Origin: Endomicrobium sp.
Lineage (GTDB): Bacteria > Elusimicrobiota > Endomicrobiia > Endomicrobiales > Endomicrobiaceae
Length of the DNA: 64,000 nucleotides
NCBI GenBank assembly: GCA_031262585.1
Contig: JAISHK010000008.1
Span: 62,001 to 126,000, forward strand
Direction: 5' to 3'
Made by a program: the position numbers and the translations under genes. The notes beneath the pieces are model-generated. The model was not told the origin of the DNA. It did no database searches and was given only the letters and a program-made list of their open reading frames with translations. Shown in pieces: positions 1-64,000 of the stretch. Within the stretch, counting starts at the first letter, position 1. The number at the start of each line of letters is the position of its first letter.

Positions 1-290
1 ATACAGTCTTTATCATTAACGAATTTTACGCTCCTTTTTAAAAGCATACTCAAATGTTCAGCAATCAATTTTAAACTAAGTTCCAACATAATCTTGCCTT
101 TAGGTCGTCCCAAATGAGACATAAGTATTACTGCTGCATTATTTCTTAATAAATACTCTATTGTGGGAATAGTAGAGACTATTCTTTTATCATTTGTTAT
201 TTTAAGATTTGCATCAATAGGAACATTATAATCAACTCTAACCAAAACTTTTTTCATATTTACATTAACATCTTTAAGCGTCTTTTTCAT
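1..290 (-). CDS. pgk: Phosphoglycerate kinase, N-terminal part (cut by window edge)
   Basis: This frame runs off the left edge, so only the first 96 codons are visible. It shows the N-terminal PGK signature RVDYNVP (family usual RVDFNVP) and, further on, the substrate-binding segment SHLGRPKG. PGK transfers phosphate from 1,3-bisphosphoglycerate to ADP in cytosolic glycolysis. The ATG at 288-290 is preceded by GGAG about 8 nt upstream. It lies 134 bp downstream of GAPDH on the same strand, the usual gap-pgk order, so the two probably share the promoter in front of gap. The C-terminal nucleotide-binding domain is outside the window, so its integrity cannot be judged. Confidence 0.95.
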   Translation of the reverse strand, partial: MKKTLKDVNVNMKKVLVRVDYNVPIDANLKITNDKRIVSTIPTIEYLLRNNAAVILMSHLGRPKGKIMLELSLKLIAEHLSMLLKRSVKFVNDKDC

Positions 291-424
291 TACATACACT
301 CCAAAATATTAAAAACTTTAGCAAACAAAACCTACATAGGCAAAACCATTAACTATTTTTATTAATTTTATCCTATAAAATAACAACCGTTAGCGTATAG
401 AACCGCTTTAATTCTAACTCTTAG

Positions 425-1483
<1,059 letters not shown>

Positions 1484-1508
1484 CTAAATATATTTATATG
1501 TTTAAAGA

Positions 1509-1537
1509 ATAATATAAAATTGAGGTACAATTGTCAA
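1509..1537 (-). promoter_or_regulatory. Sigma-70 type promoter of gap-pgk
   Basis: On the minus strand TTGACA (1532-1537) and TATTAT (1509-1514) are separated by exactly 17 nt, close to the housekeeping consensus. The leader to the gap start is about 70 nt. No operator dyad is evident beside it. Confidence 0.7.
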
Positions 1538-2801
1538 ACACTTACAAAATTACTAATATCTTATTTTCACTAAAACACTTAATCTAATCCACTAGATCTC
1601 ATTTTAGTTCTTATATTTTTTTCATATACATTTATTTTTTTACTTTTTTAATAACTACCTTATAAAATACATAAATTTTTGATACTTATAAATTTAGTCA
1701 TACACTACATCACATCATTTCTAAACCTATATCTTCTATTTTTTCTTCTAGCTATCCCCCCATACTCACATTTTCTTTACCTCCAAATTCTTTACCACAG
1801 TTTACTTTCATTACTGGTTTTATTTTTCTATATTTTTTTATTCTTATTTGATATCACGTAGTTATTTTAATTTTCTACTACAGTAATTCGTTCTATCATA
1901 CTCCAGTTTACTTGCATTTACGCCTAAACATTTGTTATTCCTCTCCTTCCACTTTCATACAAATAATCTCTATTTTTAACTTAAGTCTTATTCTTTCTTA
2001 GTCTAATACAAACATTTTCACAATTTTTAAGCTCATTATCATTATATTTTTGCCTATATTATATTTGTTTATTCGCTTTTTTTATTAATATTCACTCCTA
2101 TTCCAGATTTAAACCCCACAACTAATTCTATAAATATTTCTATTTTGTCATTTATAATAACTACCACATACCCTGTAAACGCATTCCCAGTTTTTTGTTT
2201 TGGTTAGCTGTATTTCCTTTTCCATCCTTATATTATTAGCTCTCTTATAACTATTACTCACTCCATTACATCAACCATCAACATATACCATATTTTGCTT
2301 CGCATCATATACTACTAAACATATTCATTTCCATTTCTATCAACTCTTTTACTGTTTCTGCTTTCTTATACATTCTTACATAACCATCATTATTCAACTT
2401 CTGTTCCACCCAAAGACCCGAAAATCGCCTTTACTTTTTCTAAAGAATTCATTCCTTATTCTAACTATTTATTTCATTCGTTAAATTAAACAATAATAAC
2501 ACATAATATATTTCACAATTTTTTACATTAATTCAATGTTAATGCAGTTTCCGTATTAACACAATTACGAACAAATCACTTAAAAATTTATTTATAATTT
2601 TCTTTGAATAGTGATCTATATTTAATAAACAATACTAATAACAGCAATAAGATAAACAACAAAAAAACTTCTAAAAAAAAATATCTAATTTGAAATGTCA
2701 CTTTTTCATCAATTGCTTCTGACACATAATAATCTCTTTTATATTGCATCTTAATAAAAAACAAAATTTAACATAAATAAAAAAATTCAATTATAATAAT
2801 T
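1538..2801. other. Gene-poor interval with eroded coding traces
   Basis: No intact gene is visible in this 1.26 kb between gap and the GlcD-type oxidase. Long open runs on the plus strand here are low-complexity T/C sequence and look like chance. A patch at about 2100-2455 on the minus strand looks like broken coding sequence and is listed separately. Confidence 0.6.
2100..2452 (-). pseudogene. Possible broken gene, unidentified
   Basis: Reading the minus strand from an ATG at about 2450 gives MNSLEKVKAIFGSLG, then a frame change into LNNDGYVRMYKKAETVKEL, then another frame with DAKQNMVYVDG before a stop, and later GNAFTGYVVVIINDKIEIF. The pieces are polar and protein-like but sit in different frames with stops between them, as expected for a decaying gene. 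YVDG slightly recalls RNase H folds, but not enough to name it. Confidence 0.3.
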
Positions 2802-4310
2802 TTAAAGATATTTTTTAGGAAATATATTATCTTGTCCTAAAATACATGATTTATCAAAGCTCTTTTTGAATTTTGCCATTTCTTGAAAACCTTCTTCTCC
2901 AAACATTTTTTCCAGAAAAATATGTCGGGCTTTCCCTATCCCATGTTCCGCAGAAACCGTTCCTCCAATTTCAACAACTTTTTCAACAATATCTACATAT
3001 ATTTGTTTACACTTATTATATTCTTCTATATTTGCCGCTAAAATATTTGCATGTAAATGATTCTCACCTATATGTCCAAATGTCAAATTAAAAACATCAA
3101 TTGCTTTAAACTTTTTATCACAATAATCAATAATTTCTAAAAGCTTGCCTTCCGGAACCGCAAAATCAGTGCCAAGTTTTGGAATTTTATTCTTTTTAAT
3201 CATCTCATTTACACGTTCAGGAATTTTATGTCTAAAGATTCTAAATTGCTCCAGCTCTGCAACATTTGAAGCTGCCCAAACATTTTCTAAATTAATGTCA
3301 CTGTCTTCAATAACCTCAATCCATTTTTCAGTTAAAATATCTCTGTTATTCTCATAGACATCTTGCTCAAACATTATACCAACCTCAACATTTTTAGGAA
3401 TAACTGGATAATCATTCTCCATAAGAAGAAGTGCATTTTTATCAAAATATTCTAAAGACATGGCAGATATTGAATTTTTTAATTTTCTTTTTTGAGTGTC
3501 TTTAGATAAGTTTTTCACCTTGTCCACAAATTCATAAGCATCTTTTCTATCCTGAAAAAATATTATCCCACCAAAAATCGATTTAAAATGAGGAATAAGC
3601 TTAAGAACTGCTTCTAAAATAACACAAATAGTACCTTCAGAACCTATAAAAATATCTATCAAATCCGCTCCTGGATAATTATGATAACCAGCTGCATTCT
3701 TTATTTTAGGCAAATGATATCTCGGTAGGGTTATGTATCTTTTACCTTGATTTGTATCAAAAGTTATACTGCCATTCTCATCTGCAAAATACTTGCCTCT
3801 TTCAATAAAACTATACGAGCCATCTGAAAAAACAACTTTTAACGCTTGAACATAATTTCTAGTTGCCCCAAATTTAAAACCTCTTGCTCCTGAAGCATTT
3901 GTTGAAATATTTCCACCTATAGATGCATTCTTCTCAGTGGGATCTGGTGGGTACATCCATCCCTCTTTAGCAACTTTTAATTTTATATCATCGACTCTCG
4001 CACCTACCTGAACAGAAATATAAGCATTTTCAGTTTGAATATTTTCCTTTTCTATTTTTTCTATTTCACTTATTTTATTAAGTCCCTCTAAAGATAAAAT
4101 AGAACCACCAAATGCAAGACCCGAAGCCGTATTACCAGTAAGCTTACCAACTATTGTTACAGGTATACTTGATTTAGACATCTCAGAAAGAAACTCACAA
4201 ACGTCATTCTCATTTTCTGCAATCGCTACAAAATCCGCATACGCTCCCACAATACCAGAATTATCTTCAAAATAGTTTTTAATTACATCCTTATCTTTTT
4301 TAATTATCAA
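2802..4310 (-). CDS. FAD-binding oxidase of the GlcD / D-lactate dehydrogenase family
   Basis: A 502-aa flavoprotein of the FAD-linked oxidase family that oxidises 2-hydroxy acids such as glycolate or D-lactate. The N-terminal half carries the PCMH-type FAD site (GNTASGLAFGGSILSL, then ASIGGNISTNASGARGFKFG). The C-terminal half has the family's substrate and metal-region motifs GHIGENHLHANI and GGTVSAEHGIGKAR. The start is TTG (4308-4310) with AAGGAA about 8 nt upstream; no better ATG lies near the family N-terminus. No GlcE/GlcF or lactate permease partner is adjacent, so the substrate is open: lactate or glycolate are equally possible. It ends 39 bp after pheT and may be co-transcribed with it. 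Confidence 0.9.
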   Translation of the reverse strand: MIIKKDKDVIKNYFEDNSGIVGAYADFVAIAENENDVCEFLSEMSKSSIPVTIVGKLTGNTASGLAFGGSILSLEGLNKISEIEKIEKENIQTENAYISVQVGARVDDIKLKVAKEGWMYPPDPTEKNASIGGNISTNASGARGFKFGATRNYVQALKVVFSDGSYSFIERGKYFADENGSITFDTNQGKRYITLPRYHLPKIKNAAGYHNYPGADLIDIFIGSEGTICVILEAVLKLIPHFKSIFGGIIFFQDRKDAYEFVDKVKNLSKDTQKRKLKNSISAMSLEYFDKNALLLMENDYPVIPKNVEVGIMFEQDVYENNRDILTEKWIEVIEDSDINLENVWAASNVAELEQFRIFRHKIPERVNEMIKKNKIPKLGTDFAVPEGKLLEIIDYCDKKFKAIDVFNLTFGHIGENHLHANILAANIEEYNKCKQIYVDIVEKVVEIGGTVSAEHGIGKARHIFLEKMFGEEGFQEMAKFKKSFDKSCILGQDNIFPKKYL

Positions 4311-4349
4311 TTTATAATTTCCTTAAAATTAATACTTAACCGCAATTAC

Positions 4350-6743
4350 TTAGCTAACACCATTGTTACTTTTTTCTCTTAGCTTAACACCTAAATCAGA
4401 ATTAAACTTATCTAATAACACATTCATATCTTTATTAACTTCTTCATCTGTTAATGTTCTAACATTATTTTGATAAGACAATCTAAAAGAATAACCTATA
4501 TTATTTTTACCAACTTTATTCTCATCCGTATACACTGAAAATAATGAATATTCTTTTAAAACACCACCTGATTTCATAATACTTTCAATCACTTTTTCTA
4601 TTTTTGAAAACTTCAAAGTTTTATCAGCAATTATTGAAATATCTCTTTTTACTACTGGAAATTTTGAATACATCTTATAAAAAGGTGTCTTACAAACGTA
4701 AAATTCATCTACTAGATCTAAATTAATTTCAAAATAAAATACTTCGCCTTTCACATTTTCAGTAATTGAAGGTCTTAAAATACCAAACTGACCTACAATT
4801 TTCCCTTTATAAACAACTGAAGCATTTTTTCCAGAGTGGTAATAATATTTAGGAATTGCATTTTTATCTATTATAAATTCATCAGAAGGCAAAATATTTT
4901 TTATTATACCGCCTCCAAAATAAAAATCATATCTAGGCTCAATTTTTTGCTCTGCCCACATCCACCATTCCGGCCAGACTTTACCATAAGCAATAATAGC
5001 AAAAGTTTTTCTTTCTCCTAGTTCATTAAAAATTTTTCCATGCTCAAATAAAGTAATAGTTTCAGCGCCTTTTTTTATATTAAGCATAAGATTCTTATAT
5101 AGACACGGGAGTAAGGATGGCCTTAAAACTTCATTTTCTTTAGATATCGGATTTGATATTTTATAATAATATTTTAAATCAAACTTATTAAGTTCTTTTA
5201 TTTCTGAAAAACTACAATTTAATGCTTCACTAAAACCAAGTCCTTTTAATTTACTTCTAAATTCTTCAACAATCGCAGAAAGAAAAGAACTATTTGGACA
5301 ATACATCTTATTTACACTTTTTTTTTCTTTTAAAGAAAGCATAATACTATCATATCCTTTAATTCTTGCTATTTCCTCAATTAAATCTACCTCTACCTTT
5401 AAATCGTTGCGCCAAGAAGGTATAGTACAAAGAAGTATTTCCCCCATAGGTTGTAAATCTATACCAAGATGTCTTAGAATTTCAGCTATTTCATTTTTTT
5501 CAATTGTATAACCTAAAATTTTAGTTACTCTTTCAACTCTTAAAATAATTTTTGAATTTTCATATTTGATATTTTGCAAGTCTTCTTTAGCTTCTACCTT
5601 TCCCCCAGCAATATCAACTATAAGACTTATGGCTCTGCTCATAGCAAATTCTGCCATTTTATAATCTACCCCTCTTTCAAATCTATAAGAAGCATCACTT
5701 GAAAGATTTAGTCTTTTTGAAGTCCTCCTTACTGATTCTGCGTTAAAAACCGCACTCTCCAAAAATATAGTGCTGGTATCCTCATCAATACTGGTATATT
5801 TTCCTCCCATAATTCCTGCAATTGCAATAGGTTTTTGAACATCAGCTATTATAAGTGTTTCAGAATCAAGTTCATACTTTTTATCATCAAGAGCAATTAT
5901 TTTTTCTAAATCAAACGCATTTCTTACAACAACCTGTTTTGACGAAAGTTTAGCCATGTCAAAAGCATGCAAAGGTTGCCCCATCTCTATCATAATATAA
6001 TTAGTTATATCCACAATATTATTAATAGCTTTTATTCCATTTTTTTGTAAAGCTTCCACAATCCACTTAGGTGAAGGACCTATCTTAACGTTCGATATAG
6101 TACTCCCTATATATCGCAAACACAAATTAGATTTTACCTCAACACAATTCAACATAGGAATATTTAACGTCTTTATTTCTGGCAAAGATACTATTTTACG
6201 AAGTTTTGCACCTATTTCTCTAGCTACACCTAAATGACTTAAACAATCGCCTCTATTAGTTGCCACTTCTATCTCAATAACAGAATCTAATTTATCTAAA
6301 ACTTCTTCTAATGGATTACCTATTTTTGTACCCTTATCAAGAACTAAAATACCCTCTGAATCACATTCAAGTCCTAACTCTTTCTGGGAGCATATTATTC
6401 CTTCAGATTCAATACCTCGTATTTTAGATTTTTTGATTTTAAAATCACCAGGTAATATTGCGCCAACTTTAGCAAGAGCCACAATTTGATCTACAGCTAT
6501 ATTTTTTGCACCACAAACTATTAAGTACTCTTTTATCCCATCGCTTACTTTACATAAAGATAATTTATCAGCATTAGGATGTTTACATATATCTAAAACT
6601 CTTACAGTTATCACATTAGTCCAGAAACGTCCATTAACTACCACAAAAGCCTCAATACCTACAGAGGTAAGAAGTGAAGCAAGTTCTCTCGGAGATAAAT
6701 CAAAATCAACAAATTTTTTAAGCCAATTATACGACACCTTCAT
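4350..6743 (-). CDS. pheT: Phenylalanyl-tRNA synthetase beta subunit
   Basis: Beta chain of the alpha2-beta2 PheRS, which charges tRNA-Phe. Residues 1-38 are the usual MKVSYNWLKKFVDF start, followed by the EMAP/OB-type tRNA-binding domain (HPNADKLSLCKV, about 55-70). The B3/4 editing region and B5 domain follow, then the catalytic-like core and a C-terminal FDX-ACB domain starting near YSKFPVVKRDISII. At 797 aa it is full length for the bacterial type. ATG at 6741-6743 has AAGGAAT about 6-8 nt upstream. It lies 29 bp behind pheS, a standard two-gene unit. Confidence 0.97.
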   Translation of the reverse strand: MKVSYNWLKKFVDFDLSPRELASLLTSVGIEAFVVVNGRFWTNVITVRVLDICKHPNADKLSLCKVSDGIKEYLIVCGAKNIAVDQIVALAKVGAILPGDFKIKKSKIRGIESEGIICSQKELGLECDSEGILVLDKGTKIGNPLEEVLDKLDSVIEIEVATNRGDCLSHLGVAREIGAKLRKIVSLPEIKTLNIPMLNCVEVKSNLCLRYIGSTISNVKIGPSPKWIVEALQKNGIKAINNIVDITNYIMIEMGQPLHAFDMAKLSSKQVVVRNAFDLEKIIALDDKKYELDSETLIIADVQKPIAIAGIMGGKYTSIDEDTSTIFLESAVFNAESVRRTSKRLNLSSDASYRFERGVDYKMAEFAMSRAISLIVDIAGGKVEAKEDLQNIKYENSKIILRVERVTKILGYTIEKNEIAEILRHLGIDLQPMGEILLCTIPSWRNDLKVEVDLIEEIARIKGYDSIMLSLKEKKSVNKMYCPNSSFLSAIVEEFRSKLKGLGFSEALNCSFSEIKELNKFDLKYYYKISNPISKENEVLRPSLLPCLYKNLMLNIKKGAETITLFEHGKIFNELGERKTFAIIAYGKVWPEWWMWAEQKIEPRYDFYFGGGIIKNILPSDEFIIDKNAIPKYYYHSGKNASVVYKGKIVGQFGILRPSITENVKGEVFYFEINLDLVDEFYVCKTPFYKMYSKFPVVKRDISIIADKTLKFSKIEKVIESIMKSGGVLKEYSLFSVYTDENKVGKNNIGYSFRLSYQNNVRTLTDEEVNKDMNVLLDKFNSDLGVKLREKSNNGVS

Positions 6744-6772
6744 CTTTAATTCCTTTAGTTAATATAATTTTA

Positions 6773-7807
6773 TTAATAATTAAACTCTGATTGTTTTAAA
6801 AATCTTAAATCATTTTCATACAATAACCGTACATCGTTTACTCCATACTTAAACATAGCAATTCTTTCTACTCCTATGCCAAAAGCATAACCCGTATACT
6901 TTTCGAAATCATAATCAACCGATCTTAAAACATTTGGATGGACCATTCCGCAACCTAAAATTTCAATCCAACCTGAATTTTTACACACACCACAACCTTT
7001 TCCTTTACAAAAAATACATTGCATATCAACTTCTGCTGATGGCTCAGTAAATTGAAAATACGATGGTCTGAACCTCACCCCTAAATTAGAACCAAAAAAT
7101 TTATCTATGAACTCTGTAAGAACCATTTTTAAATCTAAAAAAGTTATATTTTCATCCACTGATAAACCTTCTATTTGATGAAAAGTTGAAGAATGCGCAG
7201 CATCTGAAGCTTCATTTCTATAAACTCTACCAGGAACAATAACCTTTATAGGTGGTTTTTGTTTTTCCATAATACGGATTTGTCCTGGAGAAGTATGAGT
7301 TCTAAGCAAATTTTTTAAGCCATCAAGGTAAAAAGTATCTTGTATATCTCTAGCAGGGTGGCTTTTAGGAATATTTAATGCCTCAAAATTATACCACTCA
7401 GTTTCAATTTCAGGTCCTTGAACAACTAAAAAACCCAAAGATTTTAAAATGGTACTAATATTTTTTATTGTTTGAATAACTGGATGAAAAGTCCCTTTCG
7501 GAAAAGGGAAATAAAAGCTTTTTGAACAATCTGTTTTTTCTTTTCGCATTTTTTCATCAAATAAAGCTTCTTTAAGATTTGCTTTTTTATTTTCTATTTC
7601 CTTCTCTATAATATTTTTTACCCTATTTGCTTTAGAACCAATGCTTTTTTTATCATCAATCGAATACTTCGATAAAGATTTTAAAATCTGAGTTAAAAAA
7701 CCATTTCTACCTAAATACTCTATTTTTAAACTTTCGAGCTCTGTAACATCAGCATTTTTTATTTTTTCTAAAGCTTTTTGAGCAATTTTATCAATATTAT
7801 TATCCAT
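6773..7807 (-). CDS. pheS: Phenylalanyl-tRNA synthetase alpha subunit
   Basis: Catalytic class II chain of PheRS. After an N-terminal coiled-coil region (about 1-90) comes motif 2, GRVYRNEASDAAHSSTFHQ, and motif 3, GIGVERIAMFKYGVNDVR, near the C-terminus. A cysteine-rich stretch, CIFCKGKGCGVC, lies between them, as in many bacterial PheS. Length 344 aa is normal. ATG at 7805-7807 follows AAAGG. The gene is followed by pheT. It is separated from rplT by a 1.8 kb desert, whereas in many bacteria infC-rpmI-rplT runs directly towards pheST. Confidence 0.97.
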   Translation of the reverse strand: MDNNIDKIAQKALEKIKNADVTELESLKIEYLGRNGFLTQILKSLSKYSIDDKKSIGSKANRVKNIIEKEIENKKANLKEALFDEKMRKEKTDCSKSFYFPFPKGTFHPVIQTIKNISTILKSLGFLVVQGPEIETEWYNFEALNIPKSHPARDIQDTFYLDGLKNLLRTHTSPGQIRIMEKQKPPIKVIVPGRVYRNEASDAAHSSTFHQIEGLSVDENITFLDLKMVLTEFIDKFFGSNLGVRFRPSYFQFTEPSAEVDMQCIFCKGKGCGVCKNSGWIEILGCGMVHPNVLRSVDYDFEKYTGYAFGIGVERIAMFKYGVNDVRLLYENDLRFLKQSEFNY

Positions 7808-9608
7808 AATAAACCTTTATTTTCAATTCTTTATTTATCAACATCAATAAGTTTATTTAATCTCCTACCACCTTATTTTCAGATTGAATAAATAAAGTTT
7901 TAAATATATTTCTTTTGCTTCATATATCAAATTCATAATTTTTTTAATTAACACTATTATAAACTTCCATTAGTTATTTAAATTTAGCTCTAAAACTTTT
8001 TCAAGTTCAACAAATCGCCTCATCATATTTTATTATTCACAAAATAAAATTTATGTGATTCTACATGATCACTTCCACTGCAAAAATATTTTTCATCCTT
8101 TTTTACTATTTAACTGTCCCTTTTCAATCCTGCCAAAGATCCTTCAAAACCTATTAAAACCAAAATGTTATTTTGATTTATTTTGTCACGTTATTAAGAA
8201 ACATATTTATTTCTTCTTTTACATCACTTTAGTTTTTATTATTAATAAATGGTACTTTTTTACGAAACTGCAATAATATTAATTCAACAATTATTTTTTA
8301 TTTCAGAATTTTGCTAGTCTTTTTCAAGATTTTTAAAAAGTTTTCACTTTAACTAAATTATAATCTTTTGAAAGTTTTATTTGTTAAAAATATCTGAAGT
8401 CACCATATTATCCTCAATTTTTTGCCATTTCAAGCTCAGATGACATATAAATACAGTATTTATACCTAACTTTACTATAGAATGTCACATTTTTAAAGAC
8501 TTAATATCAATACTTTAACATAATCACAATTTATGTGCAAACATGCATCAAACATAAATTTCTCTCTAACATCAGTCAACTAAACTCTGATAACAAATTG
8601 ACTCATTTTAGTAATTATCTCTTTATTATTAACAGTCAAAATTAAATACTTTTATATTTAAAAGTTTAATTGAAACATTATAACTGAACGTTCTCGATCT
8701 TTAATAACAAATTCTTATTCCTCATTTAAGTTATAAACCTCTTTACTCAACTAGAACTCTATCTTCAGAATGTCCTCATACACTTTTTTTACACATTAAT
8801 TCCTAACTAAAATACTAGCAATATAAGATTTTTATTCTTCCTACTATCGCAATAGATATAATAATATATAATTTACCAACTAATGACAAATCAGTCATAA
8901 TACCTAAAAAAATACAAATGTCTCAAACGTAAAAACAATTTCAAGCACTATAAGTTAGCATTTTAAATAGCTCTCTCGTATAAAATAAGCAATAACAAAA
9001 ATAATGTAATTAAATTAAAAAATACAATAAAATAACCAACAATCTTTTAACTAAAGCTATGGAATACATTTTTTAAACAAAACCATTAAATACAAAACAA
9101 TATTAAAGTAGTAACTTTTATACCACTAAGAAATACTTTCATGGAGCCACTCTTATAGATATTAATAAAATACTAGCACTAACTTAATAAATTCACTAAA
9201 TAAATCAGGTAATCTGAATAAAATCCTGCAGTTCTTGTACTAAAGGTTTGAAATAATGAATTGTTTATTAAGTAAAATAGTCAATGTTTTCTTTTTTTAG
9301 CACATCTAAAAACAAAACTAATAAAAGAGAAACTTTTGCTGCCACATAATACACACGATTTTAATATAAGTAAACAACGAATACATTTTTCATCAACAAT
9401 GATAAAAAACCAACTTTATCAAACATCACTAAAACTATAAGAACATACATCACAGAATCATTAAAAACCTACAAAACTGCTATTGAAAGACTAAAACTAT
9501 TATTGAATAAAACACGCTTAAATACATTGATTTTAAAAACGTAAAATCATTTTAAAAAATTAAAGTCAATAAAAACAATATTAATGTTTTTACTATAGAA
9601 TATTTCAT
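7808..9608. other. Gene desert between rplT and pheS
   Basis: 1.8 kb without a supportable gene. On the minus strand around 8000-8180 short open runs remain (for example GLKRDS, stop, then EKYFCSGSDHVESHKFYFV, then MMRRFVELEKVLEL in another frame), which look like an eroded gene I cannot identify. The remaining sequence is AT-rich with frequent stops in all frames. No tRNA-like T-arm was found. Confidence 0.5.
9571..9591 (-). terminator. Weak hairpin downstream of rplT
   Basis: A 7-bp stem (AAAAACA / TGTTTTT) with a 7-nt loop lies about 18 nt past the rplT stop. Its descending arm is itself a T-run on the minus strand. It could end the infC-rpmI-rplT transcript, but the stem is almost all A-T. 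Confidence 0.35.
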
Positions 9609-9968
9609 TTATTTCCCATATTGCACATTTTTTACAACATCAATCAATTTCCTAAACGTTAAAGCATCATTAACAGCAATTTCAGCAAGCATTTTTCTAT
9701 CTATTGCAACATTAGCTTTTTTAAGACCAGAAATAAATTTACTATAAGAAATTCCTTCACTTCGCACAGCTGCATTTAAACGAACTATCCACAAAGTCCT
9801 GAAATTCGATTTATTATCCTTCCTACCGGTATAAGCGTAATTAAGAGATCGTTCTACCTGTTGTATAACCATTCTCCAACGATTCTTCTTTGTTGCATAA
9901 GATCCTTTTGCAAGTCTAAATATTTTCTTCTTTTTTTGCCTCGTATATACAACGCTTTTCGTACGCAT
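9609..9968 (-). CDS. rplT: 50S ribosomal protein L20
   Basis: Small basic 23S rRNA-binding protein needed for early 50S assembly. The N-terminal arm RQKKKKIFRLAKGSYATKKN and the core RTLWIVRLNAAVR are typical, and 119 aa is the normal length. ATG at 9966-9968 has a strong AGGGGGAT site. It is third in infC-rpmI-rplT, 30 bp after rpmI. In several bacteria L20 represses this operon by binding the infC leader; the long leader seen here would allow that, but I cannot show an L20 site. Confidence 0.97.
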   Translation of the reverse strand: MRTKSVVYTRQKKKKIFRLAKGSYATKKNRWRMVIQQVERSLNYAYTGRKDNKSNFRTLWIVRLNAAVRSEGISYSKFISGLKKANVAIDRKMLAEIAVNDALTFRKLIDVVKNVQYGK

Positions 9969-9998
9969 ATTATCCCCCTCACTATATATATGACATCA

Positions 9999-10199
9999 TT
10001 AAAAATTATAAGGCATTATTTTTCTTATAACCTTAACATCTGAACTTGCAACTATAAGAGCCTTCCTTGATTTTCTGTTTTGATTTCCAGAATCACCAGT
10101 CATAAGATGTCTTTGTCCTGGTTTTTTATATTTGATCTTTCCCGTTCCTGTAATCCTAAAGCGCTTTTTAGCTCCATTATGTGTTTTAATTTTAAGCAT
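9999..10199 (-). CDS. rpmI: 50S ribosomal protein L35
   Basis: Short basic ribosomal protein of 66 aa. MLKIKTHNGAKKRFRITG and GQRHLMTGDSGNQNRK match L35. The frame stays open for six further codons upstream to an ATG at 10217, but family members begin at the MLKIKTH methionine (10197-10199). The upstream stretch contains a run of eight G, probably part of the translation signal, although it lies only about 1-2 nt from this ATG. It sits between infC and rplT in the standard order. Confidence 0.95.
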   Translation of the reverse strand: MLKIKTHNGAKKRFRITGTGKIKYKKPGQRHLMTGDSGNQNRKSRKALIVASSDVKVIRKIMPYNF

Positions 10200-10240
10200 T
10201 CCCCCCCCAGTTAACATAAAAAATTCAATTACTTCTTTAA

Positions 10241-10762
10241 TTATCTTGCCTTTTTTTTAGGAACTAATATTAAAAATATCCTATTCCCCATTGAAAAAGC
10301 TTTTCCTTCTGACTCTGCAATATCAGATAAAGCTTCTTTCACTCTATCCATAATTTTAATTCCTAAATCTTTATGTTGCAATTCTCTACCAGAAAACATT
10401 GCGGTAAGTTGAACTTTATCACCATCTTCAATAAATCCTCTTGCATGTTTGATTTTCACTTCTAAATCATGTCGCCCAATGCGAGGCCTTATTCTAATTT
10501 CTTTGATATGAGAAACTTTTTGCTTTTTTTTTGCTTCTTTTTCTTTTTTATTCATTTCATATTTAAATTTGGAAAAATTAGTTATTTTACACACAGGCGG
10601 AATTGCCTGCGGAGAAATCTCAACCAAATCTAAATTTTTCGATTGCGCTCTGGACAAAGCATCAGCAATTTTTAATATTCCTACCATTTCTCCATCAGAA
10701 TCAATAAGTCTCACTTCAAACGCTTTGATAAACTTGTTTATACGAATTTTTTTGTTTTCTAT
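10241..10762 (-). CDS. infC: Translation initiation factor IF-3 (probable ATA start)
   Basis: IF-3 binds the 30S subunit and polices start-codon choice. The N domain (RINKFIKAFEVRLIDSDGE) and the C domain (IRIRPRIGRHDLEVKIKHA, then a lysine-rich end) are complete. The frame is open from an ATG at 10837, but that extension is not IF-3-like and overlaps a terminator-like hairpin, so I reject it. The most likely start is ATA at 10760-10762, with AGAGGGG 5 nt upstream; ATT at 10778-10780, 10 nt from GGAGAGG, is the alternative. Rare AUU/AUA/AUC starts are a known autoregulatory trait of infC. Followed by rpmI and rplT. Confidence 0.93.
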   Translation of the reverse strand: MENKKIRINKFIKAFEVRLIDSDGEMVGILKIADALSRAQSKNLDLVEISPQAIPPVCKITNFSKFKYEMNKKEKEAKKKQKVSHIKEIRIRPRIGRHDLEVKIKHARGFIEDGDKVQLTAMFSGRELQHKDLGIKIMDRVKEALSDIAESEGKAFSMGNRIFLILVPKKKAR

Positions 10763-10800
10763 GGTTACCCCTCTTGGAATTGACTCTTGTCCTCTCCAAT

Positions 10801-10839
10801 TTTTAAATAAAAATCGGAGCAGATATAAAATCCGCACCG
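10801..10839 (-). terminator. Attenuator-like hairpin in the infC leader
   Basis: On the minus strand CGGTGCGGAT and ATCTGCTCCG form a 10-position stem (one T-T mismatch, one G-T pair) around the 5-nt loop TTTAT, followed at once by ATTTTTATTT. This is the most GC-rich hairpin I noticed outside genes in the window. It lies about 100 nt after the predicted transcription start and about 50 nt before the chosen infC start, the right place for leader attenuation of infC-rpmI-rplT. Confidence 0.65.
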
Positions 10840-10944
10840 TTATAAAACGTAAATTACATCATAAAATACTCTTAATTATAACTTATTCTATAAAAAACAA
10901 AAGACAAAAACGAATCATGACAACTACTTTTATCGCTGAGCATG

Positions 10945-10974
10945 ATTGTACAATAAATAACATATTCATGTCAA
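10945..10974 (-). promoter_or_regulatory. Promoter of infC-rpmI-rplT
   Basis: TTGACA (10969-10974) and TACAAT (10945-10950) are spaced by 18 nt on the minus strand. The implied leader is about 175 nt and contains the attenuator-like hairpin. Confidence 0.7.
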
Positions 10975-11091
10975 ATATTTAATTTTTGAGTACGTTATAA
11001 CTACACAATATATCTAGCGTTATTTATATATGGTCTTTGAATTTATTATTTTCAAATTAAAAACACCTTAATCAGAACTATTTATAAGCAT

Positions 11092-11484
11092 CTACTGCGC
11101 AAGTGCAAATTTGCTAACCCCCACTTTTTTAGCTTTATCAATAAACTGAATTATACTATCATACGGGACATTTTCTTCACTTTTTATAACCACAGATTTA
11201 TCCGGACTTGAAATTATCAAATTTCTAACAATATTTTCAATATTAGAATCTATAACTTTTTCACCATCTATACAAATATTCCCATTCTCTAAAATCAAAA
11301 TTTCTACACTTGAATTTTCCGTATTATTAGAAATTATGGTCTTGGAAACATTAACATCTATACTCTGTTGCAAAGCCGGCATTGATATTATAAATATAAT
11401 AAGCAATACAAGCACAACATCTGTAAACGGCGTTATATTTATGTCTGATTTAATGGAAATTCTATTTCTAATGCATTTACTCAT
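11092..11484 (-). CDS. exbD: ExbD/TolR-family biopolymer transport protein
   Basis: Partner of ExbB/TolQ in a proton-driven motor that energises outer-membrane processes. There is a short cytoplasmic N-terminus, then one membrane segment at about residues 20-36 preceded by the conserved INITPFTDVVLVLL, whose Asp carries protons in this family. A periplasmic domain ends near residue 130. The gene overlaps exbB by 8 bp, so translation is likely coupled. No TonB, TolA or receptor gene is nearby, so whether this is an Exb- or Tol-type motor is undecided. Its presence implies an outer membrane. Confidence 0.9.
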   Translation of the reverse strand: MSKCIRNRISIKSDINITPFTDVVLVLLIIFIISMPALQQSIDVNVSKTIISNNTENSSVEILILENGNICIDGEKVIDSNIENIVRNLIISSPDKSVVIKSEENVPYDSIIQFIDKAKKVGVSKFALAQ

Positions 11485-12106
11485 TTATTTTTCTCTTTAA
11501 AACCTCTTCTACCTCAGAAACACAATATTCCATATCAACAACAAAATTATTTATAATTTTTGAAAAAATGTTATATCCAACTGTTGATGGAATTGCAACA
11601 CAAAGACCTGCTGCCGTGTTAATAAGAGCCTCCGAAACACCACCAATAACAATATTTATACCACCAGAACCTGCTTGAGCAATATCATGAAATGCCGATA
11701 TAATTCCAAAAACCGTTCCAATAAGTCCTATATAAACCGTAACACTTCCTAACGTCGCTAAAATATTAGTAAAACTTTCCAATTTAACTGTCTGAATCAT
11801 TATTTCTCTTTCCATAGCTTCAGTAAAATTTTTATTTTCTTTAAAAGCAATCACTCCTAATCTTGACACATTGGATATAGGAGAAGCAACTAAATCGCAA
11901 TAATCAATAACTTCGTCTACACTACATTTATTCATTTTCTCAAGTAAATTACAAATAAAATCATCTCTTTTAATTTTTGACTTTACCCAAAATTCAACTC
12001 CTTTAAAACAAATAATAGCTATAGAAACTATTGAACATCCAAAAATAACACAAAGAACAGGTCCACCCATCTTAAGTATATCTATAAAACCTTTTCCATC
12101 AAACAT
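11477..12106 (-). CDS. exbB: ExbB/TolQ/MotA-family proton channel protein
   Basis: A 209-aa inner-membrane protein with three predicted membrane segments: about 13-35, and two in the C-terminal half (LATLGSVTVYIGLIGTVFGI and SEALINTAAGLCVAIPS). The last two carry the family motif with conserved Thr/Gly/Pro residues. ATG at 12104-12106 follows GAGGCGAG. It leads exbD with an 8-bp overlap. The dyad upstream could make expression regulated. Exb and Tol roles cannot be separated from the sequence. Confidence 0.9.
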   Translation of the reverse strand: MFDGKGFIDILKMGGPVLCVIFGCSIVSIAIICFKGVEFWVKSKIKRDDFICNLLEKMNKCSVDEVIDYCDLVASPISNVSRLGVIAFKENKNFTEAMEREIMIQTVKLESFTNILATLGSVTVYIGLIGTVFGIISAFHDIAQAGSGGINIVIGGVSEALINTAAGLCVAIPSTVGYNIFSKIINNFVVDMEYCVSEVEEVLKRKINE

Positions 12107-12132
12107 TTTACTCGCCTCTTTTAATTTAATAT

Positions 12133-12162
12133 CCTATAAGTCTACAACACTGTAGGTGACAA
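12133..12162 (-). promoter_or_regulatory. Promoter with internal dyad before exbB
   Basis: On the minus strand TTGTCA (12157-12162) is followed, 17-18 nt later, by TTATAG/TATAGG (12133-12139). The spacer contains the dyad CTACA-N4-TGTAG (12142-12155). An inverted repeat lying between -35 and -10 suits a repressor operator. The binding protein is unknown. Confidence 0.45.
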
Positions 12163-15100
12163 ATTATTTATTCAATATTACATAAAATTAATTTTAATTC
12201 TCAAATATCAATTTAGTAAATTTTTATTTTACTTATTTATGCATTTCATATAATTTTATCAGTTTTTGCTTTTTTACCGACTTATAACCAACTTTTAAAA
12301 TTTTAATAACTTACAAACAATTTTTTTATTCTTTATTTTACTATTAACTATTAGCATATGAGATTCAGTTGCTAGATTTCGATTCTAAATAAGCATCAAT
12401 AATTATGCTTATTATTTGAGAGTTTAATTGTATTTCCCCACTTTTTGTTAGCATTAGTATAAATATCTACAAGCGTTATAAAAAACATAACATAACGACT
12501 AAAAGCTGATACATAATCATATACTCTATACAATAAAACAAATTACTCAAAAGAAGCTGTTCAAATTAGTAACATAATCGCTGAAATTGGTTTGCTTTGG
12601 TAAAAGTATCTTCTTATTTGGAAACATATAGAACTATTAACATTACAAGGTACTGATGAACAAAACTACAATTCTAAGAATAGCGAATAAACTTAACAAA
12701 TAAAGGTTTCTATCATTTATTTTCTGATTTAAAATAACTTTTTTTCACTCGTTAAACTTACAATCTTTAATTGACTACGAATATTTTCTTCCTTTATATT
12801 TTCTCTTTAACAAAAAATGAAAATGTATAACATAGTCTAAATATAGTAACATACGTCATAACAGTAAAATAATATTGTATTACTTTTGAATTTCTCTTTA
12901 ATCCTAAATTAACATGCCGTATTTTAACAAAGAGCATGCGATATTGTAGTCTTTATTTATCTTTAACTACACTATAATAATACAAAAAATAACTTTTTAT
13001 CACCATATCTATCTTATTTAAAGCTTTTACAATATATCAATAATTTTTTATTCTTTGTACTCCATTACTTTATTTCTTAAACAAAATATCGTATTTTAAA
13101 TTCAATAAGAAATTTTCTAACAAAGACAACACTATTATCGACTAGGTCCATAGAATAGGATAATAACTGTACGTCTTCTGGATTCATACCAAACAAAACA
13201 AAATTACACCTATAAGATTAACTTGGTAGCTTCTAAAATTTAAATCTCCAGTTTTATATTTCGTTAAAGAAAATGCAATATTATCAGTTTCATTCTGTAA
13301 TATCATTCTATTTATTATAAATTAAACTACATTTACATAATAATCAAATTCATAATGATTATATAACAACCAAAATTTAAAAATAATATAATACTTAATC
13401 ATCATCATTTTTCAAAATGTTTATCTCTCAAAAAAGATTTAAAATAATATCACCCATTAGGCGATAGAAACATTCTATATATATCTAGCTAATTTATATC
13501 TTTTATTCTCACAAGAATTATCTTTTAACATTAAACATATCTCAATAATACTCTTGTAAAATAATACACTTCTAGTTTCCCTTTTGTTATTGCACAGTCA
13601 AAATAATCTTTATTTTACCACTTCAAAATTTAAATATCTATCTTTAAAATCCAAATAATCATTATTTAAAAAACTTTATCATTTTAATAGTCTTTTTATC
13701 TAGAAAACAAAAATGAGAAAGATTAGAATCAACAGTCTTTAAATTAAGAAAAAAACATAGATAAATATAATTTTTTAATCTAAATTTCGCTTCTTGCAAA
13801 CAAGATTTATTTTTAGTAACAACTGTAGACCGTTACAACAAAACGATACTTTATTAGCAATCATATGTAACAATAATATAAATTATACAAATAAACTCAT
13901 TACAACAGTGATAAGAATAACAACCAACAAAGCTTTTTATCATAAGAACAAACTACCACCTGTTGTTGAATAAAATTTACTCCATCTACATAACTTAAAC
14001 TATACACTTGTAAATACTGATGATAAAACAGATAAATTATCACATTTTAACTTTTAAATTTCCTTATAAAGAGTAAAAAACAAACATACTTATAAGTAAC
14101 AATCATTGAAACAAATATAAAACCTAGTCTTTAATTTTCATAAATTTTAAAATTATGCCCATCTTGTTTCAAATTTATATTTTCAGCTATAATGCATAAT
14201 AACAAAATACACAACTTTGATATAATAAATATGAGAACATTTGTTTTTCTTTAAACACAACAATTGCAATCAAACAAAAAACTGAAATAGAAATATCTTT
14301 TAAAAGTGATATTCTCTACTTAGTTTTTTTCTTCTACTGTTTCATAATAAGACATCAGTTCAAATTATCATACCGCTATCTTTTATTTGAGAGTGCGATA
14401 AAGCTTATCTTTTTGTTAATTTAAGAATTAGCAAAATAACATTGCTATCAATATTTAATACTTCCATTTTAATAACAACATCTATATTACTACCTTTTAA
14501 AATTCTTAGATTATTTTCTTCATTATCCTATACCTTTTCTCATTTATTGAAAACGTTCATATCGTTGAGCTCACACTTAAAATTCACCATCAATCATAAA
14601 ACATTGCAATAGTATAAAATTTTGCGCAAGTTAAAGTTTTTACAAAACGTTATGTAAAAATTTTATTTGTTTAATACAAATATCTAATGTAACAATCAAA
14701 GTAATATTGTTTTCAACGATTAAAACAACATCTTATTATTCAACATCAATACTTTTAATTTTTTTTCATTAATCTCTGTAATTTTCACGAAAATTTCAAC
14801 TATTTTGCCAGAAACACACCCAAATACCGCAAAAAATAAAACAAAAATAACTATAACTTTTTTTATTTTTACTTTCTTATAAACTTATATAAAAAACTTC
14901 CGTAATTTTCTAAAAAGATTTTTATTTTTTTATCAATTAAATTTTAAATCAATTTTTTAAATTTTATCCTATTTATAAATAAATCAAATCTAATTATACG
15001 GATACTTTCTAACATTTTATACTCATACTCTAAAAGCAATTATAATAAAATCCATTAAAAACAACAAAGATACATCATCTAAAATTTTATGAATTTTCCT

Positions 15101-15773
15101 CATTTTACTTTATAGTAGCTTAATAATACAGTAAAATATAAATCCAGGGTCTTCAAAATATGAAAATCATAATACTTAAGCCAAATGCAGACTAATGCTT
15201 GCTCGCAATTTGCCTCGTCTTTTTCATGATATCAATATTATCACAAAACATATCTCTGTACAATAATTAAATCCAAAGATTATGCTTCAAGACACAACAA
15301 TAAAAAGATGCAAATAATTTTTAAAAATATATATTTCAAAAACCTATGTACAACGCGCTATACGCTACTTATTAAGATTAACCTGTACAATCATTTTTTT
15401 AATTATTATAACCGTAACAAAACAATAAATAATCTACACAAAATTGACAAATAACAAGACTTTCTGTTATGGAAACATTCTATTTGCCTGCATAAACGAA
15501 AGTAAAAAAGTATTCGCTCTCATACATCTAGAAACATTAGCATAACATTATCAACATACTTAAATCTAAAATTAAAATTTAAGATACAAAATAAACTACC
15601 AAAACATATCAAAACTTAAAGCAAGAACAGATGGATTTACAATAAATATAGGTCATTGTAAAAATGTAATAAGACATACTAAAATTCCAGCAGAAACATT
15701 TATTTTATTTTCTCTTAGTTAAAAAAATTCACTCCATCATCTTATCATTAATGAAAACACGACATTATTATTT
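12163..15773. other. 3.6 kb gene desert between exbB and proS
   Basis: No intact gene on either strand. Weak coding traces remain on the plus strand: around 12550-12690 (KEAVQISNIIAEIGLLW, stop, KYLLIWKHIELLTLQGTDE), 15160-15270 (MKIIILKPNAD, stop, CLLAICLVFFMISIL) and 15460-15720 (NILFACINESKKVFALIHLE, then LKARTDGFTINIGHCKNVI). None could be assigned to a family. No tRNA, repeat array or GC-rich island was seen. Confidence 0.5.
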
Positions 15774-17477
15774 TTATTTCAATAGCTTTAATATTTTAGA
15801 CACAACATCTTCCACCCTTAAAAGTTTACCTCCACCCTTACAATCATTTCTTGCTTTTAACTCCACACAACCATTTGAGAGATTTTTCTCACCTATAGCT
15901 ATCCTATATGGAATACCTATTAAATCCGCATCCTTAAATTTAATGCCAGTTCTTTCATCTCTATCATCAATTAAAACATCCACTCCTTCAAATAACAACT
16001 CTTTACATATTTTATCAGTTGTTTCTTTAATTTTTGCATCAAAATAATTTACAGGTATAATTAAAACTTCAAAGGGAGCAATACATAAAGGCCATATTAT
16101 ACCATCATCATCATGAAATTGCTCTATTGCAGCAGCAAGCATTCTTGTTATACCTATCCCGTAACATCCCATTACTATTAAATTTTTCGTTCCTTTTGAA
16201 TCAATATAAGTAGCACTCATTGATTTTGAATACTTTGTGCCTAATTTAAAAACATGTCCTATTTCTATACCCCGTGAAAATTTTAGATCTTCTTTTTTAC
16301 ATCTAGGACAAATATCGCCACGTATAACTTTCCTTACATCAGCAACGATATCTGCTTTATAATCTCTTCCATAATTTACATTTTTTATATGATAATCTTT
16401 TTTATTTGCTCCAGTTACAGCATTTGGAATTTCAACAACAGACAAATCAGCAATAACTTTTACATTTTTCAATCTTAAAGGACCTACAAAACCTACAGGA
16501 GCTTTAGTAATAGAAACAACAGTTTGTTCATTTGCAATAAATATTTCATTTGCAGTGAGAATAGATTGCAACTTTATTTCATTTACTTCATGATCTCCTC
16601 TTACTAAAACTACAACCGGAACATTATCAGCCATATAAACCATTGTTTTTATAAATTTGCTTGGAAGTAATTTTAAAAATTTCGCTACATCTTTAACTGC
16701 ACTAATATTTGGAGTAAATAATTCTTCTAAAGAAATTTTTTTCTCTTTAACTTGCTCTATCATCAAAGTTTCCGCCTTTTCAACATTGGCACCATAACCA
16801 CAACTACACCAAACTATTTCTTCTTCACCATTATCTGCGAGAATCATAAATTCATGAGAAAAAGAACCACCTATTGCTCCCGAAGTAGCTTCCACAACAC
16901 GAAATTTAAATCCGCATTTTATAAATATATTTTTATAGGCATTAATCATAATATTATAATATTTTTCTAAATCAGCTTCATTAGTGTGAAATGAGTAAGC
17001 ATCTTTCATTAAAAATTCTTTCGAACGCATTACTCCAAATCGAGGACGTATTTCATCTCTAAATTTAGTTCTAAATTGATACAACATTAAAGGAAGCTGT
17101 TTATAAGATTTTATTTCTTTTCTAATCAAGTCTGTTACAGGTTCCTCTGCGGTAGGAGTAAGACAAAATTCGGTATTTTTTCTATCTTTAAATCTAAAGA
17201 GTTCTTTACCATAAATATTCCATCTACCAGTTTCTTCCCATAACTCTTTAGGAGAAATTAAAGGCAACATTATCTCTTGTCCGCCAACTATATTCATCTC
17301 CTGTCTTAATATGTTTTCAATTTTTTTTAAGACTCTGGTACCAAGTGGCAAAAATTCGTAAAGACCAGAAGCAAGCTTTCGTACCATACCAGATCTTATC
17401 ATAAGCTTAGCTGAAATTATATCCGTATCTGCAGGAATTTCTTTTAAAGTAGGAATTAATAATTTAGAAAAAAACAT
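15774..17477 (-). CDS. proS: Prolyl-tRNA synthetase (bacterial, with insertion domain)
   Basis: Class II synthetase charging tRNA-Pro. Motif 1 region SGLYEFLPLGTRVLKKIE, motif 2 FRTKFRDEIRPRFGVMRSKE and motif 3 GCYGIGITRMLAAAIEQ are clear. An insertion of about 180 residues (about 220-400, with ADNVPVVVLVRGDHEVNE) is the cis-editing INS domain of the long bacterial type. The C-terminal anticodon-binding domain has VDVLIDDRDERTGIKFKDAD. At 567 aa it is complete. ATG at 17475-17477 has AAGGG upstream. It is the last gene of the rpsB-to-proS cluster, 65 bp after greA. Confidence 0.97.
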   Translation of the reverse strand: MFFSKLLIPTLKEIPADTDIISAKLMIRSGMVRKLASGLYEFLPLGTRVLKKIENILRQEMNIVGGQEIMLPLISPKELWEETGRWNIYGKELFRFKDRKNTEFCLTPTAEEPVTDLIRKEIKSYKQLPLMLYQFRTKFRDEIRPRFGVMRSKEFLMKDAYSFHTNEADLEKYYNIMINAYKNIFIKCGFKFRVVEATSGAIGGSFSHEFMILADNGEEEIVWCSCGYGANVEKAETLMIEQVKEKKISLEELFTPNISAVKDVAKFLKLLPSKFIKTMVYMADNVPVVVLVRGDHEVNEIKLQSILTANEIFIANEQTVVSITKAPVGFVGPLRLKNVKVIADLSVVEIPNAVTGANKKDYHIKNVNYGRDYKADIVADVRKVIRGDICPRCKKEDLKFSRGIEIGHVFKLGTKYSKSMSATYIDSKGTKNLIVMGCYGIGITRMLAAAIEQFHDDDGIIWPLCIAPFEVLIIPVNYFDAKIKETTDKICKELLFEGVDVLIDDRDERTGIKFKDADLIGIPYRIAIGEKNLSNGCVELKARNDCKGGGKLLRVEDVVSKILKLLK

Positions 17478-17542
17478 TTTTTAGCCCTTAAATAAAAACA
17501 GAATTTTTAGCAAAATTAAAATTTAAAACTTTGCGTTATTAT

Positions 17543-18007
17543 CTATCTTGAAATTTTTAATATTTTAAACTTAGTCTTTCCTGTAGGCAACTCAACTTCA
17601 ACAGTTTCGCCAACTTTATGACCTAATAAGCCTTGAACAAGAGGAGATTGAACAGATATTTTATTTACATTTGGATCTGCCTCTTCTAAATCCACCACCA
17701 TATATTCATAAGTGTCACCATTTGCATTTTGTATCACAACTGTAACACCTATAAATACTTTATCTGACTCAATATTTTGTTCCTCAATAATTTTAGCATG
17801 CGATATTTTCGAATCAAGTTCAACAATTCTACGCATAAGATTAGTAAGAGTTTCTTTTGCGGCATGATATTCTGCATTTTCTCTTAAATCCCCATGCTCT
17901 CTAGCTTTTGCAAGTTCATCTTGAATAAGTGGTTTTCTGCTTTGAAGTTCTTCAAGTTCTTTAATAAGTTTTTCTCTACCATTTCTCGTTAAGTAAATTT
18001 CTAACAT
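17543..18007 (-). CDS. greA: Transcription elongation factor GreA
   Basis: Binds RNA polymerase and rescues backtracked complexes by stimulating transcript cleavage. The N-terminal coiled coil (about 10-75) carries AREHGDLRENAEYHAAKE with the acidic tip, and the C-terminal globular domain ends in VGETVEVELPTGKTKFKIL. 154 aa is normal. ATG at 18005-18007 has GGAGTG 5-9 nt upstream. It starts 4 bp after ispG ends, so it is probably co-translated; its place between ispG and proS is not the usual order. Confidence 0.96.
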   Translation of the reverse strand: MLEIYLTRNGREKLIKELEELQSRKPLIQDELAKAREHGDLRENAEYHAAKETLTNLMRRIVELDSKISHAKIIEEQNIESDKVFIGVTVVIQNANGDTYEYMVVDLEEADPNVNKISVQSPLVQGLLGHKVGETVEVELPTGKTKFKILKISR

Positions 18008-18011
18008 TTTT

Positions 18012-19094
18012 TCACTCCTGAAAATCTTTAATCATAGAAACAATTTTTTTTACCCAACAACCATATTTAACTTTTTCTAAAATTTCCCCATTCTTAAATA
18101 ATAAACCATATTTCCCATTACCAGCTATACCAAAATCTGCTTCCCTTGCTTCACCAGGTCCATTAACTATACAACCCATAATAGCTACCTTTATAGGTTT
18201 AGATTTTTTTTTTAACTCTTTTATAGAAGCAGTTTGTTCTTCGACTTTTGAAACTATTTTTATTAAATCAAAATGACATCTAGAACAAGTTGGACAAGAT
18301 ATTATTTCCAACCCGCTACTACGAAGTTTTATAGATTGTAAAAGTGAATAAGCTACTCTTATTTCTTCAATAGGATCAGCAGTAAGAGAAATCCTTAAAG
18401 TATCACCAAGACCATCATACAGCATTATGCCAAGTCCTGCAGACGATTTTATCGTTCCACTAAAAATTGAGCCCGCCTCAGTTATACCTAAATGTAAAGG
18501 ATAATTTCTTTTTGAAGCAAAAATTCTATATGCTTGTACTGTAGTATCAATATCTGAAGCTTTTAAAGAAATAATTATATCTTCAAAATTATGCTTTTCT
18601 AAAACATTTACGCGTTCCAATGTTGCGATTGCAAGTGCTTTTGCTCGCAAAAGACCACTAGAATTCTTGTGCACTTCCTTTAAAGAACCAGCATTCGTTC
18701 CAATTCGCATCGAGATATGAGCTTTTTTAGCCTCTTTTACTAAAATTTCAAGTATATCTTCTGAACCAATATTGCCTGGATTAATCCTTATTTTATCTAT
18801 GCCTTGCTTTATGGCTTCAAGAGCTATTCTATAATCAAAATGAATATCAGCTATTAGAGGGATTTTTATATTCTTTTTTATTTTATTTACATTATAAGCA
18901 GATTCCATATCAGGAAGCGAAATGCGTACAAGTTCACAACCAACTTCTTCTAACTGTTTTATCTGCTTTACAGTAGTTTTCCAGTCTCTTGAATCAGTAT
19001 TTGTCATAGACTGTATAGCTATAGGAGAACCACCGCCTATCGTAACATTACCTATATTTATTTTTTTTGTTTGAGATCTCTTATAAAATTTCAT
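18012..19094 (-). CDS. ispG: 4-hydroxy-3-methylbut-2-enyl diphosphate synthase
   Basis: [4Fe-4S] enzyme of the MEP pathway that turns MEcPP into HMBPP. The N-terminal TIM barrel shows IAIQSMTNTDSRDW and LVRISLPD. The C-terminal cluster domain has the cysteine ligands in ISCPTCSRC and MGCIVNGPGEA. The frame is open to a GTG at 19106, with further ATGs at 19100 and 19094. I use 19094 (MKFYKRSQTKKINIG) because it fits homologue length, but no candidate has a good ribosome site. dxr lies 95 bp upstream; rseP, often found between them, is absent. Confidence 0.95.
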   Translation of the reverse strand: MKFYKRSQTKKINIGNVTIGGGSPIAIQSMTNTDSRDWKTTVKQIKQLEEVGCELVRISLPDMESAYNVNKIKKNIKIPLIADIHFDYRIALEAIKQGIDKIRINPGNIGSEDILEILVKEAKKAHISMRIGTNAGSLKEVHKNSSGLLRAKALAIATLERVNVLEKHNFEDIIISLKASDIDTTVQAYRIFASKRNYPLHLGITEAGSIFSGTIKSSAGLGIMLYDGLGDTLRISLTADPIEEIRVAYSLLQSIKLRSSGLEIISCPTCSRCHFDLIKIVSKVEEQTASIKELKKKSKPIKVAIMGCIVNGPGEAREADFGIAGNGKYGLLFKNGEILEKVKYGCWVKKIVSMIKDFQE

Positions 19095-19189
19095 AAACAT
19101 AATCACAACAATTAAAATATGTTTTATTAAACTAAAATTTTAACTATAAGTAAATTTTCATACTATTATTTGACACTAACTATTATTGT

Positions 19190-20347
19190 CTAAATTTTTT
19201 CAAATAGTTTCTCTGCATATTGTCTTGCCCACAAATCCGCTTGATAAAAAGAATTTAAGGACATATTTTTTAAAATTTCATGATTTTTCATTGTTTTTTC
19301 AACAATTTTAACAATATCTGTAAACTTTATTCTTTTATTTAAAAAAGCCTCTACTGCCACCTCATTCGCAGCATTCATCACGGCAGGCATGGTATAACCT
19401 TTATTTGCGGCAAAATATGCAAACTTTAAACAAGGAAATTTATTAAAATCAGGCTTATAAAATTCCAATTTCTCAACTTTCCAAAGACTCAAAGATTTAA
19501 TATTAGATGACATTCTTTCAGGATAAGTTAAAGCATATTGTATAGGAAGTTTCATATCAGGATTAGAAAGCTGTGCTATAACAGAACCATCAATATACTC
19601 TACTAATGAATGTACTATAGACTGTGGATGAATGACAATTTCAATTTTATTTATAGGGATTCCAAAAAGAATAGAGACTTCAATAGCTTCAAGTCCCTTA
19701 TTCATAAGTGTTGCACTATCAACAGTTATTTTCTTACCCATTTTCCATGTAGGATGATTCAAAGTTTGTTCTACTGTTATTTTGGAAAAATCTTTACTAT
19801 ATTTATAGAATGGACCACCAGAAGCAGTAAGTATTATTCTCTTTATTTGTGACTTTTTTTCACCATTACAACACTGAAATATAGCTGAAAGCTCACTATC
19901 AACAGGCAAAATAGAAACCCCCATCTTGCAAGCGAGGTTGACTATATAATACCCCGCACCTACAATAGATTCTTTGTTTGCTATAGCTATATTCTTTTTA
20001 GTCTTTATGGCCGCCACTACAGATTTTAAACCAATAGCTCCCACAATGGACACAAGAACCATATCTACGATGGAAAGAGTGACAATTTTTTCAAGACTTT
20101 CATTTCCACTATAAACAATAGTTTTAATATTATTTAAAATGCACCATTTTTTTAAATTTTCAGCGGCTTCAAAATTGCTAACTGATACCATTGCAGGTTT
20201 AAATTTTTTTATTTGGGATTTCAAAACTTCTACATTAGAATTTACGGCAAGACCTTCAACCTTTATATATCCCCTCATTTTTGAAATCACATCAAGAGTT
20301 TGCCTACCTATTGAACCCGATGAGCCTAAAATTATTATTCTTTTCAT
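19190..20347 (-). CDS. dxr: 1-deoxy-D-xylulose 5-phosphate reductoisomerase
   Basis: Second MEP-pathway enzyme, making MEP from DXP with NADPH. The NADPH site GSSGSIGRQTLDVI is at residues 8-21. Metal and substrate motifs are ANKESIVGAG and PVDSELSAIFQ in the middle, and MGKKITVDSATLMNKGLE. The C-terminal helical domain is intact (385 aa). ATG at 20345-20347 has GTGAG just upstream. The 12-bp gap after cdsA suggests one transcript. Confidence 0.97.
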   Translation of the reverse strand: MKRIIILGSSGSIGRQTLDVISKMRGYIKVEGLAVNSNVEVLKSQIKKFKPAMVSVSNFEAAENLKKWCILNNIKTIVYSGNESLEKIVTLSIVDMVLVSIVGAIGLKSVVAAIKTKKNIAIANKESIVGAGYYIVNLACKMGVSILPVDSELSAIFQCCNGEKKSQIKRIILTASGGPFYKYSKDFSKITVEQTLNHPTWKMGKKITVDSATLMNKGLEAIEVSILFGIPINKIEIVIHPQSIVHSLVEYIDGSVIAQLSNPDMKLPIQYALTYPERMSSNIKSLSLWKVEKLEFYKPDFNKFPCLKFAYFAANKGYTMPAVMNAANEVAVEAFLNKRIKFTDIVKIVEKTMKNHEILKNMSLNSFYQADLWARQYAEKLFEKI

Positions 20348-20359
20348 TATCTCACTAAA

Positions 20360-21157
20360 TTATTGTAAAATTTTTAAAGTATAATACAACGCAGGTGCTG
20401 CAAATACATAGGAATCAAATCTATCAAAAACTCCACCATGACCAGGCAAAATCTTTCCAGAATCCTTAATACTACCATCTCTTTTAATAAGGGATTCAGC
20501 AAGATCAGAAAACTGACCAGTAACAGCAATTATAAAACCAAATATTAAAGCCTCATATGATGTTAAAATACTTCTCATAAACATATATCTGCAAGCCAAT
20601 GCAGCAAACATTCCAAAAACAATCCCTGCGATAGCTCCTTCTATAGTCTTTTTAGGACTTATATTTTTCGCAAGTCCATGTCTACCAAAAACAACTCCAA
20701 AACCATAAGCTGCAGTATCCAAAACCCAAACTACAAAAAAAAGAAAAAACATCAATTCCATCCCATTATCTAAACTACGTATATACACCATATGCATTAA
20801 TGCAAGAGGTATAAAAAAAGAACCTAAAAAAGACACAGCTATTCTTGCAATACACATACTTGTGGTTTTGTAAAAAAATTCTATTGCAAAAAAAATAAAT
20901 GCTATTATACAAGCCGAAAATGCCACTTCATTTATTGAAATATTTTTTAAAAAACACAGAAGCAAAAAAAACAATACCATTACTACAAGAGAAATAAAAA
21001 TATGAAGATCATATTTTTTTAAAATTATTAAATATTCTCTAACACATAAAAATGAAATAATAAATATCATTGCACAAAACACAACATTACCCAAATATAC
21101 ACATGCAAAAATAATAGGTATACCCACCATCGCAGTTAATATTCTAGTTAACAACAT
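20360..21157 (-). CDS. cdsA: Phosphatidate cytidylyltransferase
   Basis: Integral membrane enzyme making CDP-diacylglycerol from phosphatidate and CTP, the precursor of the cardiolipin made by the synthase at 30948-32402. About eight hydrophobic segments run through 265 aa. The family signature lies near the C-terminus as SLIKRDGSIKDSGKILPGHG followed by GVFDRFD. The frame is open six codons further up, but ATG at 21155-21157 is chosen because GGAGAG sits 7 nt before it. Located between uppS and dxr as in many bacteria. Confidence 0.95.
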   Translation of the reverse strand: MLLTRILTAMVGIPIIFACVYLGNVVFCAMIFIISFLCVREYLIILKKYDLHIFISLVVMVLFFLLLCFLKNISINEVAFSACIIAFIFFAIEFFYKTTSMCIARIAVSFLGSFFIPLALMHMVYIRSLDNGMELMFFLFFVVWVLDTAAYGFGVVFGRHGLAKNISPKKTIEGAIAGIVFGMFAALACRYMFMRSILTSYEALIFGFIIAVTGQFSDLAESLIKRDGSIKDSGKILPGHGGVFDRFDSYVFAAPALYYTLKILQ

Positions 21158-21217
21158 TATAATCTCTCCATACACCTATTTATACACAATCAGCAATTAA
21201 CAACAGTAATTTTATTC

Positions 21218-21895
21218 TTAAATTCCCCCAAAACGTCTTTTCCTTTTTTGAAAAGTCACTACTGCTTGTTTTAAATCATTTTCTGTAAAATCAGGCCATA
21301 ACTTATCCGTTATATAAATTTCAGAATATGCAATTTGCCAAAGCAAAAAATTTGATATTCGAAATTCTCCTGAAGTACGAATAACTAAATCTGGATCACG
21401 TTGTCCGGCAGTGTATAAAAAAGACGATACCATTTTTTCCGTAATTTTTTTTATACCTTGACTATACATCTCTTCAAAAGCATGTATAAGTTCTTGTCTT
21501 GCTCCATAATTCAAAGCTATATTTAACTCCAGTCCAATATTTTTAGACGTAATACAACAAGCATATTCAATTTCTTTTATTATATTTTTTGGGAATTTAG
21601 ACAAATCGCCTAATATTCTTAATTTAACTCCAGAATTGTTCAACTCTTCCAATTCTTTTTTAATAAATTGTTTAATCAAAGAAAATAAGAATTTTATTTC
21701 AGAATGAGGTCTTTTCCAATTTTCAGTAGAAAAAGCGTACAGAGTCAAAATCTTAATTCCGAGACTATCTGCAACTTTAACAATCTTTTTAACAACTTTG
21801 ACCCCTTCTTTATGACCAAAAGCTCTTGGTAACGATCTTCTTTTAGCCCATCTACCATTCCCGTCCATTATAATAGCTACATGTACGGGTATCAA
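21218..21895 (-). CDS. uppS: Undecaprenyl diphosphate synthase (cis-prenyltransferase)
   Basis: Condenses IPP units onto FPP to make the C55 lipid carrier for peptidoglycan. VAIIMDGNGRWAKRR near the N-terminus holds the catalytic Asp and the diphosphate-binding Arg. TLYAFSTENWKRP and, near the C-terminus, RTSGEFRISNFLLWQIAYSE complete the set. Length 225 aa is slightly short but complete. The start is TTG (21893-21895) with AAGG 7 nt upstream; that AAGG overlaps the ferredoxin stop, so translation is probably coupled. Confidence 0.96.
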   Translation of the reverse strand: MIPVHVAIIMDGNGRWAKRRSLPRAFGHKEGVKVVKKIVKVADSLGIKILTLYAFSTENWKRPHSEIKFLFSLIKQFIKKELEELNNSGVKLRILGDLSKFPKNIIKEIEYACCITSKNIGLELNIALNYGARQELIHAFEEMYSQGIKKITEKMVSSFLYTAGQRDPDLVIRTSGEFRISNFLLWQIAYSEIYITDKLWPDFTENDLKQAVVTFQKRKRRFGGI

Positions 21896-21904
21896 AATTA
21901 TACC

Positions 21905-22078
21905 TTATTGCTGCTCAATTGCATTTACGGGACAACTTCCTACACAAGCTCCACAACTTACACAAGTATTAAAATCAATATCATACTTATCTTCTTTTTG
22001 ATTAATAGCTGCAACAGGACAATTACTTGCACACGCCCCACACCCAACACACACATTTTTATTAATTTGATAAGCCAT
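21905..22078 (-). CDS. 2[4Fe-4S] bacterial ferredoxin
   Basis: A 57-aa clostridial-type ferredoxin with two complete cluster motifs, CVGCGACASNCP and CVSCGACVGSCP, related by internal duplication. It carries low-potential electrons in the cytosol; IspG needs such a donor, and pyruvate:ferredoxin oxidoreductase or hydrogenase would be other partners. The frame extends five codons further up, but ATG at 22076-22078 has GAGAGG 6 nt upstream and gives the normal start MAYQINKN. It is inserted between frr and uppS, which is unusual. Confidence 0.96.
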   Translation of the reverse strand: MAYQINKNVCVGCGACASNCPVAAINQKEDKYDIDFNTCVSCGACVGSCPVNAIEQQ

Positions 22079-22118
22079 TTTATAACCTCTCATAATTTTT
22101 CAAGCAAATAATACATTT

Positions 22119-22673
22119 TTATATTTGCATAATTTCTTTTTCCTTAATAGATATATATTCTTCTATTTTCATTATATATTCATCTGTAATTTTCTGGGCT
22201 TCAGATTCAAATTTCTTTTTATCATCTTCCGTTATAACTTTATTCTTTTCCAATTTTTTTATATTTTCAACTAAAACTCTACGTTCATTCCTTATAGCAA
22301 CTTTAAAATCCTCACTCATTCTAACTATAGACTTCACTATCTCTTTTCTCCGTTCTTCTGTAAGAAGTGGAACAGAAATACGTATTATTTTTCCATCATT
22401 TAAAGGCATTATACCAATATCTGCCTTAATTATAGCTTTTTCTATTGCATCTAACTGTGAAATATCCCAAGGTCTTATTTCTATTGTTTTAGCATCTGGC
22501 ACACTAACCCCAGCAATTTGATTTATTCTCACAAAAGAACCATAACTTTCAACTTTTATATTTTCTATAGCATAACTATTTGCCTTACCCGTTCTTACAG
22601 AAATTAACTCCATTCTTAACCTATTTACAGTTTTTTTCATTGCTTCTTCTGACATTGAAAAAAAACTTTTCAT
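22119..22673 (-). CDS. frr: Ribosome recycling factor
   Basis: Splits post-termination ribosomes together with EF-G. The sequence is the all-helical RRF type: MKKTVNRLRMELISVRTGKA, then DAKTIEIRPWD, and the C-terminal helix with RRKEIVKSIVRMSEDFKVAI. ATG at 22671-22673 has GGGAG 6 nt upstream, giving 184 aa; the frame is open seven codons further. With this start the gene overlaps pyrH by 53 bp, much more than the usual few bases. Confidence 0.96.
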   Translation of the reverse strand: MKSFFSMSEEAMKKTVNRLRMELISVRTGKANSYAIENIKVESYGSFVRINQIAGVSVPDAKTIEIRPWDISQLDAIEKAIIKADIGIMPLNDGKIIRISVPLLTEERRKEIVKSIVRMSEDFKVAIRNERRVLVENIKKLEKNKVITEDDKKKFESEAQKITDEYIMKIEEYISIKEKEIMQI

Positions 22674-23385
22674 TTGCATCTCCCAAGCCTCCAACAGTGG
22701 TGCCTATTTTTTCACCATTCAAAATCTTTTTTAAATTACCATCTTTATAAAAATCAAACACAATAATGGGTATATTCATCCGCATACATAACGAAAAAGC
22801 TTCCGCATCCATTACTTTTAAACACCTATCCAAAGCTTCTTGAAAAGTTAAAGAAGCAAACTTCACAGCATTTTTATTTTTTTTAGGATCTAAATTATAA
22901 ACACCATCAATCTGAGTTGCTTTAAGCAAAACATCAGCTTTTATTTCAACTGCTCTCAAAGCAGCAGCAGTATCAGTTGTAAAAAAAGGATTACCAGTCC
23001 CACCGGCAAAAATTACTATTTTTTTTTGTTCTAGTTGTTTTATAGCTTTTTCTCTACTAAACTTCTCAACAAAACCAGTAACATCATTTGCTGAAAAGAT
23101 TTTTGATTTCAAACCAGACTTTATTAAAATATCATTCAAAGCAAGAGCATTCATAACTGTTGCAAGCATTCCCATTTTATCTGCAGTAACTCTCTCTATA
23201 AACTTCCCAGTTCCTCGCCAAATATTTCCGGCTCCAATAACAATAGCAAGCTCTACTCTATTATTTAAAACTACAGAACTAATTTCACTTACAGTTCTAA
23301 AAAGAGTGCTCTTATCTATAAATAACAACCCATTAGAAAGAGATTCTCCTGAAAGCTTCAAAAGCACTCTCTTTATACAACACAT
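22621..23385 (-). CDS. pyrH: Uridylate kinase (UMP kinase)
   Basis: Phosphorylates UMP to UDP for RNA, DNA and cell-wall sugars. Amino-acid-kinase fold: RVLLKLSGESLSN at the start, VIGAGNIWRG, then FAGGTGNPFFTTDTAAALRA, and a C-terminal MNIPIIVFDF with GEKIGTTVGG. Most bacterial PyrH end shortly after this GEKIGT. Here about 20 polar residues follow, encoded in the part that overlaps frr, and may be an extension of little functional weight. ATG at 23383-23385 starts 3 nt after the tsf stop. Confidence 0.96.
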   Translation of the reverse strand: MCCIKRVLLKLSGESLSNGLLFIDKSTLFRTVSEISSVVLNNRVELAIVIGAGNIWRGTGKFIERVTADKMGMLATVMNALALNDILIKSGLKSKIFSANDVTGFVEKFSREKAIKQLEQKKIVIFAGGTGNPFFTTDTAAALRAVEIKADVLLKATQIDGVYNLDPKKNKNAVKFASLTFQEALDRCLKVMDAEAFSLCMRMNIPIIVFDFYKDGNLKKILNGEKIGTTVGGLGDANEKFFFNVRRSNEKNCK

Positions 23386-23388
23386 TAC

Positions 23389-23988
23389 TTACTCTTCTCC
23401 AAGTTTAAATCTCGCAAACTTTTTTATTACTATATTTTCTCCTGTTTTCACAATAGTTTTTGACACTAAATCTCTTATTGTCTCTTTACCAGAAGCATCT
23501 CTTATGTAAATTTGGTCATACAAACATACTTGACTATAAAATTTTTCAATTTTGCCATCAATTATCTTATCCCAAACTTGTTCGGGTTTCCCTTCTTCTC
23601 TAAGCAAAGTCTTATAAATTTTCTGTTCGGCTTCAATCACACTTGCAGGAATCTGTTGACGGGAAACATAAACAGGAGCAACTGCAGCAATCTGCATAGC
23701 AATCTCTTTAACTAAAGTTTTATAATCTTGCGTTTTTGCTACAAAATCAGTTTCACAATTCACCTCTACTAGCACGCCAAGCACTCCATCACCATGTATA
23801 TAAGAATAAATCAGTCCCTGTTTAGTGGCTCTGCCTGCTTTTTTAATGACTGAAGCCAATCCTTTTTCTCTAAGATATTTACACGCCCTATCTATATTGT
23901 TTTCTGATTCTTTTAACGCATTTCGACAATCTACAATACCTGCACCAGTCATTTCTCTTAACTTTACTATAAGCTCCATTATCAACAT
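23389..23988 (-). CDS. tsf: Elongation factor Ts (short form)
   Basis: GDP-GTP exchange factor for EF-Tu. The UBA-like N-domain has KLREMTGAGIVDCRNAL; the core follows with CETDFVAKTQDYKTLVKEIA. At 199 aa it is the short type with one core subdomain, about 90 aa shorter than the E. coli protein but typical of several phyla. First ATG at 23986-23988 is used; a second at 23977-23979 (MELIVKLREM) also fits. It begins 5 nt after rpsB. Confidence 0.96.
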   Translation of the reverse strand: MLIMELIVKLREMTGAGIVDCRNALKESENNIDRACKYLREKGLASVIKKAGRATKQGLIYSYIHGDGVLGVLVEVNCETDFVAKTQDYKTLVKEIAMQIAAVAPVYVSRQQIPASVIEAEQKIYKTLLREEGKPEQVWDKIIDGKIEKFYSQVCLYDQIYIRDASGKETIRDLVSKTIVKTGENIVIKKFARFKLGEE

Positions 23989-23993
23989 TTACT

Positions 23994-24803
23994 TTACTCT
24001 TCTCCTTCATGAGAATTTATCATTTCTGATGACACATTTTTTTCTATACTAACATTTTTCTCTATCTCTACAGAGAGCTTTGTTAATCCTTCTACTTCTT
24101 TTTTCTCATTAAGCTTTTCAATAGTATTTTTGCCTTCTAAAACTGCATCTGCAACAATAGAACAAAAAAGTTTTACAGCTCTAATAGCATCATCATTTCC
24201 AGGAATAGGATAATCCACTAAATCTGGATCACAATTAGTATCACATATTGCAATAATAGGAATATTAAGTTTTCTCGCTTCCGCTACTGCTGTAGTTTCT
24301 TCGTGAGGATCTACAACAAACATAAGTCCCGGAAGAGACAACATATTTTCTAATCCTTTAAGCGATTTTTCAAGTTTCAGTCTCTCCTTTTCAATTCGCG
24401 ATTGTTCCTTTTTAGAAAGAACTTTAAAAATATCATCTTTTTTCATTCGTTCTATTTCTTTATACCTTGCAATAGACTTTTTCAATGTTTCAAAATTCGT
24501 AAGAGTACCACCAAGCCACCTTTCCACAACAAAAAATGCCCTACAACGCAACGCTTCTTCTTTTACCGAAATCTGAGCTTGTTTTTTTGTCCCCACAAAA
24601 ATTATATCTTTTCCATTAGTAACAAAATCTCTGATAATCTTGTAAGTTTTTTTTAACTCTTTAAGTGTTTTTTGAAGATCAATGATATGAATTTTATTCC
24701 TTGTTCCAAAAATAAACTTGGCCATCTTTGGATTCCATCTTCTAGTTTGATGTCCAAAATGAACACCAGCTTCCAACAACGCTTTCATTGTAATGTTTGC
24801 CAT
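23994..24803 (-). CDS. rpsB: 30S ribosomal protein S2
   Basis: Ribosomal protein joining the 30S late. Family motifs: [19 protein letters not shown] near the start, [20 protein letters not shown], and [22 protein letters not shown] at 24801-24803 has GGGAGAG 7 nt upstream, giving 269 aa; an open stretch of 15 codons further upstream is untranslated leader. The last 30 residues are an acidic tail containing a near-repeat ([13 protein letters not shown]). It heads the rpsB-tsf-pyrH-frr operon. A (CA)n tract of about 12 nt lies in the leader near 24838-24850. Confidence 0.97.
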
Positions 24804-24848
24804 GCTGCTACTCTCCCTTGGATTATACTGTGTTATATAAACACACAC

Positions 24849-26184
24849 ACAGTTCTGTCTCAGACGATTTTACACCATCACACAGCCTACACAATTTTCA
24901 ACATCCAAAACCTGTTACAAGAACTTTTGTTAATCCAATTGTGCGCTTATTTAAAATCTACTTCTCCATTTTATCAAAAAAAACTCTGATTTTCAATTAA
25001 TTTATTAAATTAACTAAAAACAATAAAATAAAAATTGAAATGATAGAATAAAATATTTTTTGAGTTTACTCTACTAAATACACAGTTTGTTTAATTTGTA
25101 AAATAAATCGAATACACTCTGTTTAGATTTACAATTAAAATTCAAAACTTTGGCATGAATAAAAAATTCTTTTAACATTATTACAATAACAAATATTCTA
25201 AGCACGACCGTGCTTTAACAATATTTCTACAAGCAACACATCAACGTAACTTACCAAAAATTCGTAAGCTTGTTTAGATTTTTTTAAAGTCAGATTCATC
25301 TATTTTTTATCTTAAACTTAACAGTGAATCAATCTTATAATCCAACAAAAAAATTTTTTCGCTATATTACAACCTCCTACAAACCTTTCATGAATCTGTA
25401 CCAAACTGCTCTTCACTTAATCCCTAATGCAGCCAGAAAAACATAAGCACATTATAATGCCTTATTATATTATCTTCCTTCAATATCTTTTAATTGTTAT
25501 TACATACAATAACATATCAATTATTATCATTGATACTCTTGCTTTTTAAAAAATATTCACTCCATATCGCAGGTATTTTTCCCCGTTTTACTTATTGTTA
25601 CCTTGTTCTTTACTTCAAACAGATCTTTAGTACAGTTAATTTTATTTAATAAACCACCAATTCTAATTCAATTTTAATATATTCTAAACAACTTCCTTAC
25701 ATCCTTTTATTCTTAACATACATCACATCCCTAACTACTCGCAAGTACTAAGTTGCATTATAATTCTACCTCTTTTACTCCTCTCATACTAACTTCCTCT
25801 GATTTATTTTATATTCCATCAACTTATTACCCATTAACACTTCATCCTATTTGATGAATAAACACTACAGCTTCACTTTCCTTTTTGTGCAAAAAATTTA
25901 AGCCACTTTAACACCATATCATCAAATTACCTTTTCCCCTCCACACATCCATATCACACACCTACCATTTCTTCACATCAACTCTCTTTTCTTTCAATCA
26001 ATATTTTTTATTTAATCTACCATTTTGTAAAATCTTCATAAAATTTCTGTTGATTTTCATTATCAAAAACTGTAAAAATTAACACAAATACAACCTGACA
26101 CAACAACTCTAACTTTCAAGAAGACATTCAAAAAAATCCTTTAAATCAAATAACTTAAATATATTCAAAAATATATAAAACTTA
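24849..26184. other. Gene desert upstream of rpsB with eroded minus-strand coding
   Basis: 1.3 kb without an intact gene. From about 25560 to 26000 the minus strand is rich in short frames, such as MDVWRGKGNLMIWC, KKESEAVVFIHQIG and, near 25600, GLLNKINCTKDLFEVKNKV, all interrupted by stops. This looks like one or more decayed genes of unknown kind. The rpsB promoter must lie in the last 150 bp; TTGTGT-N16-TAAAAT on the minus strand is a candidate. Confidence 0.5.
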
Positions 26185-26877
26185 CTAAAAATTTAAATAT
26201 CCTGTTGCTGCTTTTTTAGCCAAAAGGTCTGCTTTTTCGTTTCTAACATCTCCAGTATGACTTTTTATGTGTCTCCATTGAATTTCAGTCTTTATACTAT
26301 TAACAAAGTTTACATATTCTATGGAGAGAACATTTCTTGCTTTCCACTCATGTGTGACAAACTTTTCTATACCTACATAATCATAATTAATTCTCATTTT
26401 TTTAACATTATTAATCTCACCCCATTTTAAAACTTCAATAACAGATTTTAGCTCACCACCAAATTGCCTAAACGAACTATTTGGAACAATCCCTGAAATT
26501 TCAGCTTTTATATCATCACCTAAATATATCACAGCCCCATAACCTGTAATTTCAGAGATATATGAGCCATCTACAAAAGCTTCATAAATGTTTGTTTGAG
26601 CAGGATAAACTTCCACATTATTCAACTTATTCCATACTGAATTAATAAGCGAGTTTATCCCAGAAGTTTTCAGGTGAACTTTTAAAGAATAAGTATTCTT
26701 TGTAGGTTTATAGTAAAGAAATAAGTTCCCTCTAGGAACGCATTTCACACTTACTGTAAGCTTTAAAAGATAATCTTTAAAAGAATTAGTATTAAAAAAA
26801 ATATCTATATTTTGTCTTTTAAGTTCATTTTGTAACTCTATTGCTTTAGTTTGTAGTTGGTCTTTATATAATTTCAT
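26185..26877 (-). CDS. Ribonuclease H with an extra N-terminal domain
   Basis: The C-terminal half (about 95-230) is an RNase H fold: Asp103 in FVDGSY, Glu142 in GGELKSV, Asp166 in YDYVG, His207 in IKSHTG and Asp217 in NEKADLLA give a full catalytic set for cutting RNA in RNA-DNA hybrids. The first 95 residues form a separate region I do not recognise (VKCVPRGNLFLYYKPTKN), where related proteins often carry a nucleic-acid-binding module. ATG at 26875-26877 has GGG 8 nt upstream; an in-frame TTG lies 12 nt earlier. It lies 21 bp after rmuC, so both are probably one unit. Confidence 0.88.
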   Translation of the reverse strand: MKLYKDQLQTKAIELQNELKRQNIDIFFNTNSFKDYLLKLTVSVKCVPRGNLFLYYKPTKNTYSLKVHLKTSGINSLINSVWNKLNNVEVYPAQTNIYEAFVDGSYISEITGYGAVIYLGDDIKAEISGIVPNSSFRQFGGELKSVIEVLKWGEINNVKKMRINYDYVGIEKFVTHEWKARNVLSIEYVNFVNSIKTEIQWRHIKSHTGDVRNEKADLLAKKAATGYLNF

Positions 26878-26898
26878 TATTATACCCAAAAATATTTA

Positions 26899-28080
26899 TT
26901 ATTCTATAACTTTTATTTCTTCATTTATATTTTTTTTCGACAAAATACCCAACTCTTTTAATTTTTGTGCTCTTTCTATAAGACTATCACCTTTTTTATC
27001 AGAGAAAGAAAGCCTTTTTAATGCTTCCTGAGTTTTATTTTTCGCTTCAGTAATTTTTTTATCTGCATCAGTTAATGTTTGCACGAATGCTACAAACTTA
27101 TCATATAAATAACCGCCTTGTTTCGCTATCTCAAGAACATTTTTTTTCTGATCGGTTTGACGCCACATATATTCAATGGTTTTAAGAGTAGCTAAAAGTG
27201 TTGATGGCGTCACAATTATAATATCCTTCATAAATGCATAAGAAACAATATCTGACTTATACGCACTTGCTAAGGAAATCGCCCCTTCTATTGGAACAAA
27301 CATTAAAACATACTCCGGGTGATTTAAATTTTCAAGTTTATTGTAATCTTTACCAGCAAGCTCATCAATATGCCTTTTTACACTTAAAAAGTGTTCTTTT
27401 AAGTAAATTTTCTTATCACTATCACTTCGTGCGCTATAGTATCTTTCGTAAGCAATAAGTGAAGTTTTTGCATCTATTACAATATGCTTTTTATCAGGCA
27501 AGTTCACTATGTAATCAGGAATCTTTTCTCCATTTTCAGTTTTAATCCGTTTCTGAGATATATAATTTATGCCTTCCATCATACCAACATATTCAAAAAT
27601 TCTCTCAAGATTAATCTCACCCCACATTCCTTGAAGTTTATTTTCTCCTTTTAATGCCACAGCAAGATTATTAGCTTCTTCACTTACCTGTTTATTTAGA
27701 TTAACTAGCTTTTCCAATTCTTTTTGTAAGCCTGAAATTTTTTCCGTTTCATAAAGTTGCAAACACTCCATTTTATTTTTGAACTCTTCCATTTTTTCCT
27801 TAAAAGGAATTACAATATCTTCCAAAGAAGTCTTACTTAAATCTGAAAGTTTTGTTTTTTTTTCCTCTAGTATTTTTGCAGCAATATTCTCAAATTCTAT
27901 CTTTAGTATGTCGCTAATTTTAGTTTGATTTGAAATATTATCATTTAAATTTTTTATTTTTTGATCGTTCACAGCATTATCTTTTAATAAGGATACATAT
28001 TTAAAGATTAATACAGAAACACCTATTGCAATGCCAAGCGAAAATATTAAAACCCAAAATATTATATTTATATTATTCAT
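26899..28080 (-). CDS. rmuC: RmuC-family DNA recombination protein
   Basis: An N-terminal membrane anchor (about 5-27) is followed by a long coiled coil (about 35-150) and the RmuC domain. The domain starts at GENKLQGMWGEINLERIFEY and contains PDYIVNLPDKKHIVIDAKTS, a PD-(D/E)xK-like nuclease core with D and DAK. Family members limit rearrangements at inverted repeats; the exact reaction is unsettled. 393 aa is usual. GGAAAA lies 6 nt before ATG 28078-28080. RNase H follows 21 bp downstream. Confidence 0.92.
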   Translation of the reverse strand: MNNINIIFWVLIFSLGIAIGVSVLIFKYVSLLKDNAVNDQKIKNLNDNISNQTKISDILKIEFENIAAKILEEKKTKLSDLSKTSLEDIVIPFKEKMEEFKNKMECLQLYETEKISGLQKELEKLVNLNKQVSEEANNLAVALKGENKLQGMWGEINLERIFEYVGMMEGINYISQKRIKTENGEKIPDYIVNLPDKKHIVIDAKTSLIAYERYYSARSDSDKKIYLKEHFLSVKRHIDELAGKDYNKLENLNHPEYVLMFVPIEGAISLASAYKSDIVSYAFMKDIIIVTPSTLLATLKTIEYMWRQTDQKKNVLEIAKQGGYLYDKFVAFVQTLTDADKKITEAKNKTQEALKRLSFSDKKGDSLIERAQKLKELGILSKKNINEEIKVIE

Positions 28081-29905
28081 AAAAATTTTCCAAAACTCTA
28101 ATTATCAACATTTTCCTATAATACTTTCTAATGCTTTTCGTTTAACTTCAACCCCTAGATCTGAAAAATTTAATACATGCTTTTTATTTTTAAAAACTGT
28201 CGCTATAGTAAGTTTAAACATAATGTCTTTTGCATTAGTATAATATTAATGTTCAAAACTTAACATCCGTATAGAATTTATTATAGCATAAGCAAGCTTC
28301 TTTGTGAAATTTTTAATAATTTTTTGACTTCTTTGAACAGTACATATATATTTTTAATCTCTTTTATCGTTTTTCATTAAAAGTTTTATCTTGCAATAAA
28401 ATTGTGTAAACTGATTTTTAAATTCATGTGCAAAGCAATCGGCAAGTTCTCAAATTTACATAAATTTATTTTGCTGAATAATTTTAAAGCTTATTTCCAT
28501 TTGTATATTGCGTTTTTATAATATTCAAAATACGTTATGTTTAAAATTAACAGCATCACCAAATGAAATAATTTTTTCTCTCTATCAAGAAACAGTTTAT
28601 TGGAATTATTTTTTTGTGAAACTTCTTTAAATTTATATTTTATTATATTTTGATAGTTCTATATTATATATATCACCATTTTCTCTTATAAATCTGCATA
28701 AACAATGTATTTGATATTATGAAATTCAGAATTTTTTATAATAGAGAACTACTGCAAATATTCTAGTTTTTTGGTTTACCATACAAATATAAAAACAAAA
28801 TAGCAATAATTAACACACTTATAATAAGATTAATTTATATTATTTATTGAAATAAAATAGACCATAATCTTTTATTTATATGCTTTCTATATATAAAATA
28901 CTCATTATTTACAAAAATAATATTTTTATTTTTAACTTTTTTGTTGTTTAAAACATTAATTACAAAACAATAACTTTCTCATTAATAAACATTTTTTTAG
29001 AATTCTATCAATTTCACTATTCTATCTAAGATAACCAAAAAGAATTCATTTATTAATATTTAAAACATAAACAAAAAAAGCTAAAATTACCTCTGAAACT
29101 ATTAAGTATTTTGCTTATAATTTTTTATCTACATTCGGATAAAATATAATATTATTTTTAATAAATGATAACTTAATAATCTCTTCCACATCTACAATTA
29201 TTAGTTCTGTATCTCTTATCATTACATTTTTTGAGTGATTTTGAAGATAATTTAAAAAAAGAATCTACTATAAATATAATTGAAATTATTATTGCTGATG
29301 ATAAATATTTTCAATAAAAACGCGATATAATTCTGTATTCTTTCAAACTTCATACACATAATTTTAAAGTATTTAAAATGAAATCTATCACTATGATAAT
29401 CATCAATGTAAAATAAGCAATATCATCATGACAAAATAAACAACTAAAAGAACAAAATATCCTTAAATATTAAATCGCTAAAAATAAAACTCCACTAAAG
29501 ACACAACAATATAAGAAAATACTAAATACTTAATAATGTGTTTCTTGCTAAATTTTAAGCACGTTTTTACTGTTACAATAAAAAAACCAACACAAGAAAA
29601 CAAATTTTTAATAAAAAACAAAGAATTACGTACATAAAATCACTACATGAAAATATTCTTATAAATTTTACAACTAAAAAATAAATAGTAAAAACATAGT
29701 CACAGATAAGATAGGTAGATTAGCTTAATCTTACTATATACTATAAAACAAACTATACAAAACATAAGTATAACAACACAAAAAAATTATACAACTATGT
29801 TTTAGACAAAAATTTTGCAAATCCATTTATTATCATGATTTTTAAATCTATTTGCATAACAAAATGAAATATAAACATATAATATAGTCATGGTCATTTA
29901 AAAAT
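28081..29905. other. Gene desert between rmuC and the RecB-like nuclease gene
   Basis: 1.8 kb without an intact gene. Directly before rmuC a 38-codon minus-strand frame (28105-28221, MFKLTIATVFKNKKHVLNF) has no ribosome site and may be a gene stump. At about 29190-29320 the plus strand holds glycosyltransferase-like fragments, listed separately. The rest is AT-rich without features. Confidence 0.5.
29190..29320 (+). pseudogene. Possible stump of a family 2 glycosyltransferase
   Basis: The plus strand reads SSVSLIITFFE, stop, then in another frame DNLKKESTINIIEIIIADD. This resembles the opening of GT2 enzymes (VSIIIPxYN, about 20 residues, then xxEIIVVDD). The length is a small fragment of a gene, with a stop and a frame change. 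Identification is tentative. Confidence 0.27.
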
Positions 29906-30790
29906 CTATTTATTAGAACAAATTTCTTTGTAATTACAACGTTTACAGAAGAACAAATTACTTGTCGAAGGAAAATATTTTTTATCTTTAGGAATATTTT
30001 TTTCTATATTTATAAGAAAGTTATACATATCTTTTGTTTCTTCAGCTACAGTATTAGCAAATTCTTTAATTAAAAAATTATTGATTTTAATATATTGTTC
30101 ATTGTATTGCGGGTAAAGATATGTAAGAATAGGTATGATATCTGAAACATCTTTACCGAAATGGTAATTGACCCAAAGAGAATATCCCATAATCTGTCTC
30201 GAATGCTTGTTCATATCAACTTTCCCCGTTTTCCAATCCATAATAAATATTTTATCTAATATAGGGAATAAAAAATCCACTTTGCAAAAAACTTTATAGT
30301 TATTTATTCTAGTTTCTCCAAAGCCATCCGGTTCTATAATCCATTCAGAACTACTCGGCAAAGCATTTTTTTCAAGCCACGTAAATCTTGAGCTATTAAG
30401 CAAATTTTCTAACATATTCTTAACCTTCTCATAAATTTCAGAATTTGAAATAAGTTCACCATTATAGTAATGTTCAAAAAAAGTTTTTGAATTGCAGTAT
30501 CTTTCCGTCAAATTAAGAGAATATTTAAAAAGTTTGTTTTTATTTATAGGTTTTGAGCTTATTTGATACCTTTTAAGCATATCTCTTATAATATCATGTA
30601 CAATATTTCCAACTTCTAATGCTTTAGATGTTAAATTTTTTAAAAATTGTATTTTTTCTAAAGGAATGGCTTCATCAAATTTCGCATAATAATCATAAAA
30701 ATATTGTCTTTTACAGTTTGAAAATCTATCATATCTCGATATAGACCATCCCAAAATGTCGGTATAGCTAAACTTTTTTATATTAATCAT
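29906..30790 (-). CDS. RecB/AddB-type PD-(D/E)xK nuclease with Fe-S cysteines
   Basis: A stand-alone nuclease domain of 294 aa. His65 (GNIVHDII), Asp172 (KVDFLFP) and Asp185/Lys187 (IFIMDWKTGK) match the catalytic core of the RecB, Cas4 and AddB nucleases. Cys26 plus C-terminal Cys282, Cys285 and Cys291 (CxxC-x5-C) match the four-cysteine [4Fe-4S] clamp of AddB/Cas4/Dna2. It is longer than most Cas4 proteins and no cas gene or repeat array is near, so it is better called a PDDEXK_1-family exonuclease. No helicase is adjacent. AGGAG lies 11 nt before the ATG. Confidence 0.85.
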   Translation of the reverse strand: MINIKKFSYTDILGWSISRYDRFSNCKRQYFYDYYAKFDEAIPLEKIQFLKNLTSKALEVGNIVHDIIRDMLKRYQISSKPINKNKLFKYSLNLTERYCNSKTFFEHYYNGELISNSEIYEKVKNMLENLLNSSRFTWLEKNALPSSSEWIIEPDGFGETRINNYKVFCKVDFLFPILDKIFIMDWKTGKVDMNKHSRQIMGYSLWVNYHFGKDVSDIIPILTYLYPQYNEQYIKINNFLIKEFANTVAEETKDMYNFLINIEKNIPKDKKYFPSTSNLFFCKRCNYKEICSNK

Positions 30791-30868
30791 ATTCTAAAAA
30801 CTCCTTTTAAAATAATTGGAATATATTGAAAAATACGTTATTGCTAAAATTGTTATGAATAGACACAA

Positions 30869-30897
30869 TTTACACTAATTTTAGCGACGAGTGTAAA
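30869..30897. repeat. Dyad between cls and the nuclease gene
   Basis: A perfect 8-bp inverted repeat, TTTACACT / AGTGTAAA, with a 13-nt spacer lies in the 157-bp gap, in the most GC-rich part of that gap. There is no T-run after it on the minus strand, so it is a weak terminator candidate and could instead be a protein-binding site. Confidence 0.4.
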
Positions 30898-30947
30898 GGG
30901 GCAAGGTAAAACTTTCACTCCATTTAAACATATAGGGGACAGCATTA

Positions 30948-32402
30948 TTAACCATAAGGCGTAAGTAAGCGGTATGCATTATTTCTTATACGTTTAAGCA
31001 ATGAGACATTCGCACAGTCGTGAGTTGTCATAAGTTTTGACTTTGCTTTTTTTAACTCTACAATACAATTAAGTTTTTTGGCTAAATTTTCGCTAAAAAT
31101 TTCCATGTTAGACTCAAAGTTAAGCTTAAAACTTCTCACATCCCAATTTGCCGAACCTACAAAAATCCATTTGTCATCTACAATGAAAATTTTACTGTGA
31201 TCAAAAGGTTGTGGCGTTCTATAAATCTTTACTCCACGATTAATTAACCTTAAAAAATTAGGTTCCATAGCTTTATTAATAAAATTATAATCACTTTTTT
31301 CTGGTATAATTATTTCTACGTTAATATTTTTCATAGCCGACATTTCTAAAGCAGTTAAAATATCATCTTCAGGCAAAAAGTAAGGCGTTACTATGAGAAT
31401 TTTTCTTATGGCTGTATTAATAGCACCATTAATAATAAGTTCTATTATTCCAGTTTTGTTATCTGGTCCATCTGGGATCATTCTGGCTGAAATATCTCCC
31501 TCCTTGTTTTTTTGTAGACCTTTAGATATAGATTGAAATTTTTTACCAGTAACAAACTCCCAATCATCTTCAAAAATTTCAGATATTTGTTCTATAACGG
31601 GACCTTTAATCTTAAAAGTGATATCTAAAATACCATTTTTAAAATCATTAATTAAAACATTTTGTTTTGAAAGATTCATGCCTCCAAAAAACGCTGTTTG
31701 ACCATCAATTATCATAATTTTTCTATGATTCCTTAAATTTACAAACGGCAAAGATATCGGAATACTAGGCGGCAAAAATATTCCGTATTTTAATCCTTTA
31801 ATTTTGGTAAGCTTTTTTTCTATTGAACGATGAAAAAATTTTAAAGATCCTATGCCATCAAGCAAAATTTTTATTACCGCACCATTATTAACAGCATTTT
31901 TAAAAGCTTCTAAAAACTTAACAGTTTCACTATCATAATCAAAAATATAACTTGAGATCAAAACTTCTTTTTTGGCATTTTGTATAACTTTTATCATCTC
32001 TGGATATGCTTCAATACCATTTTGCAAAGGCTCTATAGAATTCCCAAAACTAAAAGTTTGAGGATACACTTTGTACCCAAAGGTTACAAACTGTTTATAG
32101 TTTAGAGGGAAATCTATAAAAATATTATTTATTACGTCATAAGAATATTTTTCCAAATTGAGTTTTTTTCTTAATCGACCACCTTTTCTTTTTATTCTAT
32201 TAATACCAAAAAAAATATATAAAATTGTACCTATAAATGGAGATAAAAAAATAAGGGCTATCCATCCTACAGAGCTTTTAATATCATCTTTATACAAAAG
32301 TATATGAACACTTGTTCCTATAGATAGAGCAAGGTAAATACTTGTTGCAACGATAGTGCTAAAATCAAAATTAATAAAGTTAGAAAAGATTTTAGTAACC
32401 AT
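30948..32402 (-). CDS. cls: Cardiolipin synthase (phospholipase D family)
   Basis: Inner-membrane enzyme joining phosphatidyl groups to form cardiolipin. Two N-terminal membrane segments (about 12-34 and 42-66) are followed by two HxKxxxxD motifs: NHRKIMIIDGQTAFFGGMN near residue 225 and FDHSKIFIVDDKWIFVGSAN near residue 400. At 484 aa it is full length. It uses phospholipid made from the CDP-diacylglycerol of CdsA. Start ATG at 32400-32402 follows TGGA. It stands alone, between a desert-flanked nuclease gene and the divergent ispD. Confidence 0.95.
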   Translation of the reverse strand: MVTKIFSNFINFDFSTIVATSIYLALSIGTSVHILLYKDDIKSSVGWIALIFLSPFIGTILYIFFGINRIKRKGGRLRKKLNLEKYSYDVINNIFIDFPLNYKQFVTFGYKVYPQTFSFGNSIEPLQNGIEAYPEMIKVIQNAKKEVLISSYIFDYDSETVKFLEAFKNAVNNGAVIKILLDGIGSLKFFHRSIEKKLTKIKGLKYGIFLPPSIPISLPFVNLRNHRKIMIIDGQTAFFGGMNLSKQNVLINDFKNGILDITFKIKGPVIEQISEIFEDDWEFVTGKKFQSISKGLQKNKEGDISARMIPDGPDNKTGIIELIINGAINTAIRKILIVTPYFLPEDDILTALEMSAMKNINVEIIIPEKSDYNFINKAMEPNFLRLINRGVKIYRTPQPFDHSKIFIVDDKWIFVGSANWDVRSFKLNFESNMEIFSENLAKKLNCIVELKKAKSKLMTTHDCANVSLLKRIRNNAYRLLTPYG

Positions 32403-32813
32403 TATATCAATCCATGACTTCCTGTAATAAATAACAAGACTAAATCAACTCGTAAGCTCTATGCGATTATCAAACATCAGCTTATTTTATTAAGAAATAT
32501 TAACAGTATAAATAAAAAGTAAGTTAATTGACAAAATTATTATATAAAAATAATGTGCTAAAATCATCTTTTAGAATTTTTATAATTTAATTTACACTTT
32601 TTAATTGACAAATAACAAACATCACTATCATTTACCAATTAATAAACTTTATTATAAAATATATATTATTAATCAGACCACTTTTTAAAACAAGGTTTAA
32701 AACTTGGAATCGAAATAAGCACATTAAAACAAATTTATTTGCATATAATTATTAAACAACAATAAAAATAGTTGATAAATTAGTAAATATTGATACATAA
32801 AAGGATAATTCTA
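32403..32813. other. Divergent intergenic region cls / ispD
   Basis: 411 bp between divergent starts, so promoters for both must lie here. On the plus strand TTGACA (32528-32533) with TAATGT 17 nt later and a TATAAT at 32744-32749 are candidates for ispD; the second has no good -35. No clear operator is visible. Confidence 0.4.
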
Positions 32814-33470
32814 ATGAAGAGAGCGGCAATAATAGTAGCTGCAGGCCAAGGGAAACGAGTTGGAAGAAAAGTTCCAAAGCAATTTTTAAAAATAAAAGGA
32901 AAAGCAATGTTTTTGTGGAGTGCAAACACATTTGCTTCGATAAAGCAATTTGAACGAATAATAATAGTAGTACCACCTAATATGGTTAAATTCTTAACAA
33001 AGAAATATAAAAATAAATTTGAATTTGTGACTGGCGGGAAAGAAAGATTTGATTCCGTAAAGAAGGGACTTAGTATTATAGGGAATGACATAGATTTTGT
33101 AGCAATACATGACGCATCTAGACCTCTCATAAATAAAAAAGATATACTTTCAGTTTTAAAAGAAGCAGAAAAAACAAAAGCAGCAATAGCGGTTGAAAAA
33201 ACAAAAGATACTATAAAAATAGTGTCAGATAAGAATCAGATATTAAAAACTCTAAATAGAACAATTTTAAGAAATGCTCAAACACCTCAAATTTTTGAAA
33301 GAAAACTTATAAAAGAAGCATATCAAGAGAAAATAGCATCAAATACTACAGATGATGCTCAATTAGTAGAAAGATTAAAAATAAAAATATCCGCAATAGA
33401 AACAAAATTTGCAAATTTTAAAGTAAGCACTAAAGAGGATTTTAGAGTAATAGAAAAATTATTAAAATAA
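32814..33470 (+). CDS. ispD: 2-C-methyl-D-erythritol 4-phosphate cytidylyltransferase
   Basis: Third MEP-pathway enzyme, making CDP-methylerythritol from MEP and CTP. Nucleotide-binding motif AAIIVAAGQGKRVGRKVPKQ opens the protein, then VAIHDASRPLI with the metal-binding Asp and TDDAQLVERL near the C-terminus. With ATG at 32814 (AAGGAT about 9 nt upstream) it is 218 aa, a normal size; a TTG-start extension of eight codons is less likely. No IspF domain is fused and ispF is not next to it. A MerR-type gene follows 39 bp later. Confidence 0.95.
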   Translation: MKRAAIIVAAGQGKRVGRKVPKQFLKIKGKAMFLWSANTFASIKQFERIIIVVPPNMVKFLTKKYKNKFEFVTGGKERFDSVKKGLSIIGNDIDFVAIHDASRPLINKKDILSVLKEAEKTKAAIAVEKTKDTIKIVSDKNQILKTLNRTILRNAQTPQIFERKLIKEAYQEKIASNTTDDAQLVERLKIKISAIETKFANFKVSTKEDFRVIEKLLK

Positions 33471-33509
33471 GTTTAAACAAGCAAAATTTTATTGATAAGG
33501 AACAGTAAA

Positions 33510-33884
33510 ATGTGTGGAAAAATCATAATAGATGATAAAGAATATTATAATATAGGTGAAGCATCACAAATAACACTAGTACCAAAATATACTTTAAGAT
33601 ATTGGGAAAAACAGTTCGGACTTTTAGGACCAGTGAGGAAAAGTAACGGAATAAGAAAATATAGCAAAGAAGACATAGATGCAATCTTTAAAATAAAAGA
33701 ATTGTTATATAAAAAAAGGTATAGCATAGAAGGAGCAAGTAAATATCTAAAAGGAGAAAAACGAAGAAAACTTGCAGAAGGACAAAAAGAATTTGATATA
33801 GATATAGAAAAGACATCAGATAGCAAGATTTTAAGAAATATAAAAGAAGAGTTGAGGAGTATTATAAAAATACTAAAAGGATAA
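33510..33884 (+). CDS. MerR-family DNA-binding regulator
   Basis: A 124-aa protein with an N-terminal winged-helix MerR domain (about 12-80): YYNIGEASQITLVPKYTLRYW, then RKYSKEDIDAIFKIKELLYK. The short C-terminal helix gives a likely dimerisation coiled coil, and there is no metal-binding cysteine set or drug-binding domain, so the signal it senses is unknown. ATG at 33510 has AAGGAAC 6-9 nt upstream; the frame is open six codons further. It follows ispD closely and is probably co-transcribed. Confidence 0.9.
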   Translation: MCGKIIIDDKEYYNIGEASQITLVPKYTLRYWEKQFGLLGPVRKSNGIRKYSKEDIDAIFKIKELLYKKRYSIEGASKYLKGEKRRKLAEGQKEFDIDIEKTSDSKILRNIKEELRSIIKILKG

Positions 33885-33930
33885 TATTATTATTCAATAC
33901 TAGACATCTAAAATCCTAAAGGAAACTTAT

Positions 33931-34119
33931 TTGCTTTACTTTTCTTCAACTGTTGCCTATAAAAAAACATATCACTATTATGTTAATTTTATACTCGCGA
34001 GAATGTCATTATTCTTAGAATTAATATTTATAGCTGAAGTTGTGGAAATAATTGACCCCCTATTAATGGGTATAATGTTGTTGCCTATATTGGAAGATAC
34101 GTTCTATGTAGAATTGTAA
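33931..34119 (+). CDS. Hypothetical small hydrophobic protein (TTG start)
   Basis: A 62-codon frame beginning with TTG, preceded by AAAGGAAA about 6 nt upstream and lying 46 bp after the MerR gene. The middle and end are hydrophobic (MSLFLELIFIAEVVEI, LLMGIMLLPILE), so it could be a small membrane protein or the stump of a larger one. I do not recognise it. Confidence 0.3.
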   Translation: MLYFSSTVAYKKTYHYYVNFILARMSLFLELIFIAEVVEIIDPLLMGIMLLPILEDTFYVEL

Positions 34120-34203
34120 TCTCGTTGTTAATTTGTTTTAATCTTTCAAAAACCCAGTAAAATTTCCTACAAAAGAAATTGTCAAGTTTTACTAATTACA
34201 TCT

Positions 34204-34320
34204 ATGTTTCTCAAGATGTTTTTATTTATTGTAGTGATAATATCAGTTTTTGCTTTTTCAAAATCTCATTCTATTTTTACATTAAAAGCTTCAAACTTTT
34301 ATATTGTACAAAACTGTTAA
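34204..34320 (+). pseudogene. Stump with a signal-peptide-like start
   Basis: A 38-codon frame starting MFLKMFLFIVVIISVFAFSK, which has the charge and hydrophobic core of a secretion signal, and then ending after about 18 more residues. No ribosome site is visible. Probably the remaining 5' end of an exported-protein gene. Confidence 0.3.
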
Positions 34321-34926
34321 GTTATTTTCTTTGTCGTTAATTTATCATTTATGCTGATTAAATTTTAAAATCTGATTATCGAATTTTAAAATTATATTGT
34401 TAATTTTTAATATTTTTTTCTTATTTCGCTGTTTTTATCCCTTGCTGTGCTCATAATTACCATTAATCCCGAAATTACGTTAATATCATGAGTATTTCTC
34501 TCAAACTGTTTTAACCAAAACCACATTAAAATTACTGATACTACTCTTTTCATTTTACTCTATCTTCTGTTAATTTTTAGTTTTTTAAATTTTAATTTTT
34601 ATTTAATCAAATAATTATTGCTAGCATATATTGTTTATTTATTGTAATATCCTTTTTCAAAAAATTAACAGAAAATATAAATTCATTGCAAAATTTTGCA
34701 ATAATCTAACTGTAAAAGAATTCTTATAGCTAAACTGTTATACAACATCTTGTTGTAATTTTTTACAAACAATATAAGATTTGACTTATTGTGGAGCAAA
34801 AATTTTCTTTAGTTTATTTAAGTACATTATATTATTTTCGTATTACAAATTTTTATTTAAAGTTATTTTATTAATTTTTTAAACCATCTTAACTAATACT
34901 TAAATCAGCATGATCACGATATAATA

Positions 34927-34956
34927 TTGACTAATTACTTAAGAACAAGGTATACT
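34927..34956 (+). promoter_or_regulatory. Promoter upstream of pyruvate kinase
   Basis: TTGACT (34927-34932) and TATACT (34951-34956) with an 18-nt spacer. The leader to the GTG start would be about 180 nt. Confidence 0.6.
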
Positions 34957-35141
34957 ATAAGACATCTTGTATTATTTAATAGTTAATTATTGCCAAATTT
35001 ATATAAATGTTTTTAATTTATTTTTATACGTAATAAATATTTTCAACCTAAATGGAAGATTATGATTACTCAATAGAAAGAAGTAAAACAATTTAAAAAC
35101 ATTTGCTGCTTACAATATAATAATAAAAAAGGAGTAATAAA

Positions 35142-36167
35142 GTGAATAAGACAGAAATTGTTTGTACAATGGGACCGTCAATACGTTCCCCCGAAGTTTT
35201 AAAAAATTTATCTGACAATGGAATGAAGATTGTAAGACTTAACTTCTCGCATGGAACATTTGTAGAATACGAAAAAGACATCGCGTTAATTAGAACATTA
35301 AACAAGGATTACAATAAAAACATAAAAATTCTTGCAGATCTTGAAGGACATAGAATAAGAATTGGAAAAATTGAAGGTGATAAAGTAGAATTAAGAAATG
35401 GACAAAAACTTATTCTTACAAATAGAAACATTATAGGAAACAATAAAATAATATCTATAGATTATGCAAATTCACTAACCGACATTAAAAAAGGTATCAC
35501 TGTATTTATTGATGATGGAAATCTTACACTAAAAGTTATATCTTCAAAAAAAGATGAGCTCGTTACTGAAGTCCAAAGGGACTATGTTTTAAAAACACAT
35601 AAAGGAGTAAATATTCCAGAAGCAAGGCTTAACTTTGAATTATTAGAAGAAAAAGATTACAAAGGTTTTATGTTTGCTTTGAAAAATAAAGTTGATTACG
35701 TAGCGAATTCTTTTGTAAGAGATGCTCAAGATATGAAACCATTAATAGATATTTTAAAAGTGGCAAATAATACAGATTGTAAACTAATTGCTAAAATTGA
35801 AGATATGTCAGGCATTGAACATATAGACGAAATTCTTGAAGTTACAGATGGCATAATGGTTGCAAGAGGTGATATGGGAATATCTATACCTATATACTCA
35901 GTTCCAATAATGCAAAAATTCATAATAAATAAATGTAAAAAACATAAAAAATTTGTAATCACTGCTACTCAAATGCTTGAAAGCATGATTAAAAATCCCG
36001 TTCCTACGAGAGCCGAAGTTAGTGATGTAGCTAATGCAGTACTTGATGGAACAAATTATACTATGCTTTCAGCCGAAACCTCAGTAGGAAATTATCCTGA
36101 AAGAGCTGTTGAGATAATGTGGAACGTAATAAAATATACTGAAGAGAATATAGATAAAATTAATTAA
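35142..36167 (+). CDS. pyk: Pyruvate kinase lacking the C-terminal domain
   Basis: Makes pyruvate and ATP from PEP and ADP. RLNFSHG (Arg32, Asn34, Ser36) binds ATP and PEP; Lys218 and Glu220 in LIAKIED are the catalytic and Mg ligands; ARGDMG and TATQMLESMIKNPVPTRAEV follow. The protein ends at residue 341, right after the barrel motif MLSAETSVGNYPERAVEIM. The allosteric C domain of about 120 residues is missing, and no trace remains in the 146 bp before the next gene. The usual KGPxIR segment reads EGHRIR. Start is GTG with GGAG 7 nt upstream. It may be a natural domain-less form or a truncation. Confidence 0.9.
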   Translation: MNKTEIVCTMGPSIRSPEVLKNLSDNGMKIVRLNFSHGTFVEYEKDIALIRTLNKDYNKNIKILADLEGHRIRIGKIEGDKVELRNGQKLILTNRNIIGNNKIISIDYANSLTDIKKGITVFIDDGNLTLKVISSKKDELVTEVQRDYVLKTHKGVNIPEARLNFELLEEKDYKGFMFALKNKVDYVANSFVRDAQDMKPLIDILKVANNTDCKLIAKIEDMSGIEHIDEILEVTDGIMVARGDMGISIPIYSVPIMQKFIINKCKKHKKFVITATQMLESMIKNPVPTRAEVSDVANAVLDGTNYTMLSAETSVGNYPERAVEIMWNVIKYTEENIDKIN

Positions 36168-36313
36168 AGCACCTTTGAATTTTAAAATGTAATTGCTGTG
36201 TTATTAGGAATTCCAGTTATTAAAAATTGATTATATAAAGATGTTTTACAAATTTTCTTCCTGTTACAATTATAATTAACGTATCAACATTATACTAATC
36301 AAGTGGAGAAAAA

Positions 36314-37021
36314 ATGAGCATTATTTACTCGTTCATAGCAGCAAGTGCCGCAATGGTTGGGGCATTAATAATAGTAACATTTCACAAATGGTCTGAAAAA
36401 AATTCTTTTCTTATAATAAATTTTGCCGCTGGAATAATGCTAACACTTGCTTTTATAAACTTAATACCTACAGGTTTCGAATTTAATTCTTCAATAATGA
36501 TATATGTTCTTATAGGTTTTTTAAGTATGTTTTTCTTGCAATTTGTTGTTCTGTTTCATCCATGCCATGATTATAAATGCTCCAAACACACAGACATAAT
36601 ATCGATTGCAGGCCTCTCTTTGCATTCATTAATTGACGGATTGATGATTGCAATAGGATTTGAAGCCAACTCGAACCTAGGAATTCTTACAACTCTTGCT
36701 ATATTATTCCACAAACTCCCAGATGGAATAACCATTTCCGGAATTTTACTACACAATAAAGCTTCTAATAAAAAAATTTTAAAATCTTCTTTGCTTACTG
36801 CTGGTTTTACTCCATTAGGTACCGTGTCAGGAACATTACTATTTAAAAATATACCAATATCTCCCCTTGCGCTCGGAGCTTTTCTAGGCATAACAGCAGG
36901 TTCTTTCATTTTTTTAGCTGCTTCAGATTTAATTCCCGAGACTCACAAATCTACAAACAGAACCACTGCATTAATGCTATTTATAGGTGTCATTGTTATC
37001 TTAGTTACTAATATATTATAA
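36314..37021 (+). CDS. ZIP-family divalent metal transporter
   Basis: Inner-membrane metal importer with about eight membrane segments in 235 aa. The metal-site motifs are His104/Asp108 in HSLIDGL and His133/Asp137 in HKLPDGI. A histidine/cysteine-rich loop, FHPCHDYKCSKH (about 81-92), lies between segments 3 and 4 and may collect metal. GTGGAG lies 6-8 nt before the ATG, and TATACT at 36291-36296 could be a -10 box. Whether it carries zinc or iron cannot be decided; the Fe-S and diiron proteins encoded in the window would make iron plausible. Confidence 0.9.
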   Translation: MSIIYSFIAASAAMVGALIIVTFHKWSEKNSFLIINFAAGIMLTLAFINLIPTGFEFNSSIMIYVLIGFLSMFFLQFVVLFHPCHDYKCSKHTDIISIAGLSLHSLIDGLMIAIGFEANSNLGILTTLAILFHKLPDGITISGILLHNKASNKKILKSSLLTAGFTPLGTVSGTLLFKNIPISPLALGAFLGITAGSFIFLAASDLIPETHKSTNRTTALMLFIGVIVILVTNIL

Positions 37022-37069
37022 AATTTTAAAACACCCAGTATTTTGACATATTTCTTGGTTTATTGTTAA

Positions 37070-37318
37070 TTATATCTCAACAAATTTTGATTTAACGCCA
37101 TCAACGCTGTTTAGTTTGACAATAAGTTTTTTTATAGATTCTTTTCTACCAAAAACCACGAGTATTACAATACCTATATCTAAGGAAACATTTTCCGTAG
37201 AATCGTCATGAAATCCAAGTCTAGTTTTTATTATACAATCCGAAGATGTTAATATTTCCTGTATTTTTACCGCACCAGTTTTTCTATTTTGAATTGACAA
37301 AATCAAAATATTTGTCAT
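37070..37318 (-). CDS. TM1266-like ACT-fold protein (iron-only hydrogenase system regulator type)
   Basis: An 82-aa single ACT-like domain. The pattern ILSIQNRKTGAVKIQEIL, then IIKTRLGF, then IGIVILVVFGRKESIKKLIV fits the small family annotated as iron-only hydrogenase system regulator, which also shows VxxRxGxP-like and LxGxLxxxxGVxVK segments. ATG at 37316-37318 has GGAGG 7 nt upstream. No hydrogenase or hydrogenase maturation gene is in the window, so it is an orphan here. It is convergent with the ZIP gene, 48 bp away. Confidence 0.75.
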   Translation of the reverse strand: MTNILILSIQNRKTGAVKIQEILTSSDCIIKTRLGFHDDSTENVSLDIGIVILVVFGRKESIKKLIVKLNSVDGVKSKFVEI

Positions 37319-37324
37319 TGTCAA

Positions 37325-37938
37325 ACCTCCAACTAATGTTTTAATTTAAAAGCTCACTTAAACTGCAAATACTTCATAATCATTTTCTTAATTTCATCTA
37401 TAAACTTTTCTAAAAAATTACTTTATTATCTTTAGTTACTATGTCTCATTTTTAATAGCTTTTTTATAACAATTATACATTCCTTATATTTATTGAGTTT
37501 CAACCTATACCAAATCAATTTATCATATAATAATTATTATTTTTCGCTATTTTAAAACATCTATTTTGAATACTCAAAATATGTTCTTAAAAGAAACATA
37601 CTAAAAACGTATCAATATTTAACGTATATCTTATTATTTTACTATTATGTAAAAGCTCTTATTCATATGTCTATAAGTATATGAATGATTTGCAACCACA
37701 TGTTCTGCATAAAAAACAATTTTCGCTGTGAATATTATATTTACCTTTTTACTTCAAACATCATAAAAACGTTGACTTAACGTTTTTTTTAATATCTTTA
37801 ATATTTCTTTTATTGCTCTGTCAACGTTCGTCAGCAAAAGTTAAAACTAATTTTTTAACATCATTAGCTATCAGTATAATACGTTTTAATATAAAAAACA
37901 TATTTCTATAAAAAAATGAGCGTTGATGCTAAAACTTT
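37325..37938. other. Intergenic interval
   Basis: About 610 bp without a gene. It contains the promoter region of the ACT-fold gene at the left and the palindromic hairpin at 37765-37790. Nothing else stands out. Confidence 0.5.
37765..37790. terminator. Bidirectional-looking intrinsic terminator
   Basis: AAAAACGTT-GACTT-AACGTTTTT: a perfect 9-bp stem with a 5-nt loop, followed by eight T in the plus direction and five T in the minus direction. It lies about 150 bp past the end of the minus-strand kinase gene and may end that transcript. Confidence 0.55.
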
Positions 37939-38532
37939 TTACTTTATCCAAACCATAAAATTTGACAAAAAAGTTAAAATTTCAGCATTAATTATTTGCA
38001 TCCAAAAATTATCATTTAATTTCCAAGGAATTGCCTCTATTATCATTGCGATAAAAGCACCAACAAGAGCAAATTTTTTATTGAAAAGAAAAAGCCCCAA
38101 TATAAAACACACTATAAAACATGATAAACTTCCCTCTAAACTCTTCCCAAAAATTGTTTTATGTACAACAAAAGATTTACCTATTAAAGCTGCAATTGCA
38201 TCTCCAAATGAGAAATATAATAAACTTGCAAATACCATATGAGTATTAGAAAATAGTAAAATTGTCAATAATGCTCCAGACAATGTCCATATTAACCCAC
38301 TAACTTTATATAACTCATTAGTTCTATAAAATCCACGAAAATTATTTTTAAAAATTTCATTTAAAAACGGGAATTTAAATCTCATAAATTCACACAACAC
38401 AACAACAATAATAGTTATAACAAGTCCTAAAACAACTGTTTTTTTAGGAAGATACCAATACCCAAAAACATATATCAAAGATAATAAATGAAAACACTTC
38501 CTCTTTATTTCATCTCTTGGAATGCCAACCAT
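37939..38532 (-). CDS. Polyprenol/diacylglycerol kinase-like membrane protein
   Basis: A 197-aa protein with five to six membrane segments. It starts IKRKCFHLLSL and carries the conserved block FGDAIAALIGKSFV with KTIFGKSLEGSLSCF, typical of the CTP-dependent dolichol kinase / Dgk1 / phytol kinase superfamily. A role in phosphorylating a prenol or diacylglycerol at the membrane is therefore likely, but the substrate cannot be read. It overlaps the upstream membrane protease gene by 28 bp, and GGAG lies about 9 nt before its ATG inside that gene. Confidence 0.78.
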   Translation of the reverse strand: MVGIPRDEIKRKCFHLLSLIYVFGYWYLPKKTVVLGLVITIIVVVLCEFMRFKFPFLNEIFKNNFRGFYRTNELYKVSGLIWTLSGALLTILLFSNTHMVFASLLYFSFGDAIAALIGKSFVVHKTIFGKSLEGSLSCFIVCFILGLFLFNKKFALVGAFIAMIIEAIPWKLNDNFWMQIINAEILTFLSNFMVWIK

Positions 38533-39194
38533 ATTCCTAATACTCCAATATATATAAATTTATAAATATTAATTATATTTTTACAAGATTGCAAAAAAAT
38601 ATCCTTTAAATTTACCACTTCTGTAAAAATTAAAGATAGAATCAAATCAAATACTACAATATTTATCGCTAAAATAATAATGTGAGAAAAAAATATCCCA
38701 TAAACTTTTAAATCAGGTTGGCGCACAGAAAGAATATATACTGTAAGCATAATATGAAAAGCTATTGAAAATCCAATAAAAAAAAGAAAATACTTGTAAA
38801 ACTGTTTTATATTTATAAACCAACCAAGACATATATAAATTAACAAAATCAAAAGAGTATATACAGGGAAAAAATAAGGTGCTAAAGTTATCCATATATT
38901 GTTTTTAGTTAAAACAACGCTTCCAGATTGATTAGTTACATTAAACTTTTTAATTTTTGCACCACTTAAAATCCCAACTATAACGTGAGAAAGTTCATGC
39001 CCAAAAATATAAGTTTTCATAGGTCTATAAAAAACAAGCTGAAATACAACATAACACAAAATTCCTATCCAAAAAGGAAGACACAAATCACTAAAATTTA
39101 TCGTGAAATCTAGAATATTTTTAACAAGAACGTATCCTGCAGCCAAAACTGCAGGTATTAATAAAAATATAAAAATATTTTTTAAAAATTTCAT
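38505..39194 (-). CDS. M50-like membrane zinc metalloprotease
   Basis: A 229-aa membrane protein with about six hydrophobic segments. GHELSHVIVGILSGAKIKKF at about 65-85 contains HExxH, and the glycine-rich continuation is as in S2P/M50-type proteases. The second metal motif (NxxPxxxxDG) is not obvious, so it is either a divergent member or only related. It is coupled by overlap to the prenol-kinase-like gene. There is no clear ribosome site before ATG 39192-39194. It does not resemble RseP in length or PDZ content. Confidence 0.65.
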   Translation of the reverse strand: MKFLKNIFIFLLIPAVLAAGYVLVKNILDFTINFSDLCLPFWIGILCYVVFQLVFYRPMKTYIFGHELSHVIVGILSGAKIKKFNVTNQSGSVVLTKNNIWITLAPYFFPVYTLLILLIYICLGWFINIKQFYKYFLFFIGFSIAFHIMLTVYILSVRQPDLKVYGIFFSHIIILAINIVVFDLILSLIFTEVVNLKDIFLQSCKNIINIYKFIYIGVLGIWLAFQEMK

Positions 39195-39294
39195 TAATTT
39201 TTGAACTTCAAATACATTTAATAACTATAAAGTCTTTAATTTAATTGCCATTGATAAGTTTAAAACAATCTCTTCTCCTTGGTAATTTACTAAT

Positions 39295-41697
39295 CTATTT
39301 TATTTTCATATCCGTAAATGACTTAATAACAAATACAATTGCAATAAAAAAAGATACAATCGCCAGTATTGTATTAAGAAAACCTTTTGCAACAAGAGCT
39401 AAGGCAAGTTCTAATGCAAGGAGTCCAAAAAGCGTTGTAAATTTAATTATAGGATTCATCGCAACAGAAGAAGTATCTTTAAAAGGATCCCCAACCGTAT
39501 CGCCCACAACAGTTGCCTTGTGAAGTTCGGTTCCTTTTGCATGTAAATCAACCTCAACATACTTTTTCGCATTATCCCATGCTCCACCTGCATTGGCCAT
39601 AAATATTGCTTGAAAAAGTCCAAATAATGCTATTGAAATAAGATATCCAATAAAGAAATAAGGGTCAATAAACGCAAATGCAAGAGTTGTAAAGAAAATA
39701 ACCATAAATAAATTTATCATACCTTTTTGTGCATATTTTGTGCATATTTCAACAACTTTTTTTGAATCTTCCGTTGAAGCTTTATCCAAACTACCATCAA
39801 GTTTTATATTTTCACTAATAAATTCTACAGCTTTGTAAGCTCCGCTTGTTACAGCGTGATTTGAAGCACCTGTAAACCAGTAAATTACAGCTCCACCTGC
39901 TATCAATCCCAACAAAAAAGGAGCGTGTAGCAAAGAAAGATTAGCTAATCCAACTGTTAACCCATCAGTAAGCATAACAATAGTCGAAAAAATCATTGTT
40001 GTAGCACCAACAACTGCAGTCCCTATTAATACTGGTTTTGCTGTTGCCTTAAAAGTATTTCCTGCTCCATCATTCTCTTCAAGTAATAATTTAGATTTCT
40101 CAAAAGAAGGCATAAATCCAAAATCTTTCTCTATCTCCTTGCTTATATTAGGAATATTTTCAATTAATGACAATTCATATATTGACTGAGCATTATCAGT
40201 AACAGGACCATAAGAATCAACTGCAATTATAACAGGTCCCATACCTAAAAAACCAAACGCAACTAATCCAAAAGCAAAAACTGCAGGAGCTATCATAATA
40301 GAACTAAACCCAGTAGAACCTATTGCGTAAGCAATACTCATAAGAACCATAATTGCTACGCCCATCCAATATGCACTAAAATTTCCTACAGTAAGACCTG
40401 CAAGAATATTAAGAGACGCCCCACCATGTTTCGAAGAATTAACAATATTCTGAACAAAAGCACTTTTTACTGAGGTAAAAATCTTTACAATTTCAGGTAT
40501 AACGGCACCTGCTATCGTACCACAGCTTATTATAAGAGACAATTTCCACCAAAGAGTTCCATCTCCTAAATCGGATATAATAAAATTAGAAACTATAAAA
40601 GTTAAAGCTATCGATACTATTGACGTTATCCACACAAGAGACGTCAAGGGAGTTTCAAAGTTCATTTCATCAGAAAGCACATACTTAACTTTTGAAATAA
40701 TAGAATTAATTCCATAGGAAATAGCGCTTGATATAAGCATTATTAATCGCATTACAAAAACCCAAACTAAAAGTTTAACCTGTGAAGTAGGTTCGCTAAC
40801 CGCAAGAACTATAAACGTTACCAATGCTACTCCAGTAACTCCATAAGTTTCAAACCCATCTGCAGTAGGACCCACAGAATCTCCTGCATTGTCACCTGTA
40901 CAATCTGCGATAACTCCAGGATTTCTTGCATCATCTTCTTTAACATTAAATACTATTTTCATTAAATCAGAACCAATATCAGCAATCTTTGTAAAAATAC
41001 CACCAGCTATCCTAAGTACCAAAGCTCCAAGTGATTCTCCTATTGCAAAACCTATAAAACATGCACCTGCAAAATCTGAAGGAATAAAAAGAAGGATTAC
41101 AAGCATTATGAAAAGCTCTATACTTATTAGAAGCATTCCAATGCTCATACCTGCACGAAGAGGAATCGCATAAAGATAAAATGGGACTCCTTTTAAGCTT
41201 GCAAAAGCTGTTCTAGAATTTGCAAAAGTATTAATTCTCATACCAAACCAAGCTACGACATAACTGCCAAGAATTCCTACAATGCTACAAAGTACGATTG
41301 TAACAACCTTAATTGTGGCAAAATGTTCTAACCAACCAAAATATACAATTATAATAATAGCAAGCAATCCTTCAAGAATAATTATGAATTTACCCTGTGT
41401 TATAAGATATGTTTTACACGTTTCATATATAAGTTCAGAAATTGATTTCATTGACTTATGTGCGGGGAGCTTTTTAATAACCAAAAAATGATAAATTCCA
41501 AACAACAATCCAAATGCACAAACAAAAAAACCAAACATCAAAAGAGTTTTTCCATTAATCGTGTTATTAAAAAACCCCACTAATGATAAATCTGGAATAA
41601 TTAAACTGGCTTCGCTCGCAAAAGCCAAGTTTATAAACGCTATCAACAAACTGAAACCCATCACAATTCTCCCAAACGGAGAAAAATTACTTGACAT
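39295..41697 (-). CDS. hppA: Membrane-bound ion-pumping pyrophosphatase
   Basis: An 800-aa protein with about 16 membrane segments that couples PPi hydrolysis to pumping of H+ or Na+. Active-site blocks: DIGSDLMKIVFNVKEDDARN, DNAGDSVGPTADGFETYG in the first half, and TGASNHAVTSGAYKAVEFI plus NAGGAWDNAKKYVE in the second. The ATADLF block of many H+-PPases is replaced by the PTADGFETYG variant. A lysine in GNTFKAT at the position that separates potassium-independent from potassium-dependent enzymes suggests potassium independence. GAGGAG lies 8 nt before the ATG. Confidence 0.93.
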   Translation of the reverse strand: MSSNFSPFGRIVMGFSLLIAFINLAFASEASLIIPDLSLVGFFNNTINGKTLLMFGFFVCAFGLLFGIYHFLVIKKLPAHKSMKSISELIYETCKTYLITQGKFIIILEGLLAIIIIVYFGWLEHFATIKVVTIVLCSIVGILGSYVVAWFGMRINTFANSRTAFASLKGVPFYLYAIPLRAGMSIGMLLISIELFIMLVILLFIPSDFAGACFIGFAIGESLGALVLRIAGGIFTKIADIGSDLMKIVFNVKEDDARNPGVIADCTGDNAGDSVGPTADGFETYGVTGVALVTFIVLAVSEPTSQVKLLVWVFVMRLIMLISSAISYGINSIISKVKYVLSDEMNFETPLTSLVWITSIVSIALTFIVSNFIISDLGDGTLWWKLSLIISCGTIAGAVIPEIVKIFTSVKSAFVQNIVNSSKHGGASLNILAGLTVGNFSAYWMGVAIMVLMSIAYAIGSTGFSSIMIAPAVFAFGLVAFGFLGMGPVIIAVDSYGPVTDNAQSIYELSLIENIPNISKEIEKDFGFMPSFEKSKLLLEENDGAGNTFKATAKPVLIGTAVVGATTMIFSTIVMLTDGLTVGLANLSLLHAPFLLGLIAGGAVIYWFTGASNHAVTSGAYKAVEFISENIKLDGSLDKASTEDSKKVVEICTKYAQKGMINLFMVIFFTTLAFAFIDPYFFIGYLISIALFGLFQAIFMANAGGAWDNAKKYVEVDLHAKGTELHKATVVGDTVGDPFKDTSSVAMNPIIKFTTLFGLLALELALALVAKGFLNTILAIVSFFIAIVFVIKSFTDMKIK

Positions 41698-41796
41698 AAC
41701 ACTAACTCCTCAAAATTTATTAATTAAGTCACGCTTTTCAAATATTTTTTAATATTCTCCCCAACGTATCATTTTTTAATTTAATTTTTCAATACC

Positions 41797-42142
41797 TTAC
41801 CTTTTTCTATTTTTTTTATTCTTTTTCCACATAACTTCAATATCTTGCGTATTTTTAATATCAAAAATATATTGGTATCTACGAACAGGCTTTTTATTTA
41901 ATTTTTTTATTATTTCATCAATACCAAAATCTCTATCTTCTTTGTAAATTTGTACATAAAAAACTACCTAAAAAGTACATCTTCACATTCTTCTTTAAAA
42001 TTATCAATATCTTTATTTTCAACTGCTTGTTCAACCTCTTAAGTGTCTGAAAACAAATGTTTTACAAAAAACTCTTACGTTTGCTTTTTACTTCCAAATA
42101 TACAACCATTAATGTATCAAACTCTTTCAAATACTTCTTCAT
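41797..42142 (-). pseudogene. mazG: Decayed mazG (nucleoside triphosphate pyrophosphohydrolase)
   Basis: The minus strand, starting MKKYLKEFDTLMVV at 42142, passes through a frame change to KHLFSDT, stop, EVEQAVENKDIDNFKEECED with VLF, then a stop and another frame change to VQIYKEDRDFGIDEIIKKLN, KKPVRRYQYIFDI and EVMWKKNKK before TAA at 41797. This follows the MazG order (EExxE helix, EExGDVLFQVVFH, F-x-I-D-V-I, N-KLxRRHPHVF, W-x-x-x-K). At least two stops and frame changes rule out a working product. A complete domain would be about 110 codons, so it is nearly full in length but broken. Confidence 0.72.
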
Positions 42143-42428
42143 TAATCCCTTAAAATCTTTTTTAGAATTAAGAAAACTTGACTACGACAAAAATACTAAT
42201 TAACTTATAATCATGATTAAATTTAAAGCCTAATGTAATATATATTTTTAAGCTAAGCATCAAAATTATAACACGTATTCTTCAAAATCCATGAAAGACA
42301 AATTAAAACCATAATATTTAATTTCTTTTTTAAAAAGAAATTAAAATTGAAAGATTTTCCAGCAAGATATCCAAAACTTAAACATTTTACTATTAAGATT
42401 ATCTTAGTCACTTCTATATGATACTATT

Positions 42429-42847
42429 TTACTTACTTTGATTTAGAATCAAAAAATTATTTTTTCCACTTGAGTTTTTTATTATTTCTACGCCATTTCT
42501 TCTTACTAAGTCACTGTCTTTTACTTTATCATTTTTGCTTACTTGTTACTCCTCTATTTACTTCTCTCTTCACACTTCCATTACTCACTAAATTACTGTT
42601 ATTAGTTTAATTTTAATTTGAACAATCTCTCTAGTCTAGTAAATTTACTCTATTTTTCTGATTCACTACTTCTTTTCTCAATATCAACACCAATTTGCTT
42701 ATGCTTATTCCAAAATTGCCATGCCTTATGTTGTGCTTTACTTCTTTGTTGCTTCTTTCGTTCCTGCCTAACTGCTATTTGCCACATTAATTCTGCGAAC
42801 TGAATTGATTCTTTTGACCACTTTACTTCTTGAAGAACTGTTGCTGA
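42429..42847 (-). pseudogene. Broken gene, unidentified
   Basis: Three long minus-strand open pieces follow each other in different frames: VLQEVKWSKESIQFAELMWQ and QRSKAQHKAWQFWNKHKQIG ending at 42650, then SNGSVKREVNRGVTSKQK, then DKVKDSDLVRRNGVEIIK with NSSGKNNFLILNQSK ending at 42429. They are charged and protein-like, and no start with a ribosome site is seen. It looks like a recently frameshifted gene of unknown function. Confidence 0.4.
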
Positions 42848-44902
42848 TTAATAATCACAATTAAACTTTTTGATTAAACTTAGCCAGTAACAATAAAAAT
42901 CACCTTACTTGCTTGTATTATTAAAATTTATATCTACATTCATTTACACAATCATACACGCAAATGCCAGTATACATACTTTAACTTCAACCCCAACTAG
43001 CTTATATTGTACTATATTCAACTGCTTTTGTCAATAACATAGGTTAAACGCACAAAATATGTATGTATAATTTATTAATCAATCACTTATTCTCAATCTA
43101 TTTTACATTGTATTTAATTTTAGTCACACTGAGATAGAATAAATAATAGAGAACATTTAAACTTCTCTTATTTTTTATTATGTTAAATAATATATACATT
43201 TTCCTAATAAATAAAACGAATTAATTACCTTAATTCTATTGTGCATACATATTACAACACTTTTGTCAATGCACAATTAACAATCGATAAAGAAAGATTA
43301 TCATAAAAATAAGCTTTCAATCTCATATGTATATATTATCAGATTTGAATAAAAAATTTAAATATGAAATAGATATAGATTTAATTTTATGATGACTTAA
43401 TTGTCTTTTTACATTTGTTTGGAAGAATAAATAATAATTATGCATTTTTCAGCAGAATATGATATAATGTTCACCATAGTAAAGAATATTCCATAAAAAC
43501 TACAAAAGATGAAGTACATTATAGATTAGTTTAGATTGGTGAGCGTAAATACATTAGTTTTTAAAGCAGTTTATACTATAGATAATTTTTAATATAAAGA
43601 AACTTTAAAAGACAAATCAAACAAAAAAGCTTTTGTTCAGCAATGACACTTTATACTGGACTTAAATTCTAGTAATTTACATAGTTATTTTTTGATTTAC
43701 TACTCCATAAAATTTAACTTACAAACACACTTTTAATGCAATTTTCGCCACTTGGTTCTTATATTAATTATCAGTCATTATACTTATAAGCAATAGCATC
43801 TGTATTTAGGGACTAGCTTACATTAAGCGTAAATATTATAGAAAACATTGTGCTTATTAAAATAAACATATTCTTTAAAATTTTATATTACTGAAGTTCA
43901 GATTTAAGCTCAAAACAATGTACTTGTGGACACCACTTGACGACATGATGATAGCGTACATACTTTCCATCAAAATACTCAATAAAATAAGACATCACAA
44001 TAACACTGAAATGGCAACTACACAATTTACTAATTCCAAGTAAACTTAGTTTAGATGTTCTACCAGTTTAATTCATGATGGGATTAAAAATTGCTTTGTG
44101 CCAAAACATAATCTCGTCTCTCTATCACCACTTTATGCTATCAGAATCTTTACAAATCTTAAGTTTTAAAAAAATTTTTCAATTTAAAAATTTAATAGTA
44201 AGATACGCTCCAGCATATTATAAATAAAATACTACCAACACACTATTACAATCAACAAAATCATTCCATATTAAAATAAATGTCGCATATTAATATCCAA
44301 ATAACCGTTGTAATCAGAAAAAATTATAAATCTTGTATCGGTTAGCAGGTGAAACTTTAAAAAACAAGATTTATTTCTTTTATGCCAGTAACGATAATAA
44401 ACAAAACTTCCATTTGCCAATATTTTATTAATTTCGCTATTACTATTTAATGAAATATCTATTATTACCACGTAGATTTGTCTCTAAAGTTTATTCTATT
44501 ATTAATATCCTCTTTACAAAATCTTTAATTATGATATCATTTAATAATTCTTCGCGTTTCTCAACACATCGTAATTTTTAAATACAAAATTAATAACAAC
44601 ATTTTAACTTTCATCCTACCACTTTCAACACACCATCTAAAATAAATTTTGTTGTACCTGTAGCAGTTCTTCATTTACTTATGATTTAGTCTCTTTGATA
44701 TTCACAAATATAGACATGGCTTTCTTAAATTTCATCAATTATAGCTAATGTTTTAGTACTTGTTATAGAAATATAATTAAAAGTATTTAAATAAGTTATC
44801 TTCTACAAAAGAAAAATAAATACAAGTCAATAACAACGATATTATTATCAAATTTCTTTTTATATTTATCACTATTACTACTTATCTAGAGAATATTCCT
44901 AC

Positions 44903-44944
44903 AACTACCTCTCCAAAAAACATTTGTTTTTTGGAGAGGTAGTT
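44903..44944. repeat. Perfect 19-bp inverted repeat (hairpin)
   Basis: AACTACCTCTCCAAAAAAC is followed by ATTT and then its exact reverse complement. The stem is 19 bp with no mismatch and a 4-nt loop. No T-run follows on either strand beyond the stem. It lies in the middle of the desert with no gene within 500 bp. Possible explanations are a foldback element, a recombination or protein-binding site, or a terminator of a lost gene. Confidence 0.85.
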
Positions 44945-45458
44945 CCATATTAATTTCTACAACATCTTTAAGCCATAAAAGACCATCAAAAAGTCTAAAT
45001 CATAATCCCAATTAAAAATTCGAGAAACTGAAACACAAAGATATATGGACATTTATAAAAAGAACAACTCCTTCAAATTAATATCATCGACAATATAACT
45101 TACCATTATTTATACTTATATTTAAATACATAATACTAAAAGATAAATTTTTTACGAATGGTTGTCCAATCTTACTTGAATACAAATATCTCTTGCATTA
45201 AATGTTTCATCAAATACATAATCTTTATCACTTTTTTAAATGTTCTATCATTTTTACAATAATATAAACAAAAACAAGAAAAATACAATCCATTTTTCTC
45301 CAGAAGAAAAAAATCAAATGAATTATAATTAGTATTCTAAAAATGATAGGCATAAGATGCAAATATATTATATTTATCAACAAATTCTATAACTGTAAGT
45401 TTTTAAAAATTGTTATTTCAACTAAGGAGACATGGACTACATTATTTATTATTACCAC

Positions 45459-46055
45459 TCACTTAAAAATACTATTATACTTTTCATTGGCAAGATTAGA
45501 AACCGTTTTATCTATCCCACTCTTATTTATTTTCTCGAAAACATCAACCGCTTTTTTTTTAACTCGCTCCACTTTTTCTTCATCTACTGGCAAAAACTTC
45601 GATAATACAAAATCTTTCATTTGTACAAATTTAGGAAGAGGTCCTATGCCAAGTTTCATTCTAGGAAAATCTTTAGAATACAAATACTTTATTATAGAAT
45701 CCACACCATTATGACCACCAGCAGAACCTGACATTTTTATTTTATATTTACCAATAGGAATAGAAAAATCATCATAAAAAATAAATATTTCTTCAATATT
45801 AATCTTATAATATCTTGCAAAAAAAGCAACAACTTTACCTGAAAAATTCATAAAAGTCACAGGCTTTAAAAGCCACACTTTATTGTTAAAAAGCTCATAA
45901 AAAGAAACACGTGCAACATTACTCCATATTTTAAATTCTAAATGATTTGCTGCTGCTATTTCATCTAAAACAATAAATCCAAAATTATGACGAGTATTTT
46001 CATATTTTGGACCTGGATTACCAAGTCCAACAAAGAGTTTTATTTGTCTAATCAT
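45459..46055 (-). CDS. pth: Peptidyl-tRNA hydrolase
   Basis: Frees tRNA from prematurely released peptidyl-tRNA. KLFVGLGNPGPKYENTRHNFG near the start holds the substrate Asn and the catalytic His; FMNFSG and YDDFSIPIGKYKIK follow. With ATG at 46053-46055 it is 198 aa. An open extension of 26 codons upstream lies mostly inside rplY and is rejected because homologues begin at MIRQIKLFVG. The rplY stop (46075) is 19 bp upstream, the usual L25-Pth pairing. Confidence 0.95.
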   Translation of the reverse strand: MIRQIKLFVGLGNPGPKYENTRHNFGFIVLDEIAAANHLEFKIWSNVARVSFYELFNNKVWLLKPVTFMNFSGKVVAFFARYYKINIEEIFIFYDDFSIPIGKYKIKMSGSAGGHNGVDSIIKYLYSKDFPRMKLGIGPLPKFVQMKDFVLSKFLPVDEEKVERVKKKAVDVFEKINKSGIDKTVSNLANEKYNSIFK

Positions 46056-46074
46056 AATCAAACAAATTCCACAT

Positions 46075-46764
46075 TTACTTATTTTTTGAAGCAGTTGAAG
46101 AAGGATTTTCAGTAGGAGCAATCGCTTCCTCATCTTCTTTATCTTTTTTACCTTTACTTATAACCTCAGGTTGAACTAACTCCAGATTTTCAACTACTGA
46201 TTTTTCTTCAACAGATACAGTCACAACATTAACTATTAACATTGACGGATCCTGTACGTAATCCACACCTTCAAGACTAGGCAAGTCAGAAACTGCTATA
46301 CCTTGCCCTACACCCAATGCACTAACATCAATACTAATTTTTTGCGGGATACTCCTAGGCAAGGCTCTTACTTTAACTTCTCTAGTTATAAATTCCATAA
46401 CACCACCAAAGTTTTTAACCCCATCAGCCACACCGTCAATATGTACGGGAACAAAAACTTCAACTTTATTTTCAAGAGAAATAGCTTGAAAATCTACGTG
46501 AATAAGTTCTTGAGTTAAAACGTTTCTTTGAAGAGATTTTACAATTGCAGGTTTTTTATCATTCTTAAAATTTAAATCTACAATTACATTCGCACCATTT
46601 TTTTCTATTATTGAAACAAAAGCTTTTAAGTCAACAGCTATAGACTCTGATTTAATGCCTTTTCCATAAAATACAGCTGGAATCTTCCCATCTTTTATTA
46701 AAGCAGAAAGATCTCCTTTGGATCCCACGCGCCTAACCTCAACATCTAAAATTACTTCTTTCAT
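46075..46764 (-). CDS. rplY: 50S ribosomal protein L25/TL5/Ctc family
   Basis: 5S rRNA-binding protein. The N-terminal L25 domain (VRRVGSKGDLSALIKDGKIP, AVFYGKG) is followed by the TL5/CTC beta domain (VDVSALGVGQGIAVSDLP-like region) to about residue 185. A lysine/glutamate-rich tail ends the 229-aa protein, as in the long Ctc form. AGGGGAT lies 5-7 nt before ATG 46762-46764. It sits between prs and pth on one probable transcript with glmU. Confidence 0.95.
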   Translation of the reverse strand: MKEVILDVEVRRVGSKGDLSALIKDGKIPAVFYGKGIKSESIAVDLKAFVSIIEKNGANVIVDLNFKNDKKPAIVKSLQRNVLTQELIHVDFQAISLENKVEVFVPVHIDGVADGVKNFGGVMEFITREVKVRALPRSIPQKISIDVSALGVGQGIAVSDLPSLEGVDYVQDPSMLIVNVVTVSVEEKSVVENLELVQPEVISKGKKDKEDEEAIAPTENPSSTASKNK

Positions 46765-46814
46765 TTAAATCCCCTAAGTTATTATAAACAAACATTTTTT
46801 ATGACAAGTTACTT

Positions 46815-47747
46815 CTACAAAAAAAGAGCACTTATTGATTCATCATTTGAAATTCTCAAAATAGCTTCAGCAAAAATCGTTGCTATACTTAAAACTACTA
46901 TCTTTTTTGTATTATCTCCTTTTATAAAAGGAATTGAATCTGTTATTACAAGTTCTTTTATAATTGATTCTTGAATTTTTTGTCTGGCATTTCCTGAAAG
47001 AACTCCATGCGACGCAGCAGCAAAAACTGTCTCCGCACCTTTTTCTTTTATAGCATCTGCAACTTTTGTTAAAGTTCCAGCAGTATCAATTAAATCATCT
47101 AAAATTATACAAGTTTTATTTTTTACTTCACCTATAATATTCATAACAGAAGCTTCATTTGGACTGGGTCTTCTCTTATCAACTATTGCCAACTCAGCAT
47201 TAAAACGTTTTGCAAAAGCTCTTGCTCTTTCAACACCACCGGCATCAGGAGCAACAACAACAATATCTTTTAATTTTTTTTCTTTAAAATAGCTTAACAA
47301 TACAGGCGTAGCGTAAAGATGATCCACGGGAATATCAAAAAAACCTTGAATTTGACCTGCATGCAAGTCCATTGTTAAAACTCTTGTAATTCCCGACACT
47401 GCAAAAAGATTAGCCACAAGTCTTGCCGTAATTGGCACTCTAGGCTCAGCTTTTCTATCTTGTCTTGCATAACCGTAATATGGTACAACTGCTGTTATTC
47501 TCCTTGCTGATGCTCTTTTCAAGGCATCAGCTATAATTAAAAGCTCCATTAAATTCTCATTTACTGGTGAACTTGTAGACTGAACAACATAGCAGTCTGC
47601 TCCTCTTACGTTATCAATAATTTTAACCTGTATTTCACCATCACTAAAACGACCAACTTTGGCCTCACATAATTCAATTTTAAGTTTCTGAGTTATTTGT
47701 TTTGCAAGCTCAATATTAGCATTCCCAGAAATAATCTTAAGTTTCAT
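46815..47747 (-). CDS. prs: Ribose-phosphate pyrophosphokinase
   Basis: Makes PRPP from ribose-5-phosphate and ATP for nucleotide, His, Trp and NAD synthesis. Class I features: RFSDGEIQVKI, VVPYYGYARQDRK, VTMDLHAGQIQGFFDIPVDH-type loop (here LTMDLHAGQIQGFFDIPVDH), and the PRPP signature IILDDLIDTAGTL. 310 aa is normal. AGAGGC lies 4-6 nt before the ATG. It follows glmU by 48 bp, an arrangement common in Firmicutes and several other phyla. Confidence 0.97.
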   Translation of the reverse strand: MKLKIISGNANIELAKQITQKLKIELCEAKVGRFSDGEIQVKIIDNVRGADCYVVQSTSSPVNENLMELLIIADALKRASARRITAVVPYYGYARQDRKAEPRVPITARLVANLFAVSGITRVLTMDLHAGQIQGFFDIPVDHLYATPVLLSYFKEKKLKDIVVVAPDAGGVERARAFAKRFNAELAIVDKRRPSPNEASVMNIIGEVKNKTCIILDDLIDTAGTLTKVADAIKEKGAETVFAAASHGVLSGNARQKIQESIIKELVITDSIPFIKGDNTKKIVVLSIATIFAEAILRISNDESISALFL

Positions 47748-47795
47748 ATTGCCTCTTTGATTTTTATTGAAGACGTTTTAAATTGCATCCTTATT

Positions 47796-49154
47796 TTAAA
47801 ACCTTTTACGTTTAATTTCTTGTTTTGCTCTCGCTATCGCAAGCTTTTTTGAAGGAACATCACATGTTATAGTTGAACCAGCTGCAATTAAAGCTTCTCG
47901 TCCTATTTCAACCGGAGCTACAAAGTTAACATTAGAACCAATAAACGCATTTTCTCCTATAATAGTCCTATATTTATTTACTCCATCGTAATTGCATGTA
48001 ATGGTTCCAGCACCTATATTTACATTTTTCCCAATTTGTGCATCGCCTATATAAGATAAATGATTGATTTTAGAATTTTTCGCTATAACAGAGTTTTTTA
48101 TTTCTGAAAAATTACCTATTTTTACATTTTCTTTTAAAACAGTTCCATATCTTATATTGGCGAATGGTCCAATTTTAACATTCGCTTCTATGGACGCACC
48201 CTCTATATAAGAGTACAATATAACACTGCCTTTATTTATTCTTGAATTTAATATATAACTTGCACCTTTTATTACACAACCTTCTCCTATTGACACGCCA
48301 ACATCTATAAAGACACCAGGATAAATAACAGTTTCCCTGCCAATTTTAGCATCATAAGAAACATATACATTCTTTGCATCTAAAATAGTTACACCTGCAT
48401 TTAAAAGCTCATTTACTTTTTTAGCTCTCAATACATCTTCTGTTTGCAAAAGCTCTTCTCTGCTATTTATTCCTTTAATTTCACTTTCGTCTTTAACCAT
48501 AACTAAAGAAACTTTTTTACCTAATCTTTTAAGTATAGCAATTGTATCTGTTATATAATACTCTTTCTTTGCATTATTCGATTTAATTTCCAAAAGAGAT
48601 TTCCATAAACTTTTATCAAAACAGTAAATACCAGAATTTACTTCTTTTATACGCTTGTCCAAAATTGTTGCATCTTTTTCTTCAACTATTCTTTCTAAAA
48701 AACCATTCTCTCTAACAATTCTACCATATCCAAAAGGATTATCAATTTTAGCAGATAAAACTGTTACAGAGGCTTCGTTTTTTTTATTATTTTTTACTAA
48801 AGACATTAAAGTAGAAGACTTTATTAAAGGCACATCTCCATTTACAACTACAATGCTGCCATCGTAATTTTTAAAAATTTCTTCGGTTTGCATTACGGCA
48901 TGAGCCGTACCAAGTTGTTTTTCTTGATACACAAACTTTATATTCTTAAAATTACTTTCTAACAGATAATCTTTAATAACATTGGCCTTATATCCCAACA
49001 CAATAACTATACTGTCAGGCTTTAATTTAACAACGGAATCCAAAACCCACCTCAACAAAGGCTTCCCTGAAAGTTTATGCATAACCTTCGGTAAAGAAGA
49101 TAACATTCTTGTTCCTGGGCCAGCAGCAAGTATTACGGCAGAAAAATTGTTCAT
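47796..49154 (-). CDS. glmU: Bifunctional GlmU (N-acetylglucosamine-1-P uridyltransferase / GlcN-1-P acetyltransferase)
   Basis: Makes UDP-GlcNAc for peptidoglycan and lipopolysaccharide. The N-terminal uridyltransferase begins AVILAAGPGTRMLSSLPKVM and includes VVVNGDVPLI and EKQLGTAHAVM. From about residue 250 a left-handed beta helix of hexapeptide repeats forms the acetyltransferase, with HLSYIGDAQIGKNVNIGAGT and NYDGVNKYRT. At 452 aa both domains are complete. Start ATG 49152-49154 has TGGA 7 nt upstream. A promoter and a leader inverted repeat precede it. Confidence 0.97.
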   Translation of the reverse strand: MNNFSAVILAAGPGTRMLSSLPKVMHKLSGKPLLRWVLDSVVKLKPDSIVIVLGYKANVIKDYLLESNFKNIKFVYQEKQLGTAHAVMQTEEIFKNYDGSIVVVNGDVPLIKSSTLMSLVKNNKKNEASVTVLSAKIDNPFGYGRIVRENGFLERIVEEKDATILDKRIKEVNSGIYCFDKSLWKSLLEIKSNNAKKEYYITDTIAILKRLGKKVSLVMVKDESEIKGINSREELLQTEDVLRAKKVNELLNAGVTILDAKNVYVSYDAKIGRETVIYPGVFIDVGVSIGEGCVIKGASYILNSRINKGSVILYSYIEGASIEANVKIGPFANIRYGTVLKENVKIGNFSEIKNSVIAKNSKINHLSYIGDAQIGKNVNIGAGTITCNYDGVNKYRTIIGENAFIGSNVNFVAPVEIGREALIAAGSTITCDVPSKKLAIARAKQEIKRKRF

Positions 49155-49173
49155 TCATAAGTCCAAAAATTCC

Positions 49174-49221
49174 AGTTACAGCATAAAACCACACTACTAA
49201 TAGAGAGCAATCGCTGTAACT
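49174..49221 (-). promoter_or_regulatory. Inverted repeat in the glmU leader
   Basis: AGTTACAGC and GCTGTAACT form a perfect 9-bp stem enclosing 30 nt, beginning about 14 nt after the -10 box. Its 3' arm is followed by GGAATTTTTGG just before the start codon, so folding could affect translation. It does not match the glmS ribozyme. Confidence 0.45.
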
Positions 49222-49234
49222 TCAGAATAACCGC

Positions 49235-49263
49235 ATTATAACAAAATTATTTCAAAATAACAA
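49235..49263 (-). promoter_or_regulatory. Promoter of glmU-prs-rplY-pth
   Basis: TTGTTA (49258-49263), 17 nt, then TATAAT (49235-49240) on the minus strand. It lies directly after the terminator of the upstream minus-strand unit, which marks a new transcript. Confidence 0.65.
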
Positions 49264-49280
49264 AAAACTTTAATATATCA

Positions 49281-49324
49281 AATAAAGAAAAGGGCTTTGA
49301 CAATAAATTATTGTTAAAGCCCTT
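49281..49324 (-). terminator. Intrinsic terminator after the lysine-rich repeat protein gene
   Basis: A 16-bp stem (AAGGGCTTTGACAATA against TATTGTTAAAGCCCTT, one G-T pair) with a 3-nt loop, read on the minus strand and followed by TTTCTTTATTTG. It begins 19 bp after the stop codon. This is the clearest terminator in the window. Confidence 0.85.
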
Positions 49325-49342
49325 CAATATTTATAATTAATT

Positions 49343-49663
49343 TTATTCTCTCTTACCCTTCTTTACTACTTTTTTAATACTTTTCTTAGTACGCTTTTTA
49401 GAAATTTCTTTTATTTTAGAAGATTTTTTAGATTTTTTCTTTCCAACTCTACTCATAACTGACCTTGAAATATCTCCTTGCTTGTCAATAAAATAAAGGA
49501 ATCCTTTCTCTTTATTTAGTCCCACTTTTGCCACTTTAGAAGGTTTCGCTCCTTTCCGTCCACTTCGTGCCATTAAAGCTCTTGAAACATCGCCGTCTTT
49601 GTCAATAAAATAAAGATAACCTGACTCTCTCTTTACACCAACTTTTTGAACTTTTTCTGCCAT
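49343..49663 (-). CDS. Lysine-rich small protein with two GYLYFIDKxGDVSR repeats
   Basis: 106 aa with two copies of a unit of about 40 residues: KVGVKRESGYLYFIDKDGDV with SRALMARSGRKG, and KVGLNKEKGFLYFIDKQGDI with SRSVMSRVGKKK. A tail of about 30 residues is mostly Lys, Ser and Arg. The strong basic tail suggests nucleic acid binding, like a histone-type or chromatin protein; the repeats could be small beta hairpins. I do not know a named family. ATG at 49661-49663 has GGAGGG 6 nt upstream; an upstream extension of 13 codons overlaps the HTH gene and is rejected. It ends in a strong terminator. Confidence 0.85.
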   Translation of the reverse strand: MAEKVQKVGVKRESGYLYFIDKDGDVSRALMARSGRKGAKPSKVAKVGLNKEKGFLYFIDKQGDISRSVMSRVGKKKSKKSSKIKEISKKRTKKSIKKVVKKGKRE

Positions 49664-49691
49664 TGTACCCTCCTGTGTAATTACAAATATT

Positions 49692-49928
49692 TTATTTTTC
49701 ATTTACAATTTTTACATGAGACATATTTTCTTTTTTTGTAATTATCTTATCTCTCAACCAACAATCAATAATATCTTTGGAAAATCTATATTGCCTACCT
49801 ATTTTATATGCTGGAATCTTCTTCATTCTAATCAAATTGTATATTTTAGATTTTCCTATACCCAAATATTCAGAAAGTTCCTTAATGTCCATAATTTGTC
49901 TGTTAGATGTATTTTGTATTTTCTCCAT
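49692..49928 (-). CDS. Excisionase-type helix-turn-helix protein
   Basis: A 78-aa protein almost entirely made of a MerR-like/excisionase HTH: IMDIKELSEYLGIGKSKIYN, then IPAYKIGRQYRFSKDIIDCW. Such proteins bind DNA as phage or plasmid excisionases or as small regulators. No integrase, attachment site or other mobile gene is near, so a regulatory or structural role with the basic protein 28 bp downstream is as likely. AAGAAG is a weak ribosome site before ATG 49926-49928. Confidence 0.88.
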   Translation of the reverse strand: MEKIQNTSNRQIMDIKELSEYLGIGKSKIYNLIRMKKIPAYKIGRQYRFSKDIIDCWLRDKIITKKENMSHVKIVNEK

Positions 49929-49969
49929 TTTTTATTCTTCTTTATCATTAAATTTTATTCTTTGCTAAG

Positions 49970-49998
49970 GTAGTACTATTTTTTTTATATTTTGTCAA
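49970..49998 (-). promoter_or_regulatory. Promoter of the HTH / basic protein unit
   Basis: TTGACA (49993-49998), 17 nt, TACTAC (49970-49975) on the minus strand, about 45 nt before the start codon. Confidence 0.6.
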
Positions 49999-50766
49999 GC
50001 ATTATTTTTTAATACTATAAAATATTTTATATTTTTATTTATTATTCCTTAATATCATTTGTTGCTACTCAATACATTAAAACAATTCTAATGATATTAA
50101 TATCATATGTTATCTATTATTATTCTGTATTCTTTGCTATATAATTAAAGCTAGATATTAAAATTGATTACATATTCCTTCTTAAATTATATTTTACAAT
50201 TAGTTACATATAAAATATAAGCAGTTTAGTACGTTTATATTCCTAAAATTATAAAGCAAAAGTTAATATGTTAAAATTTGCAAAAGATATTCATTGGTTT
50301 TAATACTATCATCAATTTTTGCACAACTAAATGCTCACTCAATTGACGACATAATGATAACTGATTATCTAAAAATACTAATCTCTCTGCTTATTCTTTT
50401 AGATACACAATAAACAAAAAAACATGAAGACTAAAACAATTAACCTATACTCCTTATATCACACATAAGAAAAGTATCCAAATTATGAAGCTGATGATAC
50501 TGAGTATCCATTCGCATATTGACACATGACAGGTAATTTTTGGTAGTACTATGTTTGTTCATAAAATATGGATTTAAACAGTCTACAGATATATATTGTT
50601 TAGCTATTTTTATCTGTTTATAACAAGTTATTTAAAAATTATTATTAAAAATATTATACCATGACGTGCTAAGCAGATATAATCACGAATTATTCACATA
50701 TATCTTGATAAACCAAGAAGAACAATTTTCAAATCTCAGCAAACTTTAATAAAATTTATATTACAT
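49999..50766. other. Intergenic interval
   Basis: About 770 bp without a gene. The plus strand carries an open run at about 50295-50420 (LVLILSSIFAQLNAHSIDD) with a signal-peptide look but no ribosome site; probably a stump or chance. Confidence 0.45.
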
Positions 50767-51372
50767 TCATTCTTGAAAATTAGAATTATATTCATATATC
50801 AAAGGTTTTATTATATTTATATTTTTTCTGTACATATTGGCAAAAAAATATTTTGCAATTGAAACTGTTGCTAAAACATCAGCCATTGCTCTATGACTTA
50901 GTAACATCTCATAGCCTACAGCAGTTGCTATTTCTTCAAGCTTATTAGATTTAAAATTAAAATATTGTCTTGCAAGTTTTAAGGTATCTATATAATAAAT
51001 ATTTTTTGCAATTATACCCGCATAATAAAGTTCTCTGCAGACAAATGACAAATCAAAATTAGCATTATGACACACAACTACACATCCGTTTATAAAAGAA
51101 AAAACGTCTTTTGCAATATTTACAAAAAACGGACTATTCTTAATCATATTATCACAAATAAAGTGTATATTAAAACATTTTTGGGATATATGACATCCAG
51201 GATTTACAAGAGTTTCATATCTATATTCCAATCCATCGATTATTTTAAGCATTGCAATTTCAACTATTTTAGCCCCTTTGGAAGGATCAAGTCCTGTAGT
51301 TTCTATATCCAAAAAAACCAAATTATTAGGCGAGTTTGTAAAAATATATTTAACGTTCGTTTGATATTTCAT
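50767..51372 (-). CDS. DnaQ-family 3'-5' exonuclease
   Basis: A 201-aa DEDDh exonuclease: Asp22 and Glu24 in LDIETTGLDP (Exo I), Asp107 in HNANFDLSF (Exo II), His160 and Asp165 in SHRAMADV (Exo III). This is the proofreading domain of DNA polymerase III epsilon or a related stand-alone exonuclease. The length fits a bare domain, without the C-terminal polymerase-binding segment of E. coli DnaQ. The ribosome site is weak. It is flanked by intergenic DNA on both sides. Confidence 0.88.
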   Translation of the reverse strand: MKYQTNVKYIFTNSPNNLVFLDIETTGLDPSKGAKIVEIAMLKIIDGLEYRYETLVNPGCHISQKCFNIHFICDNMIKNSPFFVNIAKDVFSFINGCVVVCHNANFDLSFVCRELYYAGIIAKNIYYIDTLKLARQYFNFKSNKLEEIATAVGYEMLLSHRAMADVLATVSIAKYFFANMYRKNINIIKPLIYEYNSNFQE

Positions 51373-52267
51373 TTAATACTTTGAACCTTTTTAAAATAAT
51401 AAAACTAATAAGCAGACTCTATACTTTAATAAATCACAATCTATAATATAAAAACATTTAAATATAACAGAAACAAAGATATTATAAACTTAACCAGACA
51501 ATAAACCCTCTTTAAAATGTTTACTAATAAAAAATACTAAAATACATTCATAAGATAGTTTATTATAAAAAACAATATCTTTTTATTATATTTCTCCTCA
51601 AATCAATTTTATTATCAACAAGCTAATAAACAACATCATTATCACTACAAAAATTACACGCTTAAATATTCCATTTTCTTCTTATATACCAATTTTTTAT
51701 AAATCATACGTTGTTTTTATCATAAAAAATGGTAATACTCACATATGCTGTTACAAAACCTTATCTATTTTATCTATTTCTTCTATAGTTTTTTGATAAT
51801 TTAATAACGACGCATCATTATTATCATTTTTTAATTTCAAATATATACCATCTCTCATACTAATACTAAAACAAGTATCAACAAATATAAATTTGCATTC
51901 TTTTGTTTTTTTTATAATCATGTAACATTTTTTTATATTTGTTTTTTCTCTATAAGTATTGTATGTTAAATTGCATAAACTTCTTTCAAGATATTTTGCT
52001 ATTTGTAAAATTTTTTTTTAAAATTTACTTGTCTTGCAATATAATTATAAAACATTTCCTATACAATAATAATTATTATAATCATAAAAACCAAAAACAA
52101 GTTTAAAACATTTTAATGATTATTTTTAAAACATTAATTTGTTTTCTTTAACATACTTTCTTTGGAGCAACTTAAATTTCTAAAAGCATAAAGTACTATA
52201 CTTAAAACATATTGTTATCATTACACTGTATTTTATTTTATCCGTTACCATTTTTCTAAGCATGTTA
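51373..52267. other. Interval containing a frameshifted small gene
   Basis: About 900 bp between the exonuclease and the metallo-hydrolase genes. The only coding signal is the broken frame at 51751-52055, listed separately. Confidence 0.5.
51751..52055 (-). pseudogene. Small gene interrupted at an A9 tract
   Basis: From ATG 52053-52055 the frame reads MFYNYIARQVNFKKK up to a run of nine A on the minus strand (T run 52011-52019). One extra A would join it to an 85-codon open frame: ILQIAKYLERSLCNLTYNTY, then IKKTKECKFIFVDTCFSISM, ending EEIDKIDKVL at TAA 51751. The joined product would be 101 aa. AGGA lies just before the ATG. Because the only defect is at a homopolymer, it may be a sequencing error, a fresh pseudogene, or a gene rescued by polymerase slippage. 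I do not recognise the protein. Confidence 0.5.
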
Positions 52268-53812
52268 TTAATTCACCGTCACCTCTACATTTGCGAAGTG
52301 TACATTTATCCAACCTTCATCTTTTAAAAGATTTTCTATTATTTGAGAATGTTCTTTATTGGAATCTATGATATATATTTTAACATTTTTATTTTGTTTT
52401 GAAAGCCACTTTTGTAGCATACAAAAGTCTGCATGATCTGAAAAAACATCGTATTTTTTTACTTTAGCAATATTTTTAACACCCAAATGCGTTTTTTTAT
52501 TTTGTAATATAAGTCCTGCATTACTTTTAGGATTCACATAACTAACTATCATTACAAAAACATCCTTTTTCATAAGCATTTTAGGTATAAGCTGCTCAGA
52601 CAAACCCCTGTCCATATCTCCGCTTGAAGAAAGTAAAATCATTTGCGTATTATAATTTCTTATCATTTGTAACTTTACATTTACAGGAAGAATCGTCCCT
52701 TTACGATATACTTCTTCTAAAAACCAATCTCTTAAAGATGTTTTTACATCCTTTTTTGAAACTTCTTTTTGATATAAAGACGTTATAACATTAGCACTTG
52801 AAGATATTGAATAAATAGGAATTTTTTTTGAAAGTATCCCCGCATCTTGCATAAGTTTTAACTCATATAAAACTTTTTGCGTTCTATTTAACGCCAATGA
52901 CGGTATCCACACAATTTTTTTAGAAGAAATTGCCTTTTTTAAATCATTCCTAAAAACATTATAGTGTTCCATTTTGTTTTTTTTATCACAATAAGTAGCT
53001 TCCATAAAAATTAAATCAACTGCTTCAGGAATACTAAATTCATCATTGAATCTAGAATACCCGCTCCCTAAATTCCCTGAAAATAACATCTTTTTACCAT
53101 CAGATTCAAAAATTATACTTGCCGATCCCGGAATATGACCCGCATTTATAAACTTCGCCTTTAAATTATCAGATATTTTAATATCTTCATTATATTTTAA
53201 AGCTACAAAATGTTTGGCTATTTTTTTAGTTTCAACTTCACAACAGTTTTTACATAATACAAACCTAATACCTTCTTTTTTCTCTAAATCATCTAAAGTA
53301 ACTTCATCTTTCGAATATTCTATAGATTTAATATTATTTTTACAGTCGTCTGTCCAGTGAACAACAACCACATTGTGATTACTTCGCACTTTTATTTTTT
53401 GACTCTCTGACCAAAACCATTTTCTCTTTATCAAATCAAATCCTTTTCTATTTCTAAAAAGAGCCAAAGTAAGTTGTTTTGTGGCTTCAGTAGAATAAAT
53501 AAAACCTTTAAAACCTTCATGCACTAAAAGAGGTATTTTACCACTGTGATCTAAATGTGCATGCGTTAAAAAAATAGCTTCTGCTTTTATGAGTTTATGT
53601 AAAATTTGTAAGTTTTTCTGATTCGAATCATTTATAATATCATCTCTTATAAAAATACCACAATCAATAATTACTTTTGCATTTTGTGTTTCTAAAAGGA
53701 AACAACTTCCAAAAACAGGTTTGGATGCACCATAATGTGTTACAGACACCGAGGCAAAAACTATAGAAAACATTAATAGAATAAAAAACACAGCTAAAAT
53801 TGTTTTTTTCAT
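52268..53812 (-). CDS. Exported beta-CASP metallo-beta-lactamase-fold hydrolase
   Basis: 514 aa. Residues 1-20 (MKKTILAVFFILLMFSIVFA) look like a signal peptide. The MBL core has HAHLDH at 84-89, His226 in AGHIPGS and SGNLGS at 245-250, where the usual metal-bridging Asp is Asn247. The beta-CASP part includes FMEATY, and SDHAD lies near the C-terminus. An insertion at about 115-215 carries Cys157, Cys187, Cys190 and Cys191. Most beta-CASP proteins process RNA in the cytosol; an exported one with the Asp changed is odd. The second ATG (53810-53812) is used since AGG lies 9 nt upstream. Confidence 0.82.
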   Translation of the reverse strand: MKKTILAVFFILLMFSIVFASVSVTHYGASKPVFGSCFLLETQNAKVIIDCGIFIRDDIINDSNQKNLQILHKLIKAEAIFLTHAHLDHSGKIPLLVHEGFKGFIYSTEATKQLTLALFRNRKGFDLIKRKWFWSESQKIKVRSNHNVVVVHWTDDCKNNIKSIEYSKDEVTLDDLEKKEGIRFVLCKNCCEVETKKIAKHFVALKYNEDIKISDNLKAKFINAGHIPGSASIIFESDGKKMLFSGNLGSGYSRFNDEFSIPEAVDLIFMEATYCDKKNKMEHYNVFRNDLKKAISSKKIVWIPSLALNRTQKVLYELKLMQDAGILSKKIPIYSISSSANVITSLYQKEVSKKDVKTSLRDWFLEEVYRKGTILPVNVKLQMIRNYNTQMILLSSSGDMDRGLSEQLIPKMLMKKDVFVMIVSYVNPKSNAGLILQNKKTHLGVKNIAKVKKYDVFSDHADFCMLQKWLSKQNKNVKIYIIDSNKEHSQIIENLLKDEGWINVHFANVEVTVN

Positions 53813-53888
53813 AAACATTAACCTAAATAAACTTTTACATTCAATTTATGTAGACAATAAACAAAGCTAAAAAAACGATATAGTGTTG

Positions 53889-55553
53889 TTACATTTGTTT
53901 AGGAGCAGACACTCCTAGCAAATTCAATCCATTTTGAATTATAATCATAACTCCTTCAATAAGTTTAAGTCTTGCTGAAGTAATAGCTATATCATCTGTC
54001 AAAACACGACACTTCTCATAAAACCTATGATAAATATCTGAAAGCTCTATTAAATACGTGGTAAAATGATGAGGACTCATAGTTTTTTCAGATACTAAAA
54101 GCGTATCATAAAACGCTGAAAGTTTTTTTATTAAATCTCTTTCTTCTTTAGTGTTAAGTAAATTAAAATTAATATTTCCAATATTTGTAATAACATCTTT
54201 TCTAATCTTGCCTTCTTTAATTATAGAAACACATCTAGCATTCACATACTGCACGTAAAAAACGGGATTTTTACTAGAACGTTTTTTAGCAAGTTCTAAA
54301 TCAAATTCAAGTTGAGAAGCAGGCGATCTAAGTAAAAAGAAAAATCTGCATGCATCTACACCGACCTCATCTACAACTTCTTTTAAGGTTACAAATTTTC
54401 CTGCACGTGTTGACATTGCCAAGTGCTTGCCATTCCTTACAATAGAAACAAGTTGATAAAGAATTATATTTAATGATTCTTTTTTAAAACCTAACATTTG
54501 CACACAAGCTGTTATCCTTGCGACATATCCATGATGATCCGTACCCCAAAGATTTATAAGTTTTTTAAAGCCTCTTTCAAATTTATTTTTATGATAAGCA
54601 ATATCTGATGCAAGATATGTATATCTGCCATCGCTTCTTTTTAAAACTCTGTCCTTATCATCACCAAATTTTGTTGAAGCTAACCATAAAGCATCATCTT
54701 TCAGATACGCATCGCCTTTTAAGATAAGATATTCGCACATTTTATCTACTTCTGTTTTTCCATTACTATCCCTATAAAAAGCTATAACTTCTTCAGAAAA
54801 CCAATTGTCAAATTCCACGGCAAAAGCTTTTAAATCTTCTTTTATCGTTCTTAAAATATCTTTTATCGCTTCATATTTAAAATCTATTTCATTTATGTTC
54901 TTATTTTCAGAAATTAGACGCTTTGCAATGTTGATTATGTAATCACCACAATAATATTCTTGTGGAAAATCAATTTTTTCTTTTTTAAGCTGTCTATAAC
55001 GTATCTCTACAGATCTTGCTAGAATACTTATTTGGTTTCCTACATCATTTAAATAATATTCCCTTGTTACATTATAGCCTAGTCGCTTTAATATTCTTAC
55101 AAGAGAATCGCCTATTGCTGCTCCACGACCATGGCCTATATGTAAAGGTCCTGTCGGATTTGCTGAAACAAATTCAACAATAACTCTCCCTTTACTATTT
55201 TCAGCTAGGCTGCCATACTTATCTCCTTCGCATAAAATAGAAATAAGCTCTCTATAAAGAATTTCATTTTTAATATACAAATTAATAAAACCAGCACCTG
55301 CTACCTCCGTTTTTTCTATGATATAAGACATTCTCATAATTATAATATTTGCAATTTCTTGAGCAAGAATCTTTGGATTCATTTTGATTTTTTTAGCTAT
55401 AAGCATAGCAACATTTATTGCAAAATCTGCAGCAACATCTTTAGGTGGGACTTCAACATTAAATTTTATTTTTTCATTTACACCCCTATCTTTTAAATAT
55501 TTCTTGACAATGATATTTAGTCCCGTTGTTATATTTTGTTTTATCATTTCCAT
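53889..55553 (-). CDS. argS: Arginyl-tRNA synthetase
   Basis: Class I synthetase charging tRNA-Arg. An N-terminal Add-1 domain (1-about 110) leads to the HIGH motif in ANPTGPLHIGHGRGAAIGD. Then come DVGNQ, the ASDIAYHKNKFERGF region, WGTDHHGYVAR, and the degenerate KMSKS-like loop LAMSTRAGKFVTL. The C-terminal anticodon domain has a DALONS-type end. 554 aa is normal. Its ATG (55551-55553) overlaps the nitroreductase stop by 10 bp, so translation is coupled. Confidence 0.96.
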   Translation of the reverse strand: MEMIKQNITTGLNIIVKKYLKDRGVNEKIKFNVEVPPKDVAADFAINVAMLIAKKIKMNPKILAQEIANIIIMRMSYIIEKTEVAGAGFINLYIKNEILYRELISILCEGDKYGSLAENSKGRVIVEFVSANPTGPLHIGHGRGAAIGDSLVRILKRLGYNVTREYYLNDVGNQISILARSVEIRYRQLKKEKIDFPQEYYCGDYIINIAKRLISENKNINEIDFKYEAIKDILRTIKEDLKAFAVEFDNWFSEEVIAFYRDSNGKTEVDKMCEYLILKGDAYLKDDALWLASTKFGDDKDRVLKRSDGRYTYLASDIAYHKNKFERGFKKLINLWGTDHHGYVARITACVQMLGFKKESLNIILYQLVSIVRNGKHLAMSTRAGKFVTLKEVVDEVGVDACRFFFLLRSPASQLEFDLELAKKRSSKNPVFYVQYVNARCVSIIKEGKIRKDVITNIGNINFNLLNTKEERDLIKKLSAFYDTLLVSEKTMSPHHFTTYLIELSDIYHRFYEKCRVLTDDIAITSARLKLIEGVMIIIQNGLNLLGVSAPKQM

Positions 55554-56044
55554 TTCTCATATTTTGTCTTTTCAGGATCCCAACCATTTTTAGGTGGACG
55601 ATTATCAGTTGACTTCCCTATAACTACGATAGAAAATGCTTTAATATTAGTCGGCAAGTCAAAAAGTTTCTCTATAGCTTTTGCTCTTTCTTCATTTGAA
55701 TAAATGCCACACCAAACAGACCCATATCCTTTCGCAGTAGCTGCAAGAAGAATATTTTGAGTAGCTGCAGCACAATCCTGTGGCAAATATTTTTCATAAG
55801 CTTTATCTTCATCTCCTACGACCAATATAGCAAGAGGTGCTTCCAAAATCATTTGTGCTGCTCTATGAATTTGTGCAATTTTTTTATGAGTCTCTTTGTT
55901 TTTAATAACTAAAAAAGAATAGCATCTTGTATTTCTAGCTGTGGGAGCAGACATAGCTGCTCTCAAAATATACTCTAAATCTTCTTGTTTAACATCTTCA
56001 TTAGTATAATTACGAACACTTTTTCTTTCTAGTAAAACATCCAT
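55544..56044 (-). CDS. Nitroreductase-family flavoprotein
   Basis: A 166-aa FMN-dependent reductase of the NfsA/NfsB fold. The start VLLERKSVRNYTNEDVKQED carries the RxSxR FMN-phosphate motif; AAATQNILLAATAKGYGSVW is the dimer and cofactor helix. The physiological substrate is unknown; such short members often act on quinones or flavins. ATG at 56042-56044 has GGAGGA upstream; a seven-codon extension is rejected. It overlaps argS by 10 bp. Confidence 0.92.
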   Translation of the reverse strand: MDVLLERKSVRNYTNEDVKQEDLEYILRAAMSAPTARNTRCYSFLVIKNKETHKKIAQIHRAAQMILEAPLAILVVGDEDKAYEKYLPQDCAAATQNILLAATAKGYGSVWCGIYSNEERAKAIEKLFDLPTNIKAFSIVVIGKSTDNRPPKNGWDPEKTKYEKWK

Positions 56045-56360
56045 ATGTTCCTCCATTTTATACATTTTTCAATTTTATAACTGAATTGTTTTCACTTTTT
56101 TTAAAAATTATATATAATTAAGCAGTATTTTAAAAATTTAACTCTGTAAAGTCAAAGTCTTCCCTAAATAAAATTAAGAATACACAAAGGAAATTTAAGT
56201 TTTACAAGCATATGTCAAAAAATAGAAGATAGAAGTTAACATAAAAATCAAAAAAGAAAAAATTAAGTTTATTAGAGTGGCAAATATTAAGAAACAATTT
56301 AACATATAAAATGACAGTAAACTAAATTCTGCTATAAGTGGAATATTAATTGTATGATAT

Positions 56361-58643
56361 ATGAAGGAATTATTAACAAAAAACTTAAATTCTTACCAAA
56401 AAGAAGCTGTCCTTTGCACTGAGGGTCCTTTAATAATCTTTGCAGGAGCAGGAACAGGAAAAACTAAAGTTATAACGCATAGAATTGCTTATTTGCTTTC
56501 TTTGGGTGTTGCTCCATGGTCTATTTTGGCTGTCACATTTACCAATAAGGCTGCAACAGAAATGAAACAAAGAGTAATAGCTTTAGCTTCTCAAGTAGGA
56601 GCAAATGTACAAATATCAACATTCCATTCTTTTTGTGTATATTTTTTAAGACATGAAGCTTCAAAAGCAAATTTAAATCCAAATTTCGTTATATATGACT
56701 TTGCTGATCAAAAAAATGTAATAAAAGATTGCCTGAAAGAATTAAATCTTAACGAAAAAAAAATTAAAGTATCAACAATAATAGATAAAATAAGTCGCGC
56801 AAAAGATGATTTAAAATATCCATCAGATATGTCAGCAAATGCAGAAGTCAATGGAGATATTGTAGGCTCTACAATAGCAACAGTATATCAACTTTATCAA
56901 AAAAAACTTAAGAAAATTACTGCTTTAGATTTTGGTGATTTAATAGCATATACAGTTTCAATTTTAAAACAACACCCACTAATACTAACGTATTACCAAG
57001 AAAAATATAAATACATCATGGTGGATGAATATCAAGATACTAATCACGCTCAATATACACTCATAAAATTACTTGCACAAAAATATCGCAATATATGTGT
57101 TGTCGGTGATGATGACCAAGTCGTTTATTCTTGGCGAGGAGCGGATATAAACAATATTCTATACTTTGAAAAAGATTATCCTAACGCAAAATCAATAAAA
57201 TTGGAACAAAATTACAGATCTACACCTAAAATTTTAGCAATAGCTCATCAGGTTGTAAAACACAACAACGCAAGAATCAACAAAAAATTATGGACACAAA
57301 ATCCAGATAATGGTTACATATCAGTTATAAAAGCAGTAAACGAAAATGATGAAGCTATCAAAGTCGCAGATTTAATCTATTCCAAAATTAAAAATAATAA
57401 ATATAATCTTTCAGATTTTGCTGTTTTTTACAGAACAAACGCACAGTCTCGTACATTTGAAGATACTTTTAGAAGAGTCGGCATACCTTATACTCTTGTA
57501 GGCACACTACGATTTTATGATCGTGCAGAAATAAAAAATATAATGGCATACTTAAAACTCATATACAACCAAAATGACAACGTAAGTTTTAAAAGGGTTA
57601 TAAATATTCCTAAAAGAGGAATAGGAAAAACATCTTTAGAAAACCTCGAAAAATTTGCAATTTTTAAAAATATATCAATATGGCAAGCAATTCCTTTTGC
57701 CCAAGAGATAGGTTTAACAAAAGGAACTTTAAACGCTTTAAATAATTTTACCCAATTTATAAAAATCTTTATTAATTTAAAAGATAACACATCTGTTAAA
57801 GAAATTACTAAAAAATTTATAACGCTTTCTGGGTACTTAAAAGAACTTGAAACCGAAAATACTTTGGAATCTAAATCTAAAATAGAAAATATAAAAGAAT
57901 TAATTTCAGCTATTGATGATTTTGAACATCGTTCCCCAGATAAATCTCTCGGAGGATATTTAACTCAAATATCTTTAATAAGCAATGTAGACTCTACTAT
58001 TGATGAATCAAAAGGAAAAGCAACTTTAATGACTATTCATTTAGCTAAAGGTTTGGAATTTGACAACGTATTTTTATGTGGACTTGAAGAAGGTTTGTTC
58101 CCCATAGGCGAAACTGCCTTTAACACTCAAACCTTGGAAGAGGAAAGAAGACTTATGTATGTAGGCATGACAAGAGCAAGAAAAGCCTTATATCTGTGCT
58201 GGGCAATGAAAAGAACAGTTTATGGAAAAACTAAATGGAATATACCATCAAGATTTATAATTGAGGCAGGTTTTAAAGATGAACTTATTAAAGAACAAAA
58301 CAATGTCAACATTATACAAGAATTTAATAAAACAAAATGGAGTGATAATTTTAGCAATAACTATAATTATAAAAAAAACATTAAAGTTAAATTAAATTAC
58401 AAAAACAAAAATATCGATTATAATTCTTCAAATGATGAATTATCTCTTTACACACCTTCCGAAGACAAAAGTCTTTACAAAATAGGTTCTCTTGTTTTAC
58501 ATCCGTTTTTTGGTAAAGGTAAAATTATTGAAAAAAGTGGAGTAGGGAATAATTTAAAAGTAGTAATTTTGTTTGAAACCGGACTATGGAAAAAATTTCT
58601 TGTAAGAATAGCTAATCTTTCCTTACTTAAGCACAAAATGTAA
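56361..58643 (+). CDS. uvrD: UvrD/PcrA-type DNA helicase
   Basis: Superfamily 1 3'-5' helicase for repair and replication restart. Walker A is in FAGAGTGKTKVITHRIAYLL (about 28-47), motif Ia in AVTFTNKAATEMKQR, Walker B in YIMVDEYQDTNHAQY, motif III in VVGDDDQVVYSWRGAD, motif IV in LEQNYRSTPKIL, motif V in MTIHLAKGLEFDNVFL and motif VI in RRLMYVGMTRARKALYL. The C-terminal 100 residues include a PcrA-like tail (GSLVLHPFFGKGKII). At 760 aa it is complete. The ribosome site before ATG 56361 is poor. Confidence 0.95.
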   Translation: MKELLTKNLNSYQKEAVLCTEGPLIIFAGAGTGKTKVITHRIAYLLSLGVAPWSILAVTFTNKAATEMKQRVIALASQVGANVQISTFHSFCVYFLRHEASKANLNPNFVIYDFADQKNVIKDCLKELNLNEKKIKVSTIIDKISRAKDDLKYPSDMSANAEVNGDIVGSTIATVYQLYQKKLKKITALDFGDLIAYTVSILKQHPLILTYYQEKYKYIMVDEYQDTNHAQYTLIKLLAQKYRNICVVGDDDQVVYSWRGADINNILYFEKDYPNAKSIKLEQNYRSTPKILAIAHQVVKHNNARINKKLWTQNPDNGYISVIKAVNENDEAIKVADLIYSKIKNNKYNLSDFAVFYRTNAQSRTFEDTFRRVGIPYTLVGTLRFYDRAEIKNIMAYLKLIYNQNDNVSFKRVINIPKRGIGKTSLENLEKFAIFKNISIWQAIPFAQEIGLTKGTLNALNNFTQFIKIFINLKDNTSVKEITKKFITLSGYLKELETENTLESKSKIENIKELISAIDDFEHRSPDKSLGGYLTQISLISNVDSTIDESKGKATLMTIHLAKGLEFDNVFLCGLEEGLFPIGETAFNTQTLEEERRLMYVGMTRARKALYLCWAMKRTVYGKTKWNIPSRFIIEAGFKDELIKEQNNVNIIQEFNKTKWSDNFSNNYNYKKNIKVKLNYKNKNIDYNSSNDELSLYTPSEDKSLYKIGSLVLHPFFGKGKIIEKSGVGNNLKVVILFETGLWKKFLVRIANLSLLKHKM

Positions 58644-58712
58644 TTAAAACTTACCAACAAACAAAAAATAGCTTTTAAAAAAACAAATAAATAAAGTAAA
58701 CTCTTATAATTA

Positions 58713-59079
58713 TCATTTATTACTCAACTTTAATATATCACAGGTATTTTTTAATTTTTTTAACTCTTCAAATCTTATTTTTAGATTTATTTCGATTGTT
58801 TTACAGCAAGTTTTTGGAATTTTACCTTCATTTTAATCAATATTAGTTTTATCTAATTCTTCAGCTCCAATTTTCGTAGTAGTTTTTGATTTTTAATAAA
58901 TTTGAATTCTATATATTCTTAAGTTTTTTTGGAAATCTAACTACCTTTTTCTCTGTATTGGCAAATACCTTTAAGTTAGACTCTTTATCTGTTAATAATT
59001 TATTAGCATTCATATCTAACAGAAAATATAAGATCGAGGTTATTAAGATAGTTCCTAATGGAGAACACGGGCATCATCA
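58713..59079 (-). pseudogene. Broken minus-strand gene, unidentified
   Basis: The minus strand reads PLGTILITSILYFLLDMNAN with KLLTDKESNLKVFANTEKK and ends at TAG 58909. In another frame it then continues KTTTKIGAEELDKTNID, stop, NEGKIPKTCCKTIEINLKIR and FEELKKLKNTCDILKLSNK up to TGA 58713. The first part has a hydrophobic segment, the second is charged and helical. One frame change and one internal stop separate the pieces. Family unknown. Confidence 0.38.
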
Positions 59080-59441
59080 AAAGCACACAAAAATGCTTTT
59101 GAAATCTATCTTTAAACATAATTTAGCAAGATTCACATTAGCTTCTTACAGTTTTTATTATAGATTTACACATATTTAATTCACTCAACTAATTTAATTA
59201 CATCTATGATTTTAATATCACTATTTTAACATTACACCACTCTCTTCATCATTTTCAAGTTCAGTTTTTATATATCTTAATTTTTTTGTAAAAATTTGAC
59301 TAGAATTTCAATAACTTTAATTTAAAAATCAAAAATATCTTAACCACTTTTATAGCTTTTACTTACACTGTACTCTTGCAAATCAACGTAATCTTAACCA
59401 GATAAAAGATAATATGAATAATTTCTATAATTTTGTGCAAT

Positions 59442-59594
59442 TTAAGTAAAAACCATTGTTATCACCATCTTTGCAGATTCAAAATGAAACCTAGCAAATT
59501 TTACAACACTTTCTAACATAATTATATTTTTTCTTAATTCAACTAAATCATCAAGCTGTTTAAGATGATTTACATTATTTTTAAATATTTCCAT
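59442..59594 (-). pseudogene. Short helical frame, probable gene stump
   Basis: A 50-codon minus-strand frame, MEIFKNNVNHLKQLDDLVEL with RKNIIMLESVVKFARFHFES following. A further run, SITKAELISK, lies just upstream in another frame. There is no clear ribosome site. It is likely the tail of a frameshifted gene. Confidence 0.3.
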
Positions 59595-60128
59595 CTCTTT
59601 AATTATTTTGAGATTAGTTCAGCTTTTGTAATACTAACTTTTAATCAAAAAAACTTTTCTATTTTAAGGAAGAGTCCTGCAACTTCCAGTTAAAATTTAT
59701 ACATTTTTTTTATTCCCTATAAAGTTCACTCCCCTACCAAAACATCAAAAGACACAAACAACATAAAACAATACTAATAATTTACACTAACGATTTTCTT
59801 TTTAATATTTTTATTATGTGATTATTTTCATTATAGTTTTTTATAGATAATAATTTTTCCTTTACTTATAATATATACATACGAATAACTGTCTCTATCT
59901 CTTTCAGTACAAACACGTCACCCTCTGATTTATGTACCTTTTTAAACCATCCGTAACACTTGTGTAAACCTATTCATTCAAATTTTTAAAGCACAAATAT
60001 ATAAATTTAATAAAAAAACAAATAATCACAATATTTTAAAAACGCTTATACAATATTATTAAAATATATTTTTTCTATAAAAATCATAAAAATATTAGAA
60101 ACTTCACTTTTACTATTAACATCATAAT

Positions 60129-60158
60129 TGCAAATTAATATCATGAAATGTTATAATA
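60129..60158 (+). promoter_or_regulatory. Promoter of the iscU oxygen-defence cluster
   Basis: TTGCAA (60129-60134), 18 nt, TATAAT (60153-60158). The leader to iscU is about 65 nt. Confidence 0.6.
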
Positions 60159-60186
60159 TGGAAAATTTACTTGCCAACATAATTAA

Positions 60187-60211
60187 TTTCTTTGTAGAAA
60201 CAACAAAGAAA
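60187..60211 (+). promoter_or_regulatory. Hairpin in the iscU leader
   Basis: TTTCTTTGT and ACAAAGAAA make a perfect 9-bp stem with a 7-nt loop, ending about 10 nt before the ribosome site AGAGGA. It could modulate translation or be a binding site for a regulator of the cluster. Confidence 0.45.
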
Positions 60212-60230
60212 GCATTATTAGAGGACAAAA

Positions 60231-60608
60231 ATGGCATTTTATTCAGAAAAAGTTATGGAACATTTCCTAAATCCACGTAACGTTGGAGAAATAAAAGATG
60301 CTGATGGCATAGGAGAAGTAGGTAACCCCGTATGTGGCGATATGATGACTTTTTATGTAAAAGTCAAAGATAATAAAATTAAAGATGTAAAATTCAAAAC
60401 CTTTGGGTGTGGAGCGGCAATAGCTGTATCTTCAATGGTATCAGAAATGGCACTTGGCAAAACAATTGAAGAAGTAATGAACTTAACAAACAGTGATGTC
60501 GCAAAGGCTTTAGATGGACTTCCACCGAACAAAATGCATTGTTCGAACTTGGGAGCAGATGCGTTGCATAAAGCCATTGAAAATTATAAGGCAAAACAAA
60601 AAAAGTAA
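60231..60608 (+). CDS. iscU: Fe-S cluster scaffold protein IscU/NifU-N type
   Basis: Scaffold on which [2Fe-2S] and [4Fe-4S] clusters are assembled. The three conserved cysteines are Cys35 (with Asp37 in NPVCGD), Cys60 (FGCGAA) and Cys104 (KMHCSN). At 125 aa it is the single-domain form. AGAGGA lies 5-7 nt before the ATG. A cysteine desulfurase (IscS/NifS) would be expected beside it but is not in the window. It heads a plus-strand cluster with oxygen-defence genes. Confidence 0.95.
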   Translation: MAFYSEKVMEHFLNPRNVGEIKDADGIGEVGNPVCGDMMTFYVKVKDNKIKDVKFKTFGCGAAIAVSSMVSEMALGKTIEEVMNLTNSDVAKALDGLPPNKMHCSNLGADALHKAIENYKAKQKK

Positions 60609-60809
60609 ATGTGTGCAATGCGTAAAAATGATAAGTGCAAACGTTTTCAATGTGAAGCAAAATTTAAAAATAAAAATGTATGTAAAATTTCTAGATTTTG
60701 CAAAACGTGCAATGTCAAAGAAAAAACTAATACCAAAATTTGTAATGTATGCAAGTCAGAGTACGCTGCTGAATATAGTGAATGTCCTGTTTGTTTTATA
60801 TTGAAATAA
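60609..60809 (+). CDS. Small protein with ten cysteines, rubredoxin-like knuckles
   Basis: A 66-aa basic protein with cysteines at 2, 10, 15, 25, 31, 34, 45, 48, 59 and 62. CKTC (31-34) is one CxxC, and Cys45-x2-Cys48-x10-Cys59-x2-Cys62 resembles a rubredoxin or zinc-ribbon site. It begins with the ATG directly after the iscU stop codon (TAAATG), so translation is probably coupled; an ATG at 60618 is an alternative. Co-location with Fe-S and oxygen-defence genes suggests metal binding or electron transfer. No family recognised. Confidence 0.7.
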   Translation: MCAMRKNDKCKRFQCEAKFKNKNVCKISRFCKTCNVKEKTNTKICNVCKSEYAAEYSECPVCFILK

Positions 60810-60882
60810 AACAAGTCTCTATTGATGAATAATAACAGTTTTTAATAATTTATAATAGATATAAATACAAGGAATATATTTC

Positions 60883-62085
60883 GTGACAATGAGATTAATA
60901 AAAGACGGCGTTTACGCAGTTGGAGTAATAGATTGGAATGAAAAACATTTTCATGGTTATACGTACATAACAAAAAGAGGAGTTACGTACAATTCTTACT
61001 TAATTATTGATGAAAAAGTAACTTTAATTGATACGGTTCACAAAGACTTTGAGGAAGAATTATTAAAAAATATAAAAGAAATCGTAGAACCTTCTAAAGT
61101 AGATGCAATAATAATAAATCATGTAGAACCAGATCATTCAGGAGCATTCCCAAAAATAATTAAAGCATGCCCAAATGCAAAAGTTTATGGTACAGAAAAA
61201 GCAAAACAAGGATTATTAAAATATTACGGCATATGCGGCGATTGGATATCTGTGAAGCTTGGTCAAAGTTTGAATATTGGCAAAAGAACTTTAGATTTTA
61301 TAGACGTCCCTATGATACACTGGCCTGACAGTATGTTCACATACTCTGCTTACGACAAAATTTTATTTTCAAATGACGGCTTCGGTCAACACTATGCAAC
61401 AAATAAAGTTTTTGATAATGAAGTAAATTTCAATATTTTAATGGAAGAGGCCCAAAAGTATTATGCAAATATATTATGGCCATTTAACAATCTTATTTAT
61501 ACAAAACTGAAAATCATAAGCAATCTGAAGCCCAACGTTGAACTTATTGCTCCAAGTCACGGTCTTGTATGGTGTAAACACATAAAAGAAATTATGCAAA
61601 AATATTTGTATTGGTCTTCTCACTCTTGCAAAAATAGAATAGCTGTTATTTACGAAACAATGTGGAATTCTACTGAAAAAATGGCAAGAAAAATTATAGA
61701 AGGAATAACTTCAGAAAACGTAGAAGCCGTTTTGTTTGACGTAACAAAAAATGATAGAACAGATATCATTTCTTACATGCTTGATGCTAAAGGTTGGATT
61801 TTTGGCTCATCGACGCATGATAGTGAAATGCTCCCAGTAATTGCTGGTTTTTTATATTTTCTTAAAGGTTCTAAAGCCAAAGGACGCAAATCATTTGCAT
61901 TCGGCTCATATGGTTGGAGTGGAGAAGCTGTAAAAAATATTGAAACCACCATATCAAATATTACATCTTTTGATTCTTCTTTAAAGGTTATCTTCAAACC
62001 TACAGAAGGAGAATTAAATAAATGTTTTGAAGCAGGTCAAATCTTCGCTTTAAAAATAAAAAATGAAAATAACAAGACTTTATAA
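60883..62085 (+). CDS. Flavodiiron protein (A-type flavoprotein, O2/NO reductase)
   Basis: Reduces O2 to water or NO to N2O in anaerobes. The N-terminal MBL-like domain (1-about 250) has the diiron ligands: the HxExDH set in NHVEPDHSG, the His in IHWPDSM, the Asp in SNDGFGQH and the His in APSHGLVW. The C-terminal flavodoxin domain begins IAVIYETMWNSTEKMARK and binds FMN. At 400 aa no rubredoxin is fused, so an outside donor is needed. The start is GTG (60883) with AAGGA 9 nt upstream; ATG at 60889 is also possible. Confidence 0.94.
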   Translation: MTMRLIKDGVYAVGVIDWNEKHFHGYTYITKRGVTYNSYLIIDEKVTLIDTVHKDFEEELLKNIKEIVEPSKVDAIIINHVEPDHSGAFPKIIKACPNAKVYGTEKAKQGLLKYYGICGDWISVKLGQSLNIGKRTLDFIDVPMIHWPDSMFTYSAYDKILFSNDGFGQHYATNKVFDNEVNFNILMEEAQKYYANILWPFNNLIYTKLKIISNLKPNVELIAPSHGLVWCKHIKEIMQKYLYWSSHSCKNRIAVIYETMWNSTEKMARKIIEGITSENVEAVLFDVTKNDRTDIISYMLDAKGWIFGSSTHDSEMLPVIAGFLYFLKGSKAKGRKSFAFGSYGWSGEAVKNIETTISNITSFDSSLKVIFKPTEGELNKCFEAGQIFALKIKNENNKTL

Positions 62086-62117
62086 AAATCATTGTTTTGT
62101 GTAAAGGAGAGGTTATT

Positions 62118-62558
62118 ATGAAAGGATTAGTATGTAAAATTTGTGGATATATTACGTTAGACAATAATGAAAAACAATGTCCTATATGTCACGCTAAAAA
62201 TATATTTGAAGAAAAAGAGGATGCTTATAAAATGTCAAACTCTGAAGCTGCTTCCAGTGAATCTAAAAAAAAACACATCCCATATTTTAATATCATAAAA
62301 GAATGTGTATTAATTCCCAACACTAAATGCACAGATATTTATGTGAAAATAGGCGAAATTTTACATCCAGCATTACAGGAACATTATATAACTAACATCA
62401 CTTTCTACACTAACAATAAGTTTGTTTCATATATTACATTTACATTCGATGTTAATCCGGCAGCAGTTATACATTTAAAAGATGAAGTTAAGGGGAAAGT
62501 TCAAGTGATAGCAAATTGCAGTATCCATGGTAAATGGTTTAATGAAGTAAAAATTTAA
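62118..62558 (+). CDS. Superoxide reductase with rubredoxin-like N-terminus (desulfoferrodoxin type)
   Basis: Reduces superoxide to hydrogen peroxide without making O2. The first 30 residues have Cys6-x2-Cys9-x11-Cys21-x2-Cys24, a rubredoxin-like knuckle. After an acidic linker comes the SOR domain: Lys52-His53 in KKHIP, the His pair in GEILHPALQEHYI, and C-terminal Cys and His in ANCSIHGKW, which together give the Fe(His)4Cys site. ATG at 62118 has GGAGAGG about 6 nt upstream; a seven-codon extension is rejected. Only 32 bp separate it from the flavodiiron gene and 49 bp from rubrerythrin. Confidence 0.9.
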   Translation: MKGLVCKICGYITLDNNEKQCPICHAKNIFEEKEDAYKMSNSEAASSESKKKHIPYFNIIKECVLIPNTKCTDIYVKIGEILHPALQEHYITNITFYTNNKFVSYITFTFDVNPAAVIHLKDEVKGKVQVIANCSIHGKWFNEVKI

Positions 62559-62607
62559 ACACTTTGAAATACAAAAAATAAATTAATATAAATTAGGAGA
62601 AAATATT

Positions 62608-63180
62608 ATGATAAAATCAATCAAAGGGACAAAAACTGAAAGACATCTATTGAAAGCCTTTGCAGGCGAATCACAGGCAAGAATGAGATACTCTTATTTT
62701 GCATCAAAAGCAAAAAAAGATGGTTTTGAACAAATCGCCGCTATTTTTACAGAAACAGCAGATAACGAAAAAGAACATGCAAAAAGATTTTTTAAATTCT
62801 TAGAAGGTGGATCTCTTGAAATTAAAGGAACTTTTCCAGCGGGCACTATAAATAATACCGTTGAAAACTTAAAACTTTCTGCTTCTGGAGAACATGAAGA
62901 GTATATAAAACTTTATCCTGAAGCTGCAAAAATTGCTGATGAGGAAGGTTTTCCTGAAATAGCCGAATGTTTTAGAAAAATTTCTATAGCTGAACAACAC
63001 CATGAATCAATATATTTAGAACTTATTGACAATCTTGAAAACAATATGGTCTTTAAAAAAAACACGCCTATAAAGTGGAAATGTCGCAATTGTGGTTATG
63101 TGTATGAAAGCAAAGAAGCTTTAGAAATTTGTCCTGCATGTTTACATTCTAAAGCATATATGGAAAAACTAGTAAGATAA
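62608..63180 (+). CDS. rbr: Rubrerythrin
   Basis: NADH-linked peroxidase of anaerobes that removes the peroxide formed by superoxide reductase. The N-terminal four-helix diiron domain has FAGESQARMRYSYFASKAK and TADNEKEHAKRFF (ExxH), then AECFRKISIAEQHHESIY. The C-terminal rubredoxin domain has CRNCGYVYES and CPACLHSK. 190 aa is normal. AGGAGA lies about 9 nt before ATG. Last gene of the cluster. Confidence 0.96.
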   Translation: MIKSIKGTKTERHLLKAFAGESQARMRYSYFASKAKKDGFEQIAAIFTETADNEKEHAKRFFKFLEGGSLEIKGTFPAGTINNTVENLKLSASGEHEEYIKLYPEAAKIADEEGFPEIAECFRKISIAEQHHESIYLELIDNLENNMVFKKNTPIKWKCRNCGYVYESKEALEICPACLHSKAYMEKLVR

Positions 63181-64000
63181 CCCAAAATGATTATTCATAC
63201 AAAAACAAGCGACTATTTACGTCTTAAAAGCTATACGATAAATAGAAGTTTAAGCGGATGTATATTATTTCTTGTAATTTATTACATAATTGTAAATGCT
63301 GCATTGTAACTTCTAAAGATTGAAAATTTACGTACATATAAATTTTATAAGCTTCTTTGTTAGTTTTGTAATTTCATTTTTAAGGCCGGTTGGCATCATC
63401 ATTACTCATTATAAAAATGCTTTTATTTGGAATTTAGTTATTATTTAATGTTTTTTACATAGAATGATACGGTAAAATAATAGCTTCCCATTTTTTAAGT
63501 AAAATTAAAATATTTCCAAAATTAACGTTACTTATCACATATTCGCAAATGAAATATTGTATCCAGAGTAACTTTATTTTATCAGAATATATAGGCAACT
63601 AACCTTTGACATAAGTAAAGATCTTGCAGCAAATGAATTAGTAAAACGTATAATTGTTCTAAAATTTTTAGGATTTTAAATATTTCCCTCAAATTATAAA
63701 AAATTCTATATTTTAAGAATTTTTCAATATCGCATCATTTTTTCACAATTGTTATTATTCCTTTAAGAGCTTGCGTCATAGATACTTATATTTTACTAAA
63801 TAAGCGTTCTAAAACATTATACAGTTTTTAAAATTTATTACAATATTTTTAATATTTTAGAAATAAAATTTGTTTTATATTCCACTTTTTTGTAATTTAT
63901 TTCTAATCTTCTACCCAAAAATTTGCTTTAATCACAAATTTTCTCGCAGGTTTAATATATTTTTTAATAAAAAATTTCGAATATTAGAAATAACCAATAA
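63181..64000. other. Terminal gene-free interval
   Basis: 820 bp with no convincing gene. A 40-codon plus-strand frame directly after rubrerythrin (63187-63309, MIIHTKTSDYLRLKSYTINR then a hydrophobic stretch) has no ribosome site; it could be a small membrane peptide but is probably chance. On the minus strand near 63330-63400 MMMPTGLKNEITKLTKKLIK is open over a short run. No terminator hairpin was found after rbr. Confidence 0.45.

Follow-up and report, generated by a model that had tools for sequence, protein, structure and literature searches.

The window analyzed here, a stretch of 64,000 nucleotides of an Endomicrobium sp. genome (assembly GCA_031262585.1, contig JAISHK010000008.1), carries on its minus strand, according to Pfam matches, the genes exbB, exbD, infC, rpmI, and rplT in this order. 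The infC gene (10241..10762, 173 amino acids plus the stop codon) encodes translation initiation factor IF3 (IF3_N, 2.6e-29; IF3_C, 2e-28); rpmI (9999..10199; PF01632) and rplT (9609..9968; PF00453), both also on the minus strand, encode ribosomal proteins L35 and L20, respectively, the latter being the presumed ligand of the infC leader. Upstream of infC and on the same strand, exbD ends at 11092, and downstream of rplT lie open reading frames that we take to be PheS- and PheT-like. The genome comprises 936,649 bases in 11 contigs; Candidatus Endomicrobiellum/Endomicrobium is described in PMC11257099 as a group that includes symbionts of termite-gut flagellates.

The region upstream of infC was read in 38 same-genus copies (36 genomes, this genome included), 28 out of 29 sister-genus genomes, six genomes of the order, and a sample from outside it. 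G097, whose infC is divided across contig ends, is left out of all family counts, and G017b, truncated by a contig end, is left out of the IF3 tree. The N-terminal domain of IF3 is present in 53 out of 59 relatives and in 271 out of 294 genomes of the phylum; counted from the codon aligned with the proposed start (position 0), the protein is mostly 171–177 amino acids long in relatives. Two different infC copies with leaders occur per assembly in G017 (L010/L051) and G021 (L008/L038), which more probably reflects mixed bins than a true duplication. The IF3 proteins of three very small genomes, L055 (G030), L053 (G016), and L052 (G033), form long branches outside the genus core and deviate from the PPVC motif.

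The earlier note had proposed a promoter upstream of infC, and the comparison agrees with it. The −35 box TTGACA (10974-10969) and the −10 box TACAAT (10950-10945) are separated by 18 nt and together match the consensus at 11 out of 12 positions (10945..10974, minus strand), which would place the transcript start near 10938. The pattern scan alone does not exceed chance (16 sites in the scanned stretch vs. 13.6 expected); conservation is more telling, as a site with 10–12 matches out of 12 lies upstream of infC in 57 out of 62 sequences, this genome included, vs. 90 out of 1240 shuffles. With at least nine matches, the promoter is seen in 29 out of 37 genus sequences (this genome included) and 23 out of 25 sister-genus sequences.

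Between the promoter and infC, folding and covariation reveal the hairpin that the earlier note had called terminator-like: a stem at 10839-10815 with one U.U mismatch, followed by a U-run at 10813-10809 (10809..10839, minus strand). Its predicted energy is −11.9 kcal/mol (z −5.1; none out of 200 shuffles as stable), compared with −17.5 and −21.1 for the hairpins of two relatives. Taken by itself, the scan for terminator patterns does not exceed chance (one found, 0.7 expected). Pairing of the hairpin, the loss of which in relatives would have spoken against the proposal, is retained there in 95.4% of cells, and all nine pairs of the terminator show changes in both partners. The element as first described, consisting of a promoter, a hairpin, and a start codon, proved to be larger, since it also contains an L20-type 5′ domain and further stems. 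The leader as a whole (10950-10730) folds with z −2.95, three out of 200 shuffles being as low.

The 5′ domain (10881..10932, minus strand), a drifted form of the L20-leader type, is composed of hairpin 1 (10925-10913), helix 2 (10911-10909 with 10883-10881), and an inner pair (10904-10889). It was recognized by R1, a covariance model built on 29 relatives with this genome excluded, whose match here (10932-10807) scores 37.0 bits, the lowest of 61 leaders and within the range of chance matches (approximately 32–42 bits). In a filtered search, the infC leader is the only R1 match in this genome at E ≤ 0.001, and it lies exactly in place. A second match at 19797-19665 (20.5 bits), inside a 385-amino-acid frame (19190-20347), was dismissed as chance. 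Sixteen out of 18 model pairs are standard here, and in the 5′ domain three pairs that are C–G in most relatives are U–A, which argues that the fold has been retained. At the L20 site itself, two consecutive C–G pairs, each of which is C–G in 56 out of 60 distinct rows, have become U–G and U–A, and only four out of six pairs of the antiterminator are standard, with two adjacent central mismatches.

Compared with the Rfam family RF00558, the element shares its position before infC-rpmI-rplT on the same strand, and the terminator with a U-run; the gathering cut-off is not reached, and the L20-type site of two G–C pairs and an AA dimer and the antiterminator pairing are absent. No RF00558 match to this leader was obtained up to E 5, and the best RF00558 match in the genome lies away from infC. 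The families matched at a lax threshold (Vg1 ribozyme, MIR7696, and others) were set aside as chance. With the two G–C pairs of the L20 site and the antiterminator match lost, working L20 control is doubtful here, and the leader, judging from its sequence, is a worn, diverged attenuator of the L20-leader type that has kept most of its fold.

In 32 out of 51 held-out sources, this genome included, R1 matched at full length with E ≤ 6.2e-6. We aligned 61 leaders (R1 rows included): 30 from the genus (this genome among them), 24 from the 28 sister-genus loci, six out of six from the order, and one from the class; loci without a leader remained outside this alignment, although inside the held-out search. 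In the alignment, which was fitted to the structure and thus leans towards pairs, 96.5% of cells pair and both partners change in 15 out of the 18 pairs, none out of 500 shuffles being as high, and pairing is far above that of slid registers. The terminator and the first hairpin supply most of the covariation; the L20-site helix, CCUU/AAGG, hardly varies, the sole double change being that of this genome. The antiterminator, formed by the loop CGUCCC with the 5′ arm of the terminator, is paired in 94.5% of cells (two out of 500 shuffles as high), with only two pairs changing on both sides, a number equaled by 119 out of 500 shuffles; its conservation is the less firm part of the leader evidence. 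Beyond the order, 11 genomes give R1 matches of approximately 32–42 bits, presumably by chance.

RF00558 alone is indecisive, because its gathering cut-off (58.7 bits) is reached in none out of 59 genomes and matches of 16–34 bits occur at many other places, which in some genomes equal the scores of leaders (up to 34.5 bits in G055). Full-length sub-threshold matches do lie just before infC at 11 out of 18 loci and, in a second set having four loci in common with the first, at 11 out of 14, with scores of 25–38 bits, and up to 41 bits in the search of 59 genomes. Taking position, sequence, and covarying pairs in relatives into account, the leader is, as far as sequence comparison can tell, a descendant of an L20-leader-type attenuator before infC-rpmI-rplT. 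We found no L20 leader reported for Elusimicrobiota in the open-access literature, among the matches listed.

Closer to the gene, a stem with the arms UUGGAG/UUCCAA and inner GAC/GUC (10774..10799, minus strand) abuts the Shine-Dalgarno sequence by its 3′ arm; it is supported by covariation and folding (−7.7 kcal/mol, one out of 200 shuffles as stable). In 31 genus copies, 143 out of 155 cells are standard pairs, vs. at most 135 in 5000 shuffles, in a count that permitted two registers and hence leans towards pairs; seven of the 38 genus sequences were skipped (one for a contig start, six without the U-tract/A-tract). Pair 4 is standard in all 31 (G–C in 15, A–U in eight, U–A in six, G–U in two), and several sister genera follow the same plan with different sequences, e.g., GCAGG/CCUGC. 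The mean pairing of the last five bases exceeds that of shuffled sequences in the genus (0.57 vs. 0.32, 37 sequences), in sister genera (0.59 vs. 0.29, 25 sequences), and in the order (0.44 vs. 0.29, six sequences). Here it is 0.22 vs. 0.32 in shuffled sequences, and the stem is outcompeted in folding by a hairpin of a U-tract and an A-tract, CUCCGAUUUUU/AAAAAUUGGAG (10794..10819, minus strand; −9.9 kcal/mol). Per sequence, the shuffle test is mixed: at most three out of 60 shuffles are as high in 26 out of 68 sequences, and 32 out of 60 in this genome. The U-tract followed by the A-tract is visible in genus sequences, and their hairpin is mutually exclusive with the 3′ arm of the terminator and with the stem; this palindrome could couple read-through to translation, and the conserved stem may help the ribosome to use a weak start.

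The likely start of infC, judged from the position aligned in relatives, is ATA (10760..10762, minus strand) rather than ATG or GTG. It is preceded at 5 nt by the Shine-Dalgarno sequence AGAGGGG (10768..10774, minus strand), which is read directly here and conserved in the genus, mostly as AGAGGAGGA or AGAGGGGGA. This start, favored by the earlier note, held up: the sequence AGA GGG GTA ACC ATA GAA AAC of this genome aligns with the genus consensus, mostly AGA GGA GGA NNN GTC/GTA GAA AAC, so that ATA corresponds to GTC or GTA of relatives. Position 0 holds GTC in 25, GTA in 12, and ATA in one (this genome) of the 38 genus copies; ATA in 14, GTC in 12, GTA in one, and ATC in one of the 28 sister-genus copies; and GTA in five and ATA in one of the six copies of the order. 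The preceding codon −1 varies freely in the genus (I, V, A, T, D, L, or F).

The choice of codons at position 0 differs from that at ordinary valines. Among 488 downstream valine codons in the genus, 209 are GTT, 171 GTA, 90 GTG, and only 18 GTC; the excess of GTC at position 0 corresponds to a Fisher p-value of 2e-22 if the sequences were independent, which overstates it, as they are related. Neither GTT nor GTG occurs at position 0 in the 38 genus copies. Mapped onto the tree of 71 IF3 sequences, the codon has undergone no fewer than 16 changes, and its third base no fewer than 13, each an exchange of A and C; these counts are rough minima, as the tree is weakly supported (12 out of 66 inner branches starred). 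AUU, AUG, GUG, GUU, or any codon with G or T as the third base is found at position 0 in none of the 71 sequences, and all four third letters occur at three other valine positions of the same set (71, 71, and 68 sequences). Thus, on comparative evidence, in the family and order the probable infC start codon is confined to AUA, AUC, GUA, and GUC, so that a codon other than AUG, GUG, or UUG occupies the homologous place, as in autoregulated infC genes with a non-canonical start. A GUC or GUA start of infC was not found in the open-access literature, among the matches listed. Outside the family, 48 named loci (L148–L195) were judged by eye, three of them being unreadable; at 43 out of the 45 readable loci, ATT, ATA, or ATC stands at a fitting place after a Shine-Dalgarno sequence, and the start is unclear in L175 and L187. 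In L175, an acidobacterial record, GTC and ACG are among the in-frame codons between the stop that follows the Shine-Dalgarno sequence and the conserved N-terminus. Some relatives in the class and phylum, e.g., G046, G055, and G042, start with ATG or GTG instead.

The leader and the start codon have different fates in the genus. A leader match is absent in seven out of 37 testable genus copies, this genome being among the 37 (G010, G016, G020, G027, G028, G030, and G033; G011 was not counted, as too little of its contig precedes infC). These assemblies measure 0.2–0.6 Mb in six cases and 0.8 Mb in that of G010, whereas G001 and G006, of 0.7 Mb, keep the leader; as the assemblies are incomplete, their size is only a guide. 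All seven leaderless copies retain GTA or GTC at position 0, so that control through the start codon seems to persist longer than control by L20. Immediately upstream of infC, four of the leaderless reduced genomes (L053, L041, L055, and L052) carry a tRNA-Val (TAC) gene, with which infC perhaps shares a transcript.

Two other starts have to be weighed against ATA. ATT at 10780-10778, behind GGAGAGG, was the second candidate of the earlier note; it is present, with an AGGA-type match upstream, and AUU is given as the infC start codon of Escherichia coli (PMC5472188) and Bacillus subtilis (PMC6097659). However, at the corresponding position, codon −6, genus and sister copies show 30 different codons, including two stops (in G008 and G092), codon −4 is a stop in G016 and G131, and the ATT of this genome lies inside the 3′ arm of the conserved stem, all of which makes it a highly improbable start. 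The frame is also open up to 10837, and 39 out of 64 testable copies, this genome among them, have some canonical codon upstream in frame, so that translation might begin at GTG 10837 or another such codon, with the residue at position 0 an ordinary internal one for which the exchange of valine and isoleucine is conservative. Yet in 25 of the 64 copies (six out of 37 in the genus, 19 out of 27 in sister genera) no ATG, GTG, or TTG stands between the upstream stop and position 0, the third base at position 0 avoids T and G, no Shine-Dalgarno match was found for GTG 10837, and this codon (10837-10835) lies inside the 5′ arm of the terminator. It is also the codon that had been described as an ATG inside the hairpin. 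The suspicion that an N-terminus starting there would be wrong is supported: upstream codons, including the MRILYLL-type extension whose conservation would have counted against it, show no conservation at the protein level except at the Shine-Dalgarno sequence. We find an upstream start hardly credible and retain ATA.

As for the leader, exbD lies upstream on the same strand, the L20-binding pairs are gone here, and the RF00558 score is below the cut-off, so that the hairpin might be a plain terminator of the exbB-exbD transcript with no link to L20. This is quite improbable, given that a conserved promoter separates exbD from the hairpin and that, across the order, the 5′ domain and the hairpin form one element before infC. 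Conversely, the leader could still bind L20, if its helices are kept by compensating drift towards AT and L20 reads the fold rather than G–C pairs: eight out of nine 5′-domain pairs are standard, three being U–A where most relatives have C–G, and a part of the A-rich internal loop is retained. Against this stand the loss of the two consecutive G–C pairs described in PMC7247131 as common to L20 sites, the two central mismatches of the antiterminator, and an alignment that, fitted to the structure, is biased towards pairs; we regard retained binding as unlikely. The suggestion that L20 acts on the hairpin thus names the right candidate for the lineage, while working control in this species is doubtful.

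Taken together, an ATA start, IF3 feedback, an eroded L20-type attenuator, and a stem at the Shine-Dalgarno sequence form the explanation that we consider very probable. Translation of infC would begin at ATA, a codon poorly matched to the initiator tRNA and expected to be discriminated against by IF3, so that IF3 would repress its own synthesis, as extrapolated from work on E. coli and Streptomyces. If the B. subtilis system is a guide, bound L20 would favor the terminator, and in its absence the 5′ arm of the terminator would base-pair with the loop CGUCCC, a pairing that is conserved in relatives. In this reduced genome the L20 half seems to have drifted, and with the recognition pairs and the antiterminator lost, the terminator is probably a fixed leak. 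We incline, by a little, to the further joint reading that the start wanders among four codons (AUA, AUC, GUA, and GUC) with U and G avoided as the third base, that the covarying stem enables its use, and that L20 control is shed before IF3 feedback; most copies would then be mismatched to the initiator tRNA at both the first and the third base, as GUC and GUA are by the pairing rules.

If this is true, shrinking symbiont genomes lose the L20 attenuator while IF3 feedback through the start codon stays. The lineage, with its repeated switches among four weak codons, would then serve as a natural experiment that tells which codons are open to feedback by IF3, and the leader would show the erosion of such a switch in a shrinking genome and extend attenuators of the L20-leader type beyond the phyla that the cited papers name. 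Gene callers limited to ATG, GTG, and TTG will misplace or extend the IF3 start in this lineage.

According to PMC5472188, non-canonical starts are repressed by IF3, as is the gene of IF3 itself; by analogy, as the earlier note had proposed, infC here is most likely controlled by its own product through a start other than AUG. Similarly to infC of E. coli and B. subtilis (AUU) and of Streptomyces (AUC) (PMC5472188, PMC6097659), the gene appears to have a start other than AUG, GUG, or UUG behind a Shine-Dalgarno sequence, but with AUA here, mostly GUC or GUA in relatives, and AUU in none of 71 sequences. Streptomyces sigR, as presented in PMC5472188, also starts with GTC, the use of which is held down by IF3; here, GUC or GUA would sit on infC itself, closing the loop. 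The Deltaproteobacterial L20 r-leader candidate resembles the leader in having two G–C pairs and an AA dimer as an L20 mimic (PMC7247131) but has another scaffold, and Elusimicrobiota are not mentioned in the main text of that paper. The closest likeness is to the B. subtilis leader (RF00558), where L20 is reported to stabilize the terminator before infC and whose distribution is given as narrow and limited to Firmicutes (PMC6097659). Both lie before infC-rpmI-rplT and combine a 5′ hairpin with a CCC loop, the CCUU/AAGG helix, and a terminator (PMC6097659, PMC10931766), and relatives yield the full-length sub-threshold Rfam matches. In contrast to its B. subtilis counterpart, the Endomicrobium leader scores below the cut-off, has a shorter 5′ hairpin stem, belongs to another phylum, is worn or lost in reduced genomes, and has an extra stem that abuts the Shine-Dalgarno sequence.
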